64,000 nt of DNA from the NCBI GenBank assembly GCA_902622595.1, contig CACNQM010000003.1, forward strand, positions 1 through 64,000. The letters run 5' to 3'. Positions 1-64,000 of this stretch are shown one piece after another. Numbering within the stretch: position 1 is the first letter of the stretch; every line of letters begins with the position of its first letter. Source of the DNA: an uncultured Bacteroidota bacterium. Its GTDB lineage: Bacteria > Bacteroidota > Bacteroidia > Flavobacteriales > Flavobacteriaceae. Both the position numbers and the translations under genes were made by a program. A model generated the notes under the pieces. That model did not search any database. It was not told the origin of the DNA and was given only the letters and a program-made list of their open reading frames with translations.

Positions 1-2
1 AA

Positions 3-164
3 TCAATTGATGAGTTTTTCGAAAAGCCTAAAAATATAAATATTCTCCGCCATTTAAGGAGGGGAGAGAGTATTAGAAGAACAGCGAAGCTTGTTGGCGC
101 TTCGCCTGGATTGGTTCAAAAAGTTAAAAGATGGGCACAAGATCATAATAGATTAAACACATAA
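3..164 (+). CDS. C-terminal fragment of a helix-turn-helix protein (possibly resolvase-like), cut by the window edge
   Basis: An open frame enters from the left edge and ends at TAA 162-164, leaving 53 residues. The segment LRRGESIRRTAKLVGASPGL reads like a helix-turn-helix of the kind found at the end of serine recombinases or in small Hin-type DNA-binding proteins: 'IRRTAKLVG' is the first helix and 'SPGLVQKVKRW' the recognition helix. The catalytic part, if there is one, lies outside the window, so whether it is a recombinase cannot be decided here. No repeats or other mobile-element signs flank it inside the window. Confidence 0.55.
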   Translation, partial: SIDEFFEKPKNINILRHLRRGESIRRTAKLVGASPGLVQKVKRWAQDHNRLNT

Positions 165-233
165 TATTTCGATTATTTCAGTCTGTCTTATTAAAAAATT
201 CATAGTTTTATGTAAATCAATAATAAATCAATC

Positions 234-719
234 ATGAAAAAAATAATATTATTAATAACATTAGGACTATTTATGTCTTGTTCTAATGTTCAAAATCCAG
301 ATTATGAAAAAAATCTTGAAATTGCTAAAGAGTGGTTTGAAGTATTTGTATCTGAGGATTTTGATGCTATAACGGAGTTCTTTGCTGATGAAGTAGAGTA
401 TCAAAGTGCATTCTATGGAGGTCCATTAATGAATAGAGAGGAAACTCTTAACTATTTGAAGGGATGGCAAGATGCTATGGAAGATATATCCTGGGAAGCT
501 CAAAATTATCTGCCAGGTGCGGATCCAGACACGGGAGAACCCAACGGAAGTGTCAGAATGTATGGGCATTGGTCAGGAACAAATACTGCCTCTGGTAAAA
601 GTTTCAAAGGACTGTGGTATCATTATTTCACATTTAATGAAGATGGTAAGATCATAAATGGGGGAGACTTTGGAGATGCAACCGGTCTAGTTATGGCTGT
701 TGCACCTGATCAAGAATAA
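234..719 (+). CDS. SnoaL/NTF2-like small lipoprotein
   Basis: 161 residues. The N-terminus is a lipoprotein signal with lipobox FMSC and lipidated Cys16, so the mature protein should be anchored in an envelope membrane. The rest (about 25-155) has the layout of a SnoaL/NTF2-like cone: an N-terminal helix (AKEWFEVFVSEDFDAITEFF), a 'DEVEYQS' strand, a Trp-rich central strand (MYGHWSGTN) and a C-terminal 'FNEDGKI' strand pair. No catalytic residues can be assigned. It is the first of three tandem genes of the same size and fold and is followed by a hairpin terminator at 740-774. Family assignment is by pattern only; ligand or enzyme role is unknown. Confidence 0.75.
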   Translation: MKKIILLITLGLFMSCSNVQNPDYEKNLEIAKEWFEVFVSEDFDAITEFFADEVEYQSAFYGGPLMNREETLNYLKGWQDAMEDISWEAQNYLPGADPDTGEPNGSVRMYGHWSGTNTASGKSFKGLWYHYFTFNEDGKIINGGDFGDATGLVMAVAPDQE

Positions 720-739
720 TCTAAAATTTTCAAATAAAT

Positions 740-774
740 AAACCTTTTCATTGAAAAATGAAGAGGTTTTTTTA
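740..774 (+). terminator. Rho-independent terminator after the first SnoaL-like lipoprotein
   Basis: A 13-base stem (740-752 pairing with 757-769, one G-T pair) closes a GAAA tetraloop and is followed by a run of T. It lies 20 bases after the stop of the upstream lipoprotein gene. An in-frame ATG at 758 falls inside this hairpin, which argues against using it as the start of the next gene. Confidence 0.8.
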
Positions 775-808
775 TATTCAGTTATATAAATCAATTAAAA
801 TTAAAAAA

Positions 809-1351
809 ATGAAAAAATTAATTATATTATTTGCAACAATTTTATTTGTTGGATGTCAACAGCCTACTGATTCAATTGCTTCAGTTAAAATGGATGATGA
901 CAAAACTCAAGCAATTAAGCAAATGTTTGAAAACTACATGGCATATGGAACAGATGCTTATGATGCAGATTATGATCAATCAATTATATCAGATGACTTG
1001 ACTGGAAATAATTCTATTCCAGGTTTAGAAATTAATAAAGATTCTTTTGTTGCTACTGATGCTGAGCACCATGCATTATTTGAGAATATAAATATGTGGT
1101 TGCCTGGTACAGATGATGGAACAGGAGGAGGACTTCATACAACTTATTATGATGAGTTTGGTACATGGACTCATTATTGGGGAACATGGACAGGAACTGG
1201 TAAGTTCACTGGAAATGAAGTTACTCAATTTATTCACCTAAATTATGGTTGGAATGAGGAAGGAAAGATATTTTACCATAATGTACATATAGATGGTAAG
1301 GATTTTTTAGCTGAGGTTAATGCTGCCCAAGCTGCTACCGGTTCAGAATAA
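809..1351 (+). CDS. SnoaL/NTF2-like small lipoprotein, second copy
   Basis: 180 residues from the ATG at 809. A longer frame opens at 758, but that ATG lies in the terminator hairpin of the previous gene, and the product from 809 begins directly with a lipoprotein signal (lipobox VGC, Cys at about residue 13). The body resembles the first lipoprotein: a helix with 'MFENYMAYG', a 'NMWLPGTDDGTGG' segment matching 'NYLPGADPDTGEPNG' of the neighbour, and a 'GTWTHYWGTWTGTGK' strand matching its 'GHWSGTN' region. The resemblance suggests old tandem duplication. Function unknown; small-ligand binding or an isomerase-like role are family possibilities only. Confidence 0.75.
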   Translation: MKKLIILFATILFVGCQQPTDSIASVKMDDDKTQAIKQMFENYMAYGTDAYDADYDQSIISDDLTGNNSIPGLEINKDSFVATDAEHHALFENINMWLPGTDDGTGGGLHTTYYDEFGTWTHYWGTWTGTGKFTGNEVTQFIHLNYGWNEEGKIFYHNVHIDGKDFLAEVNAAQAATGSE

Positions 1352-1370
1352 ATTTTATTAAGTAAAAATT

Positions 1371-1883
1371 ATGAAAAAAATAATCTTATTATCTGTATTA
1401 ACTTTTTCACTATTATCATGTGAGACCTTTGTTGAGGTAGATAAAATTGGAGGTGAATGGTTGAGGGAAGGTTCCAGGCTCGGCAAAGGATATATGATTG
1501 GTGATCAAAAAGATTCTGATTTAGTAAAAAAATTTTTAGATGCATACGAAAATATGGATGCTCAGCTAATGGTGGATCTATCTGCTGACACTGTTAAATT
1601 TCATCCTGCTGACATAGGTGGAGTTTTTGATGTAGACATGACTAATACTGATTTCATAGTTGAAAGACAATCAAATTGGGATTCAATTTCAAGAGATTAT
1701 ATCTTTATTTTGCCAATTAATTTGGAAGATTCAGATGGTAGAATTGTAACTACTGCATTTTCAGAAACTCGCTATATTAAAGATGGTTCAACTGAAACAA
1801 ATATATTTTATGAAAGGTTATCTATAAATGAACAAGATCAAATTGATAGAGTTGTTCAATATAGTAGACCTCCAAACGAGTAA
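1371..1883 (+). CDS. SnoaL/NTF2-like small lipoprotein, third copy
   Basis: 170 residues, starting 19 bases after the previous stop. The signal ends in lipobox LLSC (Cys17). The region 45-165 again has the SnoaL/NTF2 arrangement: 'DLVKKFLDAYENMDAQLMVDLSA' helices, 'VKFHPAD' strand, and paired C-terminal strands around 'FYERLSINEQDQIDRVV'. It is more divergent from the other two than they are from each other, with an insertion of about 25 residues after the signal (EVDKIGGEWLREG). A clear hairpin terminator follows. No catalytic residues could be assigned. Confidence 0.7.
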   Translation: MKKIILLSVLTFSLLSCETFVEVDKIGGEWLREGSRLGKGYMIGDQKDSDLVKKFLDAYENMDAQLMVDLSADTVKFHPADIGGVFDVDMTNTDFIVERQSNWDSISRDYIFILPINLEDSDGRIVTTAFSETRYIKDGSTETNIFYERLSINEQDQIDRVVQYSRPPNE

Positions 1884-1900
1884 TTTATTTACAGTAATTA

Positions 1901-1937
1901 AAAACCCACTTAAGATAAAATTTAGGTGGGTTTTTTT
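1901..1937 (+). terminator. Rho-independent terminator closing the lipoprotein cluster
   Basis: The stem AAACCCACTTAA pairs with TTAGGTGGGTTT (one G-T pair) around an A-rich loop and is followed by eight T. Because the minus-strand SDR gene ends at 1936, the same hairpin may serve both convergent transcripts. Confidence 0.8.
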
Positions 1938-2721
1938 ATAAAATAGATCCCATACTACCACCATCTACTCTAATTGATGCACCATTTGTTCCAGATGCTA
2001 GAGGACTTGAAATATATAAAATTGTATTAGCAACCTCAGTAACATTCAGAAATCTTGACAGTAAGGAGGAATCTCTAACATCATTGAAAAAATTTTTTTC
2101 AACCTGGTCTTTAGTTTTTTTTTCTCTTAATGCTGTTTCCTCAAGAAATTTTTTTGAACCCTCAGATAGAGTTGAGCCTGGGACTATTGTATTTACTGTA
2201 ACATTTGTTCCTTTTGTGAGTTTAGCTAAACCACTTGAAAAAACATTTATTGAAGCCTTAGACACACTATAGCTAAGAAGATCACTTGGGACAAGAGTAG
2301 CACATTCTGAAGAAATAAAAATTATTCTACCCCAATCCCTTTTTATCATTTCTGGTAAAAAATGTTTTGAAAGTTGAACCCCACTCATCAAATTTACCTT
2401 GAAATGATCGTTCCAATCTTCAACAGTCTCATTATTAAAATCTTTGCCTTTAAATATACCTACATTGTTTACCAGGATATCAATGTCGTTAGGAATATTT
2501 TCAATTAAAGTTTTTACATGCGAATCATACATAAAGTCAGCTACTAGTCCGCTTGCATCATCATTGTCTAAATCACTTAATGCATCTTGAACACTTGTAC
2601 TAGTTCTTCCATTTATTATCACTTTAGCTCCTTCGTCTAGAAAAAGTCTAGCTGCCTCAAAACCAATTCCTTTTGTAGAACCAGATATGAAAACTTTCTT
2701 TCCCTCTAAATTTAAATTCAT
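1936..2721 (-). CDS. SDR-family NAD(P)-dependent oxidoreductase
   Basis: 261 residues, the normal length of a classical short-chain dehydrogenase. Visible motifs are the Rossmann glycine motif GSTKGIG (14-20), NNVGI (85-89), and the catalytic Ser138, Tyr151 and Lys155 in 'YSVSK'. The C-terminal 'NGASIRVDGGS' segment is typical of the family. It follows the PhyH-like dioxygenase gene by 19 bases on the same strand, so the two are probably co-transcribed and may act on the same or successive substrates. Substrate cannot be told from sequence. Confidence 0.9.
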   Translation of the reverse strand: MNLNLEGKKVFISGSTKGIGFEAARLFLDEGAKVIINGRTSTSVQDALSDLDNDDASGLVADFMYDSHVKTLIENIPNDIDILVNNVGIFKGKDFNNETVEDWNDHFKVNLMSGVQLSKHFLPEMIKRDWGRIIFISSECATLVPSDLLSYSVSKASINVFSSGLAKLTKGTNVTVNTIVPGSTLSEGSKKFLEETALREKKTKDQVEKNFFNDVRDSSLLSRFLNVTEVANTILYISSPLASGTNGASIRVDGGSMGSIL

Positions 2722-2740
2722 TATTTATTATTGATTGAGT

Positions 2741-3691
2741 CTACCACTTTTCTAAGCCTAGTATTTTTTCTCCAAGTTTTGAAAGTTTAGCTGTCACGTA
2801 CTTTTCTTGTTCCCAATTTCTTGGATCCCCAGGGAAGGCATAACCTTCTGGAGCTATTCTATTTTTCCAAGAATTAATCCTCCAATTTACTAAGTCAGTA
2901 TCATCTTCCTGCGCTGGCATCATTGATATGTATTGAGCAATTCTTACTTTATCTTTAGAATTATTTGGTCTAATACCATGTGGCAGGGTACTATTAAAAA
3001 TTAAAAGATCTCCAGCTTCTAGTGAAACTTTAACAATTTTATCTTCTAAACCGGAAATATCAGGTTGAAACTTATTTCTATTTTCAGGTTGAGACAATTT
3101 CCATGTATCATAATTTTTATAGAGCCAAGGGATACACTGGAAACCCCCCATTTCCAGATCAGTCTGATCTGCTAAAGCTAATACTCCTTGAACATTTTGA
3201 GGTTTTGTATCAGGATCATAGTCCCAGTGAATGAAACCCTTATATTCAAAACCAGGTCTAATAGGAAAATTTAAATTAGCTCTGTCGATTGTTGTCCAGA
3301 GTTTATAAGTTCCCCATATATCCACAAAAGAGTTGTAAACTCTCTCAGTTTGTCTATTATCCCATAAGAATTGATTATTGTATACCTCTACCATTCCAGT
3401 TCCAGCTAATTCTTTCATTTCCATCTTAGCTCTAGCTTCAGCATACCATGTTGATGGGTCATTTGGATCCTTATCATCAAATTCCCAAATAAATTTCGCA
3501 GTTTTTTTAGCTTGCTTTCTTGAAACGGCATTCTTAATGACTACATAACCATTCTCTATCCAAAAGTTCCACTGATCTATAGTTAAAACTCTTAGATTAT
3601 CACTTGATGCAGAATTTCTTAATTTTTGTATGCTACTTTTAGCTGTTGATGGATTTCCTGGAATTTCCTTGTGCTTATTATAAGGTATCAT
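2741..3691 (-). CDS. Phytanoyl-CoA dioxygenase (PhyH)-like Fe(II)/2-oxoglutarate oxygenase
   Basis: 316 residues. The metal-binding facial triad is visible as His155-x-Asp157 (HWDYD) and distal His238 in 'STLPHGIRPN', with Arg241 or the later Arg in 'DKVRIAQY' as a candidate 2-oxoglutarate ligand. The double-stranded beta-helix core spans about 140-260. Members hydroxylate small molecules in the cytoplasm; the substrate here is unknown. It is divergent from the GH109-like gene, and the 53-base spacer must hold promoters for both directions, though I see no clear TAnnTTTG element in it. Start chosen at the only well-placed ATG. Confidence 0.85.
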   Translation of the reverse strand: MIPYNKHKEIPGNPSTAKSSIQKLRNSASSDNLRVLTIDQWNFWIENGYVVIKNAVSRKQAKKTAKFIWEFDDKDPNDPSTWYAEARAKMEMKELAGTGMVEVYNNQFLWDNRQTERVYNSFVDIWGTYKLWTTIDRANLNFPIRPGFEYKGFIHWDYDPDTKPQNVQGVLALADQTDLEMGGFQCIPWLYKNYDTWKLSQPENRNKFQPDISGLEDKIVKVSLEAGDLLIFNSTLPHGIRPNNSKDKVRIAQYISMMPAQEDDTDLVNWRINSWKNRIAPEGYAFPGDPRNWEQEKYVTAKLSKLGEKILGLEKW

Positions 3692-3762
3692 GATTTATAC
3701 ATATATATTTAATTCTTTTAAAGATAAAAAAATCATGTAAATTAATGGTCAAATTATCATCT

Positions 3763-5145
3763 ATGAAAAACTTTGATAGAAGGAAATTTATTAAAACAAC
3801 ATCACTTTCAGCAGCGTTTGCCTCTTCTTCAAATTTGTTCTCTAAAGAACAAAGACCATCCGATCAAAAATATATGGGAGACTTTGCCGCACCAAAACTT
3901 GACATAATTAAAATTGCCTTAATTGGTGTTGGATACAGAGGGCAAGGACATATTAAAAGATTTGGTTCCTTTCCAAATACTAAAATAGTAGCAATAAGTG
4001 ATCTTCATGAAACGAATATATCTAAGAGTCTATCCATAATTGATAATTTAAAAACATCAAAGTCTCATACTAATCCTAAAACTTACTACGGTAATAAAGA
4101 TAAATGGAGATTAATGCTAAAAGAAAGTAATGCAGATATAGTTGTTATATCAACAGATTGGGATACACATGGAATAATGGCTATTGAAACTATGAAGAAT
4201 AATATGCATGCATTTGTTGAGGTCCCATTAGCTAACACGATTAAAGAACTTTGGGAGATAGTAAATACATCCGAAAAATTTCAAAAACATTGTATGATGA
4301 TGGAAAATGTTAATTATGGTAGGGAAGAGTTGATGTTTTTAAATATATGTAGAAAAGGATTATTAGGTGAATTATACCATGGAGAAGCAGCATATATACA
4401 TGACTTAAGATGGCAAATGTACGAGGAAGAAATTGGGACAGGTTCTTGGAGAACATTACAATATGAAAAGAAAAAAGGAAATCTTTATCCAACCCATGGG
4501 TTAGGTCCAGTTTCACAGTATATGAATCTCCTTAGAACAGAAGATACCTTTAAATCATTAATATCATTCTCATCTCCAGCTTTGGGTAGAAAGAGATTTG
4601 CAAGAGAAAATTTTAAAGAAAACCATAAATGGAATAAATTAAATTATCAAAATGGTGACATAAATACAACAGTTATCAAGACTTACTTGGGAAGAACGAT
4701 TATGGTTCAATGGGATGAGACTAGTCCAAGACCCTATACTAGATTAAACTTGATCCAGGGAACAAAGGGAATTTTAGCTGGAGGCCCAACTAGAGCTGCT
4801 TTTGATAATGGATTTGAAGGATACACTAAAGATGCAGAGGAATGGATAATTGGTGAAGGTATTGATGATCTTTATGAAAAATATGATCATCCGATGTATA
4901 AACGACTCAATAAAATTACTCAAGACTCGGGTCATGGAGGAATGGATGGAATGATGGTATATAGAATAATTGAATGTTTGAGAAAAGGTGAACCTCTTGA
5001 TCAGAATGTTTATGAGGGATGTGCGTGGAGTTCGTTGATAGAACTAACCTCTGATTCTGTAAATAATAGTGGCCAACCTCAGGAATTTCCTGATTTTACT
5101 AGAGGAAATTGGGTAAATACAAACACTTTTGATATAATCTCTTAA
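3763..5145 (+). CDS. Gfo/Idh/MocA-family protein, GH109-type glycosidase candidate
   Basis: About 460 residues from the ATG at 3763; an ATG at 3745 adds six residues. Starting at 3763 places a twin-arginine-like signal (FDRRKFIK, then a hydrophobic Ala/Ser stretch) at the N-terminus, so export as a folded NAD-bound protein is likely. The dinucleotide-binding motif GVGYRG is at 61-66 (numbered from 3745). From my knowledge of GH109 alpha-N-acetylgalactosaminidases, the segments 'GNLYPTHGLGPV' (Tyr248 and His251), 'VQWDETSPRPY' and 'GHGGMDGMM' are family hallmarks. Those enzymes use bound NAD to hydrolyse the glycosidic bond. It overlaps the next gene by one base (TAATG), heading a three-gene operon with a sugar kinase and a nucleotidyltransferase. 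Exact sugar specificity is inferred. Confidence 0.85.
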   Translation: MKNFDRRKFIKTTSLSAAFASSSNLFSKEQRPSDQKYMGDFAAPKLDIIKIALIGVGYRGQGHIKRFGSFPNTKIVAISDLHETNISKSLSIIDNLKTSKSHTNPKTYYGNKDKWRLMLKESNADIVVISTDWDTHGIMAIETMKNNMHAFVEVPLANTIKELWEIVNTSEKFQKHCMMMENVNYGREELMFLNICRKGLLGELYHGEAAYIHDLRWQMYEEEIGTGSWRTLQYEKKKGNLYPTHGLGPVSQYMNLLRTEDTFKSLISFSSPALGRKRFARENFKENHKWNKLNYQNGDINTTVIKTYLGRTIMVQWDETSPRPYTRLNLIQGTKGILAGGPTRAAFDNGFEGYTKDAEEWIIGEGIDDLYEKYDHPMYKRLNKITQDSGHGGMDGMMVYRIIECLRKGEPLDQNVYEGCAWSSLIELTSDSVNNSGQPQEFPDFTRGNWVNTNTFDIIS

Positions 5146-6224
5146 TGCAGAATAAAATAATTTCAAAGGCACCTGGAAGGGTTTGTCTATTTGGAGATCA
5201 TCAAGATTACTTAGGACTTCCTATAATTGCTACTACAATAGATAAGGAAATTACTATCAAAGCAATAAAAAATAATACTGAAAAGTTTAAAATTTTCAAG
5301 AAAGATCTAAACATACATGACAGTATTGACATTAATCAAAATATAAGCTCTGATGAAAAGGATTTTTTAAAAATAGCACTGAAAGTTTTAAAAAAATATA
5401 ATTGTATACCTAATGAAGGTTATGACATAGAAATAAAAAGTGAAATACCAATAAATTCCGGTTTATCAAGTTCATCAGCATTGATTGTAGCCTGGGTAAA
5501 CTTTCTATTAACTACATTTTCTGATATATCAATATCTCCTAGACTCCTTGCAGATTTGTCATATGAAATTGAGGTTAAAGAAATGAATGGTTCAGGTGGT
5601 AAAATGGATCAGTATACGATTGCCAATGGAAAAACAATTTACTTAGATACTAAATCAAATGAGATACAATCTTTTGACCACAAACTGTGTGATATGATAA
5701 TTGGAGTTTCAAACAAATCAAAGGATACTCAAGGTTTATTAAAGAAATTAAAAGAAAATGCTCTTAAGTCAATTGAAATTGTCAAAGATAAGGTGACTAA
5801 CTTTAGTCTATATGACGAAGGAAATATTAAAAAAATTTCACATTTAGACTACTTAGAGGATTATTTAAAACCTTATTTTACAGCTGCAGTTGGAAATTAT
5901 AAAATTACGATGGATGCAAAAAAGGAATTTTCAAGTTCTAATTTAAACATTAATAAGATTTCTGATTTAATGAATTCTCACCACAATTATTTAAAGAAAG
6001 ATTTAAAAATTACGACATCTGAAATAGATAAAATGATAGATATATCTCTTGAAAATGGAGCAATTGGTTGTAAAATTGTTGGATCCGGTGGAGGTGGTTC
6101 AATAGTTTCTCTTTCAACTAACTCAAATACATCAAATAAAATAGTATCTAAATTAAAAGGTATAGGAGTTAAAGATGCATTTATTGCCAGAAAAGGTAGT
6201 GGTCCAAGTATTTACTATGAATAA
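5145..6224 (+). CDS. GHMP-family sugar kinase (galactokinase-like)
   Basis: 359 residues. The N-terminal 'APGRVCLFGDHQDYLG' matches the galactokinase signature region (Arg12, Asp18, His19 and Asp21 in the sugar-recognition loop). The ATP-binding motif is PINSGLSSSSA (102-112), and the glycine-rich third GHMP motif is KIVGSGGGGSIVS near 313. Such enzymes phosphorylate a hexose or N-acetylhexosamine at C1, or L-fucose. The start overlaps the stop of the GH109-like gene by one base, and the end overlaps the nucleotidyltransferase by eight, indicating translational coupling. Sequence alone does not separate galactose, GalNAc and fucose as substrate. Confidence 0.85.
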   Translation: MQNKIISKAPGRVCLFGDHQDYLGLPIIATTIDKEITIKAIKNNTEKFKIFKKDLNIHDSIDINQNISSDEKDFLKIALKVLKKYNCIPNEGYDIEIKSEIPINSGLSSSSALIVAWVNFLLTTFSDISISPRLLADLSYEIEVKEMNGSGGKMDQYTIANGKTIYLDTKSNEIQSFDHKLCDMIIGVSNKSKDTQGLLKKLKENALKSIEIVKDKVTNFSLYDEGNIKKISHLDYLEDYLKPYFTAAVGNYKITMDAKKEFSSSNLNINKISDLMNSHHNYLKKDLKITTSEIDKMIDISLENGAIGCKIVGSGGGGSIVSLSTNSNTSNKIVSKLKGIGVKDAFIARKGSGPSIYYE

Positions 6225-7038
6225 AATTCCAATGATAATAATGGCTGCAGGCGTATCATCCAGAATGAAGGATTCATCTGTGCCTAAAGAAATTTCTCAA
6301 AATTTAATTAATCAGTCTAATCACAGAGTAAAAGGTTTTATTCAAGCAGGTGAAGGAAATGAGCCAATTATTTTTTATATAATAAAAAATTGTATAAGCG
6401 CAGGTGTAAAGAACTTCTACATTATTTTATCCGATAATTCTGATGAATTTCAGGACTATCTAAAAAAACTAGAGATTAAATTATCAATTCAAATAAAGTT
6501 TGGATTTCAAGACTTTTATGGAAAATTAAAACCAATGGGTACAGCCGATGCAATATTTCAAATAATGAATCAGTTTAAGGAACTCAGGAACAAAAGGTTT
6601 TTAGTATGCAACTCCGATAATTTATATTCCTCACGTGCTATAAAGTTATTATTAGCTGAAAATAATTACAACTCAATGATCGCATATGACTTTGACTGTC
6701 TGAAATTTTCGATAGAAAGACTAGAATCATTGTCTATTATAAAAATTAAAGGAAAATTTTTAGATAGAATTATTGAGAAACCAGATATGAAAATTATAAA
6801 AAACTATTCTAAAAAATTTGTTAGTATGAATATATTTTCCTTAAAGGGAAAATTGGTCTATCAGTATTTAAAAGACTGTCCAATAACTATAAAAAGAGGT
6901 GAGAAAGAGATTGCTACAGCTCTACAAAACATGATATTGGATAATAAAAAATCAATGATTGTTTTTCATTTGTGTGAACATGTTCCTGACTTAACATTTA
7001 AAGAAGATATTGATAAAATCAGCAAATTTTTAAATTAA
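6217..7038 (+). CDS. Sugar-1-phosphate nucleotidyltransferase
   Basis: 273 residues from the ATG at 6217. An upstream in-frame ATG at 6175 gives 14 extra residues lying entirely inside the kinase gene and lacking family resemblance, so 6217 is preferred. The nucleotide-binding loop is MIIMAAGVSSRM (6-17) with a nearby Lys-Glu in 'PKEIS'. 'LKPMGTADAI' (about 110) and 'VCNSDNLY' (about 130) fit the uridine/base-binding and metal-binding Asp motifs of NTP_transferase enzymes. It follows the GHMP kinase with an eight-base overlap, so its substrate is presumably the sugar-1-phosphate made by that kinase. The nucleotide (UTP, GTP or other) is not evident. Confidence 0.82.
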   Translation: MNKIPMIIMAAGVSSRMKDSSVPKEISQNLINQSNHRVKGFIQAGEGNEPIIFYIIKNCISAGVKNFYIILSDNSDEFQDYLKKLEIKLSIQIKFGFQDFYGKLKPMGTADAIFQIMNQFKELRNKRFLVCNSDNLYSSRAIKLLLAENNYNSMIAYDFDCLKFSIERLESLSIIKIKGKFLDRIIEKPDMKIIKNYSKKFVSMNIFSLKGKLVYQYLKDCPITIKRGEKEIATALQNMILDNKKSMIVFHLCEHVPDLTFKEDIDKISKFLN

Positions 7039-7077
7039 TATTAACTTTCTTCGTTTATAAAACAAATTGCTTAACCT

Positions 7078-7085
7078 TATATTTG
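7078..7085 (+). promoter_or_regulatory. Putative -7 promoter element for msrA
   Basis: TATATTTG matches the Bacteroidota -7 consensus TAnnTTTG and lies 14 bases before the ATG at 7100. The start would therefore be preceded by a very short leader. No clear -33 TTTG is present. Confidence 0.5.
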
Positions 7086-7099
7086 CTAAAATAACATTC

Positions 7100-7759
7100 A
7101 TGAAAAACTTTTTTTTAACTCTATTAGTATTTTGTCTATCATGTGATATTGGTACTTCTAAACCAGTTGATAATATTAATCCAGTTTATTCTGTAGATAA
7201 ACAAAAGTTTGATAATATGAGCAAAGCATATTTTGCATCTGGATGTTTTTGGTGTGTTGAAACCATATATGAAAGTTTGGATGGTGTTGTAGAAGTTTAC
7301 TCAGGTTATGCAGGTGGAACTACTATTAATCCTAATTATTATCAGGTTATGTCAGGTAAGACAGGCCATGCGGAAGCTATTGAAATTATATATGACAATA
7401 GCAAAGTTTCTTTTGATACTCTTTTGAAAGTTTTCTTTGATTCACACAATCCTACAACCCCTAACAGACAAGGACCTGATTACGGAACTCAGTACAGATC
7501 TATTGCTTTTTATAATAATCTAGATGAAAAAAAGAAAATTAATAATTACATAAGTTTACTTTCAACAAATTCAATATTTGGTAAAGAAATCATAACAGAG
7601 GTAAAGAAAATTGATAAGTTTTATTATGCTGAGGAATATCATCAGGATTATGAGAAGAAAAATCCATATAACTCATATATACAAAATGTTTCTATCCCAA
7701 GATTTAATAGATTTAAGCAAAAAGCATCCAATTACATAAAAATCAAAGATGTTCACTGA
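7100..7759 (+). CDS. msrA: Peptide methionine sulfoxide reductase MsrA, lipoprotein form
   Basis: 219 residues from the ATG at 7100. A longer frame opens at 7067, but that start precedes the TAnnTTTG element, and the 7100 product begins with a lipoprotein signal (FCLSC, Cys15). The catalytic motif GCFWCVE places the nucleophile at Cys49. 'NPTTPNRQGPDYGTQYRS' and 'EYHQDYEKKNP' are the usual MsrA substrate-site segments. The enzyme reduces methionine-S-sulfoxide in proteins. The signal suggests an envelope location, protecting exported proteins instead of cytosolic ones. The reductant partner is not nearby. Confidence 0.93.
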   Translation: MKNFFLTLLVFCLSCDIGTSKPVDNINPVYSVDKQKFDNMSKAYFASGCFWCVETIYESLDGVVEVYSGYAGGTTINPNYYQVMSGKTGHAEAIEIIYDNSKVSFDTLLKVFFDSHNPTTPNRQGPDYGTQYRSIAFYNNLDEKKKINNYISLLSTNSIFGKEIITEVKKIDKFYYAEEYHQDYEKKNPYNSYIQNVSIPRFNRFKQKASNYIKIKDVH

Positions 7760-7780
7760 ATTTTTGTTAGTTTAAATTTC

Positions 7781-7963
7781 ATGGCTAAAATTCAAGACAT
7801 CTACGGCAAAGAATATATAATACCTGATTTAAATAATTTTAAGGCTCATATTAACAAGTTTCATACTATAAACGGAAGACCAGACAATAGTATTCACGAA
7901 GAAAATGGCTATTATTTTAAAATTGATGATAGATTCTTCAAAATTTTAATTAATCTTAAATAA
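7781..7963 (+). CDS. Small conserved-looking protein of 60 residues
   Basis: No family recognised with certainty. It is a soluble, mixed-charge protein (MAKIQDIYGKEYIIPDL...) without a signal or membrane segment, ending shortly before the next lipoprotein gene. The ATG start follows msrA by 21 bases on the same strand, so it is probably in the same transcript. Codon use resembles its neighbours, and its regular polar/hydrophobic pattern (FFKILINLK end) supports a real gene. No function can be proposed. Confidence 0.6.
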   Translation: MAKIQDIYGKEYIIPDLNNFKAHINKFHTINGRPDNSIHEENGYYFKIDDRFFKILINLK

Positions 7964-7981
7964 ATTTGTAATCTATTAATT

Positions 7982-8359
7982 ATGAGAGCATTTTACATAT
8001 TATTTTTTCTTCTTTTTTCGTGTTCAAAAGTTTTATATAATCATGACGACGCTATGTCAATGTTAATATCAAAACAAATGGTAATCGAAAGATTTGGTGA
8101 ACCAACCCAAATTATTAACCAAGATAATTTTATCGAATATTATTACGATTTTGGAGTTTTTGAAGAAAGATCACAAAATTTTGACCAAAAAATATCAACC
8201 GTTAGTAATTATGAAGGTCCTTATACAACACCAAATTGGGAATCAGAAACACAATATAGATTGACTAGAACAAAAAAATATTTAAAATTTAGACTTAATG
8301 GAGATAAAGTAATTTATTGGGAAAGTCAGGGAGTAAAATTTCCTGTCAAAAAAAACTAA
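7982..8359 (+). CDS. Small lipoprotein with a BamE/SmpA-like segment
   Basis: 125 residues. A short hydrophobic signal ends at lipobox FSC (Cys14). The following 'MSMLISKQMVIERFGEPTQI' looks like the start of the BamE/SmpA-type domain, in which a helix is followed by 'V...FGxPT' and a strand pair. The remainder is rich in Tyr and charged residues, ending in paired strands 'YLKFRLNGDKVIYWES'. It sits between the 60-residue gene and pirin, all closely spaced, which suggests co-transcription. The BamE-like fold is a weak inference; the safe description is an unknown envelope lipoprotein. Confidence 0.7.
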   Translation: MRAFYILFFLLFSCSKVLYNHDDAMSMLISKQMVIERFGEPTQIINQDNFIEYYYDFGVFEERSQNFDQKISTVSNYEGPYTTPNWESETQYRLTRTKKYLKFRLNGDKVIYWESQGVKFPVKKN

Positions 8360-8373
8360 TTTTAAATCGTTAG

Positions 8374-9132
8374 ATGTCAATAAATATTTTTAAGAAGGGT
8401 GATCAAGCTGATGGGAGTTTTAATAATGGAGAAATTCTTGAAAAAAAACCAATTGGTTTTCCACAAGACGGCGGAAAGTTAAAGCCATATTCAAATTTAT
8501 TTTATTGGGCGCATGCATGGGCACCAAACAATGATAGCGAAATTGGACTTCACCCTCACAGAGGATTTGAGATATGCAGCTTTGTTTTAGAAGGAGAAAT
8601 TGAACACTATGATACTTTACTTGATAGATGGATCACTTTAAATCAAGGAGATGTTCAAATTATAAAAGCTGGTAAGGGTATATCTCACTCTGAGAAACTA
8701 AAGAAAGGCTCTGAAATTTTTCAAATTTGGTTTGATCCAAATATTCAAGAATCACTTTATATAGATGCAAGCTATAGTGATTTTAGATCAACAGATTTTA
8801 AAATTAAAATTCGAAATAACATAGAATCTAAAATTGTTTTATCAAATGAAAACCAACTTTCCCTTCAATCAAAAGGTATAGAAATCTATGAACATAAATT
8901 TAATAATGGAAAACACTCTTATAAAATAAAAGATAAATGTTATCACTCATTTTTTATTTTAAATGGTATACTTGAGATAAATAATCAACAATATACTCGA
9001 GGTGATTTTTTAATAATTGATAACGAAAATAATTTAGAATTAGTTACAAAAAATAATACTAAGGTTTTTGAGATTGTATCACTAATAAGCCCTCCTTATA
9101 AAACCTATGCTGAAATACATAAAATTAGTTGA
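8374..9132 (+). CDS. Pirin-family bicupin protein
   Basis: 252 residues. The first cupin domain carries the pirin signature 'HPHRGFE' (His60, His62), with further likely metal ligands in 'GISHSEK' (about 107-111). A second, degenerate cupin covers about 170-250. Bacterial pirins are cytoplasmic metal-binding proteins, some with quercetinase activity, others regulatory; which applies here is unknown. The gene starts 14 bases after the lipoprotein gene and is followed by a strong hairpin, making it the last gene of the msrA-pirin transcript. Confidence 0.9.
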   Translation: MSINIFKKGDQADGSFNNGEILEKKPIGFPQDGGKLKPYSNLFYWAHAWAPNNDSEIGLHPHRGFEICSFVLEGEIEHYDTLLDRWITLNQGDVQIIKAGKGISHSEKLKKGSEIFQIWFDPNIQESLYIDASYSDFRSTDFKIKIRNNIESKIVLSNENQLSLQSKGIEIYEHKFNNGKHSYKIKDKCYHSFFILNGILEINNQQYTRGDFLIIDNENNLELVTKNNTKVFEIVSLISPPYKTYAEIHKIS

Positions 9133-9156
9133 TAATAATTTAAATCTATAAAATTC

Positions 9157-9190
9157 GAAAGCCCGACTCACGAATGAGTCGGGCTTTCTA
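9157..9190 (+). terminator. Strong hairpin terminator after the pirin gene
   Basis: A perfect 14-bp stem (9157-9170 with 9175-9188) encloses a CGAA loop. The stem is unusually GC-rich for this genome. The flanking T/A runs are modest on both sides, so it may act in both directions, ending the minus-strand unit from 10009 as well. Confidence 0.8.
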
Positions 9191-9265
9191 ATTCTCTTTA
9201 AGTGATTCTTAAATTTCTTTAAGTCCTAGATAATCTTTCTGATAATCACTTAAAATTTCACAAGT

Positions 9266-9307
9266 TATATCTCGGCTTACGCTTCGAGGTGCTTGATGAT
9301 TCTTCCA
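9266..9307 (-). repeat. Diverged direct repeat, copy A
   Basis: Reads on the minus strand as TGGAAGAATCATC... through AGATATA. It aligns with copy B at 9400-9442 over about 42 bases with many matches. The similarity continues weakly for about 35 bases further downstream on the minus strand. Confidence 0.5.
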
Positions 9308-9399
9308 GCACTTTGACTTGATCTTTTTTCTTTAAACACTATTGGGTTTCCAAATTTCAGTTAATCTTACTGGTTTTTTATGTTTAAAGTTAGATAAGG

Positions 9400-9442
9400 T
9401 ATATCTTAGTTTACACTTTGAGTATTATGGCGGATTTTTCCA
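9400..9442 (-). repeat. Diverged direct repeat, copy B
   Basis: Reads on the minus strand as TGGAAAAATCCGCC... through AGATATA and aligns with copy A. In one frame it gives a continuous stretch containing SKCKLRYTLSNFK, whereas copy A has SKRKPRYNL followed by a stop and NFK. Confidence 0.5.
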
Positions 9443-9545
9443 TAATTTCCTCTTATCTTTTATAAATGTAGTAATCTAAATAGAAAAAACAAATATAAAA
9501 TTTAAATTGTTAATAACTTTTGTTAATACACTAATCTTCAATGAC

Positions 9546-9611
9546 TTAGCAATCACAACAAGTACAATTACAAGATTTATTACAGCTACATTGAGTACAG
9601 TTGCAACCCAT
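9546..9611 (-). CDS. Cysteine-rich micropeptide, metallothionein-like, 21 residues
   Basis: A clean ATG (9611) to TAA frame encodes 21 residues, nine of them Cys, in the pattern C-x-C-x2-C-x-C-x3-C-x-C-x-C-C-x-C after Met-Gly. The other residues are Asn, Thr, Ser, Gln, Lys and Asp; no hydrophobic residue is present apart from Met1. An in-frame TAG lies six codons upstream of the ATG, so it is not the tail of a longer protein. It starts 24 bases after the 119-residue gene on the same strand and probably shares its transcript. The composition suggests soft-metal binding (Cu, Zn, Cd) as in metallothioneins, but no known family is matched. The short length leaves some chance of a fortuitous frame. 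Confidence 0.55.
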   Translation of the reverse strand: MGCNCTQCSCNKSCNCTCCDC

Positions 9612-9635
9612 AATTTTTATTTCAATCTACGAAAA

Positions 9636-9995
9636 TTAACTGATTATAATTTTTTTGTAATAATTTTCCAATCCTTTTTTATATGCAACAATAAATTGAT
9701 AAAATCTAAACTCATTTAAATTTCCATACCTATTAAACTCATTGTAAGTATTAGATTGATATCTTTTTAACCTCTTGTCTAATAAATTCTGTAATTTTTG
9801 AACTTTCTTGAATTTTAATTTCTGAGTCTTACTTTGGTGTAATTCAGATTCATATTTATTAATTATAAATTTTATTTCTTTTGGTGAAAGTTCAGAATAT
9901 TTTAGTGGATTATTCCAGCTTTTATTATACTCATTCTGTAACCATCTATATTCTTTGTAAAGTCCATTAATAAAACAAATCAGAAATATATTCAT
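9636..9995 (-). CDS. Unknown Lys/Tyr-rich protein of 119 residues
   Basis: Start chosen at the ATG at 9995, because the earlier ATG at 10004 falls in a TAnnTTTG element on this strand. The product has a short hydrophobic N-terminus (NIFLICFINGLY), possibly a signal or anchor, then a strongly basic helical region with many Lys, Tyr and Asn (about 15-115). I recognise no family. The gene stands alone on the minus strand between the pirin terminator and the tRNA, and is followed 24 bases later by the cysteine-rich micropeptide. A small plus-strand frame (9507-9719) overlaps its end and looks like a shadow. Confidence 0.55.
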   Translation of the reverse strand: MNIFLICFINGLYKEYRWLQNEYNKSWNNPLKYSELSPKEIKFIINKYESELHQSKTQKLKFKKVQKLQNLLDKRLKRYQSNTYNEFNRYGNLNEFRFYQFIVAYKKGLENYYKKIIIS

Positions 9996-10001
9996 TAATA
10001 T

Positions 10002-10009
10002 CAAAATTA
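10002..10009 (-). promoter_or_regulatory. Putative -7 promoter element for the 119-residue gene
   Basis: The minus strand reads TAATTTTG, matching TAnnTTTG, six bases before the ATG at 9995. This would give an almost leaderless transcript. Confidence 0.45.
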
Positions 10010-10039
10010 TAAATTATATACATATTTTTGCAATAACTC

Positions 10040-10112
10040 GGGCAATTAGTTCAACTGAATAGAACAGAAGATTACGGCTCTTCAGATGGGGGTTTGAGTC
10101 CTCCATTGCCCT
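10040..10112 (+). tRNA. tRNA-Arg (anticodon ACG) with an unusual D-loop/T-loop pair
   Basis: Cloverleaf by eye: acceptor GGGCAAT with ATTGCCC (10040-10046, 10105-10111), D stem GTTC/GAAC, anticodon stem GAAGA/TCTTC with loop TTACGGC (anticodon ACG at 10074-10076), and T stem GGGGG/CCTCC with one G-T pair. The D loop AACTGAATA carries A at position 19 (10058), where G is nearly universal. The T loop TTTGAGT carries T at position 56 (10095), where C is nearly universal. The two changes would restore a tertiary pair as A19-U56. The CCA end is not encoded. The Na/Ca exchanger gene begins 13 bases later. Confidence 0.8.
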
Positions 10113-10125
10113 CAAATTTATTTAA

Positions 10126-11064
10126 TTGGATTATTTAGGAATTTTATTTGGTGTAATACTTCTCTCGCAGGGTGGAGATTTATTGACTAAGTCATCAGTT
10201 GATATTTCATTTAAATTATCTATTCCTAAAATAATCATTGGTATGACAGTTGTTTCATTTGCAACATCTGCACCAGAATTAATAGTTAGTCTTAACGCAA
10301 CCCTTGATGGTTTGCCAAATTTTGCAATAGGTAATGTCTTGGGCTCAAATATTGCAAATTTTGGTTTAGTGCTAGGAATAATTACTATTATATATCCAAT
10401 ATCATTAAAACAAAGATTTTACAATACAGATTTTCCCTTATTGATAATGTCTACTTTTTTGTTTTACTATGTAATCTACACTGAAAGTCAAATATCTAGG
10501 GTTGAGGGTATTATTCTAGTAATAGCAATTACATTAATATTGTTCTATCTATTTTTTTATCAAAAAAATGATCAAAGTGAATTCTCTGAAAAACTAGATA
10601 AAGATAAAATTTCAATTTTTAAATCCTTTCTATATATACTATTTAGTGGATCTCTTTTATGGTTGGGTTCGGAAACTCTTATAAAGTCATCAGTATCTGT
10701 CGCCAATAAGCTTGAAATTTCTGAGAGAATTATTAGTATAACTATGGTAGCTATAGGCACAAGTGTTCCTGAATTAGCTGCATCAATCGTTGCTTCCTTA
10801 AAAAAACAAAATGATTTATCAATAGGTAATTTAATAGGCTCAAATATATTTAACTTACTCGTTGTTATTGGCATAACATCCAGTATCATACCAATAAATG
10901 GTATAGACAAGAGTATAATTAATAATGATATGCTTTGGGTTGTTTTATTTTCAGTAATTATATTCCCACTTGCATATTTAGGTAAGAGAAATGTCTTAAC
11001 AAGAAAAAAAGGGATTATATTATTAGCATTATATCTAATATTTATAATCCCTCTATTAATTTAG
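10126..11064 (+). CDS. K+-dependent Na+/Ca2+ exchanger-like (YrbG/CaxA family) membrane protein
   Basis: 312 residues with about ten hydrophobic segments in two inverted halves. The two alpha repeats are visible as 'ATSAPELIVS' with 'GNVLGSNIANF' in the first half and 'GTSVPELAAS' with 'GNLIGSNIFNL' in the second; their acidic residues bind the cation. The start is TTG at 10126: an in-frame TAA immediately precedes it, and no ATG occurs until later in the first helix. The gene begins just after tRNA-Arg and ends four bases before the convergent glutamine synthetase gene. It probably exports Ca2+ across the inner membrane. Confidence 0.9.
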   Translation: MDYLGILFGVILLSQGGDLLTKSSVDISFKLSIPKIIIGMTVVSFATSAPELIVSLNATLDGLPNFAIGNVLGSNIANFGLVLGIITIIYPISLKQRFYNTDFPLLIMSTFLFYYVIYTESQISRVEGIILVIAITLILFYLFFYQKNDQSEFSEKLDKDKISIFKSFLYILFSGSLLWLGSETLIKSSVSVANKLEISERIISITMVAIGTSVPELAASIVASLKKQNDLSIGNLIGSNIFNLLVVIGITSSIIPINGIDKSIINNDMLWVVLFSVIIFPLAYLGKRNVLTRKKGIILLALYLIFIIPLLI

Positions 11065-11067
11065 ACT

Positions 11068-12072
11068 TTATTTTGCGCTCTTAACTGTTTTTACAATTAC
11101 TGCTGCAACTTTATAAGGATCTGCATTTGATGCAGGTCTTCTGTCCTCAAGCCATCCCTTCCATCCACTTTCAACAGTCATAATTGGTATTCTAATTGAG
11201 GCCCCTCTGTCAGAAACACCATAACTAAATTCTGTAATGGACTGTGTCTCGTGGTCACCAGTTAACCTTTGGTCGTTGTATGCACCATAAACTGCAATAC
11301 ATTCATCAACAACAGGTCTAAATGCTTCACATATTTTTTCATAAGTTTCTTTAGAACCACATGTTCTTAAAGTTGTATTAGAAAAGTTTGCATGCATACC
11401 CGATCCATTCCAATCAGTGTTGCCTAAAGGTTTAGGGTGGTATTCGATTTTGATTGCATAGTCTTCTGCTATTCTCTCCAATAAATACCTTGCAACCCAC
11501 ATTTCATCACCAGCTTGTTGAGCACCTTTGGCAAAAGTTTGAAATTCCCATTGACCAGCTGCTACTTCAGCATTAGTACCTTCTACATTGATCCCAGCTT
11601 CAAGACAAACATCAAGATGACGGTCCATAATTTCTCTTCCAAATGTATTTGCGCCTCCAACAGAACAATAAAATTGTCCTTGAGGTGTCTGGTCTTTTGG
11701 GAATCCTAATGGTAGATTTGTTTCAGTATCGATCAAGAAATACTCTTGTTCAAAACCAAACCAAAAATCGTTATCACTATCATCAATTGTTGATCTCCCA
11801 TTGGACTCGTGTGCAGTTCCATCTGCATTTAAAACTTCAGTCATAACTAAGAACCCATTCTTTCTTTCAGGATCTGGATATATAGCAACTGGTTTAAGTA
11901 AACAATCTGAAGAACCTCCTGGAGCTTGAAGTGTAGAGGAACCATCAAAAGACCACATTGGGCAACTTGATAATTTTCCATCAAAGTCAGATACTATTTT
12001 TGTTTTGCTTCTTAGGCTTTGAGTTGGTTTGTAACCATCAAGCCATATATATTCTAATTTAGATTTGCTCAT
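11068..12072 (-). CDS. glnA: Glutamine synthetase, type II (eukaryote-like)
   Basis: 334 residues, the length of the short GSII class and much shorter than GSI (about 470) or GSIII (about 700). Visible segments: 'MWSFDGSST' (beta-grasp, near 40), 'DPERKNGFLVMTEV', 'QWEFQTFAKGAQQAGDEMWVARY', 'NGSGMHANFSN' (ATP/glutamate site) and 'GVSDRGASIRIP' (phosphate-binding Arg). It makes glutamine from glutamate, ammonia and ATP in the cytoplasm. The GOGAT genes gltBD lie further along the window. The 274-base region upstream is shared with the divergent purM gene. Class assignment is firm; the class is less common than GSIII in this phylum as far as I know. Confidence 0.95.
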   Translation of the reverse strand: MSKSKLEYIWLDGYKPTQSLRSKTKIVSDFDGKLSSCPMWSFDGSSTLQAPGGSSDCLLKPVAIYPDPERKNGFLVMTEVLNADGTAHESNGRSTIDDSDNDFWFGFEQEYFLIDTETNLPLGFPKDQTPQGQFYCSVGGANTFGREIMDRHLDVCLEAGINVEGTNAEVAAGQWEFQTFAKGAQQAGDEMWVARYLLERIAEDYAIKIEYHPKPLGNTDWNGSGMHANFSNTTLRTCGSKETYEKICEAFRPVVDECIAVYGAYNDQRLTGDHETQSITEFSYGVSDRGASIRIPIMTVESGWKGWLEDRRPASNADPYKVAAVIVKTVKSAK

Positions 12073-12346
12073 AATTTATAATTTGATTGTCAATTTAGAT
12101 TTTTTTTGAAATCTTAATATTTAAAAAAAGTGATTTTAATTAACTTTTATCAATCTAATATTTATAAATAAAAAAATTGTCAATATTGCATATAATTACA
12201 AAAAACGTTGAAAATTTTTCAGTTAAACTAAAGATCAAATTTTTCGAAATTCTAAATTAGATTAAATTGAAAATGATGATCTAAAAGAACAATGATTTTT
12301 ATTAAAAACTTATTAAGATTTTTTTTTGATAACTTTGCTCTGAGTA
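12073..12346. other. Divergent intergenic region between glutamine synthetase and purM
   Basis: Very AT-rich with no open frame of note. It must contain promoters for both genes. I can point only to the -7-like TAACTTTG at 12330-12337 for purM and see no equivalent for the minus strand. No riboswitch or repeat was recognised. Confidence 0.5.
12330..12337 (+). promoter_or_regulatory. Putative -7 promoter element for purM
   Basis: TAACTTTG matches TAnnTTTG and ends nine bases before the purM ATG, implying a leader of only a few bases. Confidence 0.45.
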
Positions 12347-13507
12347 ATGGCCAATAGATATAAATTAAGAGGGGTATCGTCTGACAAAGAAGATGTACAT
12401 AATGCGATAAAAAATCAAGATAAAGGTCTATTTCCAAAAGCTTTCTGCAAAATACTTCCTGATTATATTTCAAACTCAGATGAACATGCATTAATTATAC
12501 ATTCAGATGGAGCTGGGACAAAGTCATCCTTGGCATATATATATTGGAAAGAAACATCTGACTTATCCGTATGGAAAGGAATTGCTCAGGACTCAATTGT
12601 TATGAATTTAGATGATGTTGCTTGTGTAGGTGCAATTGATAATATTGTTCTTTCCTCAACGATTGGAAGAAATAAAAATAAAATTCCTGGAGAAGTTATC
12701 TCCAAAATTATTTCTGGTACTGATGAGATTTTATCCTATTATAGAAGTCTTGGTATAAATATTTACAGTGGGGGAGGAGAAACAGCAGATGTAGGAGATC
12801 TTGTGAGAACTATAATTGTTGATTCTTGTTTAACTGCTAGAATAAAAAAAGATGATATAATTGATAACTCAAATATTAAAGCAGGAGATATAATTATCGG
12901 TTTATCTTCATCAGGAAATTCATCATACGATTTAGATTATAACTCTGGTATAGGAAGTAACGGATTGACATCAGCCAGACATGATGTTCTTTCTAATTAT
13001 ATTAAAACCTTATATCCTGAATCATATGATCACGAAGTACCAGATGATTTGACTTATTGTGGATCAAAAAAGCTAACTGATAAAATTGAAAATTATGATA
13101 TTGGTAAAATGCTTTTATCTCCAACTAGATCTTACGCACCTCTTCTAAAAAAAATCTTTGAAAAAGTAGGTAGAGATAAAATTAATGGGATAATTCACTG
13201 CACAGGTGGAGGTCAAACTAAGATCCTTCACTTTGTTGATAACCTTCATATTATGAAGAATAATTTATTTGAAACTCCAGCAATATTTAAGCTTATTATG
13301 AATGAGTCTAATACTGAACCTAAGGAGATGTATAAAGTTTTCAATATGGGGCACAGGATGGAAATATATACACATCCTAATTATGCATCAGATATAATTG
13401 AAATATCAAAGACTGTCGGAATTGATGCAAAGATTATTGGAGAAGTGCTTAAATCAGAAAAAAAGAAGCTATCTATTCAATCAGAATTAGGTAATTTTGA
13501 ATATTAA
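12347..13507 (+). CDS. purM: AIR synthase-family protein (PurM)
   Basis: 386 residues, in the size range of the Bacteroidota-type PurM. The N-terminal ATP-binding half has 'IHSDGAGTKS' (about 52-61), 'NLDDVACVGA' (about 89-98) and 'YSGGGETADV', the usual AIR-synthase substrate-loop segments. The C-terminal half has 'IHCTGGGQTK' and 'FNMGHRMEIY', corresponding to the conserved 'GGG' and 'FNMG' motifs. The enzyme closes the imidazole ring of formylglycinamidine ribotide in purine synthesis. It is followed nine bases later by prfA and then pyrF, a gene order I associate with this phylum. A paralogous PurM-like function cannot be fully excluded. Confidence 0.88.
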   Translation: MANRYKLRGVSSDKEDVHNAIKNQDKGLFPKAFCKILPDYISNSDEHALIIHSDGAGTKSSLAYIYWKETSDLSVWKGIAQDSIVMNLDDVACVGAIDNIVLSSTIGRNKNKIPGEVISKIISGTDEILSYYRSLGINIYSGGGETADVGDLVRTIIVDSCLTARIKKDDIIDNSNIKAGDIIIGLSSSGNSSYDLDYNSGIGSNGLTSARHDVLSNYIKTLYPESYDHEVPDDLTYCGSKKLTDKIENYDIGKMLLSPTRSYAPLLKKIFEKVGRDKINGIIHCTGGGQTKILHFVDNLHIMKNNLFETPAIFKLIMNESNTEPKEMYKVFNMGHRMEIYTHPNYASDIIEISKTVGIDAKIIGEVLKSEKKKLSIQSELGNFEY

Positions 13508-13516
13508 AACTATATA

Positions 13517-14593
13517 ATGCTTATAGAAAAAATAGATATCGTTGAAAAAAGATATGATGAAATATATCAAATGATTGGTAATCCAGAAATTATCTCAGAT
13601 CAAAAAAAATATATTGAGTTAAATAAAGAACTAAAAGAACTAGCCAAGGTAGTTGACAAAGGTAGGCTTTATAAAGATGCAATTGATCAAAAAAAGGAGG
13701 CAGAAGAATATATTAGTTCCTCCGACGATAAAGATATGATTGAGATGGCAAAGGAACAGCTTGAAATTTCAAAGGAATCAATTAATAACCTTGAAGATGA
13801 AATTAAGATCTTGCTTATACCAAAAGATCCAGACGATTCTAAAAATGTTGTTGTGGAAATCAGAGCAGGTACTGGTGGCGATGAAGCTAGTATTTTTGCA
13901 GGTGATTTGTTTAGAATGTATTCTAAATTTGCTCAGGATAAAAAATGGAAAATCAGTGTTGTTGATACTAGTGAAGGAACAGCAGGAGGATTTAAGGAGG
14001 TTATTTTTGAAATTGCTGGAGAAGATGTATATGGTGTTCTTAAATATGAGTCAGGTGTTCACAGGGTCCAAAGAGTTCCTCAAACAGAGACTCAAGGAAG
14101 AGTTCATACCTCAGCTGCAACTGTTATGGTTCTCCCTGAGGCTGAAGAATTTGATGTGGAGATTAATATGAACGAAGTTAGAGTTGATTATTTCTGTTCA
14201 TCAGGTCCAGGAGGTCAATCTGTTAACACTACATATTCAGCTGTGAGATTAACTCATGAGCCAACAGGAGTTGTAGCACAATGTCAAGATCAAAAATCTC
14301 AACATAAGAATAAAGAAAAAGCAATGAAAGTACTTAGATCTAGACTGTATGAGATTGAATTAAATAAAAGAATGGAATCTGACTCCCAAAAAAGAAATGA
14401 ACTTGTAAAATCCGGTGATAGGTCAGCAAAAATTAGAACTTACAACTATCCCCAGGGTAGAGTTACTGACCATAGAATAGGATTAACACTATACGATCTT
14501 CCAAAGATTTTAGATGGAGATGTTTCAAAATTAATTGATGAAATTCAACTGTTCATTAATACTGAAAAATTAAAAGAAGCAGGTGAGGTATAA
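13517..14593 (+). CDS. prfA: Peptide chain release factor 1
   Basis: 358 residues, standard length. The peptidyl-hydrolysis motif GGQ is at 232-234. The stop-codon recognition tripeptide of the PxT type is seen as PQT at 188-190 in '[18 protein letters not shown]', where many RF1 proteins have PAT or PVT. An N-terminal coiled-coil helix covers about 1-100. It ends translation at UAA and UAG. The last base of its TAA is the first base of the pyrF ATG, so the two genes are coupled. Confidence 0.97.
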
Positions 14594-15414
14594 TGTTAAA
14601 AAATAAAATTCAAAATCAAATAATTAAAAAAAAGTCCTTTTTATGTGTGGGTCTAGACGTTGATATTAATAAAATACCAAAATCGTTGTTAAATTATGAT
14701 GATCCAATTTTTGAATTTGCCAAACAAATTATAGACTCTACAAATAAGTATGCTATTGCATACAAACCTAACATTGCTTTCTTTGAAGCCTTGGGAGTTA
14801 AGGGCTATGAATCTCTTGAAAAGATCTCTAGATACTTAAAGAGTAGTTATCCTGAGATTTTTACTATTGCAGATGCAAAAAGAGGAGATATTGGTAATAC
14901 GTCAAAAATGTATGCAAATGCTTTCTTAAAGGATTTAGATTTTGACTCTATTACTGTTTCACCCTTCATGGGTTCTGACTCAGTTGAACCTTTTCTATCA
15001 TTTGAAGATAAGTATGTATTTCTTTTAGCCTTAACCTCAAATAAAGGTTCTGAGGATTTTCAAGAGTTAAAGATTGATAATTCTACTAAATTATTCGAGA
15101 AGGTAATTAAAACTTCAAGAAAGTGGAGAAATAGCGAAAAAATAATGTATGTTGTAGGTGCAAAAAATACTAAAGAAATTGGTAAAATTAGAACTATTGT
15201 TCCAAATTCATTTCTGTTAGTTCCTGGTATTGGTGCTCAAGGAGGAAATCTTGAAGAAATCTGTAAGTATGGGTTAGATAAAGATTTAAAATTAATTGTT
15301 AACTCATCTAGATCAATAATTTATGCTTCAAATAATTCAGACTTTGCTCTAATGGCTCAAAACGAGGCTAAGAAAATTCAAAATGAGATGGAAAAGCATT
15401 TAAAAAATATTTAA
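14593..15414 (+). CDS. pyrF: Orotidine-5'-phosphate decarboxylase (long form)
   Basis: 273 residues, the longer type-2 form of the enzyme. The substrate motifs are 'CVGLDVD' (18-24) and the catalytic 'ADAKRGDIGNT' with Lys96; the phosphate-binding end is 'LVPGIGAQGG' and 'VNSSRSI'. It catalyses the last step of UMP synthesis. It overlaps prfA by one base and the following hydrolase gene by one base, so prfA, pyrF and the hydrolase form one transcript. Confidence 0.96.
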   Translation: MLKNKIQNQIIKKKSFLCVGLDVDINKIPKSLLNYDDPIFEFAKQIIDSTNKYAIAYKPNIAFFEALGVKGYESLEKISRYLKSSYPEIFTIADAKRGDIGNTSKMYANAFLKDLDFDSITVSPFMGSDSVEPFLSFEDKYVFLLALTSNKGSEDFQELKIDNSTKLFEKVIKTSRKWRNSEKIMYVVGAKNTKEIGKIRTIVPNSFLLVPGIGAQGGNLEEICKYGLDKDLKLIVNSSRSIIYASNNSDFALMAQNEAKKIQNEMEKHLKNI

Positions 15415-16199
15415 TGATTCACTATACTAAATTTATATCAAAAAATAAAAATGCAGAGTGGATAACATTTGTTCATGGAGCTGGTGGAAGTTCAACAATT
15501 TGGTATAAACAGATAAAATATTTTTCAAAAAAATATAATCTCTTGTTACTAGACTTAAGAGGTCATGGAAAATCCAAATCAATACCAATTAATCCTTTCA
15601 AAAAGAAGTACACATTCGATTCAATTACTAATGATATTCTTGAGGTAATTGATGCAGAAAAAATTAAAAAAACTCATTTTGTGGGAATATCATTGGGTAC
15701 CATTCTGATAAGAAACTTTGCTGAAAAATATCCTGAAAGAGTAAAGACTTTAATTATGGGAGGTGCTATAATGAAGCTGAATCTAAGATCTAAGATCTTG
15801 ATGTTTCTAGGTAATTCAACTAAGTCAGTTCTTCCATATATGTGGATTTACAGGTTACTTGCATTTATAATCATGCCAAATAAAAATCATAAAGAATCAA
15901 GATCTTTATTTGTTAATGAAGCAAAAAAATTATATCAAAAAGAATTCAAGAAGTGGTTTCAGTTGACTACTGAATTGGTTCCACTACTTAAATTTTTTAG
16001 ACAAATTGAAATTAAAATTCCAACTTACTATATTATGGGTGATCAAGATTATATGTTTTTACCATCAGTTAAAAATCTTGTTAAGGTTCATAATAAGTCA
16101 GAGTTACATGTTATCCAAAACTGTGGGCATGTAGTAAATATTGATAAGCCTGAGATTTTTAATAAGAGGATGTTAGACTTTTTAGAAAGATCAATTTAG
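15414..16199 (+). CDS. Alpha/beta hydrolase
   Basis: 261 residues of the classical fold. The oxyanion region is 'FVHGAGGSSTIW', the nucleophile elbow is GISLG (Ser93), the acid is probably Asp in 'MGDQDYMF', and the catalytic His is in 'NCGHVVNIDKPEIF'. A lid region of about 60 residues lies between about 120 and 185. No signal peptide is present, so it is cytoplasmic. It is translationally coupled to pyrF, but a link to pyrimidine synthesis is not implied. Esterase or thioesterase activity is likely; the substrate is unknown. Confidence 0.88.
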   Translation: MIHYTKFISKNKNAEWITFVHGAGGSSTIWYKQIKYFSKKYNLLLLDLRGHGKSKSIPINPFKKKYTFDSITNDILEVIDAEKIKKTHFVGISLGTILIRNFAEKYPERVKTLIMGGAIMKLNLRSKILMFLGNSTKSVLPYMWIYRLLAFIIMPNKNHKESRSLFVNEAKKLYQKEFKKWFQLTTELVPLLKFFRQIEIKIPTYYIMGDQDYMFLPSVKNLVKVHNKSELHVIQNCGHVVNIDKPEIFNKRMLDFLERSI

Positions 16200-17794
16200 T
16201 CTTTAGTTATATTGCTTGATTTCATAAAATCTTTCTTATTACCTGGTTGATATATTTCATATTTTATATCATCTTTACTTCTTCTTACCATTTCCTTAAC
16301 ATCTTTGAGTAAAAGTTTTGAATCAAATACAATTCCATCTTTAATAGTATATTTTACACCTCCAACACGAACTGCTTCATTTTTTTCATTAAGCTTTATT
16401 GCACCAGTACCATATAGGACCTTAAGATTCTCAAGAGGATTCTCTTCAATAATTAATAAATCAGCCTTTTTACCTATTTCAATTGATCCAATTTGATCAT
16501 CCATACCTAGTGCTTCAGCTCCATTAAGTGTTGCAGCTCTTATAACTTCGATTGGATGAAACCCAGCTTCTCTTAGTAATTCAAGTTCTCGTATATATGC
16601 AAAACCATATAATTGAAAAATAAATCCTGAGTCTGATCCTGTAGTCACCCTACCACCTCTATTTTTATATTCATTAACAAAAGTCATCCATAGATTATAG
16701 TTTTGCTTCCATGCTATTTCTTGTTCAGTGCCCCAAAAATGCCAATATGATCCATGAGAGATTCTACTAGGTTGATAAAATTCCCATAGACTAGGTAGAG
16801 TATATTCTTCATGCCACTCTGCTCTTCTTGCTCTATGAAGATCTCTACTTGCCTCGTAAATATTAAAAGTTGGATCTAATGTAAAATCAAGTTCTATTAG
16901 TTCGTTCATTACGTTATTCCAATGATCTGAATATGGTTTAGCAGCCTGTTCCCATAGTTTTCCAGCTTCTTCAAATCTATGTTGTTCATTTGAATAATTA
17001 TAGTAAGCTGGATAGTTCTGTATAGTTTTATCATCAAAAAGTGCTTCAGGCAAGCCATACCAATGCTCCATTGAGGTTAAACCAGCTCTAGCAGAATTTA
17101 AAACATTCCATCTTGCAACATTTAGTTGAGCATGATGCATTGCAGATCCTAGACCTAGTTTATTATTTTCCTCAAGGGCCGCATTCATTATATTTGGCTC
17201 TGCACCAAAAAACTTTATTCCGTCAGCTCCTTTTTTTGCGTTATACCTTACCCATTCTTTTGCAATTTCAGCAGAGGTTATTTCTTTATCAAATCCAGAT
17301 CCAAATCTTGAATAAATAATCAATCTAGGAGCGGCTATCTCATTATCATTGCTTTTTTTCTTTAAATCAAGACTGTAATCAATTCCACGTCCTCCTGGTT
17401 CTCTAACAGTTGTTATTCCATGACCTAGCCATAATTTAAAAACATAATCAGGCTCAGCACCCTGAGAAGTCCCGCCAATGTGTCCATGCATATCAATAAA
17501 ACCTGGAAGTACATACATACCTTCGGCATCTATTTCCCTACCTTTTTGGCTCAATTTAGGTCTTCTGCTTTCAATAATATCAACTCCGGGATATCCAACA
17601 TTCTTAATTGATTTGATTATATTTTTTTCAATTACTATATCAACAGGACCCAATGGTGGACTACCATTTCCATTTATAAGTGTTGCCCCTCTTATTATAA
17701 GTTGATCAAAAGGACCATCAGAAAATTTTTTTTCCTGTGCATAAAAATGAGTAAAAAATAATAAGCAAATGAGAGTTGTGATAAGTTTTTTCAT
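16196..17794 (-). CDS. Secreted amidohydrolase-family protein
   Basis: 532 residues with a cleavable signal peptide (hydrophobic to 'FFTHFYAQ'). The metal-dependent hydrolase core shows 'GFIDMHGHIGG' (HxH), 'GADGIKFFG' (Lys candidate), 'AMHHAQLN' and 'SMEHWYG' (His ligands) and 'TTGSDSGF' (Asp). The flanking composite beta domain ends with 'IGSIEIGKKADLLIIEENP', the standard amidohydrolase C-terminal segment. It acts in the periplasm or outside, probably on imide, amide or dipeptide-like bonds. Its stop overlaps the convergent hydrolase stop by four bases. The substrate class is not clear. Confidence 0.9.
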   Translation of the reverse strand: MKKLITTLICLLFFTHFYAQEKKFSDGPFDQLIIRGATLINGNGSPPLGPVDIVIEKNIIKSIKNVGYPGVDIIESRRPKLSQKGREIDAEGMYVLPGFIDMHGHIGGTSQGAEPDYVFKLWLGHGITTVREPGGRGIDYSLDLKKKSNDNEIAAPRLIIYSRFGSGFDKEITSAEIAKEWVRYNAKKGADGIKFFGAEPNIMNAALEENNKLGLGSAMHHAQLNVARWNVLNSARAGLTSMEHWYGLPEALFDDKTIQNYPAYYNYSNEQHRFEEAGKLWEQAAKPYSDHWNNVMNELIELDFTLDPTFNIYEASRDLHRARRAEWHEEYTLPSLWEFYQPSRISHGSYWHFWGTEQEIAWKQNYNLWMTFVNEYKNRGGRVTTGSDSGFIFQLYGFAYIRELELLREAGFHPIEVIRAATLNGAEALGMDDQIGSIEIGKKADLLIIEENPLENLKVLYGTGAIKLNEKNEAVRVGGVKYTIKDGIVFDSKLLLKDVKEMVRRSKDDIKYEIYQPGNKKDFMKSSNITKD

Positions 17795-17795
17795 T

Positions 17796-18167
17796 TTAAT
17801 TTAAAATTTTGTTTATTAAAGTAAATCCTGCATAAGCTAAAACAATACAAAAAAATACACTAGTTAAAATATATAAAATTGAATTTAGTAGATCATTAGA
17901 TCTTAATAAATTGAGGGTCTCGAGAGAAAAAGCAGAAAATGTAGTAAGCCCTCCACAAATACCAATTATCAAAAAGTAATAATAGTCTGACTTTAACATA
18001 TTATTACTAATTAGATAACCTATTATTATTCCAATTAGAAAACTTCCAACCATATTAACAGTTAGTGTTGAATATGGAAAAGATCCATCAGGAATAAGTC
18101 TGTTGAAAATAAATCTTAATACAGAGCCTAAACCACCACCAATAAAAACTAAAAGGAAATCTCTCAT
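17796..18167 (-). CDS. crcB: Fluoride channel Fluc/CrcB
   Basis: 123 residues with four hydrophobic helices, the usual size. The family motifs are 'GGGLGSVLRF' in helix 1, 'VNMVGSFLIG' (the central Asn) in helix 2 and 'GGLTTFSAFSLE' in helix 3 (the Na+-binding break and the Phe box). Fluc dimers let fluoride leave the cell passively. The start overlaps the stop of the upstream small membrane protein by one base (TAATG). No fluoride riboswitch is visible in the 40 bases before that gene. Confidence 0.95.
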   Translation of the reverse strand: MRDFLLVFIGGGLGSVLRFIFNRLIPDGSFPYSTLTVNMVGSFLIGIIIGYLISNNMLKSDYYYFLIIGICGGLTTFSAFSLETLNLLRSNDLLNSILYILTSVFFCIVLAYAGFTLINKILN

Positions 18168-18352
18168 TATCTAAATAAATTACTATATGCAGCTATGATC
18201 GATATAAAGACAATAAATATTATTAGGATCACGTATGAGTTCTTATAATATACTTTATTTATGTTTGAATCTTTTATATATGAGTAACTGATAATTATTG
18301 AAAAAAGAATTACAAATATTATAGCAAAAATAAGCTGTCCTTTAGTAAACAT
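18167..18352 (-). CDS. Small two-helix membrane protein coupled to crcB
   Basis: 61 residues: helix one about 5-23 (LIFAIIFVILFSIIISYSY), a basic loop (KDSNINKVYYKNS), helix two about 40-58. No family name recognised. It is translated just ahead of crcB with a one-base overlap, which supports a real gene and a shared membrane context, but there is no evidence it takes part in fluoride export. Confidence 0.65.
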   Translation of the reverse strand: MFTKGQLIFAIIFVILFSIIISYSYIKDSNINKVYYKNSYVILIIFIVFISIIAAYSNLFR

Positions 18353-18392
18353 TAACTAAATTTAAAATCTTTATGATGTAAATTTAATAATT

Positions 18393-18782
18393 ATGATTAC
18401 TAATGCCATTAATGCTGTTAAGGAATTTAATAAAGCTTTTAAAATAGAATATTCTGAAACTCAAGAAGCTAATCTTGATGATTCAATTATTGAATTAAGA
18501 TATAGACTTATGCAAGAGGAAAATAATGAATATTTAGAAGCTGCGAAAAAAAAAGACCTGGTTGAAATAGCAGATGCATTAGGGGATAAATTATATATTC
18601 TATGTGGTACAATCCTAGCTCATGGTCTTCAAGATAAAATTGTTGAGGTATTTAACGAAATCCAAAAAAGTAATATGAGTAAGCTAAGCATTGATGGAAC
18701 ACCTGTTATACGCGAAGATGGAAAAATTTTAAAAGGCCCAAATTATTTTAAGCCAAATATCAAAGATATATTAGATAGTTAA
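18393..18782 (+). CDS. MazG-like nucleoside triphosphate pyrophosphohydrolase
   Basis: 129 residues, all-alpha. The metal-binding signature of the MazG/all-alpha NTP-PPase superfamily is seen as paired acidic residues in 'RLMQEENNEYLEA' (ExxxE type) followed by 'EIADALGDKLYI' (ExxD). The tail 'GTPVIREDGKILKGPNYFKPNI' is shared with phosphoribosyl-ATP pyrophosphohydrolase-like phage and bacterial proteins. It probably hydrolyses an NTP or dNTP to NMP and pyrophosphate as housecleaning. It converges with ilvE one base away. Confidence 0.85.
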   Translation: MITNAINAVKEFNKAFKIEYSETQEANLDDSIIELRYRLMQEENNEYLEAAKKKDLVEIADALGDKLYILCGTILAHGLQDKIVEVFNEIQKSNMSKLSIDGTPVIREDGKILKGPNYFKPNIKDILDS

Positions 18783-18783
18783 A

Positions 18784-19833
18784 TTATTCTTCAACCTTGT
18801 ATCTCCAACCGTGCGGATCTTCGGCTAAATTTTGTTGAATTTTTACTATAGATTCTTTAATCTTATCTGCATAACTATCAGATACATCTTCAATTTCAAA
18901 TTTATCCTCTTTATATCCAAATGATGAAATTTTAGCAATTACTGCTGCAGTCCCGCAGCCAAATATCTCCTTTAAAGAACCTTCATCATACTTTTTAATT
19001 AATTCTTTTACAGTTATATCTCTCTCTTCAACATCAATACCTATATCTTTAGCAACTTGGATCACTGTTTTCCTGGAGACTCCATCTAAAATAGTATCGC
19101 TTGTTAAAGGAGTAACTAGCTTATCATTTATTCTAAATGCAATACTCATAGTACCCACTTCTTCAATTTTTTGATGATTAGTTGAGTCTGTCCAGACAAC
19201 TTGGTCAAATCCTTTAGCCATGGCTAAAGTCGTAGGGTAAAACGCAGCTCCATAATTTCCTGCAGCTTTTGCATATCCAGCTCCACCAGGTGCAGCTCTG
19301 CTAAATTTATCCTCAATATAAACACTTAAAGATTTTGAATAATATGAAGCACCAGGAGAGCAAATTATTAGAAATTTATAGTTAAGAGATGGACTAGCAG
19401 CTAACATTTCAGATGAAGAAAAAATAAAAGGCCTGATATAAAGTGATGAGCCCTGCTCATTAGACACCCATTCTTTTTCAATTTTCATTATATTATTTAA
19501 ACCGTCAAAAAAATATTTTTTTGGAAGTACTGGAATATCCATTCTAATACAAGATTTTTCTAATCTATTGTAATTTTCTTCGGGTCTAAAAAGCCAAAGT
19601 TGATCAGCTTTATCTTTGTATCCCTTCATACCCTCAAAAATAGCCTGTCCATAATGAAAAACATGTGTTGACGGGTCAAGGGTTAGTGATTCATATGGTT
19701 TTATTACTGGAGATTCCCATTGACCATTTTTAAAGTTACACTCAAACATATGATCAGTAAAAATTTCTCCAAATTTGATAGAATTGAAGTTAACATCATT
19801 TATTTTTGTGCTGTTTGATCTTTTGATTTCCAT
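18784..19833 (-). CDS. ilvE: Branched-chain amino acid aminotransferase
   Basis: 349 residues, class IV fold-type PLP aminotransferase of the long BCAT type. Recognisable segments: 'HVFHYGQAIFEGMKGY' (about 57-72), 'YIRPFIFSS', the PLP-lysine region 'GGAGYAKAAGNYG', and 'VEEVGTMSIAF' with the cofactor-binding Glu. The C-terminal 'EIFGCGTAAVI' is also typical. It moves the amino group between glutamate and Leu, Ile or Val in the cytoplasm. It is divergent from the epimerase-like gene, with only 29 bases between starts. Confidence 0.95.
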   Translation of the reverse strand: MEIKRSNSTKINDVNFNSIKFGEIFTDHMFECNFKNGQWESPVIKPYESLTLDPSTHVFHYGQAIFEGMKGYKDKADQLWLFRPEENYNRLEKSCIRMDIPVLPKKYFFDGLNNIMKIEKEWVSNEQGSSLYIRPFIFSSSEMLAASPSLNYKFLIICSPGASYYSKSLSVYIEDKFSRAAPGGAGYAKAAGNYGAAFYPTTLAMAKGFDQVVWTDSTNHQKIEEVGTMSIAFRINDKLVTPLTSDTILDGVSRKTVIQVAKDIGIDVEERDITVKELIKKYDEGSLKEIFGCGTAAVIAKISSFGYKEDKFEIEDVSDSYADKIKESIVKIQQNLAEDPHGWRYKVEE

Positions 19834-19862
19834 ATAATGCGAAAGATAAATAAAAAAATAAT

Positions 19863-20777
19863 ATGAAGCTACTAATAACAGGAGGTTCAGGTACTTTAGG
19901 TAAAAATATAACTAAACTTGCCGTATCAAAAAACTACCAAGTAAATATTCTAACAAGAAATAAAAAGCTCACCTCTATTAAAAATGATATAAATTATTAT
20001 TACTGGAATCCTAGCCTTAAAATAATTGATGATAGATGCTTTAATGGTGTTGACTCAGTAATTAATCTATCTGGGTATAATGTTTTTTGTTATTGGACGA
20101 ATAAAAACAAATCTAAAATTCTAGAAAGTAGAATAGAATCCACCTCATTTATACTTAGTCAAATAAAAGAAAGAAATATCAAGATTAAGTCTTTTGTATC
20201 TGCTTCTGGAATTGCTGCTTATAGAGATTCACTATCTGTTGTTTCAACTGAGGAAAATGGAGTTGATATTCCAAGTTCATTTATTAACCAAGTAGTAATT
20301 AAGTGGGAATCAAAAGTTAAAGATTACGAAAAAATACTTCCAGAAATCTCATTTTCTATTTTAAGAGTAGGTTTAGTACTCTCAAATCATGGAGGGCTTT
20401 TTAAGATTTCAAAAAACCTTTCCAAGCTATTATTATTATCTCCTCTTGGAACTGGTAAACAGTGGCAGTCATGGATTCATATAGATGATGTCTCAATAAT
20501 TTTTTTAAGATCTATTGAAAATAATGAGAGGGGTATTATAAACTTAGTCTCACCTAATCCAGTAATTCAAAAAGATTTATTAAGAATAATTGCACTTAAC
20601 AATAATTCAAAAATTATATTTCCAAATATTCCAACTTTTATTGTTAAGACCATTTTTGGTGAAATGTCTGAGTTAGTTTTATCAAGTCAAAAAGTGAGAT
20701 CTCAAAGATTAAATAATTATGTTTTTAAATTCTCTAAACTTGATTTAGCTATAAAAGATTTATCCAATAGAATATGA
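19863..20777 (+). CDS. TIGR01777-type epimerase-like SDR protein
   Basis: 304 residues of the extended SDR family. The Rossmann motif GGSGTLG is at 7-13 and 'VINLSGYNV' at about 70. The family signature 'SASGIAAYRD' stands where other SDRs have the active-site Ser and Tyr, and 'GTGKQWQSWIHIDDV' (about 196-210) is highly typical of this subfamily (YfcH/SDR39U1). The C-terminal DUF1731-like end holds 'LSSQKVRSQRL'. The biochemical role is unknown even in well-studied relatives. Its stop codon lies in the upstream region of grpE. Confidence 0.9.
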   Translation: MKLLITGGSGTLGKNITKLAVSKNYQVNILTRNKKLTSIKNDINYYYWNPSLKIIDDRCFNGVDSVINLSGYNVFCYWTNKNKSKILESRIESTSFILSQIKERNIKIKSFVSASGIAAYRDSLSVVSTEENGVDIPSSFINQVVIKWESKVKDYEKILPEISFSILRVGLVLSNHGGLFKISKNLSKLLLLSPLGTGKQWQSWIHIDDVSIIFLRSIENNERGIINLVSPNPVIQKDLLRIIALNNNSKIIFPNIPTFIVKTIFGEMSELVLSSQKVRSQRLNNYVFKFSKLDLAIKDLSNRI

Positions 20778-20788
20778 CATTCTGACAT
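20775..20788 (+). promoter_or_regulatory. Direct repeat TGACAT-TC-TGACAT upstream of grpE
   Basis: Two TGACAT copies two bases apart begin at the stop codon of the epimerase-like gene and end ten bases before the sigma-54-like site. They could be an activator site or a chance repeat. Confidence 0.35.
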
Positions 20789-20797
20789 AATTTTGAA

Positions 20798-20814
20798 TTG
20801 GCAATAAAATTGCA
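20798..20814 (+). promoter_or_regulatory. Sigma-54-like -24/-12 promoter upstream of grpE
   Basis: TTGGCAATAAAATTGCA has the GG and GC dinucleotides ten bases apart, as needed for RpoN, and differs from TTGGCACG-N4-TTGCA only at the two bases after TTGGCA. It ends 17 bases before the grpE start. A TAnnTTTG element (TAATTTTG, 20788-20795) lies directly upstream, so a housekeeping promoter is also possible. Confidence 0.55.
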
Positions 20815-20831
20815 GTAAATATTAATAAAAT

Positions 20832-21329
20832 ATGACAAAAAAAACCTCAAATACCAAAAAGGTTACAAAAGCCTCAAAGAAGAAATCTCCTTCCATTAAA
20901 GAATTAAATGAAAGCTTGAAACTTGAGAAAGAAAAATACGTTAGGTTATTTGCTGAATTTGAGAACTATAAAAGAAGAACTGCAAAAGAAAGAATTGAGT
21001 TATTTAAAACCGCAGGGAAAGATGTTCTATCAAGCTTAGTTCCTGTTCTCGAAGATTTTAAAAGAGCAATTTCACAAGAGGGTTCAAATTCTGACGATGA
21101 GGGAATTAATCTTATCTACAACAAGTTCAATGAGACTTTAAAAAATCAAGGCCTAATTGAGGTTGAGGTTAATTTAGGAGATGTTTTTGATGCTGAAATC
21201 CATGAGGCTATCAGTCAAATTCCTGCAAAGGATGAGAGTCAAAAAGGAAAAATTATTGATATAATACAAGGTGGCTATAAAATTGGGGATAATATAATCA
21301 CATATCCAAAAGTAGTCGTTGCCCAATAA
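20832..21329 (+). CDS. grpE: Nucleotide exchange factor GrpE
   Basis: 165 residues. A Lys/Ser/Thr-rich disordered start (1-25) is followed by the long coiled-coil helix containing 'YVRLFAEFENYKRRTAKER' (37-55), and then the beta-domain with 'DVFDAEIHEAISQIP' and the terminal 'GYKIGDNIITYPKVVVAQ', all typical of GrpE. It releases ADP from DnaK. dnaJ follows seven bases after its stop. dnaK is not in this window. Confidence 0.96.
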   Translation: MTKKTSNTKKVTKASKKKSPSIKELNESLKLEKEKYVRLFAEFENYKRRTAKERIELFKTAGKDVLSSLVPVLEDFKRAISQEGSNSDDEGINLIYNKFNETLKNQGLIEVEVNLGDVFDAEIHEAISQIPAKDESQKGKIIDIIQGGYKIGDNIITYPKVVVAQ

Positions 21330-21336
21330 ATAAAAA

Positions 21337-22449
21337 ATGAAAGAAGATTATTATGAAATTTTAGGAGTATCTAAATCAGCCTCAGCATCTGAAATAAAAA
21401 AAGCTTACAGAAAAAAAGCAATTCAATATCATCCTGATAAAAATCCTGGTGATAAAACTGCAGAAGCTAATTTTAAGAAAGCAGCAGAAGCTTATGAGGT
21501 ACTTAGTGACCCCAATAAAAAATCAAAATATGACCAATTTGGACATAGTGCTTTTGAAGGTGCTGGTGGTTTTGGAGGTGGTGGGATGAACATGGATGAT
21601 ATATTCAGCCAGTTTGGTGATATTTTTGGTAGTGCTTTCGGCTCATCTTTTGGTGGTTTTGGAGGAGGTGGTCAGAGAGTCTCTAAAGGATCTAACCTAA
21701 GAATTAGAGTAAAATTAACTTTAGATGAGATAATCAATGGAGTTGATAAAAAAATTAAAGTCAAACGAAAAGTATTATCTCCTGATTCGAAATTTTCAAC
21801 ATGTAATAATTGTAATGGAACTGGACAAGTAACTAGAGTTACAAATACAATCCTCGGAAGGATGCAGTCATCATCTGTGTGCCCATCATGTGGTGGATCT
21901 GGTCAATTAATTATTTCAAGAGGTCCTGGAACTGATTCTAATGGTATGCTTAATTCTGAGGAAACAGTATCAATAAATATACCTGCTGGAGTTGAAGAAG
22001 GTATGCAGCTTAAAGTATCAGGAAAAGGTAATGACTCTAATAACCCAAATGGAATCTCAGGAGATCTTTTAGTGCTTATAGAGGAATCTTCTGATAACAA
22101 TTTTACAAGAGAAGGAAAACATCTTCACTATGATTTATATATTAGTATATCTGAGGCTGCATTAGGAGTGTCAAAAGACATTCATCTTATTGATGGAAAA
22201 GTAAGGATTAAACTTGAGTCTGGTATACAATCTGGCAAAACTCTTAGACTAAGAAATAAAGGTATTCCTGATTTAAACGGTTATTCAAAGGGTGATTTAC
22301 TTGTACATGTCAATATCTGGACACCTAAAACTTTAAATAAAAAACAAAAAGATTTTTTTAAAGAAATGTTGGATGATGATAATTTTAGACCGAACCCAAA
22401 CAAAACAGACAAGTCCTTTTTTGAAAAAGTACGAGACATGTTTGCATAA
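21337..22449 (+). CDS. dnaJ: Chaperone DnaJ with a shortened zinc domain
   Basis: 370 residues. J domain 1-70 with HPD at about 33-35, a Gly/Phe-rich linker (about 68-115), a cysteine region and the two C-terminal substrate-binding domains (about 190-350). Only two CxxCxGxG-type repeats are present (CNNCNGTG and CPSCGGSG, about 148-195), where classical DnaJ has four, so one zinc site is expected instead of two. I recall other Flavobacteriia DnaJ having the same reduction, so this is probably lineage-wide. It partners with DnaK and the adjacent GrpE. Confidence 0.95.
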
Positions 22450-22483
22450 ATAATTTTATCTTAGATACTCTAATAAACCTGAA

Positions 22484-23650
22484 ATGAGTAAAATCCTGAT
22501 AATTGAAGATGAGGAACCTATAAGAAGGGTGCTAGTAAGAATATTATCTGATGAAGACTCCAGCTTTGAAATTCAAGAAGCTTCTGATGGTAAAAAAGGG
22601 ATTGATCTAATAAAAAAAGAGTCTTTTGATTTAGTTCTATGTGATATAAAGATGCCAAAGGTAGATGGAATAGAACTTCTACAAAGAACAAGAAAGACAA
22701 ACACTACATTGCCTTTTATTATGCTTACTGGTCATGGAAATATTGAGACAGCAGTTGAGTCAATGAAACTTGGTGCTTATGACTTCATTTCAAAACCACC
22801 TGATCTAAACAGACTTATTAATTCAGTTAGAAATGCACTTGAGAAAAAGGAACTAGTAACTGAAAATAAATTACTAAGACAAAAAGTCGCAAAAAAGTAT
22901 GAAATTATTGGTAAGTCTAAACCTATTATGGAGATCCACTCCATTGTTGATAAAGTAGCTCAAACAGAAGCAAGAGTTTTAATTACAGGTGAGAGTGGGA
23001 CAGGTAAAGAATTAGTAGCTCATAATATTCATGAAAGAAGTAGTAGAAATAAGTCTCCATTCATTGAAGTAAATTGTGCTGCAATTCCATCTGAGCTTAT
23101 AGAGAGTGAATTATTTGGCCATTTAAAAGGTTCCTTTACATCAGCCGTAAAAGATAGACAGGGTAAGTTTGAAGCGGCTAATAATGGTACTTTATTTCTT
23201 GACGAAATAGGTGACATGAGTCTGGCAGCACAAGCAAAAGTTTTAAGGGCTTTGGAAGAAAATAAAATTCAAAGAGTTGGAAGTCAGAAAGATATTCCTG
23301 TTGATGTTAGAGTAATTGCTGCAACCAATAAGGATTTAAAAAACGAAATTGAAAACGGTAATTTTAGAGAAGACTTATATCATAGATTAGCAGTCATTCT
23401 AATTGAAGTTCCTGAACTTAGTAAAAGAAAATCTGATATACCTATTTTAGTCTCACATTTTTCTGAATTTATCTCTAAAGAGCAAGGAATTGAAACCAAG
23501 AAGTTTAATAAAGACTCTCTTAAATTATTGGAAGAATATAATTGGTCAGGAAATGTAAGAGAACTTAGAAATGTAATTGAAAGATTAATTATCCTCGGTG
23601 GCAACCCAATTACAAAAGAAGATATAAATCTTTTTGCCTCAAAAAAATAA
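22484..23650 (+). CDS. Sigma-54-type response regulator lacking a DNA-binding domain
   Basis: 388 residues. Receiver domain 1-120 with Asp9-Asp/Glu10, phospho-acceptor Asp54 and Lys104. The AAA+ domain (about 140-370) has Walker A GESGTGKE (169-176) and Walker B 'LFLDEIGD'. The sigma-54 contact loop, normally GAFTGA, reads GSFTSA (216-221). The protein ends about 20 residues after the R-finger/sensor II region ('GNVRELRNVIERL'), with no Fis-type helix-turn-helix. It follows grpE-dnaJ on the same strand, 34 bases after dnaJ. No cognate histidine kinase is adjacent. Confidence 0.92.
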   Translation: MSKILIIEDEEPIRRVLVRILSDEDSSFEIQEASDGKKGIDLIKKESFDLVLCDIKMPKVDGIELLQRTRKTNTTLPFIMLTGHGNIETAVESMKLGAYDFISKPPDLNRLINSVRNALEKKELVTENKLLRQKVAKKYEIIGKSKPIMEIHSIVDKVAQTEARVLITGESGTGKELVAHNIHERSSRNKSPFIEVNCAAIPSELIESELFGHLKGSFTSAVKDRQGKFEAANNGTLFLDEIGDMSLAAQAKVLRALEENKIQRVGSQKDIPVDVRVIAATNKDLKNEIENGNFREDLYHRLAVILIEVPELSKRKSDIPILVSHFSEFISKEQGIETKKFNKDSLKLLEEYNWSGNVRELRNVIERLIILGGNPITKEDINLFASKK

Positions 23651-23656
23651 AATTAT

Positions 23657-25036
23657 ATGAAGTATTTAATGTATTCTATAGCAGTACTGTTTTCATACTC
23701 TATATACTCTCAAGATTTAAATAATTATTCACTATTTATAAATAAGATATATGATGAGGCTCTATCAAATGGTAAATCATATGAAAGACTTGACTATCTT
23801 TCTAATCAAATAGGAGGAAGGTTATCTGGTTCAGTTAACTATGAAAGGTCAGTAAAATGGGGAAAAAAAGAACTTGATCTAATTGGACTAGATTCAATTT
23901 GGCTTCAGCCAGTAATGACTCCAAAATGGGTAAGAGGTGCACCTGAATATGCACATATTGAATCAACTTCTGGAAATACAATTTCAGTCCCTGTAGCTGC
24001 ATTAGGTGGTTCAATATCAACACCCTCAATTGGAATTTCAGCAAATGTAGTTGAGGTAAAGTCTTTCGATGAGTTGACCAGTATAGGAAAAGATTCAATA
24101 ACTGGAAAAATTGTTTTCTTTAATAGAAGAATGGATCCGACTTTAATAAATACCTTTCAAGCTTACAGCGGTAGTGTAAATCAAAGAACTCAAGGTGCAG
24201 CTAAAGCAGCAAAATTAGGAGCTGTAGGTGTTATAGTAAGATCAATGACGACAACATTAGATGATTATCCACACACAGGATCAATGTACTATGACGGGCT
24301 TGCATTAAATGAAAGAATACCAGCTGCTGCAATTAGTACTAATGGTGCAGAGCTTCTAAGTTCTATGCTATCGTTAAACCCAAACATTAAATTTTTTTTA
24401 AGACAAAATTCAAAAAACTTCCCTGAAGTTTTATCATATAATGTAATTGGTCAAGTCGTCGGGTCTGAGAGAGCTGATGAGATAATTCTTGTTGGTGCTC
24501 ATCTTGATTCATGGGACCTGGGAGACGGGAGCCATGACGATGGTGCTGGAGTAGTTCAATCAATGGAAGTTTTAAGAATCTTAAAGACTTTAAATTACAA
24601 GCCCAAAAGAACTATTAGGATTGTATTATTTGCAAATGAAGAGAATGGATTAAGAGGTGGAAAGAAGTATGCTGAGCTTGCTAAAATCAATAAAGAGTCA
24701 CATTTTTTTGCCTTAGAGTCTGATGCTGGTGGATTTACTCCTAGAGCTTTTAGTTTTGATACAACAGAAAGTGAGTTTAGGAATTTAAAGGAGTATGAAG
24801 GTATACTTAAACAATATGGTATTGATAATTTTGTTATGGAAGGAAGCGGCGCGGACATAGGACCACTGAAGGATGATAAAGTTATTCTTTCTGGACTTAG
24901 ACCGGATCCACAAAGATATTTTGATTATCATCATGCTGCATCCGATACTTTTGATAAAATTAATAAACGTGAATTGGAACTTGGTGCAGCAGCTATGACT
25001 GCATTAATCTACTTAATTGATAACTACAAACTATAA
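23657..25036 (+). CDS. Secreted M28-family aminopeptidase/carboxypeptidase Q-like protein
   Basis: 459 residues with a signal peptide (cleavage after 'SYSIYSQ'). A PA-type insert covers about 110-250, followed by the zinc peptidase core. The co-catalytic site segments are 'GAHLDSWDLGDGSHDDGAG' (His and Asp ligands), 'FANEENGLRGG' (Glu base and ligand), 'ALESDAGG' and 'DYHHAASDTFDKI' (last His). Carboxypeptidase Q-like members release dipeptides or amino acids outside the cell or in the periplasm. It starts six bases after the response-regulator gene and two bases before the MATE gene. Confidence 0.92.
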   Translation: MKYLMYSIAVLFSYSIYSQDLNNYSLFINKIYDEALSNGKSYERLDYLSNQIGGRLSGSVNYERSVKWGKKELDLIGLDSIWLQPVMTPKWVRGAPEYAHIESTSGNTISVPVAALGGSISTPSIGISANVVEVKSFDELTSIGKDSITGKIVFFNRRMDPTLINTFQAYSGSVNQRTQGAAKAAKLGAVGVIVRSMTTTLDDYPHTGSMYYDGLALNERIPAAAISTNGAELLSSMLSLNPNIKFFLRQNSKNFPEVLSYNVIGQVVGSERADEIILVGAHLDSWDLGDGSHDDGAGVVQSMEVLRILKTLNYKPKRTIRIVLFANEENGLRGGKKYAELAKINKESHFFALESDAGGFTPRAFSFDTTESEFRNLKEYEGILKQYGIDNFVMEGSGADIGPLKDDKVILSGLRPDPQRYFDYHHAASDTFDKINKRELELGAAAMTALIYLIDNYKL

Positions 25037-25038
25037 TA

Positions 25039-26430
25039 ATGAGCAAAGTACTTAAGGGAATCTCTATTTACACTAGAGAGTTTAAGTATAATTTGAAACT
25101 TGCTTATCCAGTGATGATTGGTATGCTTGGTCATACTTTTGTGCAGTTTATTGATAATGTAATGGTAGGGCAGTTAGGTACTGCTGAATTAGCTGCAATT
25201 TCATTAGGTAATAGTTTTGTGTTTATTGCTATGTCCATTGGAATTGGATTTTCTCAGGCAATAACCCCACTAATTGCAGAGGCTGACGGTGCAAAAAAGG
25301 ATAATGATATATCTAGAATTTTTGAACATAGTTTTTTGATTTGCTCAATACTTGGTTTAATTCTTTTTACAGTAGTTTTTTTAAATAGAAATCTTCTTTA
25401 TCATATGAATCAACCAATTGAAGTTGTTAAATTAGCTTCTCCATATTTATTTTGGGTATCATTTTCATTAATATCAATTGTAACTTTCCAATCCTTTAGA
25501 CAATTTGCTGATGGTTTATCCTTTACTAAAGCAGCAATGTACTCCACTCTTTTAGGAAATTTAATAAATGTAATTTTAAATTTCTTTTTAATTTTTGGTC
25601 TTTGGATATTTCCTAAGCTAGGAGTTGAAGGGGCTGCAATTGGTACATTAATTTCAAGGCTTTGTATGTTGATATTTATAGTTATCTACTTAAAATTGCA
25701 TAAAAAACTTTCAATGTATATTTCAAAATTTTTTCCCTCAAAAGTTCAACTTCAAAGAGTGAAAAAGATTATATATCTTGGATTACCATCTGCTCTACAT
25801 AGCTTTTTTGAGGTTGCTTTTTTCATCTCTGCAGTATGGATGGCAGGAATAATTGGTAAGAACTCTCAAGCTGCAAATCAAATTGCTCTTAATCTTGCTT
25901 CTATGACTTATATGGTAGCTCTTGGAGTTGGAGTTGCTGCAATGATAAGAGTAGGAAATCAAAGAGGAATGATGAACTTTAAAAAATTAAGAGATGTTGC
26001 CCTCTCTACATTACTTTTAATAATAATTATAGATATATTTTTCTGTTTAATATTCCTGTTCTTTAATGACTACTTACCACTACTTTACTTAGATCCTGGT
26101 AACTCCAATAATATTTCTGATGTTAACGAAGTACTTAGAATCTCATCAAAACTTCTAATTATTGCGGGAGTTTTTCAATTATTTGATGGTATTCAAGCAG
26201 TAGTTTTGGGTGCTCTAAGAGGTATGCAAGATGTAAATAAGCCAGCTTTGATTATTTTCCTTTCATATGGCTTAATTGGCTTCCCAACATCATATTTTTT
26301 AGGTTTTTACACTAATCTTTCAGTAATTGGAATATGGATTGGGTTAATGACAGGTCTTTTCTCTTCATCTCTTTTCCTTTTTCTAAGATTTAATTACCTT
26401 TCCAAAAAAACAATAAGGCTTAATGATTGA
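25039..26430 (+). CDS. MATE-family multidrug efflux transporter
   Basis: 463 residues with about twelve hydrophobic helices in two related halves. The first helix region contains 'LKLAYPVMIGMLGHTFVQFIDNVMVGQLGTAELAA', here seen as 'YPVMIGMLGHTFVQFID' and 'VGQLGTAELAAIS', characteristic of MATE proteins; the second half has 'GLPSALHSFFEVAFF'. It uses a Na+ or H+ gradient to expel cationic compounds. It starts two bases after the peptidase stop and overlaps the following PAP2 gene by eight bases. Confidence 0.95.
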   Translation: MSKVLKGISIYTREFKYNLKLAYPVMIGMLGHTFVQFIDNVMVGQLGTAELAAISLGNSFVFIAMSIGIGFSQAITPLIAEADGAKKDNDISRIFEHSFLICSILGLILFTVVFLNRNLLYHMNQPIEVVKLASPYLFWVSFSLISIVTFQSFRQFADGLSFTKAAMYSTLLGNLINVILNFFLIFGLWIFPKLGVEGAAIGTLISRLCMLIFIVIYLKLHKKLSMYISKFFPSKVQLQRVKKIIYLGLPSALHSFFEVAFFISAVWMAGIIGKNSQAANQIALNLASMTYMVALGVGVAAMIRVGNQRGMMNFKKLRDVALSTLLLIIIIDIFFCLIFLFFNDYLPLLYLDPGNSNNISDVNEVLRISSKLLIIAGVFQLFDGIQAVVLGALRGMQDVNKPALIIFLSYGLIGFPTSYFLGFYTNLSVIGIWIGLMTGLFSSSLFLFLRFNYLSKKTIRLND

Positions 26431-27010
26431 AGAAATATTGAGACTAGACTCTAAGTTATTTCTCTATTTAAATAATCTGGGTACATCAAAATTTGATATT
26501 TTTTGGATAAGTTTATCCAAGATTGAGGCAAATATTTTAATGTATTTATTTTTAATTCTTCTATTTTTTTACATTCAAAAGATCCGTCCTAAATTAATTT
26601 ATATTTTCTATTTTATCTTTGTCATCGCACTGATGATTACTATTACCGATCAAGGAGCAAATATTTTCAAAGATTCTTTTAAACGTTTAAGGCCATGCTA
26701 TAATGAATCTATTATAGATTCTTTGAGACTCGTTAAAGAAAATTGTGGAGGCAAATATGGCTTTTTTTCAGCACATGCTTCTAATTCTTTTTCTTTGGCT
26801 ATTTTTTTTGGTCTTTTATTCATAAATAGAATTAGTTATATAATTATGATAACTATAGTCTATGCATCACTAATTTCTTACAGTCGAATATATCTAGGTG
26901 TTCATTATCCAATTGATATTATTTTTGGTAGTTTTTTTGGAATATTTGTAGGATTTGTTATGTATAGTTTTGTATATCTAAAGTTCTTGAAGTTCTTTGA
27001 TAAAACTTAA
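26423..27010 (+). CDS. PAP2-family membrane phosphatase
   Basis: 195 residues with about five hydrophobic segments. The three phosphatase motifs are visible: 'KDSFKRLRP' (KxxxxxxRP), 'FFSAHASNS' (equivalent of PSGH, with Ala in place of Gly) and 'SRIYLGVHYPIDI' (SRxxxxxHxxxD). It probably dephosphorylates undecaprenyl pyrophosphate or another lipid phosphate at the outer face of the inner membrane. It overlaps the MATE gene by eight bases, and its 3' end overlaps the convergent glycosyltransferase gene by 33 bases. Confidence 0.92.
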   Translation: MIEEILRLDSKLFLYLNNLGTSKFDIFWISLSKIEANILMYLFLILLFFYIQKIRPKLIYIFYFIFVIALMITITDQGANIFKDSFKRLRPCYNESIIDSLRLVKENCGGKYGFFSAHASNSFSLAIFFGLLFINRISYIIMITIVYASLISYSRIYLGVHYPIDIIFGSFFGIFVGFVMYSFVYLKFLKFFDKT

Positions 27011-28099
27011 CCAAGAGTATTTTACTTTTGATTTTTTAATATTCTCTTTGTAATTGAGATTTTTTTTCTTATCCAAAGATTCTAATATTACTGATGATAG
27101 ATTTTCCGCAGTTTTTTTGTAAACTGCTCCACTTTTATCTCGAATAACAACATCTTTTAAACCTTCAATATCAGAGACAACCATGGGAGTCTCATAAAAA
27201 TAACATAATGGAGTAATTCCACTTTGACTAGCCTTAATATAAGGTTGAATAATTAAATCACTCGCACATATATAGTCTCTAATCATCTTGGAGTCCAAAA
27301 ACTTATTATTTATTATTATTTTATCATTTAGATCTAGGTCATTTATTAGATTCAAATATTTATCTGCTGGCTCATAAAACTCACCTGCAATTATTAGCTT
27401 GATATCATTTCTGCTTATAAATTTCATACTTCTGATTAGAGTCTCTAACCCTTTGTATTTTCTTATTAAACCAACAAAACTTATATAAGTTTTGTCTTCA
27501 AGTCCTAAATTAATTTTTGCTGTTTTTTTATCTTCTCGTTTAGGTAGATTTAAATTAATTGGATGGAATAGAGATAAAACTTTTTTATTGGTAGATTTTC
27601 TAAGCTGTCCTCCAACATTATCTGACATTGAAATAAATATATCGCATGTATTTAAATAAAAATTGCGTAGAAATTTCTCTAATGGCACTTTTTCATGATT
27701 ATCCCAATTATCAACAAGTCCAATTACTTTTATATGTTTATTTAAAAATAAACCAATAAAAAAATATGGGAGAGCCAAAATAGGGGACCAGTATCTAAAA
27801 ACTATTGAGTCTGGCATAATTTTATTTGCCATTTTAGATACTTTTATCCAATTAAATGGATTTATAGTATTGATTAGTCTAGTTATTTTAAATTTTTGAT
27901 CATACACTTCACTAGTAAATTGAGATTTACCAGGAAAAAGAAAACTAGGATATAAAAGTGAGAAAGTCCAAACTTCAGTTTTAACTCCAGATTTTGTCAT
28001 CTCATTACATAAAGAATGGGTTGAGTCAGAGATGCCACCTCTATAAGGATAAGCAGCTGAAAATACTAGGAATTTAATTTTATCTTCCTCTGTATTCAT
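26978..28099 (-). CDS. GT4-type glycosyltransferase
   Basis: 373 residues, GT-B fold. The N-terminal acceptor domain starts with 'FLVFSAAYPYRGGISDSTHS' (glycine-rich loop). The donor domain has 'ISFVGLIRKYKGLETLIRSM' (about 208) and the GT4 signature around 'QPYIKASQSGITPLCYFYETPMVV', with the ExxxE region less canonical than usual. No signal or anchor is visible, so it works at the cytoplasmic membrane face, likely in surface glycan synthesis. Its tail overlaps the PAP2 gene. The sugar transferred is unknown. Confidence 0.88.
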   Translation of the reverse strand: MNTEEDKIKFLVFSAAYPYRGGISDSTHSLCNEMTKSGVKTEVWTFSLLYPSFLFPGKSQFTSEVYDQKFKITRLINTINPFNWIKVSKMANKIMPDSIVFRYWSPILALPYFFIGLFLNKHIKVIGLVDNWDNHEKVPLEKFLRNFYLNTCDIFISMSDNVGGQLRKSTNKKVLSLFHPINLNLPKREDKKTAKINLGLEDKTYISFVGLIRKYKGLETLIRSMKFISRNDIKLIIAGEFYEPADKYLNLINDLDLNDKIIINNKFLDSKMIRDYICASDLIIQPYIKASQSGITPLCYFYETPMVVSDIEGLKDVVIRDKSGAVYKKTAENLSSVILESLDKKKNLNYKENIKKSKVKYSWLSFIKELQEL

Positions 28100-28114
28100 A
28101 ATTTTAAATAATCT

Positions 28115-29566
28115 TTATAAGTCTCCGTATGAGTTCTTTCTTGGAAGATTTGATTTACCCATAAGATATTTATCAATATGATAAGAAGCTTCTCTACCTT
28201 CAGAAATTGCCCAAACAATTAATGATTGTCCTCTTCTACAATCACCTGCGGTAAAAATATTATTTTTTTTGGTTTGATAATCAGAATTTGAAGATATATT
28301 TCCCCTATTGTCCATATCAATATCTAGAAGATTTGGAAGAGATTCTTCAGGACCAGTAAAACCTAAAGCTAAAATTACCATATCACACTTCCAAATTTTG
28401 TTAGTATTAGGAATTTCAGTGAGTTTTCCTGTAATCTTATCAATCTCAACATTAACAGTCTCTAAACCTATTAAGTTATTATTCTTATCTCCTATAAATT
28501 TTTTTGTTAAAATACTCCATTCTCTACTAACACCCTCTTGATGAGATGAAGTTGTCTTAAGAGTGAATGGCCAGTATGGCCACGGGTTAGATGAGTCTCT
28601 ATTTTTACCTGGTTTGTGAGATAATTCAAAATTTACAACACTGCCTGCGCCATGTCTGTTGCATGTTCCAATGCAATCTGAACCAGTATCCCCTCCTCCT
28701 ATAACAATTATATTTTTATCTTTTGCATTATATCTATCTAAATGCGCATTTATTTGTTTATCAACAAACTTATTATTGTGAGTTAAAAAATCCATAGCCT
28801 GCTCTACTCCGTGTAAATCGCTCCCTGGAATATCTAGTTTACGCTTCACAGTAGAACCAGTGGAGATAAGAACTGCATCATATTTATCCTGCAATTCTTC
28901 TATTGAAATATCTTCACCAATATTAATACTGCATTTAAAATGAACGCCCTCTTCTTTCAAGATATTGACTCTTCTGTCAATAATATTTTTCTCTAATTTA
29001 AAATCAGGTATACCATACCTTAAAAGTCCTCCAATTTTATTATCTCTTTCAAAAACAGTAACATTATGTCCAACTGAGTTTAATTGCTGAGAAGCAGCAA
29101 GACCAGCAGGCCCAGATCCAATAATAGCAATCTTTTTACCTGTTTTAATCTTTGGCTTAACTGGCTTTATCCATCCATTTTTAAAACCTTCTTCTATAAT
29201 ATTTTTCTCAATTAATTCAATTGATACAGGGGGATCAATAATTCCTAAAACACAAGCTGCCTCACATGGAGCAGGACAAAGTCTTCCAGTAAATTCTGGA
29301 AAATTATTTGTTGAGTGAAGTACCTCAAGTGCATCTTTCCATTTCTTGTTGTAAACTAAATCATTAAAATCAGGAATCAAATTTCCAAGTGGGCATCCAC
29401 TATGACAAAATGGTACTCCACAATCCATGCATCTTGCGGATTGACTCTCTAATTCAGACTTTTTAACCTTTACAGTAAATTCATTATAGTTTTTAAGTCT
29501 ACTTCTTATTGGAAGATACTTTTCATCAATTCTATCAAACTCTTTAAAACCTTTAACTTTTCCCAT
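28115..29566 (-). CDS. gltD: Glutamate synthase, small (beta) subunit
   Basis: 483 residues. The N-terminal region carries Fe-S cluster cysteines ('CMDCGVPFCHSGCPLGN', 'CPAPCEAACVL'). The FAD-binding motif is 'IGSGPAGLAASQQL' (about 150), and the NADPH-binding motif is 'VIGGGDTGSDCIGT' (about 290). The C-terminal 'FTAGDCRRGQSLIVWAI' closes the FAD site. It passes electrons from NADPH to the large subunit. Its ATG follows the gltB stop with no gap. Confidence 0.97.
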   Translation of the reverse strand: MGKVKGFKEFDRIDEKYLPIRSRLKNYNEFTVKVKKSELESQSARCMDCGVPFCHSGCPLGNLIPDFNDLVYNKKWKDALEVLHSTNNFPEFTGRLCPAPCEAACVLGIIDPPVSIELIEKNIIEEGFKNGWIKPVKPKIKTGKKIAIIGSGPAGLAASQQLNSVGHNVTVFERDNKIGGLLRYGIPDFKLEKNIIDRRVNILKEEGVHFKCSINIGEDISIEELQDKYDAVLISTGSTVKRKLDIPGSDLHGVEQAMDFLTHNNKFVDKQINAHLDRYNAKDKNIIVIGGGDTGSDCIGTCNRHGAGSVVNFELSHKPGKNRDSSNPWPYWPFTLKTTSSHQEGVSREWSILTKKFIGDKNNNLIGLETVNVEIDKITGKLTEIPNTNKIWKCDMVILALGFTGPEESLPNLLDIDMDNRGNISSNSDYQTKKNNIFTAGDCRRGQSLIVWAISEGREASYHIDKYLMGKSNLPRKNSYGDL

Positions 29567-32500
29567 TTAATTAATAAGTTGATTAATTTTTTCTTCCTTT
29601 AATTTTTCTAGAGCAGCTTTATATTCAATTGGCATAATCTTCACAAAGTTTTTCTTTTTTGAATTCCACTTTGATATTATGTTCTCAGCTACTTTACTGG
29701 ATGTATTTGAATAATGGTTTTTTAATAAACTATAAATTAAATCAAAGTCTTGACTATCTATCTTTTCAAAATTTATCATTTCCATATTGAAGTTTTTTTC
29801 TGAGAAATTATTTGTCTTTAGTATGTATGCTATTCCTCCACTCATTCCTGCTCCAAAATTTCTACCTATTTCTCCTAATATCAAAACATTTCCTCCTGTC
29901 ATATATTCACAACCATGATCTCCAACTCCTTCAACAACTGCGTTAGCACCAGAGTTTCTAACACAGAATCGCTCGCCAGCAATTCCATTAATGTAAGCTT
30001 CACCAGAAGTTGCTCCATATAGAGCAACATTACCTGTAATTATATTTTTATCAGATTCAAAAGTAGATTCTTCAGGTATTTTGATTGATAATGTTGCTCC
30101 CGACAGGCTCTTACCAAAATAGTCATTTGTATTTCCAATTACTGTCATTTTTAAACCTTTGACTGCAAATGCGCCGAAACTTTGACCAGCGGAGCCTCTA
30201 AAATTGATATTAAGAGTATTTTTAGGAAGACCATTAATTCCATGTAGGTTGGATATTTCATTACTAATTAGAGCACCTACAGATCTATCAGTATTCATAA
30301 TCTTAAATTCAAAAGAAGATTTCACTTTCTTGTTGACTGACAGTTTTGCAGATTTTAATATTTCAAAATCTAGAACACTGTCGAGGTTATGATCTTGTTT
30401 TTTTGTGTGTTTTATTGGAAATCCTTCTTGATTTAATGGTTTGTATAGAACCTTATCTAAATTAATACCCTTAACTTTATAACCCTCTAATCCATCCTTT
30501 GGTTTTAATTTTTGTGTTTGACCTATCATTTCATCTACAGTTCTAAATCCAAGATTTGCCATAATTTCTCGTAATTCTTGTGCAACGAAATACATGTAAT
30601 TGATTACGTGTTCGGGTTTACCTTTGAAATTTTTTCTTAATTCTGGATCTTGAGTTGCTATCCCTACAGGACATGTGTTTAAGTGACATGCTCGCATCAT
30701 GATACAGCCTGAAGCTACAAGAGGAGCTGTAGAAAATCCAAACTCTTCTGCACCTAAAAGGCATGCTACAGCTACATCCTTTCCTGTCTTGAGTTGACCA
30801 TCACATTCAAGTACAACTCTACTTCTTAAATTATTGATAACCAGAGTTTGTTGTGCTTCAGCAATTCCTAGTTCCCAAGGAAGGCCAGCATGTCTTAATG
30901 ATGTTAATGGCGATGCTCCAGTTCCTCCATCATAACCTGATATAAGAATAACATCAGCTTTTGCTTTTGCAACACCCGCCGCAATAGTACCAACTCCAAC
31001 CTCTGAGACTAATTTTACATTAATTCTAGCTTTTCTATTTGCATTTTTAAGATCAAAAATAAGTTGAGCTAAATCTTCAATGGAATAGATATCATGATGA
31101 GGAGGGGGAGAAATTAGTCCTACAAATGGGGTAGAATTTCGAACTTTAGCAATTAGAGGGTTAACCTTTGGTCCAGGTAATTGACCTCCTTCTCCAGGTT
31201 TTGCTCCCTGAGCCATTTTAATCTGTATTTCATTAGCATTTGAGAGATAGTATGAGCTTACACCAAATCTACCTGATGCAACTTGTTTTATAGCACTATT
31301 TCTAAGATCACCATTTTTATCCTTTTTAAACCTATTACTATCCTCACCACCTTCTCCGGAATTACTTTTTCCTCCAATTCTATTCATAGCAATAGCCAGG
31401 TTCTCATGAGCTTCTTTGCTTATGGATCCATAAGACATTGCACCAGTTTTAAACCTCTTAACTATCTCTGTCCATGGCTCAACCTCTTCAATTGGAATAG
31501 GATTGTAATCTACAAATTTTAAAAGACCACGAATCGTCATTAATTGTTCTTCTTGATCATCTACCAACTTTGAGAACTCTTTATAGGAAGAATAGCTCTC
31601 CTGCCTAACAGAATTTTGAAGTTTTGATATTGTATTGGGATCTAGCATATGGCTTTCACCATCTCTTCTCCACCTGTAATCTCCACCTGTTTTAATTGAT
31701 ATAAAGTCTGATGATGAATTAAAAGCATGTTTAATTCTTTGACTAATTTCCTTTTCAATTACGTAGAGACCAACTCCTTCAATTCTGGTTGGAGTATTTT
31801 TAAAATATTTATTAATAAAATTGGTCTTTAATCCAAGTGCCTCAAATATTTGAGATCCTCTATAAGAATTTAGAGTAGATATACCAATTTTATTCATGAC
31901 TTTTAATATGCCTTTAGCTGTAGCATTATTAAAGTTTGAGACAGCCTTCTCTTTTGAGATATTTTTTATAAATCCTAGATCATGGTGATAATCAATAATC
32001 TCATTAACTAAGTATGGATTTATTGCACTTGCTCCAAAACCAAATAGCATCGAAAAATGATGAGGTTCTCTTGGTTCAGCAGATTCAATTATAATGCCAA
32101 ACTTTGATCTTTTCTTCTTGTTAATCATTGTTTGATGGACAAAAGAGCATGCGAGCAATATTGGAATAGGGGACATTTTCTTGGAGACATTTCTGTCACT
32201 AAGTATAATTATATTAGTCCCGTCATCAATATATCCCTCAATTTTACCAACTATATTATCAAGAGACTCTTCAATCCCATTATGTCCAGACTTGGATTTG
32301 TAGAGACAACTAATTGATTTGGATTTGAAATTCTTATGTTTAATGTGCTTAATCTTTGCTAAATCCTCGTTAGATATAATAGGGTTATTAATGTTAAGAT
32401 TAATGCAATGTTCCTCAGTAACCTCAAAAATATTGTGATTTTTTCCAATAGACAAACTTGTATCAGTTATTATTTCTTCTCGGATTCCATCTAGTGGTGG

Positions 32501-34072
32501 ATTTGTCACTTGAGCAAAAAGTTGTTTGAAATAATTGTACAATAATTGAGGCTTCTTTGATAAAACAGCTAAAGGTGTATCTATTCCCATAGAACCGATA
32601 GATTCCTTCCCAGAGATGCTCATAGGAATTATGATCTTCTTAAAGTCTTCCTTGGTGTATCCAAATACTTTTAATCTTGTTTCAAACTTAGTTTTTTCAT
32701 CTGGTGGTCTATCACCTGTGTAAGGGACATCTTTTAATTGCAATATATTTTTACTGACCCACCTCCTATAAGGTTGTTTAGAAACTATTTGAGATTTTAT
32801 CTCATCATCATTAACTATTTTGCCTTTATCCATGTCAACCAGAAATATTTTTCCAGGCTCAAGTCTTCCATGTGATAACACATTCTTAGGTTCAATTTCA
32901 ACTACGCCTGTCTCTGAAGACATTACTACATATCCGTCCTTAGTCACTGTGTATCTTGATGGTCTAAGACCATTTCTATCAAGAAGTGCACCAATGTATT
33001 TTCCATCAGTAAATGGGATTGATGCTGGCCCATCCCAGGGCTCCATTATACAGCTATTGTATTCATAGAATGCTTTTTTGTCATCATCCATTGAATTATG
33101 CTTTTCCCATGCTTCAGGAACTAACATCATCATCACTTCTGGTAAAGATCTTCCTGTCATTAACAAGAGTTCAACGACCATATCCATCGATGCTGAATCT
33201 GATTTATTTGGAACTATTATTGGGAGAATTTCAGACATCTCTTCTTCAGAAATATGCTTTGAACTAAATAATTCTTCCCTTGACCTCATCCTACTGGTAT
33301 TTCCTTTAAAAGTATTTATTTCTCCGTTATGACACATGTATCGAAATGGTTGAGCTAGATCCCAAGTTGGAAATGTATTTGTAGAAAATCTTTGATGAAC
33401 AAGGGCAAGCTTTGTAACTAGAAGTGAATCTTTAAGATCTATATAAAATCTTTCAATATCCTCTGGTACTAACAAACCTTTGTATATAATAGTTTTTGTG
33501 CTGAGACTTGAAAAATAAAAGTATTCTTTTTCAGATAACTCAGATGAGTAGATCAGATTTTCTGCAATTTTTCTTGCTTTAAATAATTTAAGATTAAAAA
33601 TGGCCTCATCTGTCTCCTTAACCTTAGTAGTGATAAATACCTGTTTTATTTCAGGTTGGGATTTACTTGCAATTGAACCTACAACTTTAGAATCAACAGG
33701 AACATTTCTCCATCCTAAAATTTTCAAGTTTTGTCTATTAATTTCATTTTCAAAAACTTTAATACAATGGTTTGATTGATTTACATTTTTTGGTAAAAAA
33801 ACCATACCAACAGCATATTCATTGGGTTGCGGAAGGGAAAAATCACATTTTTTTGCAAAAAAACTGTGAGGAATCTCTATTAATATACCTGCTCCATCCC
33901 CTGTTCTCCCATCAGAGCTAACAGCTCCCCTGTGCTCTAAGCATGAAAGTATGTTAAGAGCCTTACCTATGATGTTATTTGTTCTTTCTCCATTGAGACT
34001 ACATATGAAACCAGCTCCACAGTTATCATGTTCAAATTCAGATAAATAAAGTCCTTGATTTTTTAATTTCAT
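29567..34072 (-). CDS. gltB: Glutamate synthase, large (alpha) subunit
   Basis: 1501 residues. The N-terminal glutaminase domain would begin at Cys18 (CGAGF) after removal of a 17-residue propeptide. FMN-binding synthase domain: 'GAMSYGSISKEAHENLA', 'AQGAKPGEGGQLPGPK' and 'DVILISGYDGGTGASPL'. 3Fe-4S cluster: 'CIMMRACHLNTCPVGIATQ'. A C-terminal beta-helix domain is rich in Gly ('RNSGANAVVEGVGDHGCEY'). It makes two glutamates from glutamine and 2-oxoglutarate. It is upstream of and contiguous with gltD and completes ammonia assimilation with the type II glutamine synthetase in this window. Confidence 0.98.
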   Translation of the reverse strand: MKLKNQGLYLSEFEHDNCGAGFICSLNGERTNNIIGKALNILSCLEHRGAVSSDGRTGDGAGILIEIPHSFFAKKCDFSLPQPNEYAVGMVFLPKNVNQSNHCIKVFENEINRQNLKILGWRNVPVDSKVVGSIASKSQPEIKQVFITTKVKETDEAIFNLKLFKARKIAENLIYSSELSEKEYFYFSSLSTKTIIYKGLLVPEDIERFYIDLKDSLLVTKLALVHQRFSTNTFPTWDLAQPFRYMCHNGEINTFKGNTSRMRSREELFSSKHISEEEMSEILPIIVPNKSDSASMDMVVELLLMTGRSLPEVMMMLVPEAWEKHNSMDDDKKAFYEYNSCIMEPWDGPASIPFTDGKYIGALLDRNGLRPSRYTVTKDGYVVMSSETGVVEIEPKNVLSHGRLEPGKIFLVDMDKGKIVNDDEIKSQIVSKQPYRRWVSKNILQLKDVPYTGDRPPDEKTKFETRLKVFGYTKEDFKKIIIPMSISGKESIGSMGIDTPLAVLSKKPQLLYNYFKQLFAQVTNPPLDGIREEIITDTSLSIGKNHNIFEVTEEHCINLNINNPIISNEDLAKIKHIKHKNFKSKSISCLYKSKSGHNGIEESLDNIVGKIEGYIDDGTNIIILSDRNVSKKMSPIPILLACSFVHQTMINKKKRSKFGIIIESAEPREPHHFSMLFGFGASAINPYLVNEIIDYHHDLGFIKNISKEKAVSNFNNATAKGILKVMNKIGISTLNSYRGSQIFEALGLKTNFINKYFKNTPTRIEGVGLYVIEKEISQRIKHAFNSSSDFISIKTGGDYRWRRDGESHMLDPNTISKLQNSVRQESYSSYKEFSKLVDDQEEQLMTIRGLLKFVDYNPIPIEEVEPWTEIVKRFKTGAMSYGSISKEAHENLAIAMNRIGGKSNSGEGGEDSNRFKKDKNGDLRNSAIKQVASGRFGVSSYYLSNANEIQIKMAQGAKPGEGGQLPGPKVNPLIAKVRNSTPFVGLISPPPHHDIYSIEDLAQLIFDLKNANRKARINVKLVSEVGVGTIAAGVAKAKADVILISGYDGGTGASPLTSLRHAGLPWELGIAEAQQTLVINNLRSRVVLECDGQLKTGKDVAVACLLGAEEFGFSTAPLVASGCIMMRACHLNTCPVGIATQDPELRKNFKGKPEHVINYMYFVAQELREIMANLGFRTVDEMIGQTQKLKPKDGLEGYKVKGINLDKVLYKPLNQEGFPIKHTKKQDHNLDSVLDFEILKSAKLSVNKKVKSSFEFKIMNTDRSVGALISNEISNLHGINGLPKNTLNINFRGSAGQSFGAFAVKGLKMTVIGNTNDYFGKSLSGATLSIKIPEESTFESDKNIITGNVALYGATSGEAYINGIAGERFCVRNSGANAVVEGVGDHGCEYMTGGNVLILGEIGRNFGAGMSGGIAYILKTNNFSEKNFNMEMINFEKIDSQDFDLIYSLLKNHYSNTSSKVAENIISKWNSKKKNFVKIMPIEYKAALEKLKEEKINQLIN

Positions 34073-34082
34073 AACTAACTAG

Positions 34083-34090
34083 CAAAATTA
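34083..34090 (-). promoter_or_regulatory. Putative -7 promoter element for gltBD
   Basis: The minus strand reads TAATTTTG (TAnnTTTG), ten bases before the gltB ATG. The 160-base secA-gltB spacer otherwise shows only AT-rich sequence. Confidence 0.45.
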
Positions 34091-34232
34091 TTATTATGAT
34101 CTTGAGAAGTAAATCATAAATAGATAAATCAAATATGTAAAAATTTTATTTACCATATTTACAAAAAAAGGTTAAAAAAAATATCATATTAATATTTTTT
34201 TGAAAATAAATTAAAAATATTTTTGTGAAGAT

Positions 34233-37200
34233 TTAACTATTTATAGACCATTCACCAGTTAAGAGTAATTTTTCAGCCTGTTTAAATTTCATGGTCTTAA
34301 TCTCACCAGTATCATTATTTTTGATTTCTACTTTTTGATTTCTACCAATCTTTGGAACTTCTCTAGTAATTGTCTCAACTTTCTGGTTTTGTTGGCTTGC
34401 GCTTGCACCAACTCTCCTTGCTCTTTCAGCTAATTGGTCACTATTTAGGCTTTCTTCTTTTGATGTTTGATAATTGTTGTTATTTGCAGAACTCTTTGAG
34501 GCATCTTTGATATTCTCTTGATTGTTTGGAAGATTAGATTTAAATAAAAAAGATAATAATTCTTTATTTAGTGTATGAATCATTGATTTAAATAATTCAT
34601 ATGCTTCAAATTTATAGATCAGTAAAGGGTCTTTTTGCTCGTGAACTGCCAACTGTACAGATTGTTTTAATTCATCCATTTTTCTTAAATGGTTTTTCCA
34701 CTTCTCATCAATTATCGCTAGAGAAATGTTTTTTTCAAAATCATAAATTAGATTATCTCCATTTGTATCAAATGCTTTTTTTAGATCGGTTACAATATTT
34801 ATAACCTTTTTACCATCGGTAAAAGGAACCACAATTCTTTTATAAGAGTTTGTTTTATTTTCATATACATTTTTAATTACAGGAAGTGCAAGGGCTCTGT
34901 TTAATTCTTTTTTATTTGTATAAAACTTATTTAATTCTCCGTAAAGCAAGTCAATCAAATAATCTTCATTTGATTCAATGAATTCATTCTCATTGATTGG
35001 AGAGGTCATTGAAAAAGTTGTTATGAGTTCAAACTCAAAGTTTTTAAAATTATTTGTAGCTCTATTTTCTCTTACAATCTCCTCAACTGTATCAAACATT
35101 ATATTTGAAATATCAATTTGAAGTCTATCTCCTTCAAGAGCATTTTTTCTGAGAGTATAAATTATATTCCTCTGAGAATTCATTACATCATCATACTCAA
35201 GTAGTCTTTTTCTAATTCCAAAGTTATTCTCTTCGACTTTTTTCTGAGCTCTTTCAATTGATTTTGTAACCATAGGATGTTGAATATTTTCTCCGTCTTT
35301 TAGTCCCATTCGGTCCATTATGTTTGAAACTCTATCTTGACCAAATAGTCTCATTAAATTGTCCTCAAAAGAAACATAAAATTGAGAACTACCAGGATCT
35401 CCCTGTCTTCCTGATCTACCTCTCAGCTGTCTATCTACTCTTCGTGAATCATGCCTTTCTGTTCCAATAATTGCAAGTCCACCTGCATCAATTACATCTT
35501 GGCTTAGCTTAATATCAGTTCCTCTACCGGCCATATTCGTTGCAATCGTTACAACCCCAGGTTTTCCAGCTTCAGCAACTATGTCAGCTTCTTTTTTATG
35601 TAGTTTGGCGTTAAGAACATTGTGATTTACATTGGCCCTATTTAGCATTTTGCTCAATAATTCTGAAATTTCAACAGAAGTTGTACCAATTAGAACAGGT
35701 CTTTTGTTTTTTCTAAGATCAATAACTTCCTCAATTATTGCATTATATTTTTCACGTTTAGATTTATAAATTAAATCATCTTGATCTTTTCTAGCTATAG
35801 GTTTATTAGTTGGAATTTCAGTTACATCAAGCTTATAAATCTCCCAGAATTCTCCTGCTTCTGTAACCGCAGTTCCAGTCATTCCAGAAAGTTTAGAATA
35901 TAGTCTAAAATAATTTTGAAGAGTAATTGTTGCAAAAGTTTGAGTAGCTGCCTCAATTTTTACATTTTCTTTTGCTTCAATTGCCTGATGAAGTCCATCT
36001 GAGTATCTTCTTCCGTCCATTATTCTTCCAGTTTGCTCATCAACTATCATTACTTTGTTTTCTACTACAACGTATTCCACATCTTTCTCAAACAAAGTAA
36101 AGGCTTTAAGTAATTGATTTATACTGTGAATTCTCTCACTTTTGATGTTGAAATCATTGAATAGGTCATTCTTCTCTTTAGCTTCATCTTCTGGAGATAA
36201 ACCTTTACTCTCTATCGAAGAAATTTGAGTTGAAATATTAGGCATTATGAAAAAATCTTTATCATCAAGATCTTCAGAGAGTGTATTAATTCCCTTATCT
36301 GTAAGTTCAATTTGATTGTTTTTTTCATCTATTGTAAAGTATAGCTCTTCATCAATTTGATGCATTTCTCTATTGTTGTCCTGCATAAAAAAATTCTCAG
36401 TTTTTTGAAGTATCTGTTTTACACCTTCTTCACTTAAAAATTTAATCAATGCCTTATTTTTTGGTAATCCTCTGAAAACTCTGTAAAGAAGAAAACCACC
36501 TTTCTCTTTATCTAAATCTTTAATAAGTCCCTTTGCCTCGGATAGAATACTAGTTAAGTATGTCCTTTGTAAAGAAACTAATCTTTGGATTTTGGGTTTT
36601 AGGTTGTCAAACTCGTGTCTATCGCCGTCTTTAGTTGGACCAGAAATAATTAATGGTGTTCTTGCATCATCAATAAGAACAGAATCTACCTCATCAATTA
36701 TAGCATAATTATGCTTCCTCTGAACAATATCGTCAATTGAATGAGACATATTGTCTCTTAAATAATCAAAACCAAATTCATTATTTGTTCCATAAGTTAT
36801 GTCAGCTTCGTAAGCTCTTTTCCTCTCCGGAGAATTTGGTTTATGGTAATCAATACAATCAATCTTTAAACCATGGAATTCAAGTATGGGTCCCATCCAT
36901 GCACTGTCACGTTTAGCAAGGTAATCGTTTACAGTGACTAAATGAACTCCATCTCCTGTCAGAGCATTTAAGTAAATTGGTAATGTAGAGACAAGTGTTT
37001 TACCCTCACCAGTTTGCATCTCTCCAATTTTTCCTTGATGGAGAACAATTCCTCCTATAAGTTGAACATCATAGTGAATCATGTCCCAGACAACATTTTT
37101 ACCTGCGGCGTCCCAATTATTTTTCCAAATAGCTTTATCGTTTTCAATTTTTACGTAAGTTTTTTTGGATGCAATTTCTTTATCAAAATCGGAGGCATCT

Positions 37201-37592
37201 AATTTTATTTCCTCATTTTCAAAAAATCTCTTTGCAGTCTCTTTTACAACTGCGAACGCCTCTGGTAACAATCTGTCTAAAACTTCAGACTTTTTTTTGA
37301 TTAAATCATTTTCTAAAGACTCAATCTGCTTAAATATTTCTTCTTTTTTATCATTGGAAAGGTCTTTTGAAAGTTGGTCATTTAAATTTGAAACTGATTT
37401 ATTTAGCTCTTTAGTTTCATCTGAGATCAGTTTCTTAAACTCGATAGTTTTATTCCTCAGTTGATCATTAGAAATTGAGGTAATTTTATTAAAATAATTA
37501 TTGATTTCGTCAACTAAAGGGGTAAGTTTTTTTAAATCCTTCCCAGATTTATCCCCAAGAAACACCTTTAATAGGGAGTTTAAAAATGACAT
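34233..37592 (-). CDS. secA: Preprotein translocase ATPase SecA
   Basis: 1119 residues, longer than the roughly 850-900 of proteobacterial SecA. Walker A 'GEMQTGEGKTLVS', DEAD-box 'IDEVDSVLIDDARTPLIISG', and motif VI in 'ESRRVDRQLRGRSGRQGDPG'-like sequence (DSRRVDRQLRGRSGRQGDPG) are intact. Extra length lies after the DEVD motif (about 320-480) and near the C-terminus. The usual C-terminal CxCx8C/H zinc motif is absent; the tail instead reads 'PKIGRNQKVEIKNN...' and ends 'LLLTGEWSINS', a form I associate with this phylum. It drives Sec-dependent export at the inner membrane. Confidence 0.97.
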   Translation of the reverse strand: MSFLNSLLKVFLGDKSGKDLKKLTPLVDEINNYFNKITSISNDQLRNKTIEFKKLISDETKELNKSVSNLNDQLSKDLSNDKKEEIFKQIESLENDLIKKKSEVLDRLLPEAFAVVKETAKRFFENEEIKLDASDFDKEIASKKTYVKIENDKAIWKNNWDAAGKNVVWDMIHYDVQLIGGIVLHQGKIGEMQTGEGKTLVSTLPIYLNALTGDGVHLVTVNDYLAKRDSAWMGPILEFHGLKIDCIDYHKPNSPERKRAYEADITYGTNNEFGFDYLRDNMSHSIDDIVQRKHNYAIIDEVDSVLIDDARTPLIISGPTKDGDRHEFDNLKPKIQRLVSLQRTYLTSILSEAKGLIKDLDKEKGGFLLYRVFRGLPKNKALIKFLSEEGVKQILQKTENFFMQDNNREMHQIDEELYFTIDEKNNQIELTDKGINTLSEDLDDKDFFIMPNISTQISSIESKGLSPEDEAKEKNDLFNDFNIKSERIHSINQLLKAFTLFEKDVEYVVVENKVMIVDEQTGRIMDGRRYSDGLHQAIEAKENVKIEAATQTFATITLQNYFRLYSKLSGMTGTAVTEAGEFWEIYKLDVTEIPTNKPIARKDQDDLIYKSKREKYNAIIEEVIDLRKNKRPVLIGTTSVEISELLSKMLNRANVNHNVLNAKLHKKEADIVAEAGKPGVVTIATNMAGRGTDIKLSQDVIDAGGLAIIGTERHDSRRVDRQLRGRSGRQGDPGSSQFYVSFEDNLMRLFGQDRVSNIMDRMGLKDGENIQHPMVTKSIERAQKKVEENNFGIRKRLLEYDDVMNSQRNIIYTLRKNALEGDRLQIDISNIMFDTVEEIVRENRATNNFKNFEFELITTFSMTSPINENEFIESNEDYLIDLLYGELNKFYTNKKELNRALALPVIKNVYENKTNSYKRIVVPFTDGKKVINIVTDLKKAFDTNGDNLIYDFEKNISLAIIDEKWKNHLRKMDELKQSVQLAVHEQKDPLLIYKFEAYELFKSMIHTLNKELLSFLFKSNLPNNQENIKDASKSSANNNNYQTSKEESLNSDQLAERARRVGASASQQNQKVETITREVPKIGRNQKVEIKNNDTGEIKTMKFKQAEKLLLTGEWSINS

Positions 37593-37605
37593 AATATCTT
37601 TTTTT

Positions 37606-37613
37606 CAAATTTA
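37606..37613 (-). promoter_or_regulatory. Putative -7 promoter element for secA
   Basis: The minus strand reads TAAATTTG, 13 bases before the secA ATG. Confidence 0.45.
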
Positions 37614-37647
37614 TCTAAAAATTAACAATAAATATTAATAAATGAAA

Positions 37648-37869
37648 TTAATACTCATCTTCATTCCAGAGGTAATCTTCTTCAGTAGGGTAGTCAGGCC
37701 AAATCTCTTCAATTGATTCATAAATATCACCCTCATCTTCAAGGGACTGAAGATTTTCAACAACTTCAAGAGGTGCCCCAGTTCTAATTGAAAAATCGAT
37801 AAGTTCGTCCTTTGAGGCTGGCCAAGGAGCATCACTTAAATATGAAGCTAATTCTAATGTCCAATACAT
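37648..37869 (-). CDS. DUF2795-like small acidic protein
   Basis: 73 residues from the ATG at 37869. An ATG at 37887 lies in a TAnnTTTG-like promoter element, and the family usually begins 'MYWTLELASYLSDAPWPA', so the shorter start is chosen. The central 'SKDELIDFSIRTGAPLEVVENLQSL' matches the DUF2795 helical domain; the tail is very acidic and rich in Trp and Tyr. It is cytoplasmic with no known function. It is transcribed toward secA but has its own likely promoter. Confidence 0.82.
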   Translation of the reverse strand: MYWTLELASYLSDAPWPASKDELIDFSIRTGAPLEVVENLQSLEDEGDIYESIEEIWPDYPTEEDYLWNEDEY

Positions 37870-37884
37870 AAGACTTATTTTCTG

Positions 37885-37892
37885 CAAAAATA
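37885..37892 (-). promoter_or_regulatory. Putative -7 promoter element for the DUF2795 gene
   Basis: The minus strand reads TATTTTTG, matching TAnnTTTG, 15 bases before the ATG at 37869. Confidence 0.4.
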
Positions 37893-37921
37893 TATTATAT
37901 GTTCAGAATTCCAAAGAATTT

Positions 37922-39526
37922 TTATTCTTTTACTTTCGAAAATGAAAGAAGTAGTAATAGAACTGATATTAGAATAGATAATCTAGCTATATAATCTCCA
38001 TTTCTACTATAAAAAGTTCTCTTATTTATTGTATGTGCGCTTCCACTGATTATACCCCTCTCATCAAAAGGTAACATAGTTTTATATTCTCCTATTTCAT
38101 TTATTATTGCAGAAACACCAGAGTTTGCACTCCTAATTACAAATCTCCTATTTTCTATTGCTCTTAATCTTGCATAACTAAGAAGATGCCTATGCCCGGG
38201 AGTATCAAACCACCAAGCATCATTTGTAATAATAGTTATGAAGTTAGCACCTAAATCCACATAATTAGCAACATACTCGCCATAAATTGTTTCATAACAG
38301 ACTATAGGAATTGTCTTAAGATCTTTATTAGCATGCTCAAATATTTTTCTTTCAGAATCATATTGAGTTCCTTTTGAAACTGTAGTTCCACCCATGTCAA
38401 TCATTACTGTTCCGATAATTGGTTCTAAAAATGATTTGAATGGCATGAATTCACTTCCAACAACTAATTTAGATTTATGGTTATATTCAAAACCTTTAAG
38501 TGCCGAAAAGTTTATTGATGAATTGTAATAATCAATCCATAGCTTATCTCGAACAAAATTTGCAGATTTTGAAGGTTTGTCAATTGAATTTTGATATAGT
38601 TTGTAGAACTGAATTCCTGAAATTAAATTAGTATTTTCATACTTTTTTAAATAATTAAATAAACTATCGTGTAGTTTTGTAAATTGAAAATAATCTACAT
38701 TTTCACCATAGCCCTCAGAAAAATATGTTTCAGGGGCAATCACAAAATCATATTTTGTTGATTCAAGCTCTTTATTTGTCAAATCTTTGAAAATTTTAAA
38801 AAAATCTAGATTATCTGCATAATTATTATTGGCATCCCATGGGTCAATCTTGGGTTGAGTTATAAGCACCTTAAATTCTTCTCCCAAATTAATATTAGGT
38901 TTTATAATTAATGAAATTAAAATTGGTAAAAAAACAAAAATAACTCTTGGAATAATCCTAATATAAAATCTTCTGTGATCTTTAAAAGTTGAGTATTTTC
39001 TAATATGATGAAACAACAAAAAATTAGAACATAATACCCAAAGACTTCCTCCAAATACTCCAGTGTATTCATACCACTGAATCCAATTAATTCTCTCAGA
39101 GAAAACATTTCCAAGATTTAACCATGGCCAAGATAAATCCCAGTTTAGATGAAATTTCTCAAATGAAATCCAAAATGTAATTAAAAAAAGTGTTCCAGCT
39201 TTTAAATCGATTTTTCTTTTAACCCTGGAGTACAATAAAAAGATTATTGAATAAAACAAAGAGTTAGCAAAGTTTGCAAATATTGCTCCTGGTAGGGTTG
39301 TATGAACAATCCACCAAGTAGTAGCTATATTCCATGTAAGGAAAACAATATATGAATAGAAGAATAACCTAAGATTTTTTTTACCTAGATTATCATTGCT
39401 AATTATTTCCTCCACTAAGAGTATAGGTATCAAGCTAACAAAAATTAAAGGAGTTATTCCATTAATTGGCCAGGAGCTTGCTAATAACAACCCGCTTATT
39501 AATGAAAAACCAAGAAGTCTACTCAC
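37922..39526 (-). CDS. lnt: Apolipoprotein N-acyltransferase
   Basis: 534 residues. About six N-terminal transmembrane helices (1-210) are followed by a carbon-nitrogen hydrolase domain (about 225-500) and a last helix at the C-terminus. The catalytic triad is likely Glu in 'FVIAPETYF', a Lys in the middle (candidate 'NHKSKLVVGSEFMPF') and Cys in 'PIVCYETIYGEY'. It adds the third acyl chain to lipoproteins in the inner membrane, consistent with the many lipoproteins in this window. The start codon is GTG at 39526; an ATG-started longer frame was not seen. Confidence 0.94.
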   Translation of the reverse strand: MSRLLGFSLISGLLLASSWPINGITPLIFVSLIPILLVEEIISNDNLGKKNLRLFFYSYIVFLTWNIATTWWIVHTTLPGAIFANFANSLFYSIIFLLYSRVKRKIDLKAGTLFLITFWISFEKFHLNWDLSWPWLNLGNVFSERINWIQWYEYTGVFGGSLWVLCSNFLLFHHIRKYSTFKDHRRFYIRIIPRVIFVFLPILISLIIKPNINLGEEFKVLITQPKIDPWDANNNYADNLDFFKIFKDLTNKELESTKYDFVIAPETYFSEGYGENVDYFQFTKLHDSLFNYLKKYENTNLISGIQFYKLYQNSIDKPSKSANFVRDKLWIDYYNSSINFSALKGFEYNHKSKLVVGSEFMPFKSFLEPIIGTVMIDMGGTTVSKGTQYDSERKIFEHANKDLKTIPIVCYETIYGEYVANYVDLGANFITIITNDAWWFDTPGHRHLLSYARLRAIENRRFVIRSANSGVSAIINEIGEYKTMLPFDERGIISGSAHTINKRTFYSRNGDYIARLSILISVLLLLLSFSKVKE

Positions 39527-39594
39527 TTTTAAAGTTTAATAGGTTTTACAATCTAATATTACAATTTTTTTATAAATTGAGCGCCATTACTATC

Positions 39595-40353
39595 ATGATT
39601 AAATCCCTTATACCTAATTTTATAACACTATTAAACCTACTATGTGGGTGCTTCTCTATTGCATTTGCATTTCAATTTCAATTTGATGCAGTATTAATTT
39701 TAGTTTTGTTTGGCGTATTTCTAGACTACTTGGATGGTCTTACAGCAAGAATCCTTAACGCTGAATCAAATTTTGGCAAGCAATTAGACTCATTATCTGA
39801 TATTATTACCAGCGGAGTTGTCCCAGGAATTGTTGTCTATCAAATGTTTAAATTGTCTGGCAATAGAGTCATTGATTTTGATTTAAATGCTTATTTATCA
39901 CCAATACTTGATTTAGACCTTGTATTTTCTATATCTCCTATTGCATTTATTGGTTTTATAATAACAATTGGCTCAGCTGTTAGACTTGCTAAATTTAATA
40001 CTATAGATTACACCGATGAATTCGAAGGGCTTCCAACTCCAGCAAACGCACTTTTTTTTGTTTCATTACCAATACTTATGGATCATTTATACTTAGTAGA
40101 TTCTAAACAATACCTTTTAAACAATACTACTTTAATTATTTTAACCATCTCTAGTGTTATACTAATGAATGTCCCATTCAGGCTATTCTCGTTGAGACTG
40201 TCAGTCAGAAAATATGACTATAATATTTTTAAAATTTTAACTATTGTTTTATCAATACCAATAATTTTATTTTTTGGTATTGGTGGATTTTCTTTAATTA
40301 TTATCCTCTATCTTTTCCTAAATGTAATTAGAAATTTATGGACCTTAATATAA
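39595..40353 (+). CDS. pssA: CDP-diacylglycerol-serine O-phosphatidyltransferase
   Basis: 252 residues from the ATG at 39595; the frame can be extended upstream into the lnt gene, but that part has no family resemblance, and the chosen product begins 'MIKSLIPNFITLLNLLCG', the usual PssA start. The CDP-alcohol phosphotransferase motif DG-x2-AR-x8-G-x3-D-x3-D is present as 'DGLTARILNAESNFGKQLDS' (about 46-65) followed by 'LSD'. About seven transmembrane helices. It makes phosphatidylserine, the precursor of phosphatidylethanolamine. It is divergent from lnt and convergent with lptB. Confidence 0.95.
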   Translation: MIKSLIPNFITLLNLLCGCFSIAFAFQFQFDAVLILVLFGVFLDYLDGLTARILNAESNFGKQLDSLSDIITSGVVPGIVVYQMFKLSGNRVIDFDLNAYLSPILDLDLVFSISPIAFIGFIITIGSAVRLAKFNTIDYTDEFEGLPTPANALFFVSLPILMDHLYLVDSKQYLLNNTTLIILTISSVILMNVPFRLFSLRLSVRKYDYNIFKILTIVLSIPIILFFGIGGFSLIIILYLFLNVIRNLWTLI

Positions 40354-41094
40354 TCACAAATCAATTTTCTTTCTTTTGAATTCGAAATTTTTACCTAAGT
40401 AAACTTTTCTAACCATTTCATCTTTGGCTAAATCTTCAGGAATTCCTTCTTTAAGGATTTTTCCCTCAAACATGAGATATGTTCTGTCAGTTATAGCTAA
40501 GGTCTCTTGAACGTTATGATCCGTAATAAGTATTCCTATATTTTTATTTTTCAAAACTGAAATTATTGATTGAATATCTTCAACTGCAATTGGATCTACC
40601 CCAGCAAATGGTTCATCTAATAACAAAAATTTTGGATCATTAGCAAGCGCCCTTGCAATTTCAGTTCTTCTTCTTTCACCTCCAGATAAAAGATCACCTC
40701 TATTTTTTCTTATATTAATTAAACCAAATTCCTCCATCAACTGCTCCGACTTGATTTTTTGTTCTTTCTTTGATAAATCTGAGAATTCTAAAACACCTAG
40801 TATATTTTCTTCAATAGAGAGTTTTCTAAAAACAGATTCTTCCTGAGCTAAATATCCAATTCCTCTTTGAGATCTTTGATACATCGGATAATTTGAGATA
40901 ATTTCATCATCTAGAAATATATTACCATCCTCAGGTTTAATAATACCTACGATCATGTAAAAAGACGTTGTTTTACCAGCACCATTAGGACCTAATAAGC
41001 CTACAATTTCCCCTTGATTTACTTCTATTGAAATATTATCAACTACTCTTCTTCCTCTGTAAGATTTTGAAATTTCTTTTGCTTTTAATATCAT
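40354..41094 (-). CDS. lptB: Lipopolysaccharide export ABC transporter ATPase LptB
   Basis: 246 residues. Walker A 'GLLGPNGAGKTTSFYMI', Q-loop in 'GYLAQEESVFRKLS', signature 'LLSGGERRRTEIARAL', Walker B 'LLLDEPFAGVDP' and the switch 'ILITDHNV'. 'RSQRGIGYLAQE' and 'FAGVDPIAVEDIQ' are LptB-specific. It powers LPS extraction from the inner membrane by LptFG. It lies ten bases after tatC and in line with kdsD, so an envelope operon kdsD-tatC-lptB is likely. Confidence 0.96.
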   Translation of the reverse strand: MILKAKEISKSYRGRRVVDNISIEVNQGEIVGLLGPNGAGKTTSFYMIVGIIKPEDGNIFLDDEIISNYPMYQRSQRGIGYLAQEESVFRKLSIEENILGVLEFSDLSKKEQKIKSEQLMEEFGLINIRKNRGDLLSGGERRRTEIARALANDPKFLLLDEPFAGVDPIAVEDIQSIISVLKNKNIGILITDHNVQETLAITDRTYLMFEGKILKEGIPEDLAKDEMVRKVYLGKNFEFKRKKIDL

Positions 41095-41104
41095 GGTAAT
41101 AATA

Positions 41105-41905
41105 TTAAGTATTTAATTTTTTATATCCAATTTTTGATATTATAATGCTTATTTCATATAAAACTAATATAGGTATACTCACAATAATTTGACTAGCAAT
41201 GTCTGGAGGAGTAATTATTGCAGAAAGACTTAATACAATTACTAGGGCAAATTTTCTATTTCTCTTTAGAAAATCTGGTGTAACAAGTCCAACTTTTGTT
41301 AGATAATGTATAATTATAGGCAGCTCAAAAATTAAACCTGAGGCAAGTACTGAGGCTCTTAGAAGACCTATGTAGCTATTTAAGTCAAAATCATTGAATA
41401 CCTCAGAACTTATAGTATAGTTCCCTAAAAAATTTATTGAAAGAGGAGTAACAATGTAGTATCCAAATAAAACACCAATAAAGAATAATGTTGATGAAAT
41501 AAAAATAAAACCTCTTGCCCCTTCTTTTTCTTTCTTATAGAGTCCTGGGCTAATAAATTTCCAAAACTCATATACTACATAAGGAAATGCAAGAATAAAT
41601 CCAGCAAGTATGGATGTCCAAAGATGAGCAGAAAATTGTCCGGAAACCGTTCTGCTTTGAACTCTAAATGGTAACTCGTCAAAGCAAAAGGCATCACCAC
41701 CAAAAGATTGTGAAATTGAGCAGAATACCTGATAACTAATAAAGTCCCCTTTCTTTGGTCCAAAAATAATTTGATCAAAAATAATATCCTTAGCTAAAAA
41801 TGCTACTATTGCAACTAATAAAACAGATATAGTTGATCTTATAATGTGCCATCTTAATTCCTCAAGATGATCTAAAAATGACATATCTCGAGAAGGATTA
41901 CTCAT
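41105..41905 (-). CDS. tatC: Twin-arginine translocase subunit TatC
   Basis: 266 residues with six membrane helices. The family start 'MSFLDHLEELRWHIIRS' (Glu in HLEELR) and 'FEFWKFISPGLY'-type segment (YEFWKFISPGLYKKEK) are visible; the C-terminal 'ALVIVLSLSAIITPPDIASQ' is also diagnostic. TatC binds the RR signal peptide, such as that of the GH109-like protein in this window. It overlaps kdsD by eight bases. TatA genes are not in the window. Confidence 0.96.
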   Translation of the reverse strand: MSNPSRDMSFLDHLEELRWHIIRSTISVLLVAIVAFLAKDIIFDQIIFGPKKGDFISYQVFCSISQSFGGDAFCFDELPFRVQSRTVSGQFSAHLWTSILAGFILAFPYVVYEFWKFISPGLYKKEKEGARGFIFISSTLFFIGVLFGYYIVTPLSINFLGNYTISSEVFNDFDLNSYIGLLRASVLASGLIFELPIIIHYLTKVGLVTPDFLKRNRKFALVIVLSLSAIITPPDIASQIIVSIPILVLYEISIIISKIGYKKLNT

Positions 41906-42872
41906 AACTTATTCCTTGCTTTATTATATCAAGGATATGCACAATCCCTTTATATATTTGATTATCATCAATTACTAATACTTGACTTATATTGTTTTTT
42001 TTCATTACTCCTAGAGCATCATATGCCAATGTACTTTCACTTAAAACTTTAGGATTTTTGTTCATCAAATCAGAAGCCAAAACACTATTTATGTCATGCT
42101 TCTTTTCAATAATTCTTCTAATATCTCCATCAGTTATTATTCCAATTATTTTATCAGATTTAATGACAGCAGTTGCTCCATACATATTTGATGAAATTTC
42201 ATCAATAATTTCAAAAAAAGTAGATGAAAGGTTAACTGCAGGAATTCTACTATTATCTAATAAATTATTAAGCTTTAAACTTAGTTTCTTACCTAAGTTT
42301 CCAGATGGATGATAAGTACTAAAGTCATTTGGACTAAAGCCCTTAATTTTTTGCAAAGTCATAGCTATTGCATCCCCGATTGCTAAATGGCATGAAGAGC
42401 TTGTTGTAGGAGCAAGATTATTGTGGCAAGCCTCTCTTTCAATTTCTGTATGAATAAACATATCTGACAATTTATCCAACAATGAATCTTTTATACATGA
42501 AATTCCTATTAACTGAACCCCCTCAATCTTTAAATAATTAGAAAGAGATTCTATTTCAATCGATTCTCCACTTTTTGATATACAGATTACAATGTCATCT
42601 TTACCTATGACTCCAATATCCCCATGAAGTGCATCTCCTAAATGTAAAAAAACTGATTTTGAACCTGTTGAATTTAGAGTGGCAGAAATCTTCATACCAA
42701 TAATTGCACTTTTGCCAATTCCAGTAATTACTATTTTACCAATGCAAGCTTTTAATGTATTAATAATTTTACAAAAGTTTGAATCTATAGCTTTTGAAAG
42801 ATTGGAAATAGATTTTGACTCAATGCTAAGTGTATCTAGAGCAATTTTTTTTATTTTCTGTTGATTAGCCAA
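41898..42872 (-). CDS. kdsD: Arabinose-5-phosphate isomerase, KpsF/GutQ family
   Basis: 324 residues. SIS domain 1-200 with 'KIVITGIGKSAIIGMKISATLNSTG' (shortened: GIGKSAIIGMKIS) and 'DIVICISKSGES'; 'LAPTTSSSCHLAIGDAIAM' supplies the metal/His site. Two CBS domains follow (about 205-324) with 'GIITDGDIRR' and 'ISQVLVIDDNQ'. It converts ribulose-5-phosphate to arabinose-5-phosphate for KDO synthesis, which agrees with lptB nearby. The start is TTG at 42872, the first usable codon. A -7-like TAAATTTG on the minus strand (42905-42912) lies about 32 bases upstream. Confidence 0.94.
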   Translation of the reverse strand: MANQQKIKKIALDTLSIESKSISNLSKAIDSNFCKIINTLKACIGKIVITGIGKSAIIGMKISATLNSTGSKSVFLHLGDALHGDIGVIGKDDIVICISKSGESIEIESLSNYLKIEGVQLIGISCIKDSLLDKLSDMFIHTEIEREACHNNLAPTTSSSCHLAIGDAIAMTLQKIKGFSPNDFSTYHPSGNLGKKLSLKLNNLLDNSRIPAVNLSSTFFEIIDEISSNMYGATAVIKSDKIIGIITDGDIRRIIEKKHDINSVLASDLMNKNPKVLSESTLAYDALGVMKKNNISQVLVIDDNQIYKGIVHILDIIKQGISYE

Positions 42873-42904
42873 AATGGGAAATTTATTTTAAATTGTATGT
42901 AGTG

Positions 42905-42912
42905 CAAATTTA
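42905..42912 (-). promoter_or_regulatory. Putative -7 promoter element for kdsD-tatC-lptB
   Basis: The minus strand reads TAAATTTG, matching TAnnTTTG, 32 bases before the kdsD start. Confidence 0.4.
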
Positions 42913-42934
42913 AGCAATTTGAAAAAACTAAAGT

Positions 42935-45061
42935 TTGGATAGTCTAAAGAACCAATTAAAAGAAAAGTTTGGTTTCACATCCTTTAAAAATTTACAAGAG
43001 CCAATAATTAACAATCTTCTTGAGGGGAATAATTCTTTTGTAATAATGCCTACTGGTGGAGGAAAATCTCTATGCTATCAGTTGCCTGCAATGATATTAG
43101 ATGGAACTGCCATTGTAGTGTCTCCTTTGATTGCACTGATGAAGAATCAGGTTGACTTGATTCGATCAAATAATACAAAAGATTCAGTAGCACATGTTTT
43201 AAATTCAACATTGACTAAAGAAGAAATAGAAAAAGTAAAAAATGATGTATTAACAAAAGAGACGAAGTTATTATTTGTTGCACCTGAAACACTTTCAAAG
43301 TCAAACACTATTGAATTCTTAAAGAAGATAACTGTATCATTTATAGCTATTGATGAAGCTCACTGTATTTCAGAATGGGGACATGATTTTAGGCCAGAAT
43401 ATCGAAAAATTAGAGATATAATTGATCAAATTAGTTCTGATATCAAAATCATTGCGTTAACTGCAACAGCAACACCCAAAGTTCAGGATGATGTAACAAA
43501 GAATCTAAAAATTGATAATTCAAAAATATTTAAATCATCATTTAATAGACATAATTTATTTTATGAAGTAAGAGCTAAAAATGAGAGTACTGATATTGAT
43601 CTTTTGAAATTCATTAAGTTAAATCAAAATCAATCTGGGATAATTTACTGTTTATCAAGAAAAAATGTTGAGGAACTTTCCCAATTGTTAAATATGAATG
43701 GTGTTAAAAGTCTCCCATATCATGCTGGGCTTGAGAAAAAAATTAGAGAAGAAAATCAAGATAAATTTTTAAAAGATGAATGTGATGTTATAGTAGCAAC
43801 TATAGCATTTGGAATGGGAATTGATAAACCAGATATAAGGTATGTGGTTCATTACAGTGTTCCTAAAAGTATCGAAAGTTATTATCAAGAGACTGGAAGA
43901 GCAGGAAGAGATGGAGGAAAAGGCCATTGTCTCATGTATTATTCTTATAAGGATGTTGAAAAATTAGAAAAACTTTTATCTAAGAAGAAATCTTCAGAGA
44001 GAAACATTGGAATTATGCTGCTCAAAGAAGTTTCTACTTTTGCAGAATCATCTATTTCAAGAAGAAAATTTTTACTTAATTACTTTGGGGAAAAATATGA
44101 TCCAAACATCAATAATGATTTTGAAATGGATGATAATTCAAAGAATATTAAAGAAAAAATTAATGTGAAAGATCAATTATTGTTTTTATTAAATAATCAT
44201 TTTAAAAACAATAAAAAAGTTTTTGTGAGAGACATTATTAATGACTTACCAATTGATGAAAAAAAAGGGATTGATAAAAAGTTTTGGAGAACAATTATTA
44301 CTTACTCTATTGTTGAAGGGTTTCTCGAGAAAGATATCTCTGACTTTACCTCTGTTAAAATTTCAAATTCCGGAATAGAATTTATTTCAAATCCAATAGA
44401 ATTCTATGTATCAAGGGATAATGATTTTAGTAAGACTAAAAAAATAGAGAACCAGTCTGTAAAAGCATCAGTAATTGATAATGACTTATTTAATAAATTA
44501 AAAATTCTTAGAAAAGAAATTGCTAAAAGTAAATCACTTCCTCCATATGCAATATTTCAAGAGTTTTCTCTTGAAGATATGACGTATAAATATCCTGAGA
44601 CTATTGATGAGTTTAAAAACATTAATGGAGTAGGAGAGGGTAAGGTTAAAAAATTTGGCTCTCAGTTTATAGAACTTATTAAGCAACATATCCAGGAAAA
44701 TAATATTAAAAAATCAGATGAAATTGTTTTAAGAACTTCAGGCTCAAAATCATCAAAAAAACTTTCGTTGATCCAAAATGTGGATAAAAAAATACCACTT
44801 GATGAAATCAGCGAATCTCGTGGTATTGAATTCAATGTTTTATTAGCAGAACTTGAAAGTATTGTTTTCTCTGGAACAAAACTAAATATTGATTATTATG
44901 TGGATGATATTCTTGATCAAGATCAACAAGAAGAACTTCATGAATATTTCCTAGAGAGTGAAAGTGAGAATATTTCGGATGCACTTAAAGAATTTGAAGG
45001 TGAATATGATGAAGAGGAGCTTAGAATTTTCAGGGTAAAATTCCTAAGTGATGTTTCATAA
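42935..45061 (+). CDS. recQ: ATP-dependent DNA helicase RecQ
   Basis: 708 residues. Superfamily 2 helicase motifs: 'VIMPTGGGKSLCYQLPA' (I), 'IDEAHCISEWGHDFRPEY' (II, DEAH), 'ALTATATP' (III), and 'YQETGRAGRDG' (VI). The zinc-binding segment after the helicase core has 'SRRKFLLNYFGE' but none of the expected following cysteines. An RQC-like region (about 410-490) and an HRDC domain ('LPPYAIFQEFSLEDM...', about 535-600) follow, then a C-terminal tail. The start is TTG at 42935; no ATG lies in a plausible position. It is divergent from kdsD. Confidence 0.94.
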   Translation: MDSLKNQLKEKFGFTSFKNLQEPIINNLLEGNNSFVIMPTGGGKSLCYQLPAMILDGTAIVVSPLIALMKNQVDLIRSNNTKDSVAHVLNSTLTKEEIEKVKNDVLTKETKLLFVAPETLSKSNTIEFLKKITVSFIAIDEAHCISEWGHDFRPEYRKIRDIIDQISSDIKIIALTATATPKVQDDVTKNLKIDNSKIFKSSFNRHNLFYEVRAKNESTDIDLLKFIKLNQNQSGIIYCLSRKNVEELSQLLNMNGVKSLPYHAGLEKKIREENQDKFLKDECDVIVATIAFGMGIDKPDIRYVVHYSVPKSIESYYQETGRAGRDGGKGHCLMYYSYKDVEKLEKLLSKKKSSERNIGIMLLKEVSTFAESSISRRKFLLNYFGEKYDPNINNDFEMDDNSKNIKEKINVKDQLLFLLNNHFKNNKKVFVRDIINDLPIDEKKGIDKKFWRTIITYSIVEGFLEKDISDFTSVKISNSGIEFISNPIEFYVSRDNDFSKTKKIENQSVKASVIDNDLFNKLKILRKEIAKSKSLPPYAIFQEFSLEDMTYKYPETIDEFKNINGVGEGKVKKFGSQFIELIKQHIQENNIKKSDEIVLRTSGSKSSKKLSLIQNVDKKIPLDEISESRGIEFNVLLAELESIVFSGTKLNIDYYVDDILDQDQQEELHEYFLESESENISDALKEFEGEYDEEELRIFRVKFLSDVS

Positions 45062-45062
45062 A

Positions 45063-47576
45063 CTACATTATATTTGAGTGAAACAGCATATTAAGGAGAA
45101 TTCTGTTAGTTCCAAACCAAAATGCTCTAAAATTTGTGTTATCTGTCATCAACAAGATTTTACCTTTGCCTCTTTTAACTAATTTAAATGGTGAAGATTT
45201 TTTAACTAAAGAAAGATTTTCTTCAGATACATATCCACTAATTAGTGGATCACTAGTATATAGAATAGGATTGTTATAACTTTGCTGATCCTTAGTCATG
45301 TAGACATTGGAGTTCCTAAACAGAGGTAGACTAGTTGATTCAATTCCATAGTTAATTGGGTGACTTTTATCAATATTAGATTTAAATATAGCACCTCCTG
45401 TCTCTTGTGCATCTATAAAAGCTTCTCTCTCATCAAAAGCTATATCTTTTGCAACTAAACTATTTGATATCAATTCAATTTCATCAATATTGTTAGAAAC
45501 CCATTTAATAGAATTTCTATATGCAATCAAGTTACCACCATCATTAACATACTCTTTTATTTGGTTAGCATTTATTCTACTCCCAACATAATCAGGTAAA
45601 ATAACGTGAGAGTACTTATTAAGATCAATTTCTCTTAAATTACCAACGTCAATTTTAGTAATTGGTATGTCAAACCTAACATCAAGAAGGTGCCAAACCT
45701 CTCCAGCATCATAACTTCTAACACCATCTCCAACAATCAGTCCAATCTTTGGTTGTTTAACAATTATAAAATCATTAGAACCAAAATCAATTCCATCAGT
45801 AATTCCAGTAGTGTGTGATTCGAAATCTACGTTGTATTCTTTAGATACTTTATTTAACAATTTATATATTTCATCAGAGTTCAATTGTTGACTTTGAACA
45901 GGAATCATATATGTTCCATAATCGTATTCTTTTCCGTTAATTGAAAATTTTCTTGTTGCGGTTTTTACTCTCAAGCCTTTATCTAAAATTTTATATACAG
46001 CAGCTTGAGTGTAATATTCATGAGGTTCAAAAATATATGCATAATCAGATTTACTATCAACATTACCAATTGGTTTTACTAAGTCATTAACTTCCTCACC
46101 TATTAGACTCGAAATATTAGATTTACTTAATCCATCTGTGTAATCATAGTTGACATTAAATGCTAATGGAAATGTCCATGAGGATACATCATAAAATATA
46201 CTATCTTTAAATTTTGTCTCAGTATTAAACATAGCTTCAATAAGTGTCCTTTTTGATTGATTCATCGGTACCATATAGCTATTTTCTTTTAAATACTTTT
46301 TTCCATTTATTACAATGTCTTTTGATATCTTATTAAATTTGATTTTATGACTTTCAAGTATATCTGCAAGATGAAATACAGTTGATTCATCTTTGAGCTT
46401 ACCAAAAACAATATTTTTGTTTCTTTTAGAATTTAAATCTACTTGATCATCAAAAAAATCTTTCATATAGTTAAGTAACTTAATCCTCATTTTCTTTGCT
46501 GCTTCTAAAGTTGAAAATGATGTAACAAGTTGGTTTTTGATAGTGAAAGGAAATGTCAAAACTCCATTTACACTTTCCTGAATATGACCTCTTGAACTTC
46601 CTTGCTCAAATAAGATTCCAATTCCACCATTTGCATCAGGATATGTTGATCCTTTTCCGAAATAGAAGTCATCGAAGCTTTCTTCAGAATAATAAAGAGA
46701 TCCAATCTCATTTAGAGCTTCCTCATGATAAGTAGCTATTTCTCTTGTTAAATCTTGATTCAAGTCAGAAATCAGTGGATTTTTTCTTTGAGGAACTCCT
46801 GGTTGAAAAAAATAAGTTGAGTTGGTTCCCATCTCATGGAAGTCAGTCATAATATTTGGTAGCCATTCAGTGTAAGTTTGAATCTTAAGATTACTTTCTA
46901 TTAATTGATTTGGTAAATAGTCTCTATTTAAATCAAACCAATAATGATTTGTTCTTGCTCCTGGCCAATACTGATTATACTCTCTATCATTACTATCAGG
47001 ATTCAAACTTTTATTTTTATTATTGTTTGCCCACTGAGAAAAACGCTGATGACCATCTGGGTTCATACTTGGATCCAATAAAATAATTGTATTCTGTAAT
47101 AAATCTTTTGTCTCTTCAGAATCACTTGCAAGTAGATGATATAAAAGAAGTAAACTTGCATTTGTACCACTGGGTTCATCACCATGAACAGTATAACCTT
47201 TATAAACTACAACAGGCATATTTGTTACGTCTATAGATCGATTTTTTGAATTCGATAATTCTAAATGATTTTTTCTAATTTCCTCAAGTCTCAATTGATT
47301 TGATTCACTAGTTATAATTAATAACCATGAAGCTCTATTTTCATATGTTTTTCCTCTGTTAACAAGTTTAACTCTATCAGAGTGCTTTGAAACCTCTTGA
47401 ACATAGTGACTCAATTTATCATGACTTACATGAAGCTCTCCAATCTGATGTCCAATTATACTCTCAGGCGTTGGGATCGACTGATTATAATTACTTGTAT
47501 CGCCTAAATAGTAGTCAAGATCAACTTGAGCATTTAGGTAAAATAATGGGGCTAATAGAAATAGAATCTTTTTCAT
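45063..47576 (-). CDS. Secreted M14-family zinc carboxypeptidase
   Basis: 837 residues with a signal peptide (cleavage after 'FYLNA'). The M14 zinc ligands start with 'YTVHGDEPSG' (HxxE, about 121-124), and 'MNPDGHQRF', 'RDYLPNQ' and 'DFHEMGTNSTYF' (His ligand) follow; the catalytic Glu is probably in 'GIGILFEQGSSRG'. The long C-terminal part (about 380-837) resembles a glutamine-amidotransferase-like domain ('SHVILPDYVGSRINANQIKEYV') with extra beta-rich regions. It digests peptides in the periplasm or outside. It lies 20 bases after the DUF3276 gene on the same strand. Confidence 0.9.
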   Translation of the reverse strand: MKKILFLLAPLFYLNAQVDLDYYLGDTSNYNQSIPTPESIIGHQIGELHVSHDKLSHYVQEVSKHSDRVKLVNRGKTYENRASWLLIITSESNQLRLEEIRKNHLELSNSKNRSIDVTNMPVVVYKGYTVHGDEPSGTNASLLLLYHLLASDSEETKDLLQNTIILLDPSMNPDGHQRFSQWANNNKNKSLNPDSNDREYNQYWPGARTNHYWFDLNRDYLPNQLIESNLKIQTYTEWLPNIMTDFHEMGTNSTYFFQPGVPQRKNPLISDLNQDLTREIATYHEEALNEIGSLYYSEESFDDFYFGKGSTYPDANGGIGILFEQGSSRGHIQESVNGVLTFPFTIKNQLVTSFSTLEAAKKMRIKLLNYMKDFFDDQVDLNSKRNKNIVFGKLKDESTVFHLADILESHKIKFNKISKDIVINGKKYLKENSYMVPMNQSKRTLIEAMFNTETKFKDSIFYDVSSWTFPLAFNVNYDYTDGLSKSNISSLIGEEVNDLVKPIGNVDSKSDYAYIFEPHEYYTQAAVYKILDKGLRVKTATRKFSINGKEYDYGTYMIPVQSQQLNSDEIYKLLNKVSKEYNVDFESHTTGITDGIDFGSNDFIIVKQPKIGLIVGDGVRSYDAGEVWHLLDVRFDIPITKIDVGNLREIDLNKYSHVILPDYVGSRINANQIKEYVNDGGNLIAYRNSIKWVSNNIDEIELISNSLVAKDIAFDEREAFIDAQETGGAIFKSNIDKSHPINYGIESTSLPLFRNSNVYMTKDQQSYNNPILYTSDPLISGYVSEENLSLVKKSSPFKLVKRGKGKILLMTDNTNFRAFWFGTNRILLNMLFHSNIM

Positions 47577-47596
47577 ATTGGTTTTTTTATTAAAAT

Positions 47597-47998
47597 TTAT
47601 TCATCATCGCTCTCAAAATCAACATCTGCAAAGTCTTTCTCCTCTTCTTTCTCATCTTTCAGGTCATCAGATTCAGATTCATTCTTTTGCTCTTTTTTCT
47701 TATCAAAATCTTTATCATGCTTTTCACTTATGACTTCCTCACCTTTATTCTCAATAATAAACTCGCAAGTTTCTTTTAAAGAAGAATTAAATTCAGAAAA
47801 GTCCTCTTTGTAAAGATAAATTTTATGTTTTTTGTAGAAGAAAGTTCCATCTTCGTTAGTAAATTTTTTACTTTCAGTAATAGTTAAATAATAATCACCA
47901 GCTTTAGTTTCTCTTACATCAAAAAAATAAGTTCTTCTTCCAGCTCTTAATGCCTTTGAAAATATTTCCTCAGCATTATAATCATTTTGATTTTCCAT
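47597..47998 (-). CDS. PUR-alpha-like nucleic-acid-binding protein (DUF3276)
   Basis: 133 residues. The N-terminal 85 residues are a PUR-type fold: 'EIFSKALRAGRRTYFFDVRETKAGDYYLTITESKK' (seen as 'RAGRRTYFFDVRETKAGDYY'), then 'HKIYLYKEDFSEF'. The tail is highly acidic (about 98-133, Asp/Glu/Lys). Such proteins bind single-stranded nucleic acid in vitro; the cellular role is unclear. It is short, cytoplasmic and located between an ABC exporter and an M14 peptidase gene. Confidence 0.9.
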   Translation of the reverse strand: MENQNDYNAEEIFSKALRAGRRTYFFDVRETKAGDYYLTITESKKFTNEDGTFFYKKHKIYLYKEDFSEFNSSLKETCEFIIENKGEEVISEKHDKDFDKKKEQKNESESDDLKDEKEEEKDFADVDFESDDE

Positions 47999-48029
47999 AA
48001 TTTTTTATTTTAACCAAATATAATCAAAT

Positions 48030-49787
48030 CTAGTCATTAATCTCTTTGTTTTGCTTCAGGTAAAGATCTTTATAATACCCTTTATTTTTAATTAATTCGT
48101 TGTGACTTCCACTTTGAATTATTTTACCATTATCTAATACAATAATATTATCAGCATCTTTAACACATGACACTCTATGGCTAATTATTATTAGTGTCTT
48201 TTTTTGAAAATTATTTTTTAAATTTTTAAGAATTCTATTTTCAGTATCCGAGTCCAATGATGAAAAACAATCATCAAATAAATATATTTCAGAATCTTTT
48301 ATAAATGATCTTGCAATCGAAATTCTCTGAGCTTGACCACCAGATAACGTTACACCTCTTTCACCCAAGATAGTACCATAGCCATTTTCAAATTTTCTAA
48401 TTTCAAGATCAATCTGTGCTAATTTGGCTGCATCAATTATTTCGTCCATTGATGAGTTTGGGTTACCAAACTCAATATTTTTTTGTATGCTTTCAGAAAA
48501 CAAAAAATTATCTTGAGGTACATAGCTAATTAAACTTCTTAATTCGCTAATCTCAATAGACTTTAAATTTTTATTTCCAATCAAAATATCTCCCTTTTGG
48601 GGGTCATATATTCTTGAAATTAAATCTACTAATGATGTTTTTCCAGACCCTACCTTTCCAACAATACCTAATACTTTACCAGATTTAATTTTTAGATTAA
48701 ATGATTTAAAAATTTCTATTCCTGTTTGATCATATTTGAAGTCAACATTTTTAAAAGTAATATCCTTATTTTTAATTTTCCCTAATCTACTCGTACCATT
48801 TCGTAATGAGGTTTTGGAGTCTAAAAATTCATTTATTCTTTTTTGAGAGGCCTCTGCTTGTTTTACTATTGATGTTACCCAACCTACAAGGGTCACTGGC
48901 CAAGTCAACATATTTACATAAATTATGAATTCAGCAATTACTCCAATTTCAATATTACCATCAATAAATTCTTTACCACCTATGTAAATAACAATTAAAT
49001 TACTTAACCCAATTAAAAAAAGTATAATTGGAAAAAACCAAGCTTGGATTTTTGCAAGACTCAAGCTATTTTTAAAACTATTAAATGCATACTTATCAAA
49101 CTTATTTAAAATAATATCTTGAATGTTAAATGATTTTAATACGGATATTCCACTGAAACTTTCTTGAGAATATGTTGAAAGATCTGAGAGACTTTCTTGA
49201 ACTAAAGTACTCTTCTTATTAATTAGATTACTTATCCTATAAATAAAAACTGATAAAATAGGTAAAGGAATTAAACTGTAAATTGTAAGTTTAGGAGCAA
49301 CGCTGTACATGTAAAATATAATAATTACAAATAGTACTACGGCATTGGTTCCATACATTAAAACTGGCCCATAGTACATCCTCACTTTACTAACATCTTC
49401 ACTAATTCTGTTCATCAAATCTCCAGTCCTATTCTTTTTATAAAATATTTGATCAAGTGACTGATAATGAGAAAAAATTTCATTTTTAACATCAAACTCT
49501 ATGAATCTTGATACATTAATTATTGTCTGTCTCATTAAGAATGTAAAAAAACCAGAAATCAGAGATGCCCCTATGATCAAAACTATATTAAAAAAAAGAA
49601 TATCTTTTAGTTCATCTGTTGAAATATTACTTAGACTGAGATAATTCTCAATTGTTGTCATAGAGTCTCCAACAAGTCTAGGAGTAACTATAGAAAACAC
49701 TCTTGATATTATTGTAATAAGCAAACCGAGTAGAAGCTTACCTTTATACTTTAGAAGGAATTTGTTTAATCTCTTTAATTCTTTCAT
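48030..49787 (-). CDS. ABC exporter half-transporter (membrane domain fused to ATPase)
   Basis: 585 residues from the ATG at 49787. A TTG at 49799 gives four more residues but lies in the TAnnTTTG element. Six membrane helices (about 15-310), then the ATPase: Walker A 'GKVGSGKTSLVD', signature 'VTLSGGQAQRISIARS' and Walker B 'IYLFDDCFSSLD'. The usual catalytic Glu after Walker B is Asp (LFDDC), as in the degenerate half of some heterodimeric exporters of the MdlA/YheI type. It probably exports a lipid or drug as a homodimer or with a partner coded elsewhere. Substrate unknown. Confidence 0.92.
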   Translation of the reverse strand: MKELKRLNKFLLKYKGKLLLGLLITIISRVFSIVTPRLVGDSMTTIENYLSLSNISTDELKDILFFNIVLIIGASLISGFFTFLMRQTIINVSRFIEFDVKNEIFSHYQSLDQIFYKKNRTGDLMNRISEDVSKVRMYYGPVLMYGTNAVVLFVIIIFYMYSVAPKLTIYSLIPLPILSVFIYRISNLINKKSTLVQESLSDLSTYSQESFSGISVLKSFNIQDIILNKFDKYAFNSFKNSLSLAKIQAWFFPIILFLIGLSNLIVIYIGGKEFIDGNIEIGVIAEFIIYVNMLTWPVTLVGWVTSIVKQAEASQKRINEFLDSKTSLRNGTSRLGKIKNKDITFKNVDFKYDQTGIEIFKSFNLKIKSGKVLGIVGKVGSGKTSLVDLISRIYDPQKGDILIGNKNLKSIEISELRSLISYVPQDNFLFSESIQKNIEFGNPNSSMDEIIDAAKLAQIDLEIRKFENGYGTILGERGVTLSGGQAQRISIARSFIKDSEIYLFDDCFSSLDSDTENRILKNLKNNFQKKTLIIISHRVSCVKDADNIIVLDNGKIIQSGSHNELIKNKGYYKDLYLKQNKEIND

Positions 49788-49796
49788 CCTCAAAGA

Positions 49797-49804
49797 CAAA
49801 TATA
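49797..49804 (-). promoter_or_regulatory. Putative -7 promoter element for the ABC exporter
   Basis: The minus strand reads TATATTTG, matching TAnnTTTG, nine bases before the ATG at 49787. Confidence 0.4.
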
Positions 49805-49850
49805 AACTTTATTAATTCTATTAAATTTTAATTATATCCTAATTATTGAC

Positions 49851-49858
49851 TAATTTTG
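49851..49858 (+). promoter_or_regulatory. Putative -7 promoter element for nusB
   Basis: TAATTTTG, matching TAnnTTTG, 16 bases before the nusB ATG. Confidence 0.4.
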
Positions 49859-49874
49859 ATTTAGTTCTTTAGAG

Positions 49875-50765
49875 ATGTTAAACAGAAGACACATACGTAC
49901 TCTAGTCATTCAATCTGTATACTCAAATTCAATAGAGTTGATAGATAGTTTATCTTTAAAATCTTACATAAGTAAAAGTTCTTCAACCTCGATAGATCTT
50001 CTCTATTGTGTAATTGATCTTATCAAGGAAATTAATATTCACTTTAACAATCTTGAGTCTAAAAAGTTTAGTTGTTCATTTATATGCAAGAATCCATATT
50101 TTTTCTTTTTTAATAAATTAAGTCAAAAGAATTTTAAAAGAAATAATGTAATTAATTGGGATTTAAACTTAAACTACATAATAGAGTTTCAGGATGATTT
50201 AATTCAACTTAATAAAAAATATATTGATTCTGGCAATAATGATAATCTTGGATTCTTCATTGAATCTTATTCAAACGTAATTGCTCAATCAAATCTTCTA
50301 CATGATTTTTTTGAGGACCAAAATTTAAATTGGGTTAACGATCTCCCATATGTAAATTCATTTATAATAAATAATATTGAAAAGGTTGATATTCAGAATC
50401 CAGATTCTTTTAGCCTCCCAACTTTATATGATTATCAAGATGAAATTGAATTTGGTCAAGAACTTTTAAATCAAGTTGTTAAAGAATATGATACTTTAAA
50501 AGAACATCTTGTTGGAAGAACACCTAATTGGGAATCAGACAGAATAGCAAAAATTGATCATATAATATTAATTACATCAATTGCTGAACTTATTTATTTT
50601 CCATCAATACCAACTAAAGTATCCTTAAATGAGTATATAGAAATTGCTAAAGAGTTTTCGTCTCCAAGCTCTGGAAAGTTTGTCAACGGTGTTATAGATA
50701 ATATTGTGAAAGATTTAACTAATAAAGGTCTAATCGTAAAAAAAGGACGAGGTCTTATGTCGTAA
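49875..50765 (+). CDS. nusB: Transcription antitermination protein NusB (long form)
   Basis: 296 residues, about twice the usual 140. The start 'MLNRRHIRTLVIQSVYS' and the C-terminal 'RIAKIDHIILITSIAELIYFPSIPTKVSLNEYIEIAKEFS' region (in part) match NusB, with 'SGKFVNGVIDNIVKDL' at the end. A poorly conserved stretch of about 140 residues separates them, as in other Bacteroidota. It binds boxA in rRNA leaders with NusE. It is followed by DUF1573 and yajC, which I recall as a conserved order in this phylum. Confidence 0.94.
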   Translation: MLNRRHIRTLVIQSVYSNSIELIDSLSLKSYISKSSSTSIDLLYCVIDLIKEINIHFNNLESKKFSCSFICKNPYFFFFNKLSQKNFKRNNVINWDLNLNYIIEFQDDLIQLNKKYIDSGNNDNLGFFIESYSNVIAQSNLLHDFFEDQNLNWVNDLPYVNSFIINNIEKVDIQNPDSFSLPTLYDYQDEIEFGQELLNQVVKEYDTLKEHLVGRTPNWESDRIAKIDHIILITSIAELIYFPSIPTKVSLNEYIEIAKEFSSPSSGKFVNGVIDNIVKDLTNKGLIVKKGRGLMS

Positions 50766-50772
50766 ATTTTAC

Positions 50773-50780
50773 TAATTTTG
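50773..50780 (+). promoter_or_regulatory. Putative -7 promoter element for the DUF1573 gene
   Basis: TAATTTTG, matching TAnnTTTG, 13 bases before the ATG at 50794. Confidence 0.35.
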
Positions 50781-50793
50781 ACAAAAATATTAA

Positions 50794-51240
50794 ATGATTT
50801 ATTTAAGAAATTTTTTAACCATAATAACTCTATCTTTTTTCTTTTCTTCTTGTAATGAAAGTGCATCAAGTAAGATAAATCCTAATAATAAATCAAGTAT
50901 TCAAAAAGAATCAAACTATGCTGAGATAACTTTTGATAGAGTTTTTCATGATTTTGGTATGGTTAGTGAAGGAGAAATTGTAAAGACAATTTTTAAATTT
51001 ACAAATACCAGTGAAAATGACTTATACATTGTAGACGCTATGGGAAGTTGCGGTTGTACCGTGCCTAAATACCCAAAAAATGTTCCGATAAAACCTGGAG
51101 GAACAGGGGAGATCGAAGTAAATTTTGATACAAATGGTAGACCCGACCTACAGCAAAAAATGGTAAAAGTTTCAGCTAACACACCTACAGGTGGTCAACT
51201 TTTAAGAATTCAAGCATTTGTTGAACCAAAAATAAACTAA
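50794..51240 (+). CDS. DUF1573 lipoprotein
   Basis: 148 residues. Lipoprotein signal ends at 'FFFSSC' (Cys20). The domain is an Ig-like beta sandwich with the DUF1573 signature: 'FDRVFHDFGMVSEGE', 'FKFTNTSENDLYI', 'SCGCTVPKYPKNVPIKPG' and 'INFDT'-type strand 'VNFDTNGRPDLQQKMVKV'. It is envelope-bound with no known enzymatic activity. It is placed between nusB and yajC, two bases from the latter. Confidence 0.93.
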   Translation: MIYLRNFLTIITLSFFFSSCNESASSKINPNNKSSIQKESNYAEITFDRVFHDFGMVSEGEIVKTIFKFTNTSENDLYIVDAMGSCGCTVPKYPKNVPIKPGGTGEIEVNFDTNGRPDLQQKMVKVSANTPTGGQLLRIQAFVEPKIN

Positions 51241-51242
51241 AT

Positions 51243-51512
51243 ATGGAATCTCAATTCCCCTACTTACTCCTTGCAGCTCTTGTCTTTTTATTTTTTATCA
51301 TAATTCCTTCTTTTAGGAGAAGCAGTAAAGAGAAAAAGTTTCTCAAAAATCTAAAAAAAGGTGACAGAATTGTAACAACTTCAGGCGTTCATGCTAGAAT
51401 TAATGACTTTGATGAGAAAAGTACTACTTGTATTATAGAGACAATGGCTGGTAAGTTAAAAATTGAAAAATCTGCTATTTCAATTGAACTATCATCTAAT
51501 TTAAAAACTTGA
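51243..51512 (+). CDS. yajC: Preprotein translocase subunit YajC
   Basis: 89 residues with a single N-terminal membrane helix (about 5-22) and a small cytoplasmic domain. 'FIIIPSFRRSSKEKKFLKNL', 'LKKGDRIVTTSGVHARI' and 'KLKIEKSAISIEL' are typical YajC segments. It is an accessory part of the Sec translocase with SecDF. Its TGA shares a base with the ATG of pyrD (TGATG), showing coupling. Confidence 0.93.
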   Translation: MESQFPYLLLAALVFLFFIIIPSFRRSSKEKKFLKNLKKGDRIVTTSGVHARINDFDEKSTTCIIETMAGKLKIEKSAISIELSSNLKT

Positions 51513-52549
51513 TGTATAAAGTATTAAGAAACTTTCTCTTCCTATTTGATGCAGAGTTGATCCATGAGTTCTCAGTAAAGTTCATTAAAGTTTTTTTTAG
51601 TATTCCTCTGACTACAAAAATTATTAGAAGATTATTTATTGTTAATCATAGTAGTTTAGAAAAAAAACTTTTTGGATTAAAATTTAAAAACCCAGTTGGC
51701 CTTGCTGCTGGCTTTGATAAAAATGCTGAGTCTTACACAGAATTTTCAAATTTTGGTTTTGGATTTATAGAAATAGGAACTGTTACTCCTTTACCCCAAC
51801 CAGGAAATCCAAAAAAAAGAATCTTCAGACTTGTTGAAGATAAATCTTTAATTAATAGGCTTGGCTTTAACAATAGAGGGGTTAAAGTTATTGCTGAGAA
51901 TTTAAAAAAAAGAAGAGACATAATTATCGGTGCCAATATTGGAAAAAACTTTTTTACTGAAAATATTGATGCTCATAATGACTATTTAAAATGTTTAATA
52001 GATCTGAATGACTGTGTTGATTATTTCGCAGTTAATATTAGCTCTCCAAATACTAAAGGTCTCAGAGATTTTCATGATAAAAAGCTATTAAAACCTCTTC
52101 TAGAAAAGTTGGTTAATAAAAATAATGACATAAGGAACAGTAAGCCTATGTTGTTGAAAATATCTCCAGATGTAAATAGCCAACAGCTTGATGCTATCAT
52201 TCAATTAGTGATTGAATTAAAAATAGATGGTGTAATAGCCACTAATACAAGTATTTCAAGAGATGGGCTTGTGTCTAAACACAAAGAGGAAACAGGAGGA
52301 CTTAGTGGAATGAAATTGAGGGATAAAAGTAATTTAATTATTTCTTATCTAAGAAAGAAGCTTGGTCAAGATTTTCCAATAATTGGTGTAGGGGGTATAA
52401 TGAATGCTGAGGATGCCCTAAAAAAAATTGAATGTGGGGCAGATCTAGTTCAACTTTATACAGGATTTATTTATGAGGGTCCTTCATTGATAAAAAGAAT
52501 AAATAAATTACTTTTAGACAAAGAATTAAATAAAAATTATGAAAAATAA
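51512..52549 (+). CDS. pyrD: Dihydroorotate dehydrogenase, quinone-dependent (class 2)
   Basis: 345 residues from the ATG at 51512; an in-frame TTG one codon earlier is inside yajC and less likely. The N-terminal amphipathic membrane-binding helix pair (1-40) marks class 2. FMN and substrate segments: 'NPVGLAAGFDKNAES', 'GFGFIEIGTVTPLPQPGNP', 'NINVSSPNT'-like 'VNISSPNTKGLRDF' with catalytic Ser, 'TNTSIS' and 'GVGGIMNAEDA'. It oxidises dihydroorotate in pyrimidine synthesis using a quinone. It overlaps the next gene by 11 bases. Confidence 0.96.
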   Translation: MYKVLRNFLFLFDAELIHEFSVKFIKVFFSIPLTTKIIRRLFIVNHSSLEKKLFGLKFKNPVGLAAGFDKNAESYTEFSNFGFGFIEIGTVTPLPQPGNPKKRIFRLVEDKSLINRLGFNNRGVKVIAENLKKRRDIIIGANIGKNFFTENIDAHNDYLKCLIDLNDCVDYFAVNISSPNTKGLRDFHDKKLLKPLLEKLVNKNNDIRNSKPMLLKISPDVNSQQLDAIIQLVIELKIDGVIATNTSISRDGLVSKHKEETGGLSGMKLRDKSNLIISYLRKKLGQDFPIIGVGGIMNAEDALKKIECGADLVQLYTGFIYEGPSLIKRINKLLLDKELNKNYEK

Positions 52550-54647
52550 TCTCATATTTCTTATCGTATTATTTGCATCATGTAATACACCAACTAAAAA
52601 TATTAACTATCCAATTACAAAAAAAGAGGTAGTTGTTGATACCTATTTCGGAACTGACATTGAGGACCCATATAGATGGCTTGAAGATGATCTGTCTATT
52701 GAAACTTCTAACTGGGTTGACAGTCAAAATGAAGTAACATTTAACTATTTAAAATCTATACCTTACAGAGATAAATTAAAAGGTAAATTAACCTCAATTT
52801 GGAACTATGAGAAACAGACAAGTCCATTTGCAAGGGGAGAATATATTTATTATTACAGAAATGATGGTCTTCAGAACCAATATGTAGTCTACAGAAAAAA
52901 AGATAATTTAAATTCAAGTGAAGAAGTTTTTTTAGACCCAAATAAATTTTCTGAAGATGGAACAATTTCCCTCACTGGACTTTATTTTTCTGAAGATGGT
53001 AAACTAATTTCATATACAATTTCTGAGGGTGGAAGTGATTGGAGAAAAGCAATAGTTATGGACACTGAGACAAAACAGATTATTGGTGATACACTTACCA
53101 ATATTAAATTTAGCGGAATTTCTTGGAGTGGAAATAAAGGGTTCTATTATTCATCTTATGATAAACCAGAAGGAAGTGAGCTTTCAGAATACACAGATAG
53201 ACATAAACTTTATTACCATGAATTAAATACAGATCAAAAATCAGATAAAACTGTCTTTGGAGATCAAAGAGAAAAGTATAGGTATGTTTCTGGAAATGTT
53301 TCTGACGATAATAATTTCCTCTTTATTTCTGCCTCTAACCTAACTGATGGAAATGAACTATATATGATTGATCTAAGAAAAAATTCCAACATAATAACAA
53401 TAAGTGATGATCCATCCACTGATGATTATGTGGTTGACAATGTAGATGACACATTTTACATTTTTACAAATTATAATGCCCCAAACAAAAGATTAGTGAA
53501 GACTACTTTAAATAATCTAAACAGAGAAAACTGGCAAGATGTCATTCCTGAAAGTGAAAATGTTTTTTCAGTAAGTTCTGGAAGTGGATATTTCTTTGCA
53601 AGATATTTAGTGGATGCATTCTCACAAGTCTACCAATATAATTATTCTGGAGATTTAGTCAGAAAAGTTGAGTTACCTGGAATTGGAACATCAAGTGGTT
53701 TCTATGGAGAAAGAGACCAAGAAGAATTATATTTTTCATTTTCAAATTATTACACACCTGGAAATTTATATTCTTTCAATCCTACAAATGGCGAATATAA
53801 TATTTATTGGAAACCTGAAATTAAATTTAATTCTGATTTATATACATCAAAACAAGTTTTTTACGAATCGAAGGATGGAACTAAAGTTCCAATGATTATT
53901 ACTCATAAAAAGGATATAGTTTTAAATGGTAAAAATCCAACTATACTATATGGTTATGGTGGTTTTAATATCAGTAGAACTCCAGGTTTTAGTGTAACGA
54001 ATGCTGTCTGGATGGATTTAGGCGGTGTATATGCTGTTCCAAATATTAGAGGCGGAGGAGAATATGGAAAAGAATGGCATAATTCAGGAACAAAACTAAA
54101 TAAACAAAATGTTTTTGACGATTTTATTGCAGCTGCTGAGTACCTTATCTCGTCTAATTACACTTCTTCTGATTATTTAGCATTAAGAGGTGGCTCAAAT
54201 GGGGGGTTATTAGTCGGTGCTGTTATGACTCAGAGGCCGGAATTAATGAAAGTTGCACTTCCCGCAGTGGGAGTTTTAGACATGTTAAGGTATCATAAAT
54301 TTACATCTGGAGCTGGATGGGCATTTGACTATGGTACATCTGAAGAATCTGAAGAGATGTTTAAATATCTTTTGGGTTATTCACCTGTTCATAATGTTAA
54401 ACAAAATATAGAATACCCAGCAACAATGATCACTACTGGAGATCATGATGATCGAGTTGTACCAGCTCATTCATTTAAGTTTGCAGCTAATCTCCAAGAT
54501 AAACATGTAGGGGAAGATCCAGTTTTAATTCGAATAGAGAAGGAAGCAGGTCATGGTTCAGGTACACCATTAGCAAAAGTTATTGACCAATATGCAGATA
54601 TTTATGGATTCACTTTATTTAATATGGGAGTAAAGAAGATTAAATAA
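52539..54647 (+). CDS. Prolyl oligopeptidase family (S9A) lipoprotein
   Basis: 702 residues. Lipoprotein signal with 'LFASC' (Cys15). The beta-propeller covers about 75-410, and the hydrolase domain the rest: 'YGYGGFNISRTPGF' (oxyanion), nucleophile in 'GGSNGGLLVG' , acid in 'DHDDRVVPAHS' and His in 'EAGHGSGTP'. The N-terminal 'DPYRWLEDD' is a S9A hallmark. It cleaves short proline-containing peptides in the envelope. It is translationally linked to pyrD by overlap. Confidence 0.95.
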   Translation: MKNNLIFLIVLFASCNTPTKNINYPITKKEVVVDTYFGTDIEDPYRWLEDDLSIETSNWVDSQNEVTFNYLKSIPYRDKLKGKLTSIWNYEKQTSPFARGEYIYYYRNDGLQNQYVVYRKKDNLNSSEEVFLDPNKFSEDGTISLTGLYFSEDGKLISYTISEGGSDWRKAIVMDTETKQIIGDTLTNIKFSGISWSGNKGFYYSSYDKPEGSELSEYTDRHKLYYHELNTDQKSDKTVFGDQREKYRYVSGNVSDDNNFLFISASNLTDGNELYMIDLRKNSNIITISDDPSTDDYVVDNVDDTFYIFTNYNAPNKRLVKTTLNNLNRENWQDVIPESENVFSVSSGSGYFFARYLVDAFSQVYQYNYSGDLVRKVELPGIGTSSGFYGERDQEELYFSFSNYYTPGNLYSFNPTNGEYNIYWKPEIKFNSDLYTSKQVFYESKDGTKVPMIITHKKDIVLNGKNPTILYGYGGFNISRTPGFSVTNAVWMDLGGVYAVPNIRGGGEYGKEWHNSGTKLNKQNVFDDFIAAAEYLISSNYTSSDYLALRGGSNGGLLVGAVMTQRPELMKVALPAVGVLDMLRYHKFTSGAGWAFDYGTSEESEEMFKYLLGYSPVHNVKQNIEYPATMITTGDHDDRVVPAHSFKFAANLQDKHVGEDPVLIRIEKEAGHGSGTPLAKVIDQYADIYGFTLFNMGVKKIK

Positions 54648-54648
54648 A

Positions 54649-55728
54649 CTAATCAAAATAGCTAAAACTCTCGTTTGATTTAATATTCTTGAGTGTTTCA
54701 TAAATTAACCTGATAACATTCTCAACATCTTCTTTTTGCACCATCTCTACTGTAGTGTGCATATATCTTAGGGGAAGAGAAATTAATGCTGACGGTACAC
54801 CTCCATTACTGTAGGCAAACGCATCTGTATCAGTTCCCGTATATCTTGAAGATGCAAGTCTTTGGTATGGTATTTTATTCTTTTCAGCTATCCTTATGAT
54901 TTTCTCTCTAAGATTATTTTGAACTGCAGGTGCATAAGTAATAACTGGACCTTTACCTATTTTTGCATCCCCCTGTTTCTTTGCTTCTATCATTGGTGTC
55001 GAGGTATCATGTGTAACATCAGTAACTATTGCTAAATCGGGCTTTAATGTATTTGTAATCATTTCAGCCCCCCTTAAACCAATTTCTTCTTGAACAGAAT
55101 TAGTCACGTACAAACAAAATGGTAGTTTGTCTTTATTTTCTTTTATCAACCTTGCAACTTCAGCAATCATAAAACCACCTGCTCTATTATCAATAGCTCT
55201 ACAAACAAATTTATTTTTATTAAGAATATGGAAAGAATCTGGATAGGTTATAACACAACCAACATGAACTCCCATCTTTTCAACTTCCTTTTTATCTTTT
55301 GCTCCAATATCAATAAAAATATTATCAATCTTCGGTGGAGCTTCTTTTGCATGATCTCTAACATGAATTGCTGGCCAGCCAAAAACACCTTTTACTACTC
55401 CCTCTTTTGTATGAATGTTTACCCATTTAGAGGGTGCTATTTGATGATCACTTCCACCATTTCTAATAACATATATAAGTCCGTTATCAGTAATATAATT
55501 TACATACCAGGAAATTTCGTCAGAGTGACCTTCTATAACAACCTTAAATTTTTTTTCTGGGTTTATTACTCCTACTGCAGTTCCATAATTATCAGTTATA
55601 AATTCATCAACATAAGGTTTAAGATATTTCATCCAAATTTTTTGACCATTAGATTCATAACCAGTTGGTGAAGCGTTGTTTAGATATTCCTCAAGAAACT
55701 TTAATGATTTTGCGTTAAGTATTTTCAT
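54649..55728 (-). CDS. M42-family aminopeptidase (dinuclear metal)
   Basis: 359 residues, no signal. Metal ligands in sequence: 'VIEGHSDEISWYV' (His), 'RAIDNRAGGFM' (Asp bridging), 'VQEEIGLRGAE' (Glu base and Glu ligand), 'AIVTDVTHDT' (Asp) and 'MHTTVEMVQ' (last His). M42 enzymes form tetrahedral complexes that trim peptides in the cytoplasm. The gene converges with the S9 peptidase one base away. Confidence 0.93.
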   Translation of the reverse strand: MKILNAKSLKFLEEYLNNASPTGYESNGQKIWMKYLKPYVDEFITDNYGTAVGVINPEKKFKVVIEGHSDEISWYVNYITDNGLIYVIRNGGSDHQIAPSKWVNIHTKEGVVKGVFGWPAIHVRDHAKEAPPKIDNIFIDIGAKDKKEVEKMGVHVGCVITYPDSFHILNKNKFVCRAIDNRAGGFMIAEVARLIKENKDKLPFCLYVTNSVQEEIGLRGAEMITNTLKPDLAIVTDVTHDTSTPMIEAKKQGDAKIGKGPVITYAPAVQNNLREKIIRIAEKNKIPYQRLASSRYTGTDTDAFAYSNGGVPSALISLPLRYMHTTVEMVQKEDVENVIRLIYETLKNIKSNESFSYFD

Positions 55729-55773
55729 AATCTTTAAAAAAATAAAATTAACAATTATTACTAAACATCTTGT

Positions 55774-55781
55774 TAAATTTG
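55774..55781 (+). promoter_or_regulatory. Putative -7 promoter element for the DUF4294 gene
   Basis: TAAATTTG ends only four bases before the ATG at 55786, so transcription would begin about at the start codon (a leaderless message). Confidence 0.4.
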
Positions 55782-55785
55782 TGCT

Positions 55786-56439
55786 ATGAAATATTATTTA
55801 TTTCTTCTATTTATTTTTTTTTCAAATATTTTGACTTGCCAAGAAGAGATTGAAGAATTAGATTTCTTATTCCCAGGTGATTCAATTCCTTCAAATACTT
55901 TTATGCTAGATGAGGTAACAGTTTTCCAGCCATTACAGTTTTATAATGATGATGAGATTAAAAGGTATGTAATCCTAAGATATAGAGTCAAAAAGGTATA
56001 TCCTTATGCCAAACTGGCTTCAGAGAGAATGAATAGAATTGATTCAAGAGTTGATTCAATTAAATCTAAAAGACAGAAAAGGCTTTATCTTAAAAAACTT
56101 GAAAAATTTGTATACAATGAATTTTCTGATGAGTTAAGAAAGCTGTCTAGATCTCAAGGTAGAATTCTAGTAAAACTATTAAATCGTCAAACTGGCCTTA
56201 CTGCACATAGTATTGTATCAGAATATAGAAATAAGTTTAGAGCACTTTTATATAATACTGCAGCTTCCTTCTATTCAATTTCTCTTAAAGATGAATACGA
56301 GCCTTTTGAAGATTATGAGGATTACTTAATAGAGGATATTTTACAACGATCATTCTCGGATGGTTCGTTGGAAAAACAAGATTATGCTCTTGACTTTGAT
56401 CTAGATGAATTATACTTGTTTTGGAGAGATAAAAAATAG
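55786..56439 (+). CDS. DUF4294 exported protein
   Basis: 217 residues with a signal peptide (hydrophobic to 'SNILTCQ'). The core 'YVILRYRVKKVYPYAKLASERM' (about 65-86), followed by 'SKRQKRLYLKKLEKFVYNEF' and 'LSRSQGRILVKLLNRQTG', matches what I know of DUF4294. The tail is acidic. It is found in the Bacteroidota, with no assigned function. It lies upstream of the rRNA operon on the same strand, with no clear terminator between. Confidence 0.88.
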   Translation: MKYYLFLLFIFFSNILTCQEEIEELDFLFPGDSIPSNTFMLDEVTVFQPLQFYNDDEIKRYVILRYRVKKVYPYAKLASERMNRIDSRVDSIKSKRQKRLYLKKLEKFVYNEFSDELRKLSRSQGRILVKLLNRQTGLTAHSIVSEYRNKFRALLYNTAASFYSISLKDEYEPFEDYEDYLIEDILQRSFSDGSLEKQDYALDFDLDELYLFWRDKK

Positions 56440-56565
56440 TATTAAAAAACTGTTGATAAGTATTGTAAATCATTGACATTTAACACTTAAACTTTTTTTA
56501 AATTTAATTCCTAAAAAAAATTAAAATAAAATCTTAAATATGTTTATTTACAACAAAAAAGATTT

Positions 56566-56573
56566 TATATTTG
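56566..56573 (+). promoter_or_regulatory. Putative -7 promoter element of the rRNA operon
   Basis: TATATTTG matches TAnnTTTG, about 160 bases before the mature 16S 5' end. No clear -33 TTTG is seen. Confidence 0.5.
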
Positions 56574-56634
56574 CAGCCGCAAAATGATTTATTGTTGGCG
56601 CAATTTTTTTTTTGCAAGTTCATTGAAAATATTG

Positions 56635-56645
56635 AAAATGACAGC
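56635..56645 (+). other. 16S rRNA processing stem, 5' half
   Basis: AAAATGACAGC is exactly complementary to GCTGTCATTTT at 58307-58317, so the 16S precursor can form a base stem for RNase III. Confidence 0.6.
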
Positions 56646-56731
56646 GCGTATCAATATAGATACAAACTAGCAAACCAAACATTTTGAAACATAGTCAATT
56701 CAGAGTCGTATAATTTTATTTAAAATACTAC

Positions 56732-58261
<1,530 letters not shown>

Positions 58262-58306
58262 AGAGAAAGACGACCTGACTATAGCATCAATCCTTTGCGT
58301 TTGCTT

Positions 58307-58317
58307 GCTGTCATTTT
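58307..58317 (+). other. 16S rRNA processing stem, 3' half
   Basis: GCTGTCATTTT pairs with 56635-56645 on the other side of 16S. Confidence 0.6.
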
Positions 58318-58351
58318 TTTATAATAACCCTTAAGATAGAATCTCGAATAG

Positions 58352-58425
58352 AGTCTCGTAGCTCAGCCGGTTAGAGCGCTACACTGATAATGTAGAGGTC
58401 GGCAGTTCGAGTCTGCCCGAGACTA
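58352..58425 (+). tRNA. tRNA-Ile (anticodon GAT) in the 16S-23S spacer
   Basis: Acceptor AGTCTCG/CGAGACT, D stem GCTC/GAGC with loop AGCCGGTTA, anticodon stem CTACA/TGTAG with loop CTGATAA (GAT), T stem GGCAG/CTGCC with loop TTCGAGT. All positions are standard. CCA is not encoded. Confidence 0.97.
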
Positions 58426-58447
58426 CTGAATTCCAATTTGGAAAAAA

Positions 58448-58521
58448 GGGGGATTAGCTCAGCTGGCTAGAGCGCCTGCCTTGCACGCAGGAGGTCATCG
58501 GTTCGACTCCGATATTCTCCA
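58448..58521 (+). tRNA. tRNA-Ala (anticodon TGC) in the 16S-23S spacer
   Basis: Acceptor GGGGGAT/ATTCTCC (two G-T pairs), D stem GCTC/GAGC, anticodon stem CCTGC/GCAGG with loop CTTGCAC (TGC), T stem ATCGG/CCGAT with loop TTCGACT. It is 22 bases after tRNA-Ile. Confidence 0.97.
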
Positions 58522-58564
58522 CGACTTCTTAATGTAAATTAAGAATAAGAGTTCATTGACATAT

Positions 58565-58578
58565 TGAAAATATCAAGT
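58565..58578 (+). other. 23S precursor stem, outer 5' half
   Basis: TGAAAATATCAAGT pairs with ACTTGGATATTTTCA at 61581-61595, apart from one bulged base. An inner perfect 10-bp stem is formed by 58730-58739 and 61553-61562. Confidence 0.55.
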
Positions 58579-58739
58579 ACAGTTCATAAATTATTTAGTT
58601 ATCCAATTTAATAGTTTTATGAGATTGTACAGAGTTAACGTAAATAGGTATTTAATACTGTTATTATTAAATACCAAATAATTTTACAATTTAAGAAAGA
58701 GTTAAGAGTTACTTGTAACTTTTTAATAAGTTACAATAG

Positions 58740-61552
<2,813 letters not shown>

Positions 61553-61622
61553 CTATTGTAACAAGCTTTCTTGAATGTTAACTTGGATATTTTCAAGTGT
61601 TAAATGACCTTCTTAAAACTTT

Positions 61623-61729
<107 letters not shown>

Positions 61730-61737
61730 TATCTTAT

Positions 61738-61766
61738 AAAACCCTTTGAAGAAAGGGTTTTTTTAT
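61738..61766 (+). terminator. Terminator of the rRNA operon
   Basis: AAACCCTTT-GAAG-AAAGGGTTT followed by T-rich sequence, nine bases after the 5S end. The minus-strand DUF6048 gene ends at 61763, so the hairpin may serve both directions. Confidence 0.85.
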
Positions 61767-62485
61767 TTTCTTTTTTTTAGTGGTATTGAGTAAGTAAGTG
61801 TATAATTGAATCCGCTTCCCCATGTGTTATCATCTGTAACTTTATTGAAACCTGGTATAAAAAGATTATCAAAATTGTCTGGCTTTTTTGTAGATAATAA
61901 TTTATTCAGTCTTAAACTAAAACCTAAATAAACATTATTAAAAGTCTCAACTTTTACACCAGCTAAAACCTCTAGCCAACTTCCAGTTAAATTTGAATGA
62001 TTAATGGTTTGATAATTATTATCTACAAAGTTTGAAAAATACGCATCACTATTCCTTACGTTATAACTTTGAATTTTATTTGAAAAATTCGAAGACCCAT
62101 ATCTTAAACCTAAAAAAATTGCATTATCCATTCCAACCCAATTTTTGAACATATTATAATCAATACCAAAACGTAGGAAACTACCATTAGAATTAAAATT
62201 GATATTCTCATCTTCGATTAATCTATCTGTTAAACCATATTCAGCTGCTAGATATAAATTTTCAGTTATCTGTAAATCTCCAACAATTTCATAATTTAAA
62301 TTGTCTCCCTCAGATGAAGACTTTATAGGTTTATAGATATCAATACCAAATCTTATCTTATTAATATTTAGTATTTTATCATTAATAGTTAAACTATCAT
62401 ATAGTTTATTTTCTGTCTGTGAGAATACCTGTGCAGAAGGTATAATAAGACTAATAATGAATAAATATGTTTGTATTTTCTTCAT
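61763..62485 (-). CDS. DUF6048-type outer-membrane beta-barrel protein
   Basis: 240 residues from the ATG at 62485. A longer frame opens at 62506 but delays the signal; the chosen start begins with '[19 protein letters not shown]' and a cleavage site after 'VFSQ'. The rest has alternating strands with turns rich in Asn/Asp ('YLAAEYGLTDRLI', 'FLRFGIDYNMF', 'VYLGFSLRLNKLL') and a final 'SGFNYTLTYSIPL' as in small barrels. I recall DUF6048 as usually paired with DUF6452. Function unknown. It overlaps the DUF6452 gene by 35 bases. Confidence 0.8.
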   Translation of the reverse strand: MKKIQTYLFIISLIIPSAQVFSQTENKLYDSLTINDKILNINKIRFGIDIYKPIKSSSEGDNLNYEIVGDLQITENLYLAAEYGLTDRLIEDENINFNSNGSFLRFGIDYNMFKNWVGMDNAIFLGLRYGSSNFSNKIQSYNVRNSDAYFSNFVDNNYQTINHSNLTGSWLEVLAGVKVETFNNVYLGFSLRLNKLLSTKKPDNFDNLFIPGFNKVTDDNTWGSGFNYTLTYSIPLKKRK

Positions 62486-62912
62486 TAAAAATTGAATCTT
62501 GTACAATTGTAATTTCTCGAATCCATCCTGATTCTTTTATAATTTTAGTTTCTGATTTAATTAAAAAATTTGATTTAAATCCACATGACCTATTTAAATA
62601 TAAATGTTCTGTTTGATGAAAAATTATTAGAGTATCTCTAACTTGATTTTGCTCTAAAACATATTTTGTTTCATTTGAATTAACCATTAAAGGTAGTTTA
62701 AGTTCAGATCCAGAAAATTCTTCATTTAAGATTGAATCATTATTGACTCCTTTTATATAATTTAAATTAATCCCTGTTGGATTTTTAGTTTTATTATCAA
62801 TAAATCCGATAGTAACTCTGTTAGTATTTTCTGAACCTTCAATACATATATCATCTTTTTCACAACTTAAAAAAAATAATATTAAAATTATAAAATGAAG
62901 GTATTTAATCAT
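62451..62912 (-). CDS. DUF6452-type lipoprotein
   Basis: 153 residues from the ATG at 62912. An ATG at 62930 lies in a TAnnTTTG element, and the shorter product starts directly with the lipoprotein signal (lipobox FLSC, Cys17). Conserved features include '[23 protein letters not shown]' (in part: [18 protein letters not shown]) and beta-rich remainder with '[15 protein letters not shown]'. It has two or three further Cys. It overlaps the barrel gene by 35 bases, which implies translational coupling and a joint envelope function. Function unknown. Confidence 0.8.
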
Positions 62913-62927
62913 TAGCTTAAATATTTT

Positions 62928-62935
62928 CAAAATTA
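62928..62935 (-). promoter_or_regulatory. Putative -7 promoter element for the DUF6452/DUF6048 pair
   Basis: The minus strand reads TAATTTTG, matching TAnnTTTG, 15 bases before the ATG at 62912. Confidence 0.4.
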
Positions 62936-62967
62936 CTATATTTATAATAAATCATAATACTCTAATC

Positions 62968-64000
62968 TTGATAACAAAAACCTCAAAAGATTTAGCTAAA
63001 TTTCATCTAGATTTAGAAAAAAAGTATGGCGCTCACGACTATCATCCACTGCCGGTTGTTCTTAAAAAAGGGGAGGGAGTATACTTGTGGGATGTAAATG
63101 AAAAAAAATATTATGATTTTTTATCAGCCTATTCTGCTGTAAATCAAGGTCACTGTCACCCTAAACTTGTAGATTTAATTAAAAATCAAGCAGAGTCATT
63201 AACTCTTACCTCAAGAGCATTTCATAACAACAAACTGGGTGAGTATCTTGAATATGCAACCAAACTTTTTGGATTTGATCAACTTCTACCAATGAACACG
63301 GGTGCCGAAGGTGTTGAAACATCAATAAAGCTATCACGGAAATGGGGATATTTAAAGAAAAATGTTGGTGAAAATCAGGCTAAAATTATAGTATGTAATA
63401 ATAACTTCCATGGAAGAACTACAACTGTGATTTCTTTTTCGACTGATCCAGGTTCAAAAGACTATTTTGGTCCTCATACCCCAGGCTTTATTCACATTCC
63501 TCATGGGGATACAATTGCTTTGGAAGATAAACTTAAAAAAGATAAAAATGTTGTTGCTTTTCTAGTTGAACCTATTCAGGGAGAAGCTGGAGTGAACGTT
63601 CCAGATCCTGATTATCTAAAAAAAGTAAGACATTTATGTTCACAATATAATGTTCTGATGATTGCAGATGAAATTCAAACTGGACTTGGTAGAACAGGAT
63701 CTTTACTTGCATCATGCGGTAATTGTGATTGTAATTCTTCATGCGAACAGCAATCATCATATGTAAAACCTGATATTTTAATATTAGCTAAAGCTCTTAG
63801 CGGTGGGACATATCCAATCTCTGCTGTTCTTTGTGACTCACATATAATGGAAGTTATTCAGCCAGGTCAACATGGGAGTACATTTGGTGGAAATCCCTTT
63901 GCTGCTAGTATTGCAAAAAAAGCACTAGAAATAATTATTGAAGAAAATCTCTCTCAAAATGCAAGAGCTTTAGGTTTAATCTTTAGGGAAGAGATGAATA
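62968..64000 (+). CDS. rocD: Ornithine aminotransferase (3' end beyond the window)
   Basis: At least 344 residues, class III PLP aminotransferase. The frame opens at TTG 62968; no ATG is available upstream of the conserved '[14 protein letters not shown]'. Further motifs: '[20 protein letters not shown]', '[15 protein letters not shown]', 'EPIQGEAGV', '[12 protein letters not shown]' and the PLP lysine in '[15 protein letters not shown]'. A short insert after 'GSLLA' has four close Cys ([10 protein letters not shown]), which I recall in other flavobacterial RocD. It makes glutamate-semialdehyde from ornithine and 2-oxoglutarate. The gene runs off the right edge. Confidence 0.94.

Follow-up and report, generated by a model that had tools for sequence, protein, structure and literature searches.

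The usual metallothionein motifs are C-x-C and C-C, and the bacterial proteins SmtA, BmtA, and PmtA are 56 to 70 residues long with His ligands, according to PMC12193353. The repressor SmtB adjoins SmtA according to PMC7387436, and PMC7558416 describes mycobacterial MymT as a 4.9-kDa, Cu(I)-binding protein that was found as a small unannotated Cys-rich open reading frame (ORF). Solved structures include the beta domain of vertebrate metallothionein (2mhu; human MT-2, 30 residues, nine Cys) and the copper metallothionein of Neurospora crassa (1t2y; 25 residues, seven Cys), from which we conclude that a single cluster within about 20 to 30 residues is feasible.

Here, we describe a 21-residue, nine-Cys peptide encoded in the window, the whole 64-kb stretch of DNA that was analyzed. 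Our main finding, which goes beyond the first-pass annotation of this DNA, is that the same peptide occurs in many uncultured phage contigs. The locus contains the following protein-coding and tRNA genes.

8374..9132, plus strand: pirin-family gene (PF02678), convergent flank
9546..9611, minus strand: Cys-rich peptide gene, M-x-C-x-C-x2-C-x-C-x3-C-x-C-x-C-C-x-C-stop (evidence: translation, conservation, codon test, and the same peptide in viruses)
9636..9995, minus strand: 119-residue ORF with no family match, upstream of the peptide gene and adjoining it in 12 of 18 congeneric loci
10040..10113, plus strand: tRNA-Arg (acg), divergent flank
10126..11064, plus strand: sodium/calcium exchanger (antiporter) gene (PF01699), syntenic flank in 18 of 18 congeneric loci

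By the broad definition, the peptide resembles a metallothionein: it is small and very Cys rich, carries both C-x-C and C-C motifs, and has few or no aromatic residues. It shares with the vertebrate beta domain nine Cys, C-x-C repeats, a C-x-C-x2-C-x-C block, and a lack of aromatic residues, but that domain is longer, is half of a two-domain protein, follows a CxC-x5-CxC-x3-CxC-x2-CxC-x2-C spacing, and shows no sequence-profile similarity to the peptide. The N. crassa protein is likewise a single, tiny, free-standing Cys-cluster peptide; it differs in being fungal, in its seven Cys and other spacing, and in giving no profile match. SmtA, BmtA, and PmtA are comparable as bacterial Cys-rich metal-binding proteins, although metal binding by the peptide itself is predicted. 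They are longer (SmtA and BmtA, about 56 residues or more) and use His ligands, whereas the peptide has 21 residues and no His. SmtB lies beside SmtA; no SmtB-type repressor, divergent or otherwise, lies beside the peptide gene, whose neighbors are the tRNA-Arg, antiporter, and pirin genes and the ORF without a family match. MymT, set beside the peptide by description only, is also a small unannotated Cys-rich ORF but, at 4.9 kDa, about twice the size.

Family searches were negative. None of 39 members matched Pfam, NCBIfam, or PHROGs at E values up to 1, neither of two members matched the curated metallothionein models of Pfam and NCBIfam at E values up to 10, and two profiles found no match among PDB sequences at E values up to 10.

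A conserved coding gene

Minus-strand translation of 9546 to 9611 gives MGCNCTQCSCNKSCNCTCCDC followed by a stop, with Met1 as the sole hydrophobic residue, just as the first-pass annotation had it. A Cys content of 30% or more is reached by one ATG-to-stop ORF of 15 to 60 codons in the window and by none in 60 dinucleotide-preserving shuffles of it (top Cys content, 27%), which bears out the earlier view that a chance origin is unlikely. We found a single copy in the genome carrying the window (1.34 Mb, 85.7% complete), which comes from a lineage of Bacteroidota with small genomes.

Searching with the protein identified 18 of the 25 congeners, among them the window's own genome, plus one genome of another genus (G028). 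A profile search concurred, adding only an 11-residue match at an E value of 0.49 (G009, L152) that contained no such peptide under the ORF rule used. In all 18 congeneric genomes, the frame has neither a stop nor a frameshift, and across the 19 bacterial loci, Cys 3, 5, 8, 10, 14, 16, 18, 19, and 21, the peptide length, and the stop directly after Cys21 are invariant. The start codon is ATG in 18 of these loci and ATA in one (G004). TGT and TGC are exchanged at every one of the nine Cys codons, so that Cys spacing persists through synonymous change. The Nei-Gojobori dN/dS ratio was 0.079 over 171 pairs, at a dS of 2.7 that is near saturation; seven closely related sequences taken as a subgroup gave 0.089. 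The peptide ORF is a real, strongly constrained, and conserved coding gene; conservation, the codon test, and dN/dS strongly support the proposal that it had escaped annotation and that its Cys spacing is under selection.

Seven of the 25 congeners gave no full peptide match, and the flanking antiporter gene was likewise not found in any of them. An empty answer to the antiporter search proves little by itself, with recovery at 18 of 18 congeneric loci serving as an indirect control. Because the flank is missing too, these seven genomes say nothing against the peptide; in one of them (G017), a contig end can be seen to truncate the locus.

Beyond the genus, the peptide was present in 3 of 299 genomes of a family sample (the window's own, one congener, and G028) and in 2 of 22 genomes from the genus of G028. 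Order and phylum samples of 395 genomes each matched at E values below 0.01 only for the window's own genome. Two weak order-sample matches (L155 and L156), once read, proved to be a 23-residue variant, MDCNCDKCNCGSSCSCGSDCSCA; used as a query, it was found in 3 of 88 genomes of that variant's family, all in one genus. The third such relative (L403) is MGCNCDNCNCGQSCSCGSDCSCC. These 23-residue peptides (L155, equal to L401; L156, equal to L402; and L403) have eight or nine Cys spaced C-x-C-x2-C-x-C-x3-C-x-C-x3-C-x-C. The counts of 3/299, 2/22, and 3/88 indicate that the 21- and 23-residue forms are patchy and span at least three genera. Seven other weak order- or phylum-level profile matches (L153, L154, and L157 to L161) contained no such peptide under the ORF rule used.

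Cellular contigs were scanned with a Cys pattern lacking start and stop, and the matches listed were mostly (TGC)n poly-Cys frames. Among them were 824 pattern frames in 119 loci, of which three had frames with 11 or fewer Cys. The only real member among the matches listed (L147) encodes the same peptide as a congener (G024).

Bacterial neighborhood and a downstream structured RNA

The 119-residue ORF (122 residues counted from a TTG) ends at 9636, 24 bases from the peptide gene on the same strand, as described earlier. The suggestion that the two belong together did not hold: 6 of 18 congeneric loci keep the peptide without that gene, and we rejected an operon of the two. Present at 12 of 18 loci, the larger gene is not an obligate partner. 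By eye, we saw no metal regulator or efflux gene next to the peptide gene in the window.

A tRNA-Arg gene adjoins the peptide gene in congeneric loci, and a tRNA-Val gene does so in G1043; at the G028 locus, a tRNA-like 3' end was seen by eye only, and ARAGORN found none. We considered tRNA adjacency as a sign of integration and rejected it, as L155 and L156 lack a tRNA and the side and strand vary. At the G028 locus (L027, 1 to 480), the peptide gene lies upstream of an EF-Tu-like gene and either overlaps or directly adjoins a lipoprotein-like ORF that contains Cys.

Downstream of the peptide gene lies a region with RNA features.

9461..9493, minus strand: promoter-like stretch TTTG...TAcaTTTA between the peptide and the RNA (alignment of 19 loci)
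9329..9458, minus strand: structured RNA copy 1, directly downstream of the peptide; covariation in 19 of 29 pairs, 135.8 bits
9195..9323, minus strand: structured RNA copy 2, in tandem; 73.4 bits over the full model length
9157..9188, minus strand: strong terminator-like hairpin ending the RNA

The model was built from an alignment of copy 1 in 16 congeners, which shows compensatory changes in 19 of 29 pairs; copy 2 was left out of model building. Of the 25 congeners, 17 carry this RNA of about 130 nucleotides, nine of them as two copies; a search of 75 other genomes did not find it. No Rfam family matched there above gathering scores. The region (9157 to 9458, minus strand) is thus genus restricted, single or tandem in congeners, and equipped with its own terminator-like hairpin and a stretch that we take to resemble a Bacteroidota promoter consensus.

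The same peptide in uncultured phages

A search of IMG/VR with the pattern ATG-x-C-x-C-x2-C-x-C-x3-C-x-C-x-CC-x-C-stop matched at least 120 viral stretches. All 120 listed encode a genuine 21-residue peptide rather than a poly-Cys frame and yield 77 distinct sequences; the matches listed include 80 viral contigs from 74 metagenomes. Because the Cys pattern served to select these peptides, its conservation among them carries no independent weight. Among the 77 viral and 19 bacterial peptides, one contains His and one contains Tyr, with His absent from all 19 bacterial peptides. Residue 2 is mostly Lys in the phage peptides and Asp in the bacterial ones, and when the pattern was made to require Asp there, no viral contig in IMG/VR matched. 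Among patterns that required ATGAAN, a shorter-linker variant matched two IMG/VR stretches, whereas longer-linker, longer-first-gap, and shorter-first-gap variants matched none. Nine viral stretches encode one or two extra C-terminal residues. As judged from these pattern searches, Cys spacing in the viral peptides is strict. The peptide is single copy in each of the 15 viral records searched.

Cultured phages gave no clear counterpart. A tblastn search with the peptide returned no match, probably with the BLAST low-complexity filter masking the query, and blastn gave only weak matches (67 records, those listed at E values of 0.09 or more; in a further search, five records at 0.5 or more). We read these as chance, because the annotated ones among those listed lie in genes of unrelated function, structural ones included. 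Phage-flank DNA had no match to cultured phages, and the peptide was in none of three phages with related capsid, primase, or terminase genes (immuto, PTm1, and LR756500). We found no phage metallothionein in the open-access literature; the Ab31 phage paper mentions a metallothionein in a bacterial gene table.

Phage context was read from mechanical ORFs of at least 45 residues around the listed loci. The neighboring gene shares the strand of the peptide gene upstream in 111 of 115 loci, within 20 nucleotides in 103 of these 111 (median, 8), and downstream in 108 of 116, within 20 nucleotides in 61 of the 108. In 61 of 120 loci, the four ORFs on either side include a cluster that matches PHROGs major head protein, head maturation protease, clamp loader, primase, exonuclease, terminase, or holin, based on one scanned representative per cluster. 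Many of the other 59 have a cluster resembling a dehydrogenase or thymidylate kinase, and some have only genes of no recognized kind. Recurrent small phage genes without a PHROGs match were also seen beside the peptide across L162 to L281 (such as cluster 1, 87 residues, in 39 listed loci, and clusters 3 and 13).

We scanned for the capsid protein of one context and took the best 80 of 591 relatives, of which 51 had both flanking genes. In 14 of these 51, the peptide gene occupies a gap of 87 to 95 bases. The other 37 sites are empty, with a gap of -4 (flanking genes overlapping at the alignment level) in 20 and of -7 to 354 in 17. The peptide gene is accessory at one site in one phage group.

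The hosts are likely Bacteroidota. The phage primase and terminase are 61% and 58% identical to those of Flavobacterium phage immuto, and capsid relatives include Prevotella and Tenacibaculum phages (31 to 39% identity). Bacteroidota are not known to rely on Shine-Dalgarno motifs, and such motifs precede 1 of 120 listed viral peptide genes, 22 of 778 large phage ORFs, and 3 of 45 ORFs in the window. Against this assignment, and keeping it at likely, stand the predominance by count of cyanophages among capsid matches (376 of 548 records named Synechococcus), a Microcystis phage terminase that is 53% identical to the phage-context terminase, and a dehydrogenase whose nearest relatives, at below 30%, are human-gut and Campylobacter phages.

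Proposed function and alternatives

We consider it likely that the product is a free-standing, minimal, metallothionein-like metal-thiolate peptide. The Cys fall into two C-x-C-x2-C-x-C blocks separated by a linker of three residues, the second block having one Cys more; this fixed nine-Cys spacing, together with the near absence of His and aromatic residues and a length too short for an independent fold, points to a metal-thiolate cluster. Once translated, the peptide would enclose soft or borderline metal ions within a single cluster through its nine thiolates, and that cluster would itself supply the fold. The predicted load is either several Cu(I) or, by analogy with the vertebrate beta domain and its nine Cys, about three Zn(II) or Cd(II). 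In bacteria, the peptide may buffer Zn or Cu; in infected cells, it may reserve metal for phage use or shield against oxidants and freed Cu or Cd. It has probably moved between phages and flavobacteria. The earlier proposal of a minimal metallothionein thus stands as the best functional reading, although the peptide falls outside the metallothionein families of Pfam, NCBIfam, and PDB. Counting against that reading are this lack of a match to any metallothionein model or structure and the lack, next to the gene in the window, of a metal regulator, an efflux gene, or SmtB, with which cyanobacterial metallothioneins usually share an operon.

An unlikely alternative is a redox peptide of thiol or iron-sulfur type, in which the Cys would serve not as a d10 metal buffer but as a reductant reserve or to carry persulfide or Fe-S. 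It would fit the FAD-dependent dehydrogenase-like gene that comes next in one phage context (cluster 2, 38 of 120 listed loci; phrog_12409, PF07992), but that gene is missing from the other contexts (82 of 120), and the dense, fixed C-x-C and C-C spacing exceeds the needs of a thiol reserve. Somewhat less probable still is a narrow-client, metallothionein-like chaperone that would supply zinc to the zinc proteins of the phage. In one context, the next gene (cluster 4) has two C-x2-C pairs, a zinc ribbon by eye only, given its lack of a Pfam match, and another context has, in that position, a primase whose N-terminal region is Cys rich. The would-be clients vary by context, however, and the bacterial locus has no such neighbor.

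We hold it very improbable that the peptide is a Cys-rich leader regulating a downstream gene in response to cysteine or metal. Its shortness, its Cys content, and its tight coupling in phages (upstream gaps of 20 nucleotides or less in 103 of 111 listed same-strand cases) would suit a leader, but the downstream gene varies among phage contexts, no same-strand gene follows in the window (only the RNA with its own promoter-like stretch), and stalling does not need nonconsecutive codons at fixed spacing. Small Cys-rich peptides are often secreted disulfide, toxin-like, or RiPP types; that this is one is extremely improbable, as Met at -2 of the first Cys leaves no signal or leader segment, the Cys count is odd, and the annotated neighbor clusters show no maturation genes. 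We give next to no credence to an untranslated chance ORF or RNA element, despite an ORF below the usual gene-calling length and a conserved RNA just downstream: besides the shuffles and codon-level conservation, the fold of the 66-nucleotide ORF is unremarkable (z, -0.01), so that RNA structure does not explain it better, and the downstream RNA matched none of 71 other peptide loci searched, 69 of them among the at least 120 viral ones, which encode the peptide all the same.

Implications

For the metallothionein-like reading as extended to phages, we see about even chances that many uncultured phages, their hosts probably Bacteroidota, have in their late and replication operons an accessory gene for a 21-residue metallothionein and thereby commandeer host metal handling, while the same peptide persists in host chromosomes. 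If so, the peptide would be among the smallest natural metallothioneins, a phage gene class missed by annotation owing to its size. Occupied and empty sites in otherwise similar phages make the function of the peptide directly comparable. If the peptide binds metal, then it would be a natural one-cluster metallothionein small enough for synthesis and residue-by-residue variation, metal handling would emerge as a contest between phages and flavobacteria, and metal buffering would be a widespread phage function, overlooked because the gene is only 66 bases long.
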